Shown in pieces: positions 1-35,182 of a stretch of 35,182 nucleotides of DNA. A program made the translations under genes and the position numbers. The notes beneath the pieces were generated by a model. The model was not told where the DNA came from, did not search any database, and saw only the letters and a program-made list of their open reading frames with translations. Position 1 is the first letter of the stretch. Each line of letters starts with the position of its first letter. The stretch comes from a virus: the IMG/VR virus record IMGVR_UViG_3300020194_000003, positions 1 through 35,182 of that record; one strand, written 5' to 3'.

Positions 1-23
1 GAATATGGAAGTATAGCAGAGCA
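1..23. repeat. Terminal direct repeat, left copy
   Basis: These 23 bases are identical to 35160-35182. The same reading frame passes through both copies, so this is most simply the overlap of a circular contig rather than a biological long terminal repeat. It marks a complete genome cut at an arbitrary point. Confidence 0.95.
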
Positions 24-111
24 AATAGAATTTATTACAGAAAAAGGATTAGAAGCATGGAAAACAAATGTGCAATCAATCAAAACAAAATATCCAAAGG
101 AAGGTGAATAA
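1..111 (+). CDS. Tail-fibre assembly-like protein, 3' part (continues from 34947-35182)
   Basis: This is the C-terminal part of a gene split by the linear cut. It is open from base 1 and stops with TAA at 109-111, sharing its last base with the next gene's ATG. Joined to 34947-35182 without duplicating the 23-base overlap it gives a protein of about 107 residues. The sequence around YGSIAEQIEFI and the KYPKE end is a pattern I recognise from small XkdW-like proteins next to tail fibre genes in marine phages. The likely role is a chaperone or accessory for the fibre encoded on either side. Family assignment is from memory of the pattern and is moderate. Confidence 0.8.
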   Translation, partial: EYGSIAEQIEFITEKGLEAWKTNVQSIKTKYPKEGE

Positions 112-1175
112 TGCCTTTTACTTTATTATCCGCAAGTTCAATTAGTGGTGGTGTAGGAGATTCACTTAGACCTAATGCAAAGCCATTAATTATAAATGGA
201 GATATGGCTGTGGCTCAAAGAAGTACAAGTGCTACTGGTTTAACTTCTAGTGGTTATAAATCAATAGATAGATTTACTACTACATTATATTATACTTCTT
301 CTAATGTAGGAACATTTACTCAATCACAATCAACTGATGTTCCTTCAGGATATGGTTTTCGTAATTCTTTAAAAATGGATTGTACTACTGCACAAGCCTC
401 ACTTCCAGCAGATGGTCAAATAACAATTAGACAGACTATTGAAGCTCAAAATATGAATCTTTTTAAATTTGGAACATCTAATGCTGAAAAAATGACTTTA
501 GCATTTTGGGTTAAATCTAATTTAACAGGTACTTATAATGTTAGTATGTATCATCAAGATGGCTCAAGCACACCACAAGTTAATTCACAGTATAGTATTT
601 CGTCAGCTAATACATGGGAGAAAAAAGTTTTAGTAATTCCAGCAGATACTTCTAATGCTTTTAATGATGATAATGGACAAGGTTTAAGTATTGATTGGAT
701 TATGGGTACTGGCTCAACTTATACTGGTGGAACAGCACCTACAACATGGTCATCTTTTGTTAATAACACTTTTAATGGTGGTAGTACTATTAATATGGCT
801 TCAAGTACATCTAATGAATGGTTAATTACAGGAATACAATTAGAAGTAGGCGAATATACTTCTTCTACTTTACCACCTTTTCAACATGAAACTTACGCAG
901 ATAATTTACAAAGATGTTTTAGATATTTTTATAAAATGATTGCTGATGATATGTTTTACTCCAAATCAAGAGAAAGTGACAGACATAGAAACGCAACTAT
1001 TGAATTTCCAACTAGAATGAGAGCAACACCAACAGCAACAGTTTTAACAAATCCATCTGGTTTTACGCCAAGCTGGACTTCTTTAAGTCAAGATAGAGCA
1101 ACTATGACTGGAACAGTACCTAGTGATGGTTATGTAGGTGGGTCAGGAACAATACAAGTAACGGCAGAATTATGA
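111..1175 (+). CDS. Tail fibre / adhesin with carbohydrate-binding-like body
   Basis: A 354-residue protein rich in Ser, Thr, Asn and Gly with few charged residues, as in beta-rich phage adhesins. The stretch beginning LIINGDMAVAQR near residue 26, followed by an aromatic-rich domain (FWVKSN, then WLITGIQLEVGEY around residues 238-250), matches the widespread phage fibre module that begins with an INGDM-type motif and has a jelly-roll, carbohydrate-binding look. It starts in a TAATG overlap with the preceding assembly-like gene and ends in an ATGA overlap with the next small gene, which supports a fibre plus helper arrangement. It probably binds the cell surface. Trimeric state and ligand are not visible. 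Confidence 0.8.
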   Translation: MPFTLLSASSISGGVGDSLRPNAKPLIINGDMAVAQRSTSATGLTSSGYKSIDRFTTTLYYTSSNVGTFTQSQSTDVPSGYGFRNSLKMDCTTAQASLPADGQITIRQTIEAQNMNLFKFGTSNAEKMTLAFWVKSNLTGTYNVSMYHQDGSSTPQVNSQYSISSANTWEKKVLVIPADTSNAFNDDNGQGLSIDWIMGTGSTYTGGTAPTTWSSFVNNTFNGGSTINMASSTSNEWLITGIQLEVGEYTSSTLPPFQHETYADNLQRCFRYFYKMIADDMFYSKSRESDRHRNATIEFPTRMRATPTATVLTNPSGFTPSWTSLSQDRATMTGTVPSDGYVGGSGTIQVTAEL

Positions 1176-1351
1176 TTAATATAAAAACAGCACAAAATAT
1201 AAAAAATGAATTTACTAATAAAATAATAACAATAAAAATTATTGATACAGATGATGTTTTGCATTTCGTACCAATAGACGAAACTAACACAGATTATCAA
1301 AATATTCTTAAATGGGTAGCAGATGGTAATACAATACAGGAGGCTGATTAA
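1172..1351 (+). CDS. Small fibre-associated protein, 59 aa
   Basis: The start codon overlaps the stop of the upstream fibre (ATGA) and the stop overlaps the start of the downstream fibre (TAATG). The protein is acidic toward its C terminus and carries ILKWVADGNTI, a pattern common in short proteins next to phage adhesin genes. I infer a fibre chaperone or attachment factor. No catalytic motif is visible. Confidence 0.7.
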   Translation: MINIKTAQNIKNEFTNKIITIKIIDTDDVLHFVPIDETNTDYQNILKWVADGNTIQEAD

Positions 1352-2373
1352 TGTACATTGGACGTGGTATTGACCAAATAGATAACATATCTACTTTAGA
1401 TAATTTATCTTTCAATGGAAGTGACGCAACATTTAACCTAACACAAAACTCAGTAGCTTTTGTACCAGTAAGTGCAGACGCATTACAAATTCAAATTGAT
1501 GGTGTTATACAATCTGGCAACTATACTGTTAGTGGCTCTACTGTTACTTTTGATTTTACTCCTAGTGGTAGTTCAGTATGTAATGGTATTAGACATTATG
1601 GGGTTGGACTACTAACAACAGTTTCCGATAGTTCCATAACGACAGCTAAACTTGGTGCAGATAGTGTTAATGGAAGTAAGATAGCAGACGATAGTATTTC
1701 TGATGAACATTTAGATAATACAGCAATCACAGGTCAAACAGCGATTACTTCACTAGCAGATACCGATAAGTTTTTGGTGTCCGATGCAAGTGATAGTGGT
1801 AATCTTAAATATGTAGAGAAACAATATTTACCTAGTGGTAGTTTTAATTTAATAAAAACAGAAAATGTAACAAGTTCAACTTCTATTGTTAATGTAACAA
1901 ATTGTTTTAGTACAACATATGATACTTATTTAGTTCTTATATATAGATTACTTCCTGCTACAGATGGAGACGATTTAAGAATGAGATTTTTAACTGGCAC
2001 ATCAACAGAAGTAAATGGTAGTATTTATGATTATTCGTCTAGATATTTTGACCAAGATGGAAGTGCAACAAGTAACACAGGGGATAATCAAAGTAAATTT
2101 GTTATAGCAGACTCAATAGACAGTAATACTGGAAATGGTGCATTTAACTCTACCTTGTGGTTTAATTTAGATAAAAATAATAGTGGTGGTTGTGCTGGAA
2201 CATATAATGGAACAGCAAATTATCCTGATGGCTCTACTAGAAATCACTCAGTATATTTAGGAGGAATTTGTCAAGATACTGTAGGAGGAACAAACCCAAC
2301 AGGTTTAAAATTTTTTGGGGGAAGTGGAAATATAGCTTCTGTTAAAATATCGGTTTATGGAGTAACAAAATAA
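1351..2373 (+). CDS. Tail fibre / adhesin with repeated adaptor module
   Basis: A 340-residue Ser/Thr/Asn/Gly-rich protein. Residues about 45-90 form a small beta module (IDGVIQSGNYTVSG) that resembles residues about 40-85 of the protein at 34114-34950, so the two are probably modular paralogues in their N-terminal halves. This is followed by SSITTAKLGADSVNGSKIADDSI, an imperfectly repeated stalk motif common in phage adhesins, and then a different C-terminal domain that should be the receptor-binding tip. It is coupled to the genes on both sides by TAATG overlaps. Function as a surface-binding virion protein is inferred from composition, module pattern and position. Confidence 0.78.
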   Translation: MYIGRGIDQIDNISTLDNLSFNGSDATFNLTQNSVAFVPVSADALQIQIDGVIQSGNYTVSGSTVTFDFTPSGSSVCNGIRHYGVGLLTTVSDSSITTAKLGADSVNGSKIADDSISDEHLDNTAITGQTAITSLADTDKFLVSDASDSGNLKYVEKQYLPSGSFNLIKTENVTSSTSIVNVTNCFSTTYDTYLVLIYRLLPATDGDDLRMRFLTGTSTEVNGSIYDYSSRYFDQDGSATSNTGDNQSKFVIADSIDSNTGNGAFNSTLWFNLDKNNSGGCAGTYNGTANYPDGSTRNHSVYLGGICQDTVGGTNPTGLKFFGGSGNIASVKISVYGVTK

Positions 2374-2690
2374 TGACACATACAATTTGGGAAAATGGAA
2401 AATTAAGAGATGCAACAACAGAAGAAGAAGCAAGTATTAATTCTGAAAGAGCATCTGCACCTAGTTTAAAAGATAGAAAATTAATTGTTATTAAACAAAT
2501 CAGATTACAAAAACTAATGGAAACAGATTACCTTGCTAACTCTGATGTAACAATGCCAGACAATATAAAAACTTGGCGTCAAAGTTTACGCGACTTGCCA
2601 CAAGATTTTAGCACGGAAGAACAATACGATTTACTCTTGGCTCGTGATGAGCAAGGAAACTTAACACATTCAATTTGGAGTAAACCATAA
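2373..2690 (+). CDS. Tail-fibre assembly protein-like, 105 aa
   Basis: A charged, soluble, mostly helical protein between two adhesin genes. It starts with a short segment around IWENGKLRDAT and then has a helical domain ending in MPDNIKTWRQSLRDLP, which resembles the W-x-x-x-R-x-x-LRDLP pattern of phage fibre-assembly (XkdW/DUF4376-like) proteins. Start and stop are shared with the neighbouring adhesins (TAATG on both sides). It probably helps fold or attach the adhesin at 1351-2373 or 2690-3214. It could also be a minor virion component. Confidence 0.75.
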   Translation: MTHTIWENGKLRDATTEEEASINSERASAPSLKDRKLIVIKQIRLQKLMETDYLANSDVTMPDNIKTWRQSLRDLPQDFSTEEQYDLLLARDEQGNLTHSIWSKP

Positions 2691-3214
2691 TGGCACAGAC
2701 ATTTTTAAATTTAGCACAAGGAGTTACAGGTACTTTGCCTAATGCCAACTTTAGTGGGGGAAAATTATTACAAATTCAACACACTAATTATAATACTTCT
2801 GTTTCTACCTCAGACCAAGGTTATGTAACAACTGGTTTAAGTTGTGCGATTACTCCTAGTGCAACTAATTCAAAAATATTTGGTATGTTTAAATTACAAG
2901 CTAGAGGTAATGGTCTTACGAGTTCTTATGAGTGGGGTTATGCTTGTAATGTTGAAAGAACAGGTGGAGCAACAGGTAGAATATTTGAAGAAAAAGGTGG
3001 TACTGGTCAAGCATACTCAACTTATTTTTATGCAAATGCTAACACAACACAAATAGCTCAACATAGTCCATTTCAATTTTTAGACACAACTCACAATACA
3101 ACATCAGCAATTACTTATACAGTTTTTGCAAAGGTACAAAGTGGTAATCAAGCAGTTGATTTTCAAAATGCCACTTTTCCATCACAATTTACTTTATGGG
3201 AGATAGCCGCATGA
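2690..3214 (+). CDS. Small adhesin / tail tip protein, 174 aa
   Basis: It has a short N-terminal linker with the pattern VTGTLPNANFSGGK, commonly seen joining fibre stalks to tips, followed by one compact beta-rich domain that ends in FTLWEIAA. The same type of ending closes many marine phage tail-tip domains. It lacks a long stalk, so it may sit on another fibre protein rather than form a full fibre. It is in the same translationally coupled string, starting in a TAATG overlap. Confidence 0.72.
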   Translation: MAQTFLNLAQGVTGTLPNANFSGGKLLQIQHTNYNTSVSTSDQGYVTTGLSCAITPSATNSKIFGMFKLQARGNGLTSSYEWGYACNVERTGGATGRIFEEKGGTGQAYSTYFYANANTTQIAQHSPFQFLDTTHNTTSAITYTVFAKVQSGNQAVDFQNATFPSQFTLWEIAA

Positions 3215-3417
3215 GTCATAAATTTTTTGTAGCAGTTAGAAATATTAGACCAGAAACAGAATTATCTTTTGTTGGAGAAATAGAAACCGAAGAAGATTTT
3301 AAAAAAATAAATTGGAGTATAGGTGTAGATGAAAATGGATTTTCTATTACAACTAATACTTGTCCTCATTCAGAAATTACATGGACAAAAGTAAAAGAGG
3401 AGATGGATAAGCTATGA
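3211..3417 (+). CDS. Hypothetical protein, 68 aa, fibre-cluster end
   Basis: I place the start at 3211, where ATGA overlaps the previous stop. The in-frame ATG at 3196 would overlap more and has no better ribosome site. The product is a small acidic, soluble protein (FFVAVRNIRPETELSFVGEI near the start) with no motif I recognise. Position suggests another fibre accessory protein. Confidence 0.65.
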   Translation: MSHKFFVAVRNIRPETELSFVGEIETEEDFKKINWSIGVDENGFSITTNTCPHSEITWTKVKEEMDKL

Positions 3418-3497
3418 TTAATCCTTGTCCTGATTGTGGAGCAACAACAAAAGCAGATTGTAAGTGTCCTGATGAATGTGAGAGCTGTGGTGCTTAG
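3414..3497 (+). CDS. Cys-rich microprotein, 27 aa
   Basis: A 28-codon frame starts in an ATGA overlap with the previous gene and its TAG overlaps the GTG of the next gene. The product has six Cys, with a CPDC pair and a CKCPDEC-x-x-C cluster, so it could bind zinc or form disulfides. The precise overlaps on both sides argue that it is a real coupled gene and not chance. Function is unknown. Confidence 0.6.
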   Translation: MINPCPDCGATTKADCKCPDECESCGA

Positions 3498-3733
3498 TGG
3501 CTCAAGTAGAATTAAATATAAAAAATATTGTTATCCTAATGGGTTTGCTTGGTACTCTTATTGGGAATGTTTTTTTTGTGGGTAAACTTTATAATGAGTT
3601 TGAATTACTCAAAGATGATGTTGTTACAGTACAACAAAATCAAAACGTTATTCAACTTAAACAAGAATTACTAGAACTAAAATATAAAATCAAAAGTATA
3701 AGACTTGAGATTGATGGAGATTACAGAGAGTAA
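3497..3733 (+). CDS. Membrane-anchored coiled-coil protein, 78 aa (GTG start)
   Basis: The start is GTG at 3497, sharing its G with the upstream TAG stop. No suitable ATG lies near. Residues about 10-30 are a hydrophobic segment (IVILMGLLGTLIGNVFFVG), followed by a charged helix with heptad character to the end. The shape, one membrane segment followed by a coiled coil, fits a spanin-like or holin-accessory role. It opens a run of membrane-associated genes up to 5447, which is the likely lysis cassette. The role is inference. Confidence 0.65.
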   Translation: MAQVELNIKNIVILMGLLGTLIGNVFFVGKLYNEFELLKDDVVTVQQNQNVIQLKQELLELKYKIKSIRLEIDGDYRE

Positions 3734-3948
3734 TGTTTAAAATATTTGCAGTTATATGTTTTTTAAACATAGGAACATTAGATCAAACTCTATGTTTTAA
3801 ATCAGATGTACCTGTATTATTTAATGATTCTAATGAATGTAATTTTGCTTTAGATAATATTGTAGATTATATGGACTATGATCTAAAAGAAAGAAAAACA
3901 ACTATTGTATTTAGATGTTCTTCAGATTGGAGTAATACTAATGCCTGA
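3733..3948 (+). CDS. Small secreted or membrane protein, 71 aa
   Basis: It begins with a Lys followed by a hydrophobic stretch (IFAVICFLNIGTL), which looks like a signal peptide or anchor, and is followed by an acidic domain with three Cys that could form disulfides in the periplasm. It is coupled by TAATG to the upstream gene and overlaps the next start. Periplasmic location fits a place in a lysis or envelope-remodelling set, but no family is recognised. Confidence 0.6.
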   Translation: MFKIFAVICFLNIGTLDQTLCFKSDVPVLFNDSNECNFALDNIVDYMDYDLKERKTTIVFRCSSDWSNTNA

Positions 3949-4141
3949 AGATATACAATACAAATTAATTCAAGATACTTTGGAAGAAATAAAAAACGAT
4001 ATTAAAGAAAATAAAAAAGAGATTAATGAATTAAAACAAGAAATGTCTACTGGTCGAGGAGCATTAAAAGCTGTTGCTTGGATTGGATCTATTATTATTA
4101 TTATCTTTACAACTCTCAAATTATTCAATTATAACGGTTAA
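3941..4141 (+). CDS. XhlA-like protein: helix plus C-terminal membrane segment, 66 aa
   Basis: I place the start at ATG 3941, which overlaps the end of the preceding gene by eight bases. A TTG further upstream would overlap it more. The first 40 residues are a strongly charged helix (EEIKNDIKENKKEINELKQE), then a short GRGALK turn, then a hydrophobic membrane segment (AWIGSIIIIIFTTLKLF). This layout matches haemolysin XhlA-type proteins that work with a holin in phage lysis. I infer a holin partner at the inner membrane. Confidence 0.65.
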   Translation: MPEDIQYKLIQDTLEEIKNDIKENKKEINELKQEMSTGRGALKAVAWIGSIIIIIFTTLKLFNYNG

Positions 4142-4900
4142 ATGAAATTCAAAGGGCATAAAGTCCTTGTCATTGGTGATACTCATGACAGTCCACATAT
4201 ACCTCAGAATAGGTTTCATTGGATTGGTAAGCACATTCGTAAATCAAAACCAGATTATATTGTTCATATAGGAGATTTTGCTAGTCTAGATTCTCTTAGT
4301 TTTTTTCAAAAGAATAGTACGCAGCAAGGTAAGTTAAAAGATGCTTTTATGGTTGATATAGCTTCTATGAAATCTGCATTAAAAATTTTAGATAAGTATG
4401 TGGTTGATTACCCCAGGCATTTTTGTATGGGGAATCATGAGCTGCGCATACATAGGTTTGAAGAAAATATACCAGAGATACAAGGTATGATGAAACATCA
4501 ATTATATTCTAGTTTTAAAGAATATGGTTGGTCTGTTACAGAATATGGAGAGTTTAAATTTATAGCTGGTGTAGGGTTTGTTCATGCACCATTAAATATT
4601 ATGGGTAAAGAATATGGTGGTAAAAATGGTGAAGTACAAATAGGAAATGACAGTATACATGACTTAGTATTTGGTCATACCCATAAAGCTAGAGATTGGA
4701 AAGCTATTAAAATAGGGTACGACAACTGGGTAAGGATCGTAAATGTCGGTTGCTCTTTACCTCATGGTCATATAGAAGAATATGCTAAGTTAAATATGAA
4801 TGGTTGGTCTTGGTGTATTACTGAGTTAGGCATTTGGGATAACCATATCCAAGAAGTAAATTTTATTTCTATGGATAGATTGGAGAGAGAATATGATTAA
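4142..4900 (+). CDS. Calcineurin-like metallophosphoesterase, 252 aa
   Basis: All the metal-binding blocks of the metallophosphoesterase fold are visible in order: D13-x-H15 in GDTHD, D45 in IGDFAS, N98-H99 in MGNHE, H148 in VHAP, and H179-x-H181 in FGHTH. It should be an active two-metal phosphoesterase. The substrate (nucleic acid, nucleotide or phosphoprotein) cannot be read from sequence. It lies directly between an XhlA-like membrane gene and two more membrane genes, overlapping the next start by eight bases, so it is made together with the putative lysis proteins. The family assignment is firm and the role is open. Confidence 0.9.
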   Translation: MKFKGHKVLVIGDTHDSPHIPQNRFHWIGKHIRKSKPDYIVHIGDFASLDSLSFFQKNSTQQGKLKDAFMVDIASMKSALKILDKYVVDYPRHFCMGNHELRIHRFEENIPEIQGMMKHQLYSSFKEYGWSVTEYGEFKFIAGVGFVHAPLNIMGKEYGGKNGEVQIGNDSIHDLVFGHTHKARDWKAIKIGYDNWVRIVNVGCSLPHGHIEEYAKLNMNGWSWCITELGIWDNHIQEVNFISMDRLEREYD

Positions 4901-5009
4901 AAATATTTGGAATAAAATAAACTTATACTCTTTAAGTAAAAGAGGAAAGATTGTAGCAGCTGTATTAGCAATTATTATTGTTCTTATTATAGTTGGTTGG
5001 GCTGCATAA
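4893..5009 (+). CDS. Single-pass membrane microprotein, 38 aa (possible pinholin)
   Basis: The ATG lies inside the end of the metallophosphoesterase gene and the stop is followed at once by the next ATG at 5010. The product has a basic N terminus (KNIWNKINLYSLSKRGK) and a hydrophobic helix rich in Ile, Val and Ala. Such proteins recur in marine phages and could be a pinholin, antiholin or other lysis-timing peptide. Single-helix topology is clear, the role is inference. Confidence 0.65.
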   Translation: MIKNIWNKINLYSLSKRGKIVAAVLAIIIVLIIVGWAA

Positions 5010-5447
5010 ATGTTAGGTGGATTGCCAGTAGAAATGATTACTATGCTAGGAAGTTCTGTTCTTGGTGGTGTGATGTCTATATGGTCACAATCTATTAAAG
5101 CAAAACAAGACCAGCAAAAAATGTTATTGGCTAGAGCTGATGCTCAGATGTCATACATTGATAAAGCTAGATCTTATGAGAATAAAGGCTTTCAGTTTAC
5201 AAGAAGGATTATTGCATTGACTGCTGTGTTCTTTATTATTGCTTGGCCGAAGTTAGCACCAGTATTTTTTGATACTACTGTTGTTTTAACTTGGACAGAA
5301 TTTACTAGAGGGTTTTTATTTTTAATTGAAAAGAAAGAGATCGTAATGGATAAGACATTTAATGGTCTAATTATTACTCCATTAGACACACATTTGATGT
5401 CAGCGATCATTGGACTGTATTTTGGTGGGAGTTTAGTTAAAAAGTAG
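5010..5447 (+). CDS. Three-segment membrane protein, candidate holin, 145 aa
   Basis: It has three hydrophobic stretches: about residues 7-25 (EMITMLGSSVLGGVMSIW), 66-86 (RIIALTAVFFIIAWPKL) and 118-142 near the C terminus, separated by charged helical regions. This is compatible with a class I or gene-transfer-agent type three-TM holin. It is the last plus-strand gene before the shared terminator, following an XhlA-like gene and a one-TM gene. The region between the first two segments (QSIKAKQDQQKMLLARADA) is strongly helical and cytoplasmic-looking. No separate soluble endolysin sits beside it. Confidence 0.65.
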   Translation: MLGGLPVEMITMLGSSVLGGVMSIWSQSIKAKQDQQKMLLARADAQMSYIDKARSYENKGFQFTRRIIALTAVFFIIAWPKLAPVFFDTTVVLTWTEFTRGFLFLIEKKEIVMDKTFNGLIITPLDTHLMSAIIGLYFGGSLVKK

Positions 5448-5533
5448 CTCATATTTGAGCATACAGAGGCTAATTATACAGTTTAGATAGAATCATACAG
5501 GAGAGTTTCATCTTCCTCCCATTGATGAAAAAA

Positions 5534-5568
5534 AGGGGGTTTATGTGCGTTCAGTCACATTACCCCCT
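5534..5568. terminator. Bidirectional terminator between the two converging arms
   Basis: The stem has AGGGGGT paired with ACCCCCT and an upper ATGTG/CACAT stem, with a small internal loop and a CGTTCAGT loop. A-rich sequence lies on the left and TAATTTT on the right, so transcripts from either side would end in a U-rich tail. It stands between the last plus gene (ends 5447) and the last minus gene (ends 5668). Confidence 0.85.
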
Positions 5569-5584
5569 AATTTTAATAACCACA

Positions 5585-5637
5585 ATGTAATTGTATAGGA
5601 TAACTGAAAAATTATAAAACAACCTATGGCATTACAT
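5585..5637. repeat. Long inverted repeat in the convergent intergenic region
   Basis: ATGTAAT (5585-5591) pairs with ATTACAT (5631-5637), and inside it ATAGG (5595-5599) pairs with CCTAT (5623-5627). It would form a 12-pair hairpin with a 23-base loop in the 3' region of the minus-strand transcript. A smaller hairpin, TTTCATC/GATGAAA at 5506-5530, lies on the other side of the terminator. Possible mRNA end stabilisers. Confidence 0.55.
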
Positions 5638-5667
5638 CACTAAGTGAAAGGAATACCCTTAGCATGT

Positions 5668-5877
5668 CTAGTCATTAAATCTTATATTATAACATCTAAT
5701 ACAATACCAATCACAACTATCAGCTCTATTCTGATTAGTAGGTATGTATGCTATTAGATTATCTTGTAAATATTTTTTATCACAGTCAGCACATTCATAA
5801 AAATTAGAATGGGATATCTTCTGCTGGATCTTCTGTTCTAGCGTTTGTTTGCGATTGAACTTTAGAACTTGAGCCAT
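5668..5877 (-). CDS. Zinc-ribbon protein, 69 aa
   Basis: Two CxxC pairs (ECADC and YCIRC), about 27 residues apart, indicate a zinc ribbon. I choose the ATG at 5877. A TTG four codons upstream is also open. Its first 25 codons overlap the tail of SSB in another frame. As the last gene of the early operon it may be a small DNA- or RNA-binding or host-interaction protein. Function unknown. Confidence 0.65.
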   Translation of the reverse strand: MAQVLKFNRKQTLEQKIQQKISHSNFYECADCDKKYLQDNLIAYIPTNQNRADSCDWYCIRCYNIRFND

Positions 5878-6214
5878 CTTTGCCCCCAATCATTTTTAGA
5901 ATACCTTTGAATCTAGGTATAATAATTTCTGTGGTGTATTTAGTTTCACCATTTTGATCATACTGTCTAGTTTCTATTTGACCTTCAATGTATAGAGTAG
6001 TGCCTTTCTTAACATATGTTTCAATAGTCTTAGCAATGTTAGGATCCCAACATACAACTCTATGCCATTGTGTTTTTTCTTGCCACTCACCAGATTTATT
6101 TTTAAATCTTTCTGAAGTAGCTAGAGAGAAACCAGCAAACTTTTCTTCTCTGGTAGAAATTTTTACTTCTGGATCGCTACCAACACGACCTAGTAATATT
6201 ACTTTATTAATCAT
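5804..6214 (-). CDS. ssb: Single-stranded DNA-binding protein (SSB)
   Basis: A typical bacterial-type SSB of 136 residues. An OB-fold domain spans about residues 1-105 (INKVILLGRVGSDPE at the start, WHRVVCWD in the middle, LYIEGQIETRQY near its end), then a Gln/Ser linker and the acidic tail EDPAEDIPF. That tail normally docks host recombination and replication proteins, which fits a phage with no polymerase of its own. A GGAGG sits five bases before the ATG, and the start overlaps the upstream stop. It works with the exonuclease and annealing protein in the same operon. Confidence 0.96.
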   Translation of the reverse strand: MINKVILLGRVGSDPEVKISTREEKFAGFSLATSERFKNKSGEWQEKTQWHRVVCWDPNIAKTIETYVKKGTTLYIEGQIETRQYDQNGETKYTTEIIIPRFKGILKMIGGKDGSSSKVQSQTNARTEDPAEDIPF

Positions 6215-6500
6215 TTAGACCTCCAATTAAAGTATCTACTGAGTTCTTAATTCTAAGTAACTCATAATGTATATCTGCTTTACTCATTGTAGCAGATAAA
6301 TCTGTTTTGTCTTGGGTTTGTTCATTACTATCTACGTTTTGTATAAACGCATTTATAAAATGATACAAATCCATTTCACCAACTGCTTTATATTCTTTTT
6401 TAGATTTAGAATAATATTCAGCTTGTAATGGTGGGTGTAAATTTTCAGGGATCTTATGTCCTTGTAACACTAAGCTGTGTAATAATTCATTTAACGTCAT
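6207..6500 (-). CDS. Hypothetical early protein, 97 aa
   Basis: I place the start at 6500, where ATGA overlaps the stop of the upstream 54-codon gene and an AAGGA lies just before. An in-frame ATG at 6524 has poor context. The product is charged and soluble, with a helical C terminus. No family recognised. It ends eight bases into SSB, so it is translationally coupled to it. Confidence 0.7.
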   Translation of the reverse strand: MTLNELLHSLVLQGHKIPENLHPPLQAEYYSKSKKEYKAVGEMDLYHFINAFIQNVDSNEQTQDKTDLSATMSKADIHYELLRIKNSVDTLIGGLND

Positions 6501-6661
6501 TTTTTTTCCTTTTTGTTTTTCCATTTATTAAATTCATAATTAATAAAATTATCGTGAATTTTGGCGTAAATTTCGTATTGTAATTTATTTTTATCTTTCA
6601 TATTTTCAAAATAATTAGATAAATATTTGGCTTGTTCTTCTGTAAAGTTAATATTAATCAT
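6497..6661 (-). CDS. Hypothetical early microprotein, 54 aa
   Basis: A small, lysine-rich helical protein (ININFTEEQAKYLSNYF near the start) preceded by an AGAGGT ribosome site. Its stop overlaps the next start (ATGA). It is the first gene after the predicted pseudoknot at 6686-6748, so its translation could be controlled by that fold. No family recognised. Confidence 0.65.
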   Translation of the reverse strand: MININFTEEQAKYLSNYFENMKDKNKLQYEIYAKIHDNFINYEFNKWKNKKEKK

Positions 6662-6685
6662 TATTTACCTCTCTTAATTGTTTAT

Positions 6686-6748
6686 GTGTGTAGGCATGGA
6701 GAACATTGCCCAACAGCTAACCTACACACCGTACCCCTAGCTGTGGGC
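6686..6748 (-). ncRNA. Predicted H-type RNA pseudoknot between two early genes
   Basis: Two perfect or near-perfect stems interlock. GTGTGTAGG (6686-6694) is the complement of CCTACACAC (6721-6729). GCCCA-a-CAGCTA (6708-6719) is the complement of TAGCTGTGGGC (6738-6748) with one bulged base. The order of the four strands is that of a classical pseudoknot with 9 and 11 pairs. It starts two bases after the stop of the annealing-protein gene and ends about 15 bases before the ribosome site of the 54-aa gene, so it lies in the operon mRNA. It could be a translational regulator, an mRNA processing or stability element, or a ligand sensor. I cannot match it to a known class. Confidence 0.65.
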
Positions 6749-6750
6749 GA

Positions 6751-7245
6751 CTATACTGTCTTAGTAACTTTACTTGGATCTACTTTTCCTGAGTATTTTT
6801 CTTCTAAATTTTTAACATATTTAGAATCATCAAATTTACCCATGAATATATCAGAGCAAAGTCCTAAGTGACTAAACGCTTTTGTTAATGCATCAGTCAT
6901 TGCTTTCTTTGGTGCTTCGTCATCTAATGCACCAGTCTTTCTATACATTTTAAGTGGCGAACAAATAGGCCCATAAAAATCCCAAAAGCCTTCTTTGTTT
7001 TTGTTTGTTGCAACAGATACTTCTGCAGCTACAACAGCAGTTTGACTATTATCCATACCATGATAGCTATAATCTACTCGGTATGTCCAGCCAGTACCTA
7101 CTGGGCCAAACTGTTCTGTTACTTTCATAATCTGCCATTGTGGATCAATAGTAGTTATTTCACCAAAACCTTTGTTAATGCGTTTGGTAAATCTAGGATC
7201 AGTTTCTTTTAAACTATCCCATACATTTCTATTATCTTTCGTCAT
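6751..7245 (-). CDS. Single-strand annealing protein, Erf/Rad52-like, 164 aa
   Basis: I choose ATG 7245, preceded by GGAGG with four bases of spacing. The longer frame to 7305 overlaps the upstream gene needlessly. The region GFGEITTIDPQWQIMK followed by DDEAPKKAMTDALTKAFSHL and the end DDSKYV is the pattern of phage annealing proteins of the Erf/Sak group, where the DAxKxAxTDAxxKALSxLG block is the hallmark. It should pair complementary single strands made by the YqaJ-type nuclease upstream, with SSB downstream. Together they form a phage recombination module. The exact subfamily is uncertain. Confidence 0.85.
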   Translation of the reverse strand: MTKDNRNVWDSLKETDPRFTKRINKGFGEITTIDPQWQIMKVTEQFGPVGTGWTYRVDYSYHGMDNSQTAVVAAEVSVATNKNKEGFWDFYGPICSPLKMYRKTGALDDEAPKKAMTDALTKAFSHLGLCSDIFMGKFDDSKYVKNLEEKYSGKVDPSKVTKTV

Positions 7246-7558
7246 TGTACCTCCATACTTTGGTGTTACTACCGAAACTATTTTTTCTTCTATCACCAGA
7301 ATCAATAATATATTCTAGTAATTTTAGTTCAGTAAATCTTGGTCTAATTGATAGTATACTTTCTGATAATATTTCTGCTACTTCTTCAGGTGTAGCTCCA
7401 TAATTACCTTTTCGTTTTACTACATTTAAACATTCTGTTCGCAAGTTAGTTGATCGTGAATCAATTTTTCTTGCTGCTTCTTTACTAGTTGAGCTTTCCT
7501 TCCAACCAGCTGTCAGTGGATATTTCTTCTCCAAAGTGTAACGCGATGTCATGTTCAT
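7232..7558 (-). CDS. Winged-helix-like DNA-binding protein, 108 aa
   Basis: A central segment (GATPEEVAEILSESILSIRPRFTEL) has the shape of a winged-helix recognition unit in which SIRPRFTEL is the recognition helix, followed by a basic wing (GDRRKNSFGSNTKVWRY). Such proteins are frequent next to phage recombination genes. It overlaps the nuclease end by 74 bases and the annealing-protein start by 14. A GGGGA sits before the chosen start. It may regulate the operon or load replication factors at an origin. Confidence 0.7.
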   Translation of the reverse strand: MNMTSRYTLEKKYPLTAGWKESSTSKEAARKIDSRSTNLRTECLNVVKRKGNYGATPEEVAEILSESILSIRPRFTELKLLEYIIDSGDRRKNSFGSNTKVWRYNDER

Positions 7559-8135
7559 TTTTTATTTTCCCCATTAGATCAAAGTCAATGTATTCTGGTG
7601 GTGTAATATTATTCATTACATGAAACCAAAATAAGTGACACGCTATTTCTAGTTTTTGTAGAAAAGGCTTATCCCTTTCTATTGTATATACTTCATAGTT
7701 ATGATTACCATAAAGTACAGATAACACAGCTTTAGAAAAACCTGTGACCATCATATAATGCTGCACCTGGGCATAGTATCTTTCAATTAATTTATCTTTT
7801 TTACTAAATGCATTTGTATGTTTAGCTTCAAAGACTTTGCCTTTTGCAACACCATCTAGACTACCATAAATATAATCATATTCAGGGTGTGTCCAAACAC
7901 TATTTATATTAACAACCCTTTCTCCAGTAATTTCTTGATACCAGCGTCTGTTGAACTCCTCGGTAAATACTCCAAGTTGAACTGGCAATACACCTGAAAG
8001 ATCTTCTCTTTCGATCTTTCCAGTTTTCTCAAGCCAAAGGTCTTTCCATTCGCCATTTGCAAGACGCACTGCATCAGTACCTCCAATGCCTGTTGGTCTT
8101 TTGGGTGGTGTAAGTTTTCCATTTCCTTTTCCCAT
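7485..8135 (-). CDS. YqaJ-type recombination exonuclease, 216 aa
   Basis: The PD-(D/E)XK nuclease signature of the YqaJ/lambda-exo group is clear: GIGGTDA near residue 16, GSLDG (D94), FEAK (E103, K105) and YYAQVQHYMMVTG (Q123, Q125). It should digest 5' ends of double-stranded DNA to leave single strands for the annealing protein encoded two genes downstream. The ATG follows the previous stop directly, with AGGAG ten bases before it. The length is normal for the family. Confidence 0.9.
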   Translation of the reverse strand: MGKGNGKLTPPKRPTGIGGTDAVRLANGEWKDLWLEKTGKIEREDLSGVLPVQLGVFTEEFNRRWYQEITGERVVNINSVWTHPEYDYIYGSLDGVAKGKVFEAKHTNAFSKKDKLIERYYAQVQHYMMVTGFSKAVLSVLYGNHNYEVYTIERDKPFLQKLEIACHLFWFHVMNNITPPEYIDFDLMGKIKNEHDIALHFGEEISTDSWLEGKLN

Positions 8136-8462
8136 CTAGTCAGAGCTCCTCTCTCTAATTTGTTGTCGTCTGTATACATTTCGTTGATCTCTTGCCAAAT
8201 CCCTGTCTGACTTCCCATGTTTGTACCTCCTCCATATATAATCTTCTATTGGTTTTACTTTACGATTGTCAGCCACACGCTGGCTCGTATAATGTTTGGC
8301 AAAGTATCTATACATATCTGATTCTAGATATTGTATAGCTAATACCATAACAAAGTTTTTGATAGATCTTTTACGATCTATGTGGTCTGAGTGCTTTAAG
8401 GGTAGTTTTATTTTCAACTTCTTGAACTGCCCTTCTAATGCTTTCAGCAAACTGATTCCCAT
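8136..8462 (-). CDS. Hypothetical basic early protein, 108 aa
   Basis: A strongly basic helical protein (RKSRIK-type clusters, RRYKHGKSDRDLARDQRN near the C terminus) that could bind nucleic acid. I choose ATG 8462, preceded by AAGGTG. A GTG two codons upstream is possible. It overlaps the DUF3310 gene by about 90 bases and ends one base before the nuclease start. No family recognised. Confidence 0.6.
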   Translation of the reverse strand: MGISLLKALEGQFKKLKIKLPLKHSDHIDRKRSIKNFVMVLAIQYLESDMYRYFAKHYTSQRVADNRKVKPIEDYIWRRYKHGKSDRDLARDQRNVYRRQQIRERSSD

Positions 8463-8649
8463 ATTCACCTTCTAATATATTTGTTAAATACCAAATTGCT
8501 TTTAGTACATCTTGTTCTTTATTTTTGTATCGGTGTCTGCGAATATATTTTACAGCATTACCTTCACACCAATTAAGCTTCCATGCATTAATTAATTCAG
8601 TTAGTTCTGGTTTGTTATTACTATAATAACTTGGACTTGTTTTATTCAT
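8371..8649 (-). CDS. DUF3310 protein (T7 gp1.7-related family), 92 aa
   Basis: It has the family pattern SPSYY near the N terminus, a conserved CEGNAVKYIRRHRYKN core, and a following KAIWYL helix. DUF3310 members occur in many phages. T7 gp1.7, which carries this domain, has been reported to be a nucleotide kinase, so a role in nucleotide supply or DNA metabolism is possible, but no classical P-loop is visible here. The start is ATGA-coupled to the upstream gene. Confidence 0.82.
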   Translation of the reverse strand: MNKTSPSYYSNNKPELTELINAWKLNWCEGNAVKYIRRHRYKNKEQDVLKAIWYLTNILEGEYGNQFAESIRRAVQEVENKTTLKALRPHRS

Positions 8650-8804
8650 ATCTGATATATTACCTCATCATCTTTCAGTTCTCTTGTTGTTACATTATGT
8701 TCTTTTAATATTTTATTTATATCTTCAACTTTAAGATCTTTATCATAAGAATAAACTACAAAAGATTTTTCATAAACTTTTGGATAATTTTTTTCATCTA
8801 TCAT
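8646..8804 (-). CDS. Hypothetical early microprotein, 52 aa
   Basis: A 53-codon frame sits exactly between two recognised genes, with ATGA overlaps at both its start and stop and a GGGGGAAG ribosome site. The product is acidic and small, with one beta-like segment (SFVVYSYDKD) and an amphipathic helix. Without it there would be an unexplained 150-base gap in a tightly packed operon. Confidence 0.7.
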   Translation of the reverse strand: MIDEKNYPKVYEKSFVVYSYDKDLKVEDINKILKEHNVTTRELKDDEVIYQI

Positions 8805-9013
8805 TTCTTCCCCCATTCATTAAGATGACAATTAGCACAATACCAATATGTGCCATTGCCATACACTAAATCAACACCTTTGCATTTACAGCTTTTCGGT
8901 TGATTTTGTTCTTTATATATAATTTTAGATTGTGGTGTTAATGTGTCGAAGTATGTACCGACTAAGATTTTATTTTTTGTTGATCTTTTTTTTCTTTTAA
9001 TTTTATTGTACAT
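8801..9013 (-). CDS. Zinc-ribbon-like protein, 70 aa
   Basis: The C-terminal half has CKC and, 14 residues later, CANC, which looks like a compact zinc ribbon. The N-terminal part is very basic (NKIKRKKRSTKNK). The only ATG is at 9013 and overlaps the XRE gene by 52 bases, so the true start could be a later non-ATG codon. Possible nucleic-acid-binding protein of the regulator operon. Confidence 0.6.
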   Translation of the reverse strand: MYNKIKRKKRSTKNKILVGTYFDTLTPQSKIIYKEQNQPKSCKCKGVDLVYGNGTYWYCANCHLNEWGKK

Positions 9014-9207
9014 TCAAGTGCATTGGCCCAACAACAAAATAGAAATCCACTCGGTTTCCTTATACCGACTTCCCATTTTGATACTAAACCTCTAGCACAA
9101 CCAATCATTTCATCAAGTCTTGATTGTGATAATCCTAGTTTTTTTCTCTGTTCTACGAACTGAGGTATTACACTATCAAAAAATATTCCTAATTGTTTAT
9201 TAGACAT
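8962..9207 (-). CDS. XRE/Cro-type helix-turn-helix regulator, 81 aa
   Basis: Residues about 18-62 form an XRE-type helix-turn-helix: RKKLGLSQSRLDEMIG, then RGLVSKWEVGIRKPS, a standard recognition-helix and Trp pattern. It is the first gene of the early operon and sits directly under a good sigma-70-like promoter with almost no leader, which suggests autoregulation like that of small phage regulators. No integrase is present, so it more likely times early expression than maintains lysogeny. Confidence 0.85.
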   Translation of the reverse strand: MSNKQLGIFFDSVIPQFVEQRKKLGLSQSRLDEMIGCARGLVSKWEVGIRKPSGFLFCCWANALECTIKLKEKKDQQKIKS

Positions 9208-9212
9208 AGGTT

Positions 9213-9242
9213 TTAATATCTGAATATTATTCGGTTTGTCAA
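9213..9242 (-). promoter_or_regulatory. Sigma-70-like promoter of the regulator operon (leaderless)
   Basis: On the minus strand a perfect TTGACA (9242-9237) is followed after 18 bases by TATTAA (9218-9213). The ATG of the XRE gene begins only five bases after the -10, so transcription would start at or next to the start codon and the message would be leaderless. No ribosome site is seen, in line with this. Confidence 0.7.
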
Positions 9243-9249
9243 GTTACGC

Positions 9250-9291
9250 TGGGGAATACGTTAAGCTCTAACGCTTATTATATATTCCCCA
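9250..9291. repeat. Nested hairpin A of the folded region
   Basis: TGGGGAATA (9250-9258) pairs with TATTCCCCA (9283-9291), nine perfect pairs. Inside it CGTTA (9259-9263) pairs with TAACG (9269-9273). It lies eight bases from the -35 box of the regulator promoter and could also serve as an operator. Confidence 0.7.
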
Positions 9292-9293
9292 TA

Positions 9294-9349
9294 ACCCTCG
9301 TGTCAGATTTTAAATTACAGCTAACTGACGTATCCTCAGGGTGTTTTTT
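9294..9349 (+). terminator. Hairpin B with T-run on the plus strand
   Basis: ACCCT (9294-9298) pairs with AGGGT (9338-9342), with GTCAG (9302-9306) and CTGAC (9325-9329) inside. G plus six T follow at 9343-9349. It reads as an intrinsic terminator for plus-strand transcription, though no plus-strand gene precedes it. Stems are short, so function is uncertain. Confidence 0.45.
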
Positions 9350-9352
9350 AAT

Positions 9353-9411
9353 TGGGAGTAGAGCTACTAATATATATAGGAATTAATCCCAGCGTTTCGC
9401 AGCTACTCCCA
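9353..9411. repeat. Hairpin C of the folded region, with an alternative partner
   Basis: TGGGAGTAG (9353-9361) is the exact complement of CTACTCCCA (9403-9411). A second TCCCA at 9387-9391 could pair with the same TGGGA, and a GCG-TTT-CGC mini-hairpin (9392-9400) lies between, so two exclusive folds are possible. Confidence 0.65.
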
Positions 9412-9413
9412 TA

Positions 9414-9452
9414 AGAACACAGTAAAACATTCAGGAGGAAAAACTGTGTTCT
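9414..9452. repeat. Hairpin D with AGGAGG in its loop
   Basis: AGAACACAGT (9414-9423) pairs perfectly with ACTGTGTTCT (9443-9452), ten pairs. The 19-base loop contains AGGAGG (9433-9438) on the plus strand, a full anti-Shine-Dalgarno match, but no start codon follows in reach. Confidence 0.7.
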
Positions 9453-9460
9453 AACCATTG

Positions 9461-9493
9461 GGGGAGGCGTGAGCTAAGCTGACTAGCCTCCCT
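9461..9493. repeat. Hairpin E of the folded region
   Basis: GGGAGGC (9462-9468) pairs with GCCTCCC (9486-9492), with one more G-U pair outside if read as plus-strand RNA. The loop holds AGCTAAGCT. Confidence 0.65.
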
Positions 9494-9532
9494 AATTCTA
9501 CTATATACTTTCTTTGTAGGCAGTATAATACC

Positions 9533-9579
9533 TCTGAGTAATAGTTCATGCGCTTACGATCCCATAACGTTATCTCAGA
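9533..9579. repeat. Hairpin F and a perfect palindrome
   Basis: TCTGAG (9533-9538) pairs with CTCAGA (9574-9579). Directly inside the right arm is the perfect palindrome ATAACGTTAT (9564-9573). AGTAAT (9537-9542) could instead pair with ATTACT (9579-9584). Confidence 0.55.
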
Positions 9580-9608
9580 TTACTAGTTCAGTAGAATGTT
9601 CTTTTTGT

Positions 9609-9651
9609 GTGGCACTTTGGCGTATACTTCTAAACTGTACCAAGTAACCAC
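9609..9651. repeat. Composite hairpin G
   Basis: GTGG (9609-9612) pairs with CCAC (9648-9651), and further in CTT-t-GG (9615-9620) pairs with CCAAG (9640-9644), separated by a small internal loop. Confidence 0.45.
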
Positions 9652-9658
9652 TAATGTG

Positions 9659-9706
9659 TACCTTCAAACAAGCCCACGATCACTTATCTTGCTTCTTCAC
9701 TAGGTA
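9659..9706. repeat. Composite hairpin H
   Basis: TACCT (9659-9663) pairs with AGGTA (9702-9706) and inside it CAAG (9669-9672) pairs with CTTG (9688-9691). Short stems, weaker on its own than in the series. Confidence 0.4.
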
Positions 9707-9723
9707 ATTTAATATATTACTAT

Positions 9724-9732
9724 ATTATAACA
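9724..9732 (-). promoter_or_regulatory. Extended -10 promoter element facing the folded region
   Basis: The minus strand reads TGTTATAAT, an exact TGn plus TATAAT extended -10. No clear -35 is seen. Transcription would start near 9717 and run through hairpins H to A toward the regulator operon. Confidence 0.45.
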
Positions 9733-9756
9733 CCTCTCGGGTTGTTAGGTACACTA

Positions 9757-9801
9757 ACTTACTAATATGTTTTAACTGTCGACTTGAATCTATTAGTAAG
9801 T
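9757..9801. repeat. Hairpin at the end of the upstream early operon
   Basis: ACTTACTAATA (9757-9767) is the exact complement of TATTAGTAAGT (9791-9801), eleven pairs, starting four bases after the stop of the 119-aa gene. The loop includes the palindrome GTCGAC. There is no T-run, so it may protect or process the message rather than terminate it. Confidence 0.65.
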
Positions 9802-9805
9802 GTTC

Positions 9806-10165
9806 TTATACATCACAGAATATAACATCAAAACCCCAGTGGGTTTCTAAGTACCAATCCTGTATGTTTTTACCAAAGTTGTATGATTGTGGGTGACTAC
9901 CTAATGAATAGGCAACACCCCAATCAAATGGGCCTGATTCCCAAATAACTTGTATGTTATTTGTATTACTACCAGCCATTTCATCTTTGGTATGTGTAAA
10001 TTTATTTGGATATGATTGAGGTTTTGATACTTCAATATCAGGTTTCATTCCATATGCTTTGCAATGTTTAACTAAACTTTTATACATTATTTCAGCTGCT
10101 TCTTTTTTATCAATCTTTTTAGTATTAAAATCAGGCAGCCATGCTGGTAATAATTGTTCACTCAT
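9806..10165 (-). CDS. Hypothetical early protein, 119 aa
   Basis: I choose ATG 10165, eight bases after a GGAGG and inside an eight-base overlap with the previous gene. The ATG at 10180 has no such site. The N-terminal part is basic and helical and the C terminus is Trp-rich (WESGPFDWG, DWYLETHWGFDVIF), which looks like a compact beta domain. I do not recognise the family. It is the last gene before the folded region. Confidence 0.7.
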   Translation of the reverse strand: MSEQLLPAWLPDFNTKKIDKKEAAEIMYKSLVKHCKAYGMKPDIEVSKPQSYPNKFTHTKDEMAGSNTNNIQVIWESGPFDWGVAYSLGSHPQSYNFGKNIQDWYLETHWGFDVIFCDV

Positions 10166-10364
10166 TTGTTGTTCCTCCAAATTCTTTTTCTATTTCGGTT
10201 TTTAATTCTTGATTTTCACTTTCAAGTTTTAAAATACGATCATTTAATTTGTTGATATCACTCATGTTTTTTATTACTTGTTTACCTATAGTCGTAATAA
10301 AAGAGTTTTGCATATCAACCATTTTATCATTTAGTATTTTCATTGTTTGTTCATGTTCACTCAT
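10158..10364 (-). CDS. Coiled-coil early protein, 68 aa
   Basis: The start overlaps the upstream stop (ATGA) and has GGAGG four bases before it. The second half (SDINKLNDRILKLESENQEL) has clear heptads, so a dimeric or trimeric coiled coil is likely. No known family. Confidence 0.75.
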   Translation of the reverse strand: MSEHEQTMKILNDKMVDMQNSFITTIGKQVIKNMSDINKLNDRILKLESENQELKTEIEKEFGGTTNE

Positions 10365-10555
10365 CTGTCCTCCTTTTTATTTAGTTCATGTCGAACGTCA
10401 TGTATACTTGGTATTAGTTCATGTTCTAATTCTTCTTTTTTATTATTATCCCATACATCTGCATTAGCTTCACCATACTTTTTGATAAATTGTTCTCTAG
10501 TAAGTTCAGCTGCAGCTTCGGTCATTTCTAATACCCAATTACCTATTTTACTCAT
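10361..10555 (-). CDS. Hypothetical early protein, 64 aa
   Basis: I place the start at 10555, with GAGG five bases upstream and TAATG coupling to a 23-codon microgene. The open frame up to 10651 would swallow that microgene. The product is acidic and helical (WVLEMTEAAAELTREQFI), of a type I have seen in marine phage early regions. Function unknown. Confidence 0.72.
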   Translation of the reverse strand: MSKIGNWVLEMTEAAAELTREQFIKKYGEANADVWDNNKKEELEHELIPSIHDVRHELNKKEDR

Positions 10556-10626
10556 TATTTCCTCGCTTGTATGTATACCATAGTAATACCTACTATTAGT
10601 AATATGGTTATGTCTAAGATACCCAT
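10555..10626 (-). CDS. Membrane microprotein, 23 aa
   Basis: A 24-codon frame links two genes by TAATG overlaps at both ends. The product is a single hydrophobic helix (DITILLIVGITMVYI) with a basic end (QARK), ideal for an inner-membrane peptide. The exact tiling and the membrane character argue for a real gene. A role in superinfection exclusion or host-membrane modulation is possible but not shown. Confidence 0.6.
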   Translation of the reverse strand: MGILDITILLIVGITMVYIQARK

Positions 10627-11123
10627 TATCTTTGATTTGCTGTATATTCATTAATCATGTCAATAATTTGTTCATCTTCTTCCATAGAAGTTACATAATT
10701 ATGTTTATCCATGAGTTCTTGATTAACAGCACCAGCAATAGCGTTTACATCTTCTTCTCCATAATGTTTTCTTATGAGTTCTGAAGCTGTATGTTCAAAG
10801 TCAAAGTCAGCTTTCGGCTCTGTCTTAGGAGTAGCTGGTGTTTCTTTTAATGTATTTACATTGCCAAATATTTCACCAGTAGCTGGATCCCATATATTGC
10901 CATTATCATCTACATTAAATACTCTTTTCTTTAATCTCGATAGACCTTTTAGTTTTCTTTCAAGAACATTCATATCATAGATATCGCCCATAGTTTTAGC
11001 GAAATCTTCTGATATAAATAATCGGTAATACCATACACCTTTACGCTTAGCAGCTTTGTATAGTTTACTGTTCAGTAATGAGCTACCTACCCATATACCT
11101 GATTTAAATGCTTTAGTTATCAT
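10626..11123 (-). CDS. Hypothetical early protein, 165 aa
   Basis: It has a basic N-terminal domain with hydrophobic and aromatic residues (GVWYYRLFISEDFAK), a Pro/Lys linker near residue 95 (TPATPKTEPKAD), and an acidic helical C-terminal domain. CGGAG precedes the ATG. It opens a four-gene coupled set ending at 9806. I do not recognise it. The two-domain layout would suit an adaptor that binds DNA or a host protein. Confidence 0.65.
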   Translation of the reverse strand: MITKAFKSGIWVGSSLLNSKLYKAAKRKGVWYYRLFISEDFAKTMGDIYDMNVLERKLKGLSRLKKRVFNVDDNGNIWDPATGEIFGNVNTLKETPATPKTEPKADFDFEHTASELIRKHYGEEDVNAIAGAVNQELMDKHNYVTSMEEDEQIIDMINEYTANQR

Positions 11124-11218
11124 ATATTATTCTCCGTTGTTTTCGGTTAAGTCAGTCCAGTGCACCTGGAATTACCACCGAATTGTGGCTTTTGTATGTT
11201 ATTCTTAACCAATAGAAA

Positions 11219-11246
11219 CGCGAGCCGTAGGCTCGCGAATTTTTTT
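11219..11246 (+). terminator. Strong intrinsic terminator on the plus strand (partly bidirectional)
   Basis: CGCGAGCC (11219-11226) and GGCTCGCG (11230-11237) form a perfect eight-pair stem with a GTA loop, followed by AA and seven T. In the minus direction the stem is followed by TTTCTATT, so it may also stop the transcript of the 206-aa gene. Upstream, at 11156-11170, a small TCCAG/CTGGA hairpin lies in the leader of the next operon. Confidence 0.85.
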
Positions 11247-11250
11247 ATAA

Positions 11251-11277
11251 AATCCCAACTATGCGTAAGCTGGGATT
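11251..11277 (-). terminator. Hairpin overlapping the stop codon of the 206-aa gene
   Basis: AATCCCA (11251-11257) pairs with TGGGATT (11271-11277), with two more pairs inside. The minus-strand transcript would continue with TTATAAAA. With the adjoining hairpin at 11219-11237 it makes a tandem terminator that isolates the first early gene. Confidence 0.6.
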
Positions 11278-11879
11278 AACTCAGAAGATATAGTACCATC
11301 TTCATTGTCTAAAGGTTTTTCTAATTTACCCATAGTAGAATTATAAAACTCTTTTAGTTTTTGTTTTTGTTCAGTTTTAATTGTATTTACTTTGTTTTGT
11401 CTTTGTTCACTAGGCATATACTTTGTTGCTTTAGATGCATAAGGGACATATTCATCACCAGTTATTTCTTTGAAATACTTAGTATAAGCAACCATTCTTG
11501 CATAAGCATGATTGAAGTTATGCTCCCTCGCATTGAATTGTTTTTCTAATGCATGAAGTTTAGTATGTGCAATCTCTTGAGATCTAGCATACATATCAAG
11601 ATTTGATATTCTTGAACTAGCACCCATTTTGTCTTTTTCCCATTTTAAACCATTTTCTGCATAACTGAGCATTTTGTCAGCATATGATACTTGGTTATAT
11701 AAACTTGGGATAATGCCATTCATTTGATAGACAAATGATTGCAATGAGTTATTTACCTCATTACCCTCTGCGTCAGTATCTTTGAACTCTGTATGGATAT
11801 GAGTATCATACATCATTCTTAGTGCATTAAGATTAGTTTCTATTAAGTCATTTAATAATTTATCATTTAATTTATTCAT
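11259..11879 (-). CDS. First early gene, hypothetical, 206 aa
   Basis: A highly charged, mostly helical protein with several long amphipathic stretches and an unusual count of Tyr, Met and Asn, and no membrane segment. It is the gene nearest the divergent control region on the minus strand and is closed off by a tandem terminator right at its stop, so it is probably made alone and in quantity just after infection. I recognise no family. By position it is a candidate for host takeover or for control of the two arms. Confidence 0.75.
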   Translation of the reverse strand: MNKLNDKLLNDLIETNLNALRMMYDTHIHTEFKDTDAEGNEVNNSLQSFVYQMNGIIPSLYNQVSYADKMLSYAENGLKWEKDKMGASSRISNLDMYARSQEIAHTKLHALEKQFNAREHNFNHAYARMVAYTKYFKEITGDEYVPYASKATKYMPSEQRQNKVNTIKTEQKQKLKEFYNSTMGKLEKPLDNEDGTISSELIPAYA

Positions 11880-11995
11880 TTTATTACTTTCATTTTAAGT
11901 TAATTAGTGAGCTTTTCTCACTGTCTTGTAAGTACAGTTAGTGGTTTAGATATACTTGTCACTTTATCCCTTTCCCCAAATCTTACGAATATGGG

Positions 11996-12022
11996 GGGGT
12001 AAAGGCAGCTATGCTGCACCCC
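11996..12022. repeat. GC-rich hairpin in the control region
   Basis: GCAGC-TAT-GCTGC forms the upper stem and GGGG/CCCC closes it outside. It stands out from the AT-rich surroundings and lies just before the -35 box at 12030, so it could be an operator or an attenuating structure. Confidence 0.5.
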
Positions 12023-12029
12023 TTGTGGG

Positions 12030-12057
12030 TTGACTAGTTTATCTTAACCATTATCAT
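12030..12057 (+). promoter_or_regulatory. Sigma-70-like promoter, plus strand
   Basis: TTGACT (12030-12035) and TATCAT (12052-12057) are 16 bases apart, each one mismatch from consensus. It would transcribe rightward through the G-free tract toward the terminase genes. Confidence 0.5.
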
Positions 12058-12072
12058 GTTTATAGACATTAG

Positions 12073-12152
12073 ATATATATCCTCCTTATCTTTATTATTA
12101 TTTATTATATTCTTATTCTTAATTCTTTATTTTTATTCTTTTATTTTCTTTA
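12073..12152 (+). other. 80-base tract without G on the plus strand
   Basis: The tract is T-rich with scattered A and C and contains repeated TTATT and TTCTTA motifs. It could be an easily melted element, a bent segment or an unstructured RNA leader. The open frame that crosses it looks hydrophobic only because it is T-rich. Confidence 0.6.
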
Positions 12153-12243
12153 GCCCAGATCGAAGCCCTTTAGGGTGCAGACCTTGGCTGCACTTTAGCG
12201 AGAGCTGGATTAGCTCCATATTGTCACACTGTGTTGATTATGC

Positions 12244-12271
12244 TTGACATGATTTTATCAATGATTACAAT
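12244..12271 (+). promoter_or_regulatory. Main promoter of the late arm
   Basis: A perfect TTGACA (12244-12249) and TACAAT (12266-12271) with 16 bases between. The predicted start near 12278 is about 12 bases before the small-terminase ATG, so the leader is very short. Confidence 0.7.
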
Positions 12272-12289
12272 TATCCAACGATAGCGAGT

Positions 12290-12670
12290 ATGACGGATAA
12301 TACGGAATTAACAGATAAACAGAAGGCTCTTGTCGATACCATCGTATCAACAGGTTGTAGTATAGTTGAAGCAGCAGAAAAGGCTGGATATTCAACAAAA
12401 GTCAGTAGAGAATCAGCTAGGGTAAGTGCTTCTCGTACATTACGACTTCCAAAAGTACAGAGATACATGATGGAATGTGTGTCAAGAACGATAGGTCTAG
12501 GTGCTGTCACCGCAAGTAATAAGTTAGTACAACTTAGTAACAATGCTAAATCAGAGTACGTACAACTAGAAGCAAGTAAGGATATACTAGATAGAGTTGG
12601 GTTACGTACACCAGATAGAGTTAATCACCAAGTAGTCGGAGATATAAAGGTTAGTATCGATCTTAGCTAG
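12290..12670 (+). CDS. terS: Terminase small subunit, 126 aa
   Basis: The N-terminal half has the pattern of small terminases: LTDKQKALVDTIVSTGCS, then EAAEKAGYS as the helix-turn-helix, an array of small residues and LPKVQRYM. The C-terminal part should be the oligomerising domain. It would recognise phage DNA and start packaging with the large subunit encoded from 14398. It is separated from the large subunit by seven or eight small genes, which is common in marine phages. Ribosome site is weak (GCGAG). Confidence 0.85.
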   Translation: MTDNTELTDKQKALVDTIVSTGCSIVEAAEKAGYSTKVSRESARVSASRTLRLPKVQRYMMECVSRTIGLGAVTASNKLVQLSNNAKSEYVQLEASKDILDRVGLRTPDRVNHQVVGDIKVSIDLS

Positions 12671-12792
12671 AACGAGAGGGTGGGGGTTAAAAACTAACAA
12701 GTGGTTAGTGGTAAAGATGTCATACACACAACAGAGTTAAAAAAAGTAAACATATGTGCGTAGACAAAAATATTTCTAAGATTTAAGGTAAA

Positions 12793-12879
12793 ATGTCTTT
12801 AGACGATAAACCAAGAGAGGGTTTCTCTCACGCCTTGCAAGGCAATAAAAATTATGAAGAAAAAAAGTACAGTAAATAA
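12793..12879 (+). CDS. Possible microprotein, 28 aa
   Basis: The frame starts MSLDDKPREGFSHALQGNK after an AAGG ribosome site and ends inside the next gene. It fills part of a 180-base gap. It also contains a GAGAG/CTCTC hairpin (12815-12829) and the palindrome GCCTTGCAAGGC (12832-12843), so the region may instead be a structured leader. Confidence 0.35.
   Translation: MSLDDKPREGFSHALQGNKNYEEKKYSK
12832..12843. promoter_or_regulatory. Perfect 12-base palindrome before the small-protein cluster
   Basis: GCCTTGCAAGGC is a GC-rich perfect palindrome 11 bases before an ATG, next to a GAGAG/CTCTC hairpin. It could be a protein-binding site or block the ribosome site of the gene at 12854. Confidence 0.4.
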
Positions 12880-13033
12880 GGCTGGTAACTATACTAAGCC
12901 TACTCTTAGAAAAAGACTGTTTCAGTCCATTAAGTCATCTGCTGTACAAGGTACTGCTGCTGGACAATGGTCTGCTAGAAAAGCACAGCTATTAGCCAAA
13001 AGATATAAAGCTGCTGGTGGTGGATATAGATAA
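12854..13033 (+). CDS. Small basic conserved protein, 59 aa
   Basis: The protein begins KKKSTVNKAGNYTKPTLRK and ends with GQWSARKAQLLAKRYKAAGG, a strongly conserved pattern in marine phages and some cellular genomes. It is very basic and probably binds nucleic acid. It is coupled by TAATG to a second basic protein. No enzyme motif is present. Confidence 0.82.
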   Translation: MKKKSTVNKAGNYTKPTLRKRLFQSIKSSAVQGTAAGQWSARKAQLLAKRYKAAGGGYR

Positions 13034-13278
13034 TGGCTTTAGCAAGGTCACAACAATCGCTAAAAGCATGGGGTAAACAGAAATGGCGTACCAAATCTGG
13101 TAAAAAATCTTCTGAAACAGGGGAAAGATATTTGCCAAGTGCTGCTATTAAAGCTTTATCTCCTAGTGAATATGCTAGAACTACTGCTGCTAAAAGAAAA
13201 ACAAAGAAAAAAGGCAAACAAGTGTCTAAGCAGCCTAAAAGTATAGCAGCTAAAGTAAAAAAGTTTAGGAGTTTTTAA
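13033..13278 (+). CDS. Small basic conserved protein, DUF5872-like, 81 aa
   Basis: The segment LKAWGKQKWRTKSGKKSSE, followed by GERYLPSAAIKALSPSEYA, is the familiar pattern of a small domain found in many marine phages, which I recall as DUF5872. The C-terminal third is extremely Lys-rich. The role is unknown. DNA binding in the head or during replication is possible. It is coupled to both neighbours by TAATG. Confidence 0.8.
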   Translation: MALARSQQSLKAWGKQKWRTKSGKKSSETGERYLPSAAIKALSPSEYARTTAAKRKTKKKGKQVSKQPKSIAAKVKKFRSF

Positions 13279-13526
13279 TGGCAACTCCAGCATGGCAAAG
13301 AAAAGAAGGAAAGAATCCAAAAGGTGGATTAAATGCCAAAGGTAGAGCTAGTTATAATAGAGCTACTGGTGGCAATCTTAAAGCCCCTTCCAAGAAAAAG
13401 GGCAATAAGAGAAGAAAATCATTTTGTGCAAGAATGAAAGGTATGAAAAAGAAACTGACTTCTGCAAAAACAGCAAGAGATCCTGATTCTAGAATAAATA
13501 AATCACTTAGGGCGTGGAATTGTTAG
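13278..13526 (+). CDS. Small basic conserved protein, DUF6321-like, 82 aa
   Basis: The pattern AWQRKEGKNPKGGLNAKGRAS at the N terminus, then RRKSFCARMKGMKKKL and a terminal LRAWNC, is shared by many phage and virus proteins listed, as far as I remember, as DUF6321. It is rich in Lys and Arg. Function is unknown. It is third in a row of basic proteins that may coat or condense DNA. Confidence 0.8.
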   Translation: MATPAWQRKEGKNPKGGLNAKGRASYNRATGGNLKAPSKKKGNKRRKSFCARMKGMKKKLTSAKTARDPDSRINKSLRAWNC

Positions 13527-13534
13527 TAAGTGAA

Positions 13535-13563
13535 TTGAAATAATATTTTATTTCTAATATAGT
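13535..13563 (+). promoter_or_regulatory. Sigma-70-like promoter within the late arm
   Basis: TTGAAA (13535-13540) and TATAGT (13558-13563) are separated by 17 bases, each one mismatch from consensus. The spacer lies in a GAAATAA/TTATTTC inverted repeat (13537-13554), which may act as an operator. It would boost the terminase and head genes. Confidence 0.6.
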
Positions 13564-13608
13564 TGTAGTTTACCTAAAAAAATTTTATAACAACGAGGAA
13601 TGAAAACT

Positions 13609-13788
13609 ATGACTATTGATGATTTAACGACTACTGTAAGAATACTTCAAGAAGAAGTAAAAGATATTAAAGAAATAAATAATGTATTAATAAATAAGCT
13701 AGATAAAGCTTATGAAGATAGAATAGTATTGCGTAGTCAAGTTTTAAAGTCTAAAGTTAATAAAGAAAGTGAGGTCGAAAATGCCTAA
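13609..13788 (+). CDS. Coiled-coil protein, 59 aa
   Basis: ATG 13609 follows GAGG by ten bases. The in-frame ATG at 13600 is too close to that site. The protein is one long charged helix (RILQEEVKDIKEINNVLIN) with heptads. It could be a small oligomerisation factor. No family recognised. Confidence 0.65.
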   Translation: MTIDDLTTTVRILQEEVKDIKEINNVLINKLDKAYEDRIVLRSQVLKSKVNKESEVENA

Positions 13789-13900
13789 AGTTGGTAAAAT
13801 GAAATTTCCATATACTGCTGCTGGAAAGAAAAAAGCAAAAGAAACAGCAAAGAAAAAAGGAATGAAAGTTGTCAAGCAAAGCAAAAAGAAAGGGTACTAG
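13781..13900 (+). CDS. Lys-rich microprotein, 39 aa
   Basis: It reads PKVGKMKFPYTAAGKKKAKE and continues to a KKKGY end. The PKVGKKxFPYTxAG start is common in tiny basic phage proteins. GAGG lies before the ATG, which overlaps the previous gene by eight bases. Probably binds nucleic acid. Confidence 0.75.
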   Translation: MPKVGKMKFPYTAAGKKKAKETAKKKGMKVVKQSKKKGY

Positions 13901-14459
13901 AGTAGAGAACGAAATAGTAAAACTCTTTCAAGCTGAAGGGTTTAATGCCAGGCGACAACCTTTATCTGGTGCTATTGCTGCGTTCCCTCATGATGTTCAA
14001 GTATCTGACCTATTTCAGGGAACTAACATTGAAGTCAAAGCTAGAAAAAATGGCGAGGGCTTCGCCCAATTAGATAAATGGAAAGGATCTGCTGATCTTT
14101 TAGTATTAAAGAAAGACTTTTCTAACCCAATGGTATATCTTGATTGGGATTTATTTAAGGAGTTTTTGTATGAGTATAGACAAAACAGACGACGTAACGA
14201 ATCTGGAGAACAGGCAGCTGTTCAACATTTCTCTAGCAGAAAGACGGAAGCTAAGGCAGATCGTAAGAAAGGTACATCTAAAATTCCTTCCAGAAGCTTC
14301 AGTAACGGACAGGGAGTGCGACAAATTGATAGAAAGCCTTGGCCCAAAAGTCAGAGAAAAATTGCTAAGAGAAGCGATAGACAAGAATCTGGTATAAATG
14401 GCACAGCTAAGTTACAAACCAGATGGCAATACCTTAAAGAACTTTCTAAAGGGCAATGA
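13869..14459 (+). CDS. Resolvase-like PD-(D/E)XK nuclease with overprinted tail, 196 aa (TTG start)
   Basis: Residues 1-105 look like an archaeal-type Holliday junction resolvase: RVENEIVKLF (E13), then HDVQ (D42) and NIEVKARK (E55, K57), the usual catalytic set. It probably resolves branched DNA before packaging. The only upstream start is TTG 13869, inside the previous gene. After residue 105 the frame stays open for another 90 codons of basic, low-complexity sequence that fully overlaps the 75-aa gene at 14170 and the first 62 bases of the large terminase. This tail may be a real extension or the result of a lost stop. Confidence 0.75.
   Translation: MSSKAKRKGTRVENEIVKLFQAEGFNARRQPLSGAIAAFPHDVQVSDLFQGTNIEVKARKNGEGFAQLDKWKGSADLLVLKKDFSNPMVYLDWDLFKEFLYEYRQNRRRNESGEQAAVQHFSSRKTEAKADRKKGTSKIPSRSFSNGQGVRQIDRKPWPKSQRKIAKRSDRQESGINGTAKLQTRWQYLKELSKGQ
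14170..14397 (+). CDS. Conserved small protein before large terminase, 75 aa
   Basis: ATG 14170 has an excellent AAGGAG seven bases upstream. The stop is followed directly by the large-terminase ATG. The core (RQIVRKVHLKFLPEASVTD, then CDKLIESLGPKV) matches a short helical family that I recall directly upstream of TerL in marine phages. It may help packaging. It lies wholly inside the longer nuclease frame in another register. Confidence 0.75.
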   Translation: MSIDKTDDVTNLENRQLFNISLAERRKLRQIVRKVHLKFLPEASVTDRECDKLIESLGPKVREKLLREAIDKNLV

Positions 14460-15915
14460 ATTTTTTAGAGGTTTACGAGGGCCAGTAGGAAGTGGCAAGT
14501 CTGTTGCTTGCGCTATTGAAGTACTTAGACGAGCTCTCCAACAAGAGAAAAATGCTCAAGGAAAAAGAAAAAGTAGATGGGCAGTTATTCGGAATACTAA
14601 TCCGCAACTTAAAACAACTACTATCAAAACATGGTTAGATTGGTTTCCTGAGAATGAATGGGGTGTATTTTCATGGTCAGTACCTTATACGCATAGAATA
14701 AATGTAGGTGAACTAGAATTAGAGGTCATATTCTTAGCTTTAGATAGGCCTGAGGACGTTAAAAAGCTTTTATCATTAGAACTAACAGGTGTATGGGTAA
14801 ACGAAGCCAGAGAGCTTCCTAAGAGCATTATTGACGCTTGTACTATGAGGGTAGGTAGATATCCTAGTATGCGTGATGGTGGTGCTTCTTGGTATGGAGT
14901 TATTGCAGATACAAACGCACCAGAAGAAGATCATTGGTGGCCTATTATGGCTGGTGATGTACCAGTACCAGATCATCTTTCAAGAGATGAAGCTTTAATG
15001 TTAGTGAAGCCTGAGAACTGGAATTTTTATACGCAGCCATCTGCTTTATTAGAAGATAAAAATAAAGATGGTACACTCAAAGGATATAAAAGAAATAGTA
15101 AATGTGAAAATCAAAACAATCTTACACAAGATTATTATAACAATATTATCAAAGGTAAGATGAAAGGGTGGATTGATGTTTATGTAATGAATAAACTAGG
15201 ATCTTTAGAAGAAGGTAAACCAGTATATCCTAACTGGAATATGGAAATACATTTATCAAAAGAAGATCTAGAGCCGGCTCAAACAACAGTTTTTGTTGGT
15301 ATTGACTTTGGACTAACACCAGCTGCAGTGTTCGGTCAAAAGCTACCTAATGGTAGATGGATAATACTTCAGGAGTTAGTTTGTTTTGATATGGGTATTG
15401 CAAGATTTAGTGAATTATTAAAATATGAATTTGCAAAAAATTATAGAAACTTAGATATAGAAGTATTTGGTGATCCAGCTGGAGATTTTAGAGCTCAAAC
15501 AGATGAAACTACACCATTTCAAATACTGCGACAAAATGGCATAATGGGTAAACCTACTCATAGTAATGATGTAGCTCTTAGAATAGAAGCTGTTGAAACT
15601 TCATTAGCTAGATTAGTAGAAGGATCTGCTGGTTTCTTAGTAGATCATAGATGTATTAATCTTAAAAAAGGATTTAATGGTGGTTATTTCTACAGAAGAA
15701 TGCAGACTTCAGGTGATAGGTATGATGAAAAGCCAATGAAGAATAGATATTCTCATGTTCATGACGCATTACAATATTTATTATTAGGAGCTGGTGAAGG
15801 TAAACAATTAATATCTGGTAAAGCTAAAAATCCAACAGTAGTTAAGACTAGAGGTTGGAATATATTTGGTAATAAAAAAAGAAGAAGTGTATGGCAAAAC
15901 AGAATGAATGGTTAG
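14398..15915 (+). CDS. terL: Terminase large subunit, 505 aa
   Basis: The ATPase half has Walker A at residues 28-35 (GPVGSGKS) and a Walker B-like strand at 132-136 (VWVNE), where Asn stands in the usual Asp place, as in related podophages. The nuclease half has three acidic residues in order: D303 in GIDFG, D359 in FGDPAGD and D456 in HVHDALQY. It should pump DNA through the portal and cut it. The length is normal. Its last 25 bases overlap the next gene. Confidence 0.97.
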   Translation: MAQLSYKPDGNTLKNFLKGNEFFRGLRGPVGSGKSVACAIEVLRRALQQEKNAQGKRKSRWAVIRNTNPQLKTTTIKTWLDWFPENEWGVFSWSVPYTHRINVGELELEVIFLALDRPEDVKKLLSLELTGVWVNEARELPKSIIDACTMRVGRYPSMRDGGASWYGVIADTNAPEEDHWWPIMAGDVPVPDHLSRDEALMLVKPENWNFYTQPSALLEDKNKDGTLKGYKRNSKCENQNNLTQDYYNNIIKGKMKGWIDVYVMNKLGSLEEGKPVYPNWNMEIHLSKEDLEPAQTTVFVGIDFGLTPAAVFGQKLPNGRWIILQELVCFDMGIARFSELLKYEFAKNYRNLDIEVFGDPAGDFRAQTDETTPFQILRQNGIMGKPTHSNDVALRIEAVETSLARLVEGSAGFLVDHRCINLKKGFNGGYFYRRMQTSGDRYDEKPMKNRYSHVHDALQYLLLGAGEGKQLISGKAKNPTVVKTRGWNIFGNKKRRSVWQNRMNG

Positions 15916-16304
15916 TATATTTCTACGAAAATAGAGATTATCATAGGCATACTAAATTTTTTAAAAAAGGTTTTAAACATTGTGGAGTAATGGGATATGA
16001 TCCTGAAAAAAAAATATGGTTAATAGCAGAGTTTTTGTTTGGTAAATTAAATATAGAAATACTTAATGAACAAGAAGTAGATAAAATATTTAGATTAATA
16101 CAAATGAAGAATGGACACATACTTAAAGTTCCTGTGCAAGACACTATTCCTAGTTTTCCAACAATTATGGGATCTTGGATAAAAGAACATAGTTGCGTTA
16201 GTTATGTACAAAGAATGATTGGTTGGTCTAGATTTTGGATATTTACACCTAATCAGCTATATTGTGCGTTGAAAAAGAATGGAATGTGTGAAATAGAACT
16301 ATAA
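15891..16304 (+). CDS. Possible permuted papain-like (NlpC/P60, LRAT-type) hydrolase, 137 aa
   Basis: His30 in FKHCGV is followed by a beta-hairpin-like region, and Cys102 in HSCVSYVQRMIG begins a helix. The His-before-Cys order, with an H-x-G-V strand and a C-V-x-x-V helix, is that of circularly permuted papain-fold proteins (YiiX, LRAT). Such enzymes cut amides or esters in peptidoglycan, lipids or modified proteins. Position right after TerL is typical for marine phages. No signal peptide. The assignment is inferred from motifs only and may be wrong. Confidence 0.55.
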   Translation: MAKQNEWLVYFYENRDYHRHTKFFKKGFKHCGVMGYDPEKKIWLIAEFLFGKLNIEILNEQEVDKIFRLIQMKNGHILKVPVQDTIPSFPTIMGSWIKEHSCVSYVQRMIGWSRFWIFTPNQLYCALKKNGMCEIEL

Positions 16305-16306
16305 TT

Positions 16307-16528
16307 ATGGGTGCATTTAAAAAACCAAAGTATGAAGAAACTGCTGCGGATAAAGCAATTAGAGAAGATATTGAAAATAGAAGAAAAGAAGAATTATTAG
16401 AACAAGAAGAATTAGAAAAAAAAGATAAAAAATTAAAAAAAAGAAAAGCAAAAGGTATGGTTGGTATGCGATCATTATTCTCAAGAGCTGGTGGTAGAGG
16501 ATTTTATCAAGAAGGAAAACAAAAATAA
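16307..16528 (+). CDS. Small charged protein upstream of the portal, 73 aa
   Basis: A long Glu/Lys-rich helix (RRKEELLEQEELEKKDKK) is followed by the ending GMRSLFSRAGGRGFYQEG, a pattern I recall from small proteins between terminase and portal in pelagiphage- and cyanophage-like genomes. It may be a minor head protein. Coupled by TAATG to the next gene. Confidence 0.7.
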   Translation: MGAFKKPKYEETAADKAIREDIENRRKEELLEQEELEKKDKKLKKRKAKGMVGMRSLFSRAGGRGFYQEGKQK

Positions 16529-17292
16529 TGGGCAGTAAAACAAGTACAAGTTCATCTTCTGGTGGAGGAGGAGGTGGAAGTAATAACAATAATAATAATC
16601 AAGCTAATCAAATTGCTAAACAAGTAAAAAAAGATATTGGTTTAACAGCAGTAGGAGGTATTGGTGGCCCACAAATGGGATATGTTGCATCAAATGTACC
16701 TAACCCTCAAATGTATGGAAAAGCTGCATCTGAATCAGCTAAAAAAAGAATGGCAGAAGCTGGTATGGGAACATACAATCCTGAAACAGGAAGTTTTCAA
16801 AATGTTGTAAATAATCAAATTATATCAGGAACTGGATCTGTAATGGGTGCTTCTATGGGTAGTGGTGAATCAACTATTATGGGTCAAATACCTATTTCTA
16901 AACAAATGTTTGAATCTCAAAAAAAATTAAAAATGATGGCATTACTTCCATTGTCAGCATTAGCACCTTTTCCTGTTTCTAGTGTTTTAGGTTATGCTGC
17001 AAACCAAGCAAGAAAAGATCAGTATAGTAATTATGTAAATAGTTTTAATCAAGGTGGTTTAATTAGAGAAACATCATCTACTTCTTATGCAAGTCAAAGA
17101 GATAGAGATACTTCCGACGCAAAAATACAAGATACTAAAGCACAAGCAGAAAGTGGAGAAGCTGCAGCAGTACAACAAGCATTAAGCAGAAAAGCTGCAA
17201 TAGCTAGAAAAGAAGCAGCTGTAAAAGGATCAAGAACATTTTTTGGTGGAAGAAAAAGAACAATAGAAGGTAGAATGGTTGGAGGATTATAA
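16528..17292 (+). CDS. Probable virion protein with Gly/Asn-rich head, 254 aa
   Basis: The first 25 residues are a Ser/Gly/Asn run, followed by a flexible Gly-rich region, a hydrophobic segment at about 135-157 (MMALLPLSALAPFPVSSVL) that could insert in a membrane, a charged helix rich in Gln and Ala, and a basic end (FFGGRKRTIEGRM). That mixture suits an internal or ejected virion protein. I do not recognise a family. Next to the portal by TAATG coupling. Confidence 0.6.
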   Translation: MGSKTSTSSSSGGGGGGSNNNNNNQANQIAKQVKKDIGLTAVGGIGGPQMGYVASNVPNPQMYGKAASESAKKRMAEAGMGTYNPETGSFQNVVNNQIISGTGSVMGASMGSGESTIMGQIPISKQMFESQKKLKMMALLPLSALAPFPVSSVLGYAANQARKDQYSNYVNSFNQGGLIRETSSTSYASQRDRDTSDAKIQDTKAQAESGEAAAVQQALSRKAAIARKEAAVKGSRTFFGGRKRTIEGRMVGGL

Positions 17293-18893
17293 TGGCTTTT
17301 ATACCAGTAGCAGAAAAAAATATTTCATCAGGATATACTGATAATAAATTTAAAAATTTTTTTAAAAAGTATCAAGATGCAGAAACAATCTTTGATCATT
17401 GGAAAGATAAATATGAAGAAGCATATGAATATACAATGCCTTCAAGAGAATCTTTTTATGAAGAAACAATAGGTGAAAGACGTACTGATAAAATATTTGA
17501 TGAAACTGCAGTAGTAGGTATTCAAGAATTTGCTAGTAGATTACAAGCTGGTATAGTTCCTACTTATGGCAGATGGGCAAACTTTGAAGCTGGTACTGAT
17601 ATACCAGAAGATCAAAGACCAGCAGTTAATGAAGCATTAGATGAAATAACTAAATATGTTTTTGAAATATTAGCTGGATCAAACTTTAATCAAGAAGTAC
17701 ATGAAGCATTTATGGATTGTGCTATTGGCACTGGTGTAATGCTAGTAGAAGAAGGTGATGCATTAAATCCTATTAAGTTTACAGCAATACCTTTACCTAA
17801 AGTAATGTTAAACAATGGGCCTGATAATAGAGTAGATACAGTATTTAGAAAAAGACAAATAGCTTACAACCAATTAATGACTGCTTATCCTAAAGCGGAA
17901 ATGTCTGAAAAGATGTTAAAAGCTATTGAGAATAATGAAACTAAAAAAGCAAATATTGTAGAAGGTGTTTACAAAATTTACGATGAAGCAAACACAGAAA
18001 AATATAAATATTGTGTTGCTTGTATGAATGAAGAAGAAATTATTTTTGAAAAAGAATTAGATGGAGTTGGTAGCAATCCTTATATTGTATTTAGATGGAA
18101 TAAAGGATCAGGTGAAGTTTATGGAAGAGGGCCTGTATTTAATAGCATGGCTGCAATTAAAACAACTAATCTTACAGTAGAACTAATATTACAAAATGCA
18201 CAAATGAATATTAGTGGAATATATACTTATGAAGATGATGGTGTTGTTAATCCTGATAATATAAATCTTGTGCCAGGTGCTTTAATTCCTGTAGCTCCAA
18301 ATAGTAGAGGTCTTACACCTTTAGCTGGTGCTGGTAGATTTGATGTAGCTCAATTAATATTAGCTGATATGCGTCAAAATATTAAGAAAGCATTATACAT
18401 GGAAACATTAGGTAGACCAGAAGGTACACCAATGTCTGCTACTGAAGTATCTGAAAGAATGGCAGATCTATCAAGACAAATTGGATCATCATTTGGTAGA
18501 CTACAATCAGAATTTGTAACACCATTACTTCGTAGAGTAATTAGAATATTATCTAAACAAGGTAGAATTGAAATACCAAAAATTGATAATAGAGAAGTAA
18601 CTATTATATCTCAATCACCATTAGCTCAGGCACAACATCAACAAGATGTTGCAGTAGTTAATAATTTTAATGCAATACTAGCTCAAACATTTGGCCCACA
18701 AATTCTTAATATGATTGTTAAACAAGATGAAGTAGCTAGATATTTAGCAGAAAAACTTGGTTTACCAGAAAAATTAATAAGAGATCCACAAGAGCAACAA
18801 CAAATGATACAAGAGTTGCAAAACATGGCACAACAGTCTAATATGGCACAAAATGAGTTGGGAATCCCTAGTCAATCGCCACAAGGACAGTAA
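17292..18893 (+). CDS. Portal (head-tail connector) protein, T7 gp8-like, 533 aa
   Basis: Length and pattern fit the podovirus connector family. A N-terminal AETIFDHWKDKYEEAYEYTMP helix, the region EFASRLQAGIVPTYGRWANFE, a central FRWNKGSGEVYGRGPVF and the late GRPEGTPMSATEVSERM are all familiar from T7-type portals, and the C terminus is Gln-rich as usual. Twelve copies should form the vertex through which DNA passes. It sits between terminase and scaffold as expected. Confidence 0.95.
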   Translation: MAFIPVAEKNISSGYTDNKFKNFFKKYQDAETIFDHWKDKYEEAYEYTMPSRESFYEETIGERRTDKIFDETAVVGIQEFASRLQAGIVPTYGRWANFEAGTDIPEDQRPAVNEALDEITKYVFEILAGSNFNQEVHEAFMDCAIGTGVMLVEEGDALNPIKFTAIPLPKVMLNNGPDNRVDTVFRKRQIAYNQLMTAYPKAEMSEKMLKAIENNETKKANIVEGVYKIYDEANTEKYKYCVACMNEEEIIFEKELDGVGSNPYIVFRWNKGSGEVYGRGPVFNSMAAIKTTNLTVELILQNAQMNISGIYTYEDDGVVNPDNINLVPGALIPVAPNSRGLTPLAGAGRFDVAQLILADMRQNIKKALYMETLGRPEGTPMSATEVSERMADLSRQIGSSFGRLQSEFVTPLLRRVIRILSKQGRIEIPKIDNREVTIISQSPLAQAQHQQDVAVVNNFNAILAQTFGPQILNMIVKQDEVARYLAEKLGLPEKLIRDPQEQQQMIQELQNMAQQSNMAQNELGIPSQSPQGQ

Positions 18894-19107
18894 AAAAGAT
18901 ACTAGCGAAATAGATCAAATATTCGCTGCAGTTTTTTCTGATCCTGATGGTAAAAAAATATTGGAATACTTTGATAGTATTGTTATGAATACTACAGTAA
19001 ATCCTACTGCTGATAGTAGAGTATTATGGCATTTAGAAGGACAACGATTTATGCTGCAACAAATTAAAAATAGAATTAAGCGAGGTAAAGAATGGAAGAA
19101 GAAGTAG
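18853..19107 (+). CDS. Bbp19-like protein, 84 aa
   Basis: The pattern FAAVFSDPDGKKILEYFDS, followed by a late LEGQRFMLQQIKNRI, matches the Bbp19 family, small proteins found between portal and scaffold genes in podophages. It overlaps the portal by 41 bases and the next start by 16. Probably a head-assembly helper or minor virion protein. Confidence 0.8.
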   Translation: MSWESLVNRHKDSKKDTSEIDQIFAAVFSDPDGKKILEYFDSIVMNTTVNPTADSRVLWHLEGQRFMLQQIKNRIKRGKEWKKK

Positions 19108-19829
19108 TTACTCAAACAGAACAAACAGAAGAAAGCTCTAAACCAGATTATGTTCAAGATAAATTTTGGAACAAAGATACTAATGAAATTAACATAGAAG
19201 AATTATCTAGTAGTTATAATTCTTTAGAAAAAAAATTAGGATCAAGAACAGAAGATTTATCTAAACAAATTAGAGAAGATATAGCTAATGAAGTAAAAGC
19301 TAAAGTTCCTGAAAACTATGAAATCAGTATGCCTGAAATACCAGAAAATGTACAAATGGATATTGATCCTGAAATGCCTTTATTACAATGGTGGCAAAAA
19401 ACTGCAAAAGAAGTTGGATTATCTCAAGATCAATTTAATACAGGTATAGAAGCTTTTGTTAATAATGAGATAGGAAGTTTACCTGATCTTGAAAATGAGA
19501 AACAATTATTAGGTGAAAATGCAAATGCAAGAATAGAAGCTGCTGATTTATGGAGTAAGAAAAATTTATCTACTGATTCCTATGATGCTATATCTGAATT
19601 TGCTAGTACAGCTAAAGGTGTAAAAGCATTAGAAGAAATAATGAAACTTAATAAAGATGCACCAATACCACAAACTGAAACAGCTATTGATGCTGCTCCT
19701 AGTTTAGATGATCTTAGATCTATGATGAAAGATCCTCGATATTGGAAAGATGGAGATAGAGATCAAGCTTATATTAATAAAGTAAGTAACTTATATGAAA
19801 AGTACTACGGAAATCAAAAGGCGAGTTAA
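19092..19829 (+). CDS. Capsid assembly scaffold, T7 gp9-like, 245 aa
   Basis: A very acidic, soluble, helical protein with the typical scaffold ending DPRYWKDGDRDQAYINKVS, which normally contacts the capsid protein. It contains MDIDPEMPLLQWWQKTAKE, a pattern shared with other marine podophage scaffolds. It lies between portal and major capsid gene and GAGG precedes its ATG. It should guide head assembly and leave before packaging. Confidence 0.9.
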   Translation: MEEEVVTQTEQTEESSKPDYVQDKFWNKDTNEINIEELSSSYNSLEKKLGSRTEDLSKQIREDIANEVKAKVPENYEISMPEIPENVQMDIDPEMPLLQWWQKTAKEVGLSQDQFNTGIEAFVNNEIGSLPDLENEKQLLGENANARIEAADLWSKKNLSTDSYDAISEFASTAKGVKALEEIMKLNKDAPIPQTETAIDAAPSLDDLRSMMKDPRYWKDGDRDQAYINKVSNLYEKYYGNQKAS

Positions 19830-20067
19830 AGCTACTTGGCGTGATGCACAATCGTTTGCTGAATGGCTAGATCCTATTGAGGGTAAAAAATTAAAACCAG
19901 CTATAAATTATAGTGAAGGATATGTCTTAAAAGATGATGATGATGTATTAATTTTATACATGACATATAATGATACAGATATTGGTGATACTTGTGTTAT
20001 TCCTAAAGAAAATGTTGTTGATATTTGTGAGTTGAAAAATCTTAAAAAAAATGTCAGTAAAGAATAA
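19795..20067 (+). CDS. Hypothetical head-region protein, 90 aa
   Basis: It starts 35 bases inside the scaffold gene. The product has a basic N terminus (TTEIKRRVKATWRDAQSFAEW) and an acidic middle (LKDDDDVLILYMTYND). I recognise no family. It may be a small head protein or an accessory to scaffold removal. Confidence 0.6.
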   Translation: MKSTTEIKRRVKATWRDAQSFAEWLDPIEGKKLKPAINYSEGYVLKDDDDVLILYMTYNDTDIGDTCVIPKENVVDICELKNLKKNVSKE

Positions 20068-20162
20068 ATAGACCTCTAAGGCCCTAGATATGCCTGTAAA
20101 GATAACATATCAAACTCCTGTGAGACAATCTAGGTAAACTTAACAAGCATACGGAGGTTAAA
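20068..20162 (+). promoter_or_regulatory. Structured leader of the capsid gene
   Basis: CCTAGA (20083-20088) pairs with TCTAGG (20129-20134) and ATATG (20088-20092) with CATAT (20106-20110). ACGGAGG stands five bases before the ATG. No clear promoter is seen, so this may be an mRNA processing or stability element that boosts capsid translation. Confidence 0.5.
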
Positions 20163-21008
20163 ATGTCTGCTTCTATTACTAATGCTTTTATCACTCAGTT
20201 CGAAGCTGAAGTGCATATGGCATATCAAAGAATGGGTAGTAAGCTAAAAAGCCTAGTGCGTACTGTAAACGGAGTAAGTGGTGAATCTGTAAAATTCCAA
20301 AAAGTTGGAACAGGTGAAGCTACAAGCAAAGCAAGACACGCAGAAGTAGTTGCTATGAACATTTCTCACACAAATGTAACTGCAACTCTAGCTGATTTCT
20401 ATGCGTCTGATTACGTAGACAAACTAGACGAGCTTAAAACCAATATTGACGAAAGATCAGTTGTTGCAAATAATGCAGCATATGCTCTTGGTCGTAAAAC
20501 TGATTCTATCATTACAGATGCTATGAGTTCTGCTACTACACTAGCTAACAATGCTGGTGCTCAAGGTGGTACTGTGGCAACTGACATGAACGTAGATAAG
20601 TTCCAAGAAATGCAAGCGCTTTTCGGAACTAATGATGTTCCTGATGATGGCTCAAGATACTGGGCAATCGGCCCTAATCAATGGTCTAACTTACTTGATG
20701 ATGATCAATGGTCAAGAATGGAATACATTGGATCTAACGAATTACCTTTCTCTGGTATGAATTACACAGCGAAAAAATTCTTAGGTTTCTTAGTATTTGT
20801 ACATTCTGGTCTAGATTCATCTGGCTCTACTGATAGACACACTATTGCATGGCATAAGTCATCAATGGGTCTAGGTGTAGGATCTGAAGTTAGAACTGAA
20901 GTAAACTACATACCTGAAAAGGTATCTCACTTAATGACTTCTTACTTATCTATGGGATCAATTCTAATTGATACTAATGGTATTAGAGTACAGAAGTGTG
21001 CGGAATAG
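20163..21008 (+). CDS. Major capsid protein, 281 aa
   Basis: A HK97-fold-like capsid protein of the small marine podophage type: a helical start (FITQFEAEVHMAYQRMGSKL), a long beta E-loop-like part, DDGSRYWAIGPNQWSNLL in the middle and GVGSEVRTEVNYIPEK near the end. The gene follows the scaffold and has the best ribosome site in the window. Phe, Tyr and Asn codons often end in C, unlike most neighbouring genes, which fits very high expression. It forms the head shell. Confidence 0.93.
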   Translation: MSASITNAFITQFEAEVHMAYQRMGSKLKSLVRTVNGVSGESVKFQKVGTGEATSKARHAEVVAMNISHTNVTATLADFYASDYVDKLDELKTNIDERSVVANNAAYALGRKTDSIITDAMSSATTLANNAGAQGGTVATDMNVDKFQEMQALFGTNDVPDDGSRYWAIGPNQWSNLLDDDQWSRMEYIGSNELPFSGMNYTAKKFLGFLVFVHSGLDSSGSTDRHTIAWHKSSMGLGVGSEVRTEVNYIPEKVSHLMTSYLSMGSILIDTNGIRVQKCAE

Positions 21009-21018
21009 GAGGTAATTA

Positions 21019-21273
21019 ATGGCATACGAAACTTCAAATCCGATTAAGAAGATATCAGGAGCTGGTGCTGGAAACTCACTATGGTTTTATACTGATGGTG
21101 ATGCTAAAGCAGCTGTTGTAGCTTCTGGCTATTTCAATTCTGCTTACAAAGAATTAAGCAAAGGTGATGTTATCCTTTGTTCAATCGGTGTAGGTGGAAC
21201 TCACGAAATGGACGTAATAACAGTTACTTCTGAAACAGGTGCAACTACTGTAACAACAGTAGCTCTTGCATAA
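21019..21273 (+). CDS. Small head-associated protein after the capsid, 84 aa
   Basis: A compact beta-rich protein (AGAGNSLWFYTDGDAKAAV, then GDVILCSIGVGG) preceded by AGGAGG. It is co-transcribed with the capsid gene, shares its C-ending codon habit and is followed by a hairpin, so it is probably made in large amounts, as a decoration protein would be. No direct family proof. Confidence 0.7.
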   Translation: MAYETSNPIKKISGAGAGNSLWFYTDGDAKAAVVASGYFNSAYKELSKGDVILCSIGVGGTHEMDVITVTSETGATTVTTVALA

Positions 21274-21289
21274 GGAGATTAACAACTAT

Positions 21290-21308
21290 GAGGGGGTTTA
21301 TCCCCCTC
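21290..21308 (+). terminator. Hairpin after the capsid pair, possible partial terminator
   Basis: GAGGGGG (21290-21296) pairs with CCCCCTC (21302-21308) around a TTTAT loop. There is no T-run, so it may instead protect the 3' end of capsid mRNA or reduce read-through. Confidence 0.55.
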
Positions 21309-21327
21309 TAGTCAAATAGGAGAAATT

Positions 21328-22098
21328 ATGGCAATAAGTGCAGCAGTAGGTGTAGGTAAAAAAATAGTTGGCAAAGCTATAAGTGCTGCCAAAAAGAAAA
21401 AAAAAGATTTAGAAAATAAAGGTAAAACAATAAAAAAAAGTGCTAAAGAAAATATTTTAAAAGATGCACAAAAAATAAAAGATCCAAGTGGAAAAAAAAT
21501 AAGAGGTAATATTAAAGGTGTAGATGCAATTCCAAATGTTATGGCTGGAGCTGCTGGACAAACAGCAACAAAAGTAAGTGGTAAAGCTATAAATGTTGCA
21601 AAAAATGTAAGTGATAAAACTGTTAAAACTGCTAAAAAAATAAAAGATGATCCAATAGGATCTGCAAAAAAAGCAACAGCAAATTTAATAGGTGATGATA
21701 AAGACGAAGTTATAGGTTTTGGTGTAGGAGCTTTAGCTGCTATGGGAACTGCTGCATTAACAGCTTCATTAACAAAATCTAATGCAAAACCAGAACAAGA
21801 ATTTACACAAGAAAGAAGATCTGATGGTAGATTTGCTACAATATATAAAGGTAAAAATGCAAATGTTGTTGCAAGTGCTAAACAATTATCAACAAAAGAA
21901 ATTGATGATGTAAGAACACAATTAGCAGTATTAGATAGTATTATTGAATCTGATAATCCAAAATCAAGAAGTAAAGAATTTAAACAAACAGTAGGTTATT
22001 TAGCAACAAAATATAAAATATCTAATATTAGTGGAAAAAATTTATCTATTATAATTCCTAATGTAGAAGGTGGAGTACAATTAAGACAAAGAGCTTAA
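21328..22098 (+). CDS. Lys-rich virion-like protein, 256 aa
   Basis: The first 130 residues are extremely rich in Lys and Ala with repeated amphipathic segments (AKNVSDKTVKTAKKIKDD), as in DNA-binding tails. A hydrophobic helix follows at about 132-151 (VIGFGVGALAAMGTAALTA), then a soluble domain. It could be an internal virion protein that touches DNA and a membrane during ejection. It starts after AGGAG and sits between head and tail genes. No family recognised. Confidence 0.6.
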   Translation: MAISAAVGVGKKIVGKAISAAKKKKKDLENKGKTIKKSAKENILKDAQKIKDPSGKKIRGNIKGVDAIPNVMAGAAGQTATKVSGKAINVAKNVSDKTVKTAKKIKDDPIGSAKKATANLIGDDKDEVIGFGVGALAAMGTAALTASLTKSNAKPEQEFTQERRSDGRFATIYKGKNANVVASAKQLSTKEIDDVRTQLAVLDSIIESDNPKSRSKEFKQTVGYLATKYKISNISGKNLSIIIPNVEGGVQLRQRA

Positions 22099-22099
22099 T

Positions 22100-22708
22100 A
22101 TGGCAGTAACTAAAGTAGATATAGCTTCAAGAGCATTAGTAATGATAGGTGCAAATCCTATTGCTTCATTTACTGATGGAACAACAGAAGCTAACGTAAC
22201 TAACACAATATACGAAGAAATTATTGAATCTAGTTTAACTAGACATAATTGGAGATTTGCAACAGGACAACAACAATTATCTTTATTAGCAGATTCTCCT
22301 ACTGGTAGATTTGAATATGCATATCAAATACCAGCTAATCCTGAATGTTTAAAAATATTAGCAGTTACAGTTAATGATGCATTAATACAGTATAATAGAT
22401 ACGAAGATAAAATTTATTTAGATGGTTTTGGATCTCAAAGCACAGTAATTATGGATTATATTTTTAGACAAAGTGAAGATCAATTTCCTCCTCATTTTAG
22501 ATTAGCAATAGAATATAAACTAGCTAGTATTTTTGGTGGATCAGTAGCAAGAGACGCAGCTTTAGTAAGAGAGTTTGATCAACTAAGTGAAAGACAAATG
22601 CTAATAGCTAAAAACACTGACTCACAAGAAACTACTACTAAAACACTTTCTACTGATAGATTTATAACAGAAAGAAGAAGCAGTCGTAGTGGACTTGTGG
22701 TCGGATAA
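22100..22708 (+). CDS. Tail tubular protein A (T7 gp11-like adaptor), 202 aa
   Basis: The start VDIASRALVMIGANPIASF and the middle LTRHNWRFAT are the standard pattern of podovirus gp11-type adaptors, which form a ring below the portal. Length is normal. It is directly coupled by TAATG to the tail tube B gene. Confidence 0.93.
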   Translation: MAVTKVDIASRALVMIGANPIASFTDGTTEANVTNTIYEEIIESSLTRHNWRFATGQQQLSLLADSPTGRFEYAYQIPANPECLKILAVTVNDALIQYNRYEDKIYLDGFGSQSTVIMDYIFRQSEDQFPPHFRLAIEYKLASIFGGSVARDAALVREFDQLSERQMLIAKNTDSQETTTKTLSTDRFITERRSSRSGLVVG

Positions 22709-24927
22709 TGCCTAGAAAAGTAAGACAAGTATATACAAATTTTTCTGCTGGAGAAATTAATAATCTCCTTAATGCAAGAACTGATGCTAAAGCATATTTT
22801 GAAGGTGGTAAACAAGTACGCAACTGGTATTTATTAGATGAAGGTGGAGTAATGCGTAGACCAGCTACTGAGTATATGGCTACAATGCCAGCAGAATGTA
22901 GAATTATTCCATTTATATTTTCTAATGATGAGGTTGCAATATTTGTTTTATCAAATAATAGACTTGATGTTTATTCTAACGCTGGTGCTGTAATACAATC
23001 TAATATAACTTCTAATTGTAATTGGACTACTGCTCAATTATTTGAATTAAATTTTGCACAGTTTGGTGATACTGTTTTTATTACACATAGAGATAATCCT
23101 TCAATTCAAATTAAAAGAACTTCTGCAACTACATTTACTGTATCAGTATTTCAATTTGAAGAAGATGAAGATGTAGTAGTTTCTGGAGCATATAAAACTC
23201 ATGCACCATTTTATAAATATGAAGATCATGATGTTACATTAACAATAAATACTGCTGCAACAGGAACAGGTAGAACAATTACAGCGTCTAGTGGTTTTTT
23301 TACAACAGATTATGTAAATCATTATTTAAAAATAGATGGATCTCAAGTTAAAATAACTGGATATACAAGTGCAACAGAAGTAACAGTAACTGTTATTGAA
23401 GCTATAGCTGGAGGTGTTGGGCCTCATTATGAATGGGAAGAAGAATTAATTTCTATTCGTAGAGGTTATCCTCAAGCTGTTTGTTTTCATGATAATAGGT
23501 TATGGTTTGGAGGAGTAAGGGATAAACCTTCAGCAATTATTGCAAGTGAAATTGGAGGTTATTTTAATTTTGATTTAGGAACTGGATTAGCTAATGAAGC
23601 AATTAATGTATCTATTGCAAGTGGTGAAGTAAATGAAGTAAGGCATTTATTATCTTCTCGTAACTTACAAATATTTACAGATAGTGGTGAATATTATGTA
23701 CCTGTATCATCACAGTCTGCTGCAATTACTCCAGCAAGTATAGCATTTTTAAGACAAACACCTTATGGCTGCAATAGAGCTGCGCCAATACCTTTTGATG
23801 GTGCTTCTTTGTTTAGTCAAAAAAATGGTAAAGCAATTAGAGAATATGTTTTTTCAGATATTGAACAAGCATATAGATCTACAAGTGTATCTGTATTAGC
23901 TTCTCATTTAATTGATAGACCAAAACAATTATCAATGATGACTGGTAATGAAATTAAACCAGAACAATTTGCTTTTTTCTTAAATAGTGGATCTAATGAT
24001 GATGGTAAAATAGCTGTATTTCATTCTATTCGTGATGAAAAAATAGCTGGTTGGACTATGTGGGAAACACAAACTGGAGATAAATATCATAGTATAGCAG
24101 CATTAAATGATCAATTATTTGTTATAGTAAAAAGAGTAGTTCCTTCTGGTACAAAATATTTTTTAGAAAGATATGCAAATGATGATAATATTACTCTTGA
24201 TTGTTCTACTACTACTACTGTATTTCAAAAAGGTACACCTTTAGTAAATGGAGCTAGTCAAACTGGAAACTCATTATCTGTAGATGGTTTTACTTCTGCA
24301 CCAGCTATACAAGAAACTTTTACTATTGCTGGTAATGCAACTAAATATACTATTACTGCTGTTACACAAACTGCTGCTGGATATGATTTAACATTAGATC
24401 AAAACTTAGCAGTTAGTCCTAGTGATAATGCTGTAATAACTATTGTAGAAGGATTTGTTCATACAGTAAATGCAATTTATGAAAACACAGATAAAGTATT
24501 TGCAGTATATGGTAATGGATCTTTAGGTGAATTTACAGTAGATAGTAATAACAGAATAACATTAACTTCTGCTCCTTTTCCAACTGGAACTAGAGTAGGA
24601 TTTAATTTTACTCCTATATTAGAAACAATGCCAATAGATAAAGAAATAGATACAGGCCCATTAACAGGACAACCTAGACGAGTTAATAAAGCTATTGTAG
24701 ATATATCTGGTGGTTTAGATATAACTATGAAAGCACAAGATTTAAATTCAAAAGAGTTAGTAATACAACAAGCTGGTTTTACTGCTGGTACAGATATTAG
24801 TCCAGTTACAGATAAAAAAGAATTTAATTTTTTAGGTTATAGTAAAAATCCTACAATTACTATTAGCCAAAACGATCCTTTACCATTAAAGGTATTAGGA
24901 ATAGCTATGGAGTTACAATTCGCATGA
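22708..24927 (+). CDS. Tail tubular protein B (T7 gp12-like nozzle), 739 aa
   Basis: The start RQVYTNFSAGEINNLLNARTD and GYPQAVCFHDNRLWFGGVRD near residue 255 are hallmarks of gp12-type nozzle proteins. It is a large, beta-rich, Asn/Thr-rich protein. Six copies should make the end of the short tail. Position after adaptor gp11 is conserved. Confidence 0.94.
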   Translation: MPRKVRQVYTNFSAGEINNLLNARTDAKAYFEGGKQVRNWYLLDEGGVMRRPATEYMATMPAECRIIPFIFSNDEVAIFVLSNNRLDVYSNAGAVIQSNITSNCNWTTAQLFELNFAQFGDTVFITHRDNPSIQIKRTSATTFTVSVFQFEEDEDVVVSGAYKTHAPFYKYEDHDVTLTINTAATGTGRTITASSGFFTTDYVNHYLKIDGSQVKITGYTSATEVTVTVIEAIAGGVGPHYEWEEELISIRRGYPQAVCFHDNRLWFGGVRDKPSAIIASEIGGYFNFDLGTGLANEAINVSIASGEVNEVRHLLSSRNLQIFTDSGEYYVPVSSQSAAITPASIAFLRQTPYGCNRAAPIPFDGASLFSQKNGKAIREYVFSDIEQAYRSTSVSVLASHLIDRPKQLSMMTGNEIKPEQFAFFLNSGSNDDGKIAVFHSIRDEKIAGWTMWETQTGDKYHSIAALNDQLFVIVKRVVPSGTKYFLERYANDDNITLDCSTTTTVFQKGTPLVNGASQTGNSLSVDGFTSAPAIQETFTIAGNATKYTITAVTQTAAGYDLTLDQNLAVSPSDNAVITIVEGFVHTVNAIYENTDKVFAVYGNGSLGEFTVDSNNRITLTSAPFPTGTRVGFNFTPILETMPIDKEIDTGPLTGQPRRVNKAIVDISGGLDITMKAQDLNSKELVIQQAGFTAGTDISPVTDKKEFNFLGYSKNPTITISQNDPLPLKVLGIAMELQFA

Positions 24928-25400
24928 GTGCTAACGCTTCTACAATGTTTGCAGCTGCTGCAATAGTTAGTGCAGTAGGTACGGTTGCTAGTGTTCAATC
25001 ACAACGAGCTGCATTGCAAAGAGAAAATTATAGATTAGAAACAGAAAAAAAATTAGCAGCAGTTCAAGCATTAGAAGAAGAAAATGCTAGAAAAGAAATG
25101 TTAAATGATACTATTGCTCAAAATTTAGCATGGCAATCTATAAGTGGATATTCTGATGATAGTAGAAGTTTTTTAAATATAAATCAACAAGCTAAAAATA
25201 AAGCAAATAAAGATATTAGTAACATTAGATTAATGGGAAAAAATATACAAAATAAATATACATCTATGTTGTATGAAAATAAATATAAAGAAAATGATTT
25301 AGTATTTGGTGGATATGTTTCTGCTATTAGTGAGCTTACTACAGGGTATGCTCAATATGATTATTATGGAGATGGTGGAAGTAAAAAAGATATAGGATAG
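24924..25400 (+). CDS. Internal virion protein, T7 gp14-like, 158 aa
   Basis: An Ala-rich hydrophobic N-terminal segment (TMFAAAAIVSAVGTVASV) is followed by a long charged helix and a Tyr-rich end. This is the look of gp14-type ejection proteins, which form the pore in the outer membrane. The ATGA overlap with the nozzle gene and the order before gp15- and gp16-like genes support it. Confidence 0.75.
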   Translation: MSANASTMFAAAAIVSAVGTVASVQSQRAALQRENYRLETEKKLAAVQALEEENARKEMLNDTIAQNLAWQSISGYSDDSRSFLNINQQAKNKANKDISNIRLMGKNIQNKYTSMLYENKYKENDLVFGGYVSAISELTTGYAQYDYYGDGGSKKDIG

Positions 25401-25401
25401 T

Positions 25402-27645
25402 ATGGCATTAACAACAGGTAAAAGACAAGTAACAACTACTGCTTCTTCAGTAGCAAATAGAATGGGTGTAGTACCAGCTTATGCTGGTGATCCAGTTTCT
25501 ACTATTGCAAAAGTTGCAACAGAAAAATTAGATTTTTTTGCTAAACGTCAAGCGTCATTAGAAGAAGCAAAATATAAAGCTGATTTAGAAATAAAAACAT
25601 CTAAGTTTATTAATTTAAAAGCAAGAGAACATTTTAACGATCCAAAAACTTTTACAGCAACAACTGATAGTTATATTGAATCTTTAGTAAATGAAGCTCC
25701 TACAAGATATAAGTCTTGGACTAAAAGCATGATTTCAGGAAAAGCTATTAGAAAAGGTGAAACAATATTTGCTAATAGAATTAAACAAGATCATGATGAT
25801 GCTATTAAATTATTAGAAGAAAGAGCAAGAACTCATAATGAAGAAACTTTAGAAGATTTATTTGATTTAGCTACTGTAAGTCAAGGTGATCCTGAACTTA
25901 AAAAAGATTCTACTTTTACAAATAACATAGATGATTATCATAAAAATGTTTGGTTACCTAAAGTTTCAGAAATGTATAAAAGTCATTTAGAAGTATATAA
26001 TGCAGCATATCCTGAAGATAGAAATAATATGCTTACACCACAAGAATTTTTAAGAACAATGCAAGTTTCTTTTGAACAGTTAAGAGTAAATACAAAAGTT
26101 AAAAATATAATTGATAGTACAATGTTAGAAATAACTGAAATGGGTGGAAATTATCAAATAGGTAATGATAAAATTAAAGAATTAAATTTAAGAATTACAA
26201 AAATGTTAAATGAAGAATATATGAAAAATCCTCAAATAGATGTTTTAGATGGTAAAGCTACTTTAGTAAATACAACTAAAGAAGAAAGAAAACAAATAAT
26301 TTCTAATGCTGAATCATTTATGAAAGGTCATTTAAATGTATATAACAATCAATTAGTTAAATATGAAAGTGAAAAAAAATTAGCAATAGCAGATCAATTA
26401 AATAATGATTTATATAATTTTGTAAATAATCCTGATGATTTTGGAATAATAACTGAATTACAATTAGAAAGAAAAATGATTGATTTAGAATTAGATGATA
26501 ATCAAAAATTAAATTATCGTAATTCTTATTTTGGTGGACAAATGATTAAAGGAAGTATTGATGAAAATTTACAAAATTTTGTTGGAGATACTAGTGGTAT
26601 GAAAATGGACACATTTTCAGGAAGATTATTTACGAGTTTAGATCAAAAAGGATATTTAGAAGCATTAGGTATTAATAATCAAGAAGATTTAAAAAAAATA
26701 ATTATACAACAACATATTAAAAGAATATTTCCAAGTTTAAGAACAATCGAAACAGAAGATGGCCCAAAAAAAATAATAGTGCCAGGTGTTGATAGTATTG
26801 CTGATACTTGGTTAGGAACTGAATCTGTATTTATGCAAGATTCAGAAGGAAATACTGTTTTAGATAAAGATCAAAATGCATTAGCTACTGCTAAATTTAA
26901 TAAAATGGTTGGTTATGCAAAAATGATGGGTGAGCCAATACCACAACTAACAAGTTTTTTTAATGATATAATGAATATTAATGTAAAAAATGAAACTGAT
27001 TTAATAAAGTTAGATAATGCTGCATATATGGTTAATTATTTTTTAGATACAGATGGTTTTGAATTTATGTTCAAAGGTATAGACAATGATGTAAGAGCAA
27101 ATATTTTAAAATTACAAGAATATCATAAATTACGTCATGCTGATTTTGACAGATTAACAAGAGTAGATGTAGCACAAAGTTTTTTTGAAAGTCTTAAACC
27201 TAAAGAATCTACAAGAACTGGACAAATTAAAATAGCTATGGATAATTTTATTAATTATGGAGAAGAAGGTGATGATAGTGCAGATCAAATAAATTTAACA
27301 GAAATAGTAGATGAATATATAAAAAAATATCAAGATAATAGAGTAGCATTTAGTCCTATAGCAATGATACCTATACCAGTTTATACTTCATTAGCTTCTG
27401 GAGAAATGAGGCCACAATTAGGTGATGCAGTTGTTGATAGTATGACAGTAGACGCTAATAAAGTAAGAAAAGTAATAAGACCTTATTTAGATATTTATTT
27501 AACTAATATGTTTCAAGATGAAAGTTATGTTACTAAACAATCAATTGAAAAAAATTTAAACAAAGCAATGAAATTTATAATGGAAGATTTTGCTAATGAT
27601 GGATTTAATTGGAAAGTTTTTAGTGGGAGTAGTTATAATGAGTAA
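25402..27645 (+). CDS. Internal virion protein, T7 gp15-like, 747 aa
   Basis: A large, soluble, mostly helical protein with many charged residues and no clear enzyme motif, located between gp14- and gp16-like genes. Size and place match gp15-type core proteins that form the periplasmic tube during DNA ejection. Assignment rests on order and character, not on motif. Confidence 0.7.
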   Translation: MALTTGKRQVTTTASSVANRMGVVPAYAGDPVSTIAKVATEKLDFFAKRQASLEEAKYKADLEIKTSKFINLKAREHFNDPKTFTATTDSYIESLVNEAPTRYKSWTKSMISGKAIRKGETIFANRIKQDHDDAIKLLEERARTHNEETLEDLFDLATVSQGDPELKKDSTFTNNIDDYHKNVWLPKVSEMYKSHLEVYNAAYPEDRNNMLTPQEFLRTMQVSFEQLRVNTKVKNIIDSTMLEITEMGGNYQIGNDKIKELNLRITKMLNEEYMKNPQIDVLDGKATLVNTTKEERKQIISNAESFMKGHLNVYNNQLVKYESEKKLAIADQLNNDLYNFVNNPDDFGIITELQLERKMIDLELDDNQKLNYRNSYFGGQMIKGSIDENLQNFVGDTSGMKMDTFSGRLFTSLDQKGYLEALGINNQEDLKKIIIQQHIKRIFPSLRTIETEDGPKKIIVPGVDSIADTWLGTESVFMQDSEGNTVLDKDQNALATAKFNKMVGYAKMMGEPIPQLTSFFNDIMNINVKNETDLIKLDNAAYMVNYFLDTDGFEFMFKGIDNDVRANILKLQEYHKLRHADFDRLTRVDVAQSFFESLKPKESTRTGQIKIAMDNFINYGEEGDDSADQINLTEIVDEYIKKYQDNRVAFSPIAMIPIPVYTSLASGEMRPQLGDAVVDSMTVDANKVRKVIRPYLDIYLTNMFQDESYVTKQSIEKNLNKAMKFIMEDFANDGFNWKVFSGSSYNE

Positions 27646-29188
27646 TGTACAACGATATGATTTGTTTGATCATTATGGTAAATTAGGTTTTACTAAAAAA
27701 CAAATACAAGATGATATGATTTTTACTTTGCAAGAAAGAATGGCAAATATGAGTAGTTTGCAAAAAGAAGAATATGGTATTAATGATGATTTTTATAACA
27801 GAACAAACTTATTTGATATGTATGACGCTGGAAGAATAATAGCTACATATGATGATAAGTCTACTGAGCCATATCCTACCTATAATTTAAAAGTTGATTT
27901 TGATGGTGATGGTGTTTTTTCTGTTTTACATAATCCTGATAATACAGCAGTTAATTTTAGACCTGTTATGGGTGGACAATTTGCAGATAAAAAATTTACA
28001 AGAGACGCTTTTTTTAATGAATATTTTAAAAATCAATATGAAACTATGGTATCTGCTATGCCAAGTGATGTTAGAGATTTTTTAACTGTTAATCCTTGGG
28101 CTAATGATTTTCTTCAATCAACTATAACTGGATATTCTAGATTTGCAGAATTTGATAGAGAAGTTACAGAAAAATTTGCAAACTTTATTGATGATTTTTC
28201 TAATCAAGAAAATAGAGTTGGGCCTCCTAGTGTATTTAAAAGAATAGTAAGAAGTGTTTTTGAAAACACAATAGGTTTTGACGCTAATAAAGATAGATTA
28301 GAATATGAAGTACAACAAGCACAAAAAGAATATATTGAACAAACTAAATTAAATAAAGTAAATGAAAATAATTTTATAAGCAATCCTTATTTAGCTCATA
28401 TATATAAAAATGAAGGAGCGTTTAGTGAAACAGTTTATGATCCTATGAATAAAAATAGATCTTATGAACATTTATCAAAAATGGAAAATGGAAAATATGT
28501 TAATGATCCAACAATAGGATTTGGATTATCTTTAAATGATAAATGGGTAACTAATCAATTAATTAATAAAGGATATAATATTGATTTATTATTAAAAGGT
28601 GAACAACAATTAAAAAGATCAGATGGTATGGACATATCAGTTGATTACATGAATATTAAAAAAGATGATTTAGTAAATTTTTTTGGTGAAGATTTAAATA
28701 AACCAGAAAATAGTTATTTAATGTTAGCTTTATTAGATTTAAGTTATTTAAGTGGTTTTAATGTAGATGGAAGTTTTATTGGAGATAGAATGAAATCAGC
28801 AGTAAAAGGTGCTTTAACTGCTAAAACAACAGAAGAAAAATTAGGATATTTAGGAAATTTTGCTTCTTATATTCCTAGTGATTTATTAGATAAACCATCT
28901 GGTGAAATGTTAGATTTTTTAGACCCAGATGTACAAGATGTAAAACCATATATTGGATATGATAATGAAAATCAAACTTATAAAATGTATCCTGAATCTA
29001 CAATAGCACAAGAATTATTTAATGATAGTGCTAGATATATGCAATACAGAGGAAGATTTTTAAATAACTTTGCATTGTTAGAAAAATGGGCGCAAGGTAG
29101 TTCTACTGCAGCACCTTTTCCAAAATATGATGATCAATTACCTTCTTTAAAAGAAGATGACAATATGCCAGTTATAGAAATAAAATAA
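27638..29188 (+). CDS. Virion protein with GH24 (T4 lysozyme-like) domain, 516 aa
   Basis: I choose ATG 27638, which overlaps the previous gene by eight bases. From about residue 250 there is a T4-lysozyme-like signature: Glu259 in KNEGAFSE, Asp268 in VYDPM and Thr292 in DPTIGFGLSL. The E-to-D spacing of nine is the same as in T4 lysozyme (E11, D20); the D-to-T gap is longer. The N-terminal half (1-245) is unassigned. It should open peptidoglycan locally during DNA ejection. Because no separate endolysin is seen, it might also serve in lysis. Confidence 0.82.
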   Translation: MSNVQRYDLFDHYGKLGFTKKQIQDDMIFTLQERMANMSSLQKEEYGINDDFYNRTNLFDMYDAGRIIATYDDKSTEPYPTYNLKVDFDGDGVFSVLHNPDNTAVNFRPVMGGQFADKKFTRDAFFNEYFKNQYETMVSAMPSDVRDFLTVNPWANDFLQSTITGYSRFAEFDREVTEKFANFIDDFSNQENRVGPPSVFKRIVRSVFENTIGFDANKDRLEYEVQQAQKEYIEQTKLNKVNENNFISNPYLAHIYKNEGAFSETVYDPMNKNRSYEHLSKMENGKYVNDPTIGFGLSLNDKWVTNQLINKGYNIDLLLKGEQQLKRSDGMDISVDYMNIKKDDLVNFFGEDLNKPENSYLMLALLDLSYLSGFNVDGSFIGDRMKSAVKGALTAKTTEEKLGYLGNFASYIPSDLLDKPSGEMLDFLDPDVQDVKPYIGYDNENQTYKMYPESTIAQELFNDSARYMQYRGRFLNNFALLEKWAQGSSTAAPFPKYDDQLPSLKEDDNMPVIEIK

Positions 29189-32100
29189 TGCCTGACGTAT
29201 ATATTGCTAATGGTGATCCTTATTATCAAACAGATAATAATATTTATAAACAAGATACACAACCTACAACTTTTAATTTTGTAAATATAACAGGAGGTGT
29301 TTTTGATGAAAACGTTGTAGCAATGGGAGCTAAAAAATTAGTACAAACTGTATTTGATAATAGACCAGATTTATATAAAGTAGATGTAAGCTACGATCCT
29401 TTTTATGATCCACAATTAGCACCTTATAAAGATTTTATCGGTAATTTTTTACATTCTAAAAGTGAAGATCATACTACTTATTTATTAGATAGATTTAAAA
29501 AGAAAATGAAATCTATAAATGGAGATCCAGGCTATATAATTGGAAGAATAATTGGAGGTCTTACAGATCCATCAAGTATATTTATGTTTACCAAAGGTGC
29601 TAATCTTTTACTTACTGGGAGTAGATTAAAAAGAAGTGCATTAGGTGGAAGTATTATTGGTGGAGAAGAAGCTATAAAAGGTTATCTTGATGATACAAGA
29701 ACAGCTGCAGAAAGAACTACTATAACTGCTGCTGGATTTATAGTTCCAGCATTATTTCCAGCAATAGCTAATGGTAAATCTGCTAAAAAATTTGATAAAT
29801 ATGCAGCTATGTATGATGAACAAGACGCATTTGCTGCTGGTACTACTGGTGCTGCTGTACCAAGAAGTAGCAGAATAATGACAGAAGAACAAATACAAGA
29901 AATGAATAAAATAGCTCCTACTGGTTTAGGTGTATTTGGGGAACAAGGCCCATACAATCCTGTATTTAGAGTTATGAAACAAGGAGTAAGTGAAGCTCAA
30001 GAAATGATGGAAAGAATGTTAGAAATTCCTTTATTTCAAAATAAAAATTTAAAAGATATTATTACTAGTCCAACTATAGAACGTAAAATTAAAATGCGTT
30101 ATGCTCCATTAGTTGTTACTACTACAAAAAAAATAGAAGCTGCATATAATAGTTATTTAGCTAGACAAGGAGCTAAAAGTCAAAACTTTTTAGAAAGAGG
30201 TTTAGATACAAAATTTGTAAAAAACAAAGCATATATGACACCTAAAGAATTTAGACAAAATATTTGGGAATATAAAATGGGTCAAAGATATGGAACTCAA
30301 ACAATATTTGATGAAGATGTAATTACTGCATCAAAAGCTATTGATGATTTTTATAAAACAATAGGTAAAGAATATGACACTTTAGAAATACCACAAAAAG
30401 CAATGCAAGGACATATTAATTTTTTACAAAAAATTTTAGCTAAAACTAAAAATCGTAAAAAAAGAGAAGATTATATTTTGCAAATTGCTAAGATGGAAAA
30501 ACGATTAGAATATGTAAAAAAAAATGGATCATTAATAGATAATTATATTAATGTTGTATATCGTAGAGATGTTATTGAAGCTAACTTTGATAAGTTTGTA
30601 AAAACTTTAGGAATGGCTTTACGAGAAAGAAATCCAGCAATTACACAAGATGAAATATTAGATATTGCAGAAGGATTTAAAGGATATCAACCTGTAATAG
30701 CTATGCCTAATTTAGCAGATGAATTAAAAATAGCTGCTGGTAAAGGAACTTCGGCTGACATTGATGGATATATAGAAAAGATAAATAAAATATCTAATAG
30801 GTTTAAACAACGAACAATAGATATTGATTACAGACATTTATCAAAAGAAGGTTTTATTGAAACAGATACACAAACATTAAATAAAATGTACTTTAATCAA
30901 ACAATTCCTGACATTGAAATTACTAAAGCATTTGGTGATCCTATGGGATTTGGTACAAATTATATTCCTAAACAAAATCAAATGGGAATACAACAAATTG
31001 CTGAAGTATATGATGAAATGATTATAGCAGCTAAAACTCCTAAACAAGCTGAAGCATTAGAAATACAAAAAAATAAAATATTAAAAGATTTAGATGCTGG
31101 TATACATTTATTAAGAGGCACTTATGGTTTAGCAGAAGATCCTAATAGATCTGTTAGCAGAGGTATTAGATTAATGAAATTATATAATGCTATGACTATG
31201 CTTACAGGAATAGCTCAAACAGTAGATATAGCTAGATTAGTAATGATTAATGGTATGGGTAAATCTTTTAATATTTCTTGGGATTTATTAACAAGTGGTT
31301 ACTTTAAAGAAATATATAAAATGAATTTAAAGACTACTCAACTTGGTGGTGAATCTTTAGATATGTTTGCTAGTACAAGAGCTATGGCTATGTATGGTTT
31401 AGATGATGCATTTGGTGTATTTAATAAATTTGAACGAGGTGCTAGTAGTATGGGTAATTTATATTTTACCTATTTAAATTTATCTAACCCTTGGAATACA
31501 GCAGTAAAAAATATTGCTTCCTTATATAATGGAACAAGAATATTTGATACAATAGAAACACAAATACTTACTGGTAAAATATCTAAAGTAAATATGGCTA
31601 GACTAAGAAGTATGGGTATTAGTGATTCTATGGCAAAAAGAATATACAAACAATATACTAAATACGGTTATGGAAAAAATGCTAGGAAATGGAAAGAAAA
31701 TGGAGATACATATAAATCATTAAGAGTGGCTAATTCTGACGAATGGGTAGATAAAGAAGCTGCAGAAGTTTATCATCAAGCAATAGGTAAACAAGCTAAT
31801 ATTGATATTGTTACTCCAAGTAAAGGTGATGTGCCATTATGGGCAAATACAGAAATAGGTGGAATGCTTACACAATTTAAAAAATTTGGTATGGCTGCTA
31901 CTCAAAGAATATTACTTAGAGGATTACAAGAAAAAGATGCTAATTTCTTTAGTGGAGTATTATTATTAATGGCAGCTGGTGCTGGAGTAGATGCATTTAG
32001 ACAAAAAGCATTTAATAGAGATTATAGTAAAAAACCTACAGGTCAAAAAATTGTAGATGCATTTGATAGATCAGGATTAGGTGGTATTTATTCTGATATT

Positions 32101-32385
32101 AATAATGCTATTGAAAGATTAGGTAATAATGAAATAGGACTAAGACCATTATTAGGTGCTAAAAAACCTTATGGAACATATAGAGATATATTTAATAATC
32201 CAGTACCTGATGTACTTGGGCCTACTGCTAGTCAAATAGCTAATATATCAGATATTATGTGGACTTGGGGTAGTGGTAAGTACAATCATCACACAGCAAG
32301 GAATGTGCGTAGACTTTTACCGTTTCAGAATGTATGGTTTTTAGATTCATTATTTGACGAGATAGAACAAAAAGGACTAAGATGA
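29188..32385 (+). CDS. Internal core / DNA ejection protein, T7 gp16-like, 1065 aa
   Basis: The largest gene of the genome. It is helical and charged with some hydrophobic helices (ALGGSIIGG, GVLLLMAAGAGVDAF). It stands last in the gp14-15-16 order and directly before the fibre gene. The C-terminal third (LWANTEIGGMLTQFKKFGMA and following) resembles ejection proteins of marine podophages. T7 gp16 carries a transglycosylase; none is obvious here, as the lysin is on the previous gene. Confidence 0.8.
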   Translation: MPDVYIANGDPYYQTDNNIYKQDTQPTTFNFVNITGGVFDENVVAMGAKKLVQTVFDNRPDLYKVDVSYDPFYDPQLAPYKDFIGNFLHSKSEDHTTYLLDRFKKKMKSINGDPGYIIGRIIGGLTDPSSIFMFTKGANLLLTGSRLKRSALGGSIIGGEEAIKGYLDDTRTAAERTTITAAGFIVPALFPAIANGKSAKKFDKYAAMYDEQDAFAAGTTGAAVPRSSRIMTEEQIQEMNKIAPTGLGVFGEQGPYNPVFRVMKQGVSEAQEMMERMLEIPLFQNKNLKDIITSPTIERKIKMRYAPLVVTTTKKIEAAYNSYLARQGAKSQNFLERGLDTKFVKNKAYMTPKEFRQNIWEYKMGQRYGTQTIFDEDVITASKAIDDFYKTIGKEYDTLEIPQKAMQGHINFLQKILAKTKNRKKREDYILQIAKMEKRLEYVKKNGSLIDNYINVVYRRDVIEANFDKFVKTLGMALRERNPAITQDEILDIAEGFKGYQPVIAMPNLADELKIAAGKGTSADIDGYIEKINKISNRFKQRTIDIDYRHLSKEGFIETDTQTLNKMYFNQTIPDIEITKAFGDPMGFGTNYIPKQNQMGIQQIAEVYDEMIIAAKTPKQAEALEIQKNKILKDLDAGIHLLRGTYGLAEDPNRSVSRGIRLMKLYNAMTMLTGIAQTVDIARLVMINGMGKSFNISWDLLTSGYFKEIYKMNLKTTQLGGESLDMFASTRAMAMYGLDDAFGVFNKFERGASSMGNLYFTYLNLSNPWNTAVKNIASLYNGTRIFDTIETQILTGKISKVNMARLRSMGISDSMAKRIYKQYTKYGYGKNARKWKENGDTYKSLRVANSDEWVDKEAAEVYHQAIGKQANIDIVTPSKGDVPLWANTEIGGMLTQFKKFGMAATQRILLRGLQEKDANFFSGVLLLMAAGAGVDAFRQKAFNRDYSKKPTGQKIVDAFDRSGLGGIYSDINNAIERLGNNEIGLRPLLGAKKPYGTYRDIFNNPVPDVLGPTASQIANISDIMWTWGSGKYNHHTARNVRRLLPFQNVWFLDSLFDEIEQKGLR

Positions 32386-33779
32386 GTATAACGATATCGG
32401 CAACTGATCCAAGAATACAATATACTGCAAGTAGTGGTCAAACTACATTTGCTGTTCCATTTGAATTTTTTGCTGACGCTGATTTACAAGTAAAAAATAC
32501 TAATTCTGGTGGAGTAGATACTACTCTTACATTATCTAGTAATCCAACTACTGTAGTACAATACTCAGTAAGTGGTGCTGGAGAAACAGGTGGTGGTAAT
32601 ATTACTTTAGGATCTGGTGCTACTGCTGGTGATAAATATACAATTACTAGAAATTTAACAGTATCAAGAAGTACAGATTTTCCTAATTCTGGTGTATTCC
32701 CAATAGAAACACTTAATACAGAATTAGATAAAATTATTGCTATGATACAGCAAAAAGGAATTGATATTAATTTATCTCCTAGAGCTTCTTCTACTACATC
32801 AACAGCGTATGGTTTAACATTTCCAGAGTTGGTCGCAAATAAGTTATTAACTGTAAACAGTGCTGGTAATGCATTAGAATTTTCACAAGAGATAGGTACA
32901 TTTAAAGGTAATTGGTCGGCAAGTGTTGCATATGTTCAAAGAGATATTATCAAAGATACATCAACAAATAATATATTCATTTGTAATAGCAGTCATACCT
33001 CAAGTGGATCGCAACCAATTACAACTAATACTGATTCGGCTAAATGGGATTTAATAGTAGATGCAGCTAGTGCTACTTCATCAGCAAGTGCGGCAGCAGC
33101 TAGTGCTACAGCAGCAGCAAATTCAGCAACAGCTGCGGCAACATCTGAAACAAATGCAGCGACTAGTGAAACTAACGCTGGAACATCTGAAACAAATGCG
33201 GCTACTTCTGCTACTACTGCAACTACACAAGCTAGTGCTGCAGCAACATCAGCAAGTAACGCTTCAACAAGCGAAACTAATGCTGCTACATCTGCATCTA
33301 ATGCTTCAACAAGTGCTACTGCGTCAGCTTCTAGTGCAACAAGTGCTGCAAGCTCGGCAACTACAGCAACAACTCAGGCAAGTGCTGCTAGTACCTCTGC
33401 AACAAACGCAGCTACAAGTGCTACCAATGCTTCTACGTCAGAAACTAATGCAGCAGCTTCTGCAACAACTGCTTCTACTCAAGCTAGTAATGCTAGTACT
33501 TCTGCAACTAATGCGGCTACTTCTGCAACAGCAGCTCAAACTGCTCAAGCAGCAGCAGAGGCAGCAGCCGATAATTTTGATGATACATACTTAGGTGCTA
33601 AATCATCTGATCCTAGTGTGGACAATGATGGTGACGCTTTGACAACAGGTGATTTATATTTTAATACAACAAGTAACGAGTTAAAAGTTTATAATGGCAG
33701 TTCATGGCAAACTGCCGCAGTAGATGCAAGTAGTTTTGCTTCTGCTGGTTTTGCAATAGCCATGGCAGTTGCTTTATAA
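32382..33779 (+). CDS. Tail fibre, T7 gp17-type N terminus with long coiled stalk, 465 aa
   Basis: The N terminus (ITISATDPRIQYTASSGQTTF, then VPFEFFADADLQV) is the tail-attachment domain of T7 gp17-type fibres. Residues about 227-395 are a nearly perfect heptad array of the type ATSETNA/ATSATNA, expected to form a three-stranded coiled stalk. The C terminus (LYFNTTSNELKVYNGSSWQ) is a common short tip or adaptor of marine phage fibres. It probably carries further adhesins encoded downstream. Confidence 0.93.
   Translation: MSITISATDPRIQYTASSGQTTFAVPFEFFADADLQVKNTNSGGVDTTLTLSSNPTTVVQYSVSGAGETGGGNITLGSGATAGDKYTITRNLTVSRSTDFPNSGVFPIETLNTELDKIIAMIQQKGIDINLSPRASSTTSTAYGLTFPELVANKLLTVNSAGNALEFSQEIGTFKGNWSASVAYVQRDIIKDTSTNNIFICNSSHTSSGSQPITTNTDSAKWDLIVDAASATSSASAAAASATAAANSATAAATSETNAATSETNAGTSETNAATSATTATTQASAAATSASNASTSETNAATSASNASTSATASASSATSAASSATTATTQASAASTSATNAATSATNASTSETNAAASATTASTQASNASTSATNAATSATAAQTAQAAAEAAADNFDDTYLGAKSSDPSVDNDGDALTTGDLYFNTTSNELKVYNGSSWQTAAVDASSFASAGFAIAMAVAL
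33061..33570 (+). repeat. 21-base imperfect tandem repeats inside the fibre gene
   Basis: The heptad-coding units share pieces such as ACATCTGAAACAAATGC with silent and small coding differences. The array can lengthen or shorten by recombination and is a likely source of variation or of assembly error. Confidence 0.8.
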
Positions 33780-33788
33780 GGAGATATA

Positions 33789-34112
33789 ATGGCACAAAAT
33801 TTTAGAAGATTTACTGGTAATAATATCGGTGCTTCGCCATCAACTATTCTCACAGCTGATTCTTATGATACCATAGTAGGTATTCATGTAACCAATATTC
33901 ATACATCTGCAATTAATGTTGATGTATATATAAATGATGGTGCTAATGATATTTATCTAGGGAAAAGTATGCCAATCCCTGTAGGTGGAGCTTTACAAGT
34001 TTTAGGTACAGGAAAAGTAGTCGTACAATCTGGTGATGCATTGAAAATAGTTTCAGATACAGCTTCAAGCGTTGATGCTTGGGTATCTTGTGTAGACGCA
34101 ATAAGTACATAA
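33789..34112 (+). CDS. Small conserved virion-like protein, 107 aa
   Basis: A compact beta-rich domain (NVDVYINDGANDIYLGKSMP, then GKVVVQSGDALKIVSD) that I recognise as widespread in marine phage tail clusters, usually unnamed. AGGAG precedes the ATG. Probably part of the tail or of a fibre-baseplate link. Confidence 0.78.
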   Translation: MAQNFRRFTGNNIGASPSTILTADSYDTIVGIHVTNIHTSAINVDVYINDGANDIYLGKSMPIPVGGALQVLGTGKVVVQSGDALKIVSDTASSVDAWVSCVDAIST

Positions 34113-34113
34113 T

Positions 34114-34950
34114 ATGGGATATATAGGAGCACAACCAGCAACTAACTTTGAAACAGTTAGAAAACAGGTATCTACAACGAATAGTGGAACAACTATTACG
34201 TTAGATTATTCTGTTTCTAGCGTTCAAGATATATTGGTAACAGTTAATGCTGTTGTTCAAAGTTATGATAATTATAGTGTAAGTGGCACAACACTTACTC
34301 TTGGTGGTACTCTTAATAATGATAGAGTAGAGATCTTATATGTAGGCAGAACATTTCAAACTGTTACTCCAGCAGTCGGAACAGTAACCAATGACATGCT
34401 CTCAGGAAGTATAGCAAACTCTAAACTTGCTAACTCTAGTATTACATTAAATGGCTCGGCAGTTTCTTTAGGTGGTAGTGCTACTGTAGGTAATACTCCT
34501 TACTTTTTAGCAAACAGAACATCGTCACAAACATTATCTAATAATGCTTATGTGAAAGTTCAATTTAATAATGAAGTTTTTGATTCTGCTAACGGCTATG
34601 ACCCAACAACAAATTATCGTTACACAATTCAATCTGGACAAGCTGGAAAATATGTAATTGGTGCAAGAGCAAATATTTCAGGCTCTGGCGATACAACATT
34701 ATGGAATGGTGCTATATCAATTTATCTTAATGGCTCAGCTTATGTTAACTCTAATTTTAACAACAAAACTGGTTATCCTAATAATCAATCTCATAATGTT
34801 GAATGGATATTTGATGCAAGTGTAAGTGATTATTTTGAAGTTTATATAAAGGAAGAAACAAATAGTGGAAGTAATGGGTCTCTTATATCAGCAAGTTCAG
34901 GAGATAGTATAAGACATAACAGTTTTTATGGATATAAATTAATAACATGA
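34114..34950 (+). CDS. Tail fibre / adhesin, 278 aa
   Basis: The N terminus (YIGAQPATNFETVRKQVSTT) and a small module with VNAVVQSYDNYSVSGTTLTL are typical of marine phage fibres. The stalk-like NDMLSGSIANSKLANSSITL leads to a C-terminal jelly-roll-like domain ending in SFYGYKL. The module is similar to that in the protein at 1351-2373. It is coupled by ATGA to the assembly-like gene that crosses the map ends. Confidence 0.82.
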   Translation: MGYIGAQPATNFETVRKQVSTTNSGTTITLDYSVSSVQDILVTVNAVVQSYDNYSVSGTTLTLGGTLNNDRVEILYVGRTFQTVTPAVGTVTNDMLSGSIANSKLANSSITLNGSAVSLGGSATVGNTPYFLANRTSSQTLSNNAYVKVQFNNEVFDSANGYDPTTNYRYTIQSGQAGKYVIGARANISGSGDTTLWNGAISIYLNGSAYVNSNFNNKTGYPNNQSHNVEWIFDASVSDYFEVYIKEETNSGSNGSLISASSGDSIRHNSFYGYKLIT

Positions 34951-35182
34951 GTACATTAGATATAAAAATACAAGCATACTTAAATAGAAAACCAAACTTT
35001 GATACTGAAGTTATACTGCAAGATGATGGTCAAGGTGCATACATCAAAGAATGGAACGCAACAGATAAACCTAAACCAACAGACGCACAACTAGACGCAT
35101 TATCTTCCCAAGCAACAACTTTAGAAAACAATGCAATCGCTGTAGCGAACAGACAAAAAGAATATGGAAGTATAGCAGAGCA
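34947..35182 (+). CDS. Tail-fibre assembly-like protein, 5' part (continues at base 24)
   Basis: It starts in an ATGA overlap with the adhesin gene and runs off the right end in the frame that enters at base 1. The N terminus (IKIQAYLNRKPNFDTEVIL, then DDGQGAYIKEWN) is the familiar start of XkdW-like small proteins beside fibre genes. It ends at base 111 on the circular map. Confidence 0.85.
   Translation, partial: MSTLDIKIQAYLNRKPNFDTEVILQDDGQGAYIKEWNATDKPKPTDAQLDALSSQATTLENNAIAVANRQKEYGSIAE
35160..35182. repeat. Terminal direct repeat, right copy
   Basis: Identical to bases 1-23 and in the same reading frame. This is the closing overlap of a circular map. Confidence 0.95.

Follow-up and report, generated by a model that had tools for sequence, protein, structure and literature searches.

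GOLLD and ROOL, which form long gene-free structured blocks in phages, are single large RNAs of fixed architecture, and both assemble into homo-oligomers, as seen by cryo-EM (PMC12286853). The manA RNA (RF01745), a multi-stem RNA behind a terminal closing stem, has been classed as cis-regulatory and placed mostly in possible 5′ UTRs (Weinberg 2010, PMC2864571), and its Rfam entry carries the same class. Phage tRNA arrays, such as that of S-CREM1, consist of tandem RNA units closed by terminal stems and running in one direction. Among small RNAs, phage pseudo-ToxI is an RNA antidote that neutralises a host defence protein by mimicry (PMC3475682), RNA anti-CRISPRs are small phage RNAs that counter host defence by mimicry (PMC10651486), and abiF RNA counters the AbiF toxin as an RNA antitoxin (PMC12373285).

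The window, i.e. the whole stretch of 35,182 nt analysed here (IMG/VR record IMGVR_UViG_3300020194_000003), carries at 9208-9805 a block that resembles GOLLD and ROOL in being long, gene-free and structured. However, it consists of short modules, each independent of the next, rather than of a single large RNA, and these modules are present, absent or reordered among close relatives. The initial annotation had proposed one large ornate RNA of the GOLLD/ROOL type, seeing no match to either by eye; Rfam likewise gave no family at gathering in the window and none at E ≤ 10 in the block, and the independent coming and going of the units speaks against that proposal. An apparently divergent manA is a module of sister arrays, on the same strand and in marine phages, but the window itself has none, the sister matches score below gathering, and the literature places manA mostly in possible 5′ UTRs rather than in an exchangeable array (PMC2864571). 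As in the S-CREM1 tRNA array, which includes a manA, the units are tandem, terminal-stem-closed and in one direction; unlike there, they are non-tRNA and turn over between near-identical phages, with no tRNA gene in the window (ARAGORN) or in the array loci checked. Pseudo-ToxI, RNA anti-CRISPRs and abiF RNA are similar in being small RNAs, and a counter-defence role for the window modules would follow by analogy; in Rfam there is no sequence relation, and no toxin or defence gene adjoins the array. On balance, we favour the explanation that the block is a leftward-read, hypervariable array of about nine exchangeable small structured RNAs, with predicted transcription and function. The anatomy of this array is well supported.

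Between the genes at 9806-10180 and 8962-9207, no ORF of at least 40 aa was found on either strand, as the initial annotation had stated. Stems were counted as perfect Watson-Crick, non-overlapping pairings with a span up to 110 nt. The block holds seven such stems of 7-11 bp (mean of dinucleotide shuffles 2.5; 0/200 reached seven), six of which have at least 8 bp (shuffle mean 0.9; 0/200 reached six) and two at least 10 bp, compared with a mean of 0.96 and a maximum of 4 stems of at least 8 bp in the other 598-nt segments of the record. Thus, the hairpin density described earlier is indeed unusual, and the count of at least nine inverted repeats is reached when the imperfect stems of M3 and M8 are added to the seven perfect ones; as a set the repeats exceed shuffles, but several of the longest-range ones are chance matches. 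The MFE z-score of the block was -3.6 on the plus strand and -4.2 on the minus strand (0/100 shuffles for each). The extent first assigned to the block holds for the array, except that the last ∼40 nt (9208-9245) are promoter-like and lie outside it. The features of the locus, in minus-strand order, are as follows:

9806-10180, minus strand: gene of a 124-aa protein, family unassigned; closes the operon that precedes the array
9757-9801, minus strand: M1, 11-bp perfect closing stem ACTTACTAATA/TATTAGTAAGT; also in L263, L135, L020, L171 and L247
9656-9754, minus strand: M2, closing stem GTGTACCT/AGGTACAC; missing from L263, where M1 meets M3 via TTAGTG
9609-9651, minus strand: M3, imperfect stem GTGGTTACTTGG/CCAAAGTGCCAC
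9495-9597, minus strand: M4, pseudoknotted RNA family: P1 (closing stem), P2 (variable hairpin), P3 (hairpin) and P4
9462-9492, minus strand: M5 slot, GGGAG...CTCCC then CCAATGG; core different in nearly all relatives
9415-9451, minus strand: M6, 10-bp stem AGAACACAGT/ACTGTGTTCT
9353-9411, minus strand: M7, conserved core CTGYGAAACGCTGGG...TATATATTAGTAGCT; closing stems unrelated among relatives
9294-9342, minus strand: M8, core GCTGTAATTTAA; different closing stem in L117 and L168
9251-9290, minus strand: M9, GGGGAATA/TATTCCCC with inner hairpin TAAGC-GTTAGA-GCTTA
9215-9242, minus strand: promoter-like TTGACA-16-GATATT with small palindrome GAATAATATTC; starts the HTH-regulator operon, not the array
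8962-9207, minus strand: HTH (Cro/Xre-type) regulator gene, PF01381, downstream of the array; anchor for collecting relatives
7485-8135, minus strand: RecE/YqaJ-like recombination exonuclease, in the operon downstream of the array
5804-6214, minus strand: single-strand DNA-binding protein (SSB), in the same operon as the RecE/YqaJ-like exonuclease

On the minus strand the order is hence M1-M2-M3-M4-M5-M6-M7-M8-M9, then TTGACA, then the HTH gene, and TTGACA precedes the HTH gene in most array-bearing relatives too. The place of the 124-aa gene is taken by other genes in relatives, and the downstream operon codes for one further exonuclease besides the RecE/YqaJ-like one. No copies of the modules were found elsewhere in the window, and distant matches in the loci of relatives looked coding. 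Read on the plus strand, M6 (9415-9451) shows a perfect AGGAGG with a tiny frame, GTG-TTC-TAA, behind it, a probable chance occurrence. Palindromes lie at the HTH promoter, GAATAATATTC in the window and CTTGTAT...ATGTACAAG in L236 and its kin (L236, L237, L238); these are likely operators for autoregulation.

As the initial annotation had recommended, homologous regions were collected, using the HTH protein as anchor in IMG/VR. From about 266 loci, 93 distinct upstream blocks were obtained, most of them 18 to ∼650 nt long; a few longer ones are coding or truncated and were set aside. These blocks are strings of hairpin-bounded units of ∼30-110 nt, which recur in different subsets and orders: M1-M3-M4-M5′-M6-M9 in L263, M1-M2-M3-M4-M9 in L171, M1-M2-M4-M5′-M9′ in L135, M4-M9 in L035 and M4-M5′-M7-M8-M9 in L156, and among the units scored L247 has M1-M2 only. 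The closest comparison is between the window and L263, which are 97.4% identical upstream and 98.7% downstream over 700 nt; in L263, M2 and M7+M8 are absent, and the cores of M4 and M5 are replaced. The junctions of this pair overlap by 6-7 nt (TTAGTG, TTATGGG). Across 20 relatives, 25 of the 39 distinct breakpoint positions are no more than 8 nt away from a module edge, where 13.6 would be expected (binomial P 0.0002, an optimistic value because the 93 blocks are kin), and those away from edges mostly exchange the inner hairpin P2 of M4.

L285, which was found by the M7 pattern alone, has an array of this type too, its modules differently ordered. It stands before another pair of genes, with the HTH gene ∼1.2 kb beyond, so that the array is not tied to the HTH promoter. 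In several lineages a gap of 18-19 nt stands in place of the array, which is hence not essential. In the array-free L066-L078 and L178-L190, a ∼288-aa gene ends 19 nt before the HTH gene, and the TTGACA box was not seen. Between the RNA modules of L139 and L285 lies a 51-aa ORF (MEWNVNFKLKRK...) with a plausible ribosome-binding site; since it sits within arrays, the site would also take up tiny protein genes.

The initial annotation had also suggested looking for compensating base changes in relatives, and M4 is the module where these are strongest. M4 occurs in 26 distinct copies, in a long and a short form, and the window has a copy with long P2. P2 is a variable hairpin with its loop around UAGCU, and P4 is a pseudoknot of the P3 loop with a downstream GUAUA. 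The covariation test covers the 19 short-form copies, in which 93.1% of cells are paired. Eight pairs are changed on both sides, compared with 3.0 in shuffles (0/500 reached eight), and the covariation score is 0.157 versus 0.064 in shuffles (0/500); when the structures were slid by 1-3 columns, only 0 or 1 both-side pairs were left. P1 changes from A-U to G-C, and G-C, C-G and A-U all occur at P2 pairs. The U.G wobble of P3, read on the minus strand, is present in 19/19 copies, and P4 is paired in 19/19 with one swap from C-G to A-U (L122). Covariation above both shuffled and slid controls thus supports M4 as a new structured RNA family. ToxI-type RNAs are pseudoknots, like M4.

A covariance model, R1, was built from the short-form set. 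It matches the window copy at 9491-9599 with 80.5 bits (E 8.8e-14) and finds M4 in the arrays of many relatives and also in L285. In L023, it matches a sequence-different homologue, ATTCCTAAT...ATTAGGAAT (E 0.0028), in which a pseudoknot GATATA/TATATC is seen by eye.

Among the modules, strong covariation was seen only in M4. The M7 core CTGYGAAACGCTGGG...TATATATTAGTAGCT is kept under the closing stems TGGGAGTAG, AAGTAAATAG and GGGAAGTAG, which are replaced with compensation in few sequences. For M8, the stem states in the alignment used were 1 compensated versus 10 broken, and M1, M3, M6 and M9 show almost no variation among relatives. A pairing of the M7 loop (CGCTGGG) with the M9 tail (CCCCAGCG) was considered and rejected, as M9 is often present where M7 is missing, and L123 shows the reverse.

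The folding energies favour the minus strand of the window. In 39 non-redundant blocks, the mean z-score was -3.34 for the sense strand (window minus) and -2.77 for the antisense strand, and the sense strand had the lower value in 29/39 blocks (Wilcoxon P 0.002, again optimistic for related blocks). Mismatch counts in stems, with G.T 16 versus A.C 13 overall and 16 versus 8 in stems of at least 9 bp, are not decisive as a strand test. For its own module, the known manA RNA fixes the strand. From the initial annotation, the idea of structured phage RNA is therefore retained, on the grounds of M4 covariation, manA in sister arrays and the better minus-strand fold, and that of a single large RNA is dropped.

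The relatives were scanned permissively with Rfam, and manA (gathering score 55.2 bits) matched at full length in L191, L199, L193, L142, L125, L202, L141, L198 and L127. The matches in these podophage arrays reach 30-42 bits (E 8.6e-8 to 4e-4), below that gathering score, and they are always on the HTH-sense strand. In L145, L147, L150 and L152 as well, a core UGACUGAAUAA...GUAAGGU can be read, together with the 3′ hairpin. In the M4-bearing cases the usual order is M4, M5 slot, manA, TTGACA, HTH, and each phage record has one convincing copy, within the array. Hence the module next to the regulator in sister arrays is probably a divergent manA RNA, albeit below the Rfam cut-off. For manA, the window gave no match at gathering, the stretch 9100-9900 none at E ≤ 10 and the window record (G000) none at E ≤ 1.

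Above the cut-off, manA was found in 3 of the 9 cyanophages searched and nowhere else. In the Synechococcus phage S-CREM1 (OP535465, L271 9745-10643), the order is tRNA-Leu, manA, tRNA-Asn, abiF, tRNA-Gly: tRNA-Leu ends 1-2 nt before manA, tRNA-Asn begins at the last base of manA, an orphan abiF RNA follows 100 nt further on, and wcaG lies upstream, within the same tRNA cluster. In S-SSM7 (L281/L284) tRNA-Gly begins at the last base of manA, and in P-SSM2 manA stands between regA (33 nt before it) and purL (16 nt after it). Because manA abuts tRNAs in S-CREM1 and S-SSM7, it can belong to an RNA array as one of its units, and this arrangement suggests an array unit rather than a riboswitch leader. 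manA thereby gains a new context, an exchangeable RNA row in podophages and a tRNA neighbour in two cyanophages, and the riboswitch assumption merits retesting.

A cis-acting role would make the modules aptamers or stability elements of a leader or 3′ UTR controlling the flanking operons, either as riboswitches of the manA kind arrayed ahead of the regulator gene or as a tail that protects the 3′ end of the upstream mRNA. The cis-regulatory class of manA in Rfam and in PMC2864571 is consistent with this, and the array always runs in the sense direction, usually directly before the HTH gene, with no TTGACA in between in the L191 group. However, in the window and most array-bearing relatives the TTGACA box separates the array from the gene, the L285 array precedes different genes, the HTH gene stays while module content changes freely, and the manA 3′ end of S-CREM1 and S-SSM7 abuts a tRNA and leads no gene. 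We consider a cis role unlikely. Gain and loss of modules, the short direct repeats at junctions (TTAGTG, TTATGGG) and the weak strand signal in mismatch counts would also suit a DNA-level feature without RNA function, such as ssDNA or cruciform palindromes, mobile hairpins (REP, PATE, attC-like) or a recombination hotspot. This we judge improbable, given that the modules are not multi-copy in the genome and have no fixed target or end sequence, that conserved cores carry a pseudoknot and a U.G wobble, that a known RNA family is among the modules, and that the fold is biased towards the sense strand.

An origin of replication was the main alternative of the initial annotation, and a gene-free, structured block between early operons could be an origin or a packaging signal. 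However, no DnaA box is present in the block, with 1 in the whole window where 7 are expected by chance; iterons and iterated or tandem repeats were not found in the block; the changes in GC skew, near 6 kb and 12 kb, follow gene direction and lie outside the block; and related phages do without the block altogether. We thus regard this reading as highly improbable. Several known element types were also rejected. A CRISPR or TIGR array does not fit, with no repeat family and no tandem array in the block; attC-like and REP-like readings fail for want of a repeat family and of module copies elsewhere (attC boxes were judged by eye only); and a type III toxin-antitoxin RNA is disfavoured by the single pseudoknot module, the absence of a tandem repeat and of a defence-gene model in the neighbours.

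For the favoured array of exchangeable RNAs, we propose the following course. With one early operon ending ahead of it and the HTH-regulator promoter following it, the array would most likely be read leftward, as the final part of the upstream transcript; read-through is assumed because no terminator-like site was found within the array. A terminal stem would close each module, making its folding independent of the neighbours. Since each module has its own closing stem, processing into separate short stable RNAs would be possible, and modules could be added or removed without disturbing the next. Modules may be gained, lost and reordered between co-circulating phages via recombination at linker microhomologies of 6-8 nt, and the RecE-like exonuclease and SSB may drive this shuffling by microhomology exchange. 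By analogy with the RNA systems above, the modules would most likely act in trans on host factors, as RNA antidotes, decoys or regulators; such a role in host conflict is suggested by the fast turnover at near-identical flanks, the tiny ORFs and the unlike genes at the site. A bolder version, which we hold as doubtful, would see a tRNA-free island of interchangeable structured-RNA cassettes with dozens of new families, an arsenal against host defence in which manA is one weapon and no riboswitch. Should the modules prove to be counter-defence RNAs, they would together form the RNA counterpart of variable anti-defence gene islands. This intergenic gap of marine phages, relatives of pelagiphages, is a place to collect new RNA families, which can be dated by presence and absence and tested module by module.

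Pelagibacter phage Hodr has the portal protein nearest to that of the window (58% over 91%); the tube protein is nearest to those of Hodr and Polarivirus skadi. Against isolate phages, neither the window block (blastn) nor the HTH protein (tblastn) gave a match, and in species-level bacterial genomes the HTH protein had one weak, unrelated-looking match only. The isolates Hodr and Skadi-8 gave no match to M4 or manA, and an array like that of the window was rejected for both. Hodr (L089) has one large nested inverted repeat instead: it is very long, TTTATCCTCCTTTGG...CCAAAGGAGGATAAA, lies at ∼12150-12370 between divergent operons and bears little resemblance to the modular arrays. Among leftward genes of the window, a short GC-rich hairpin at 11219-11237, with 8 pairs (7 of them G-C) and T-runs on both sides, is likely a bidirectional terminator.
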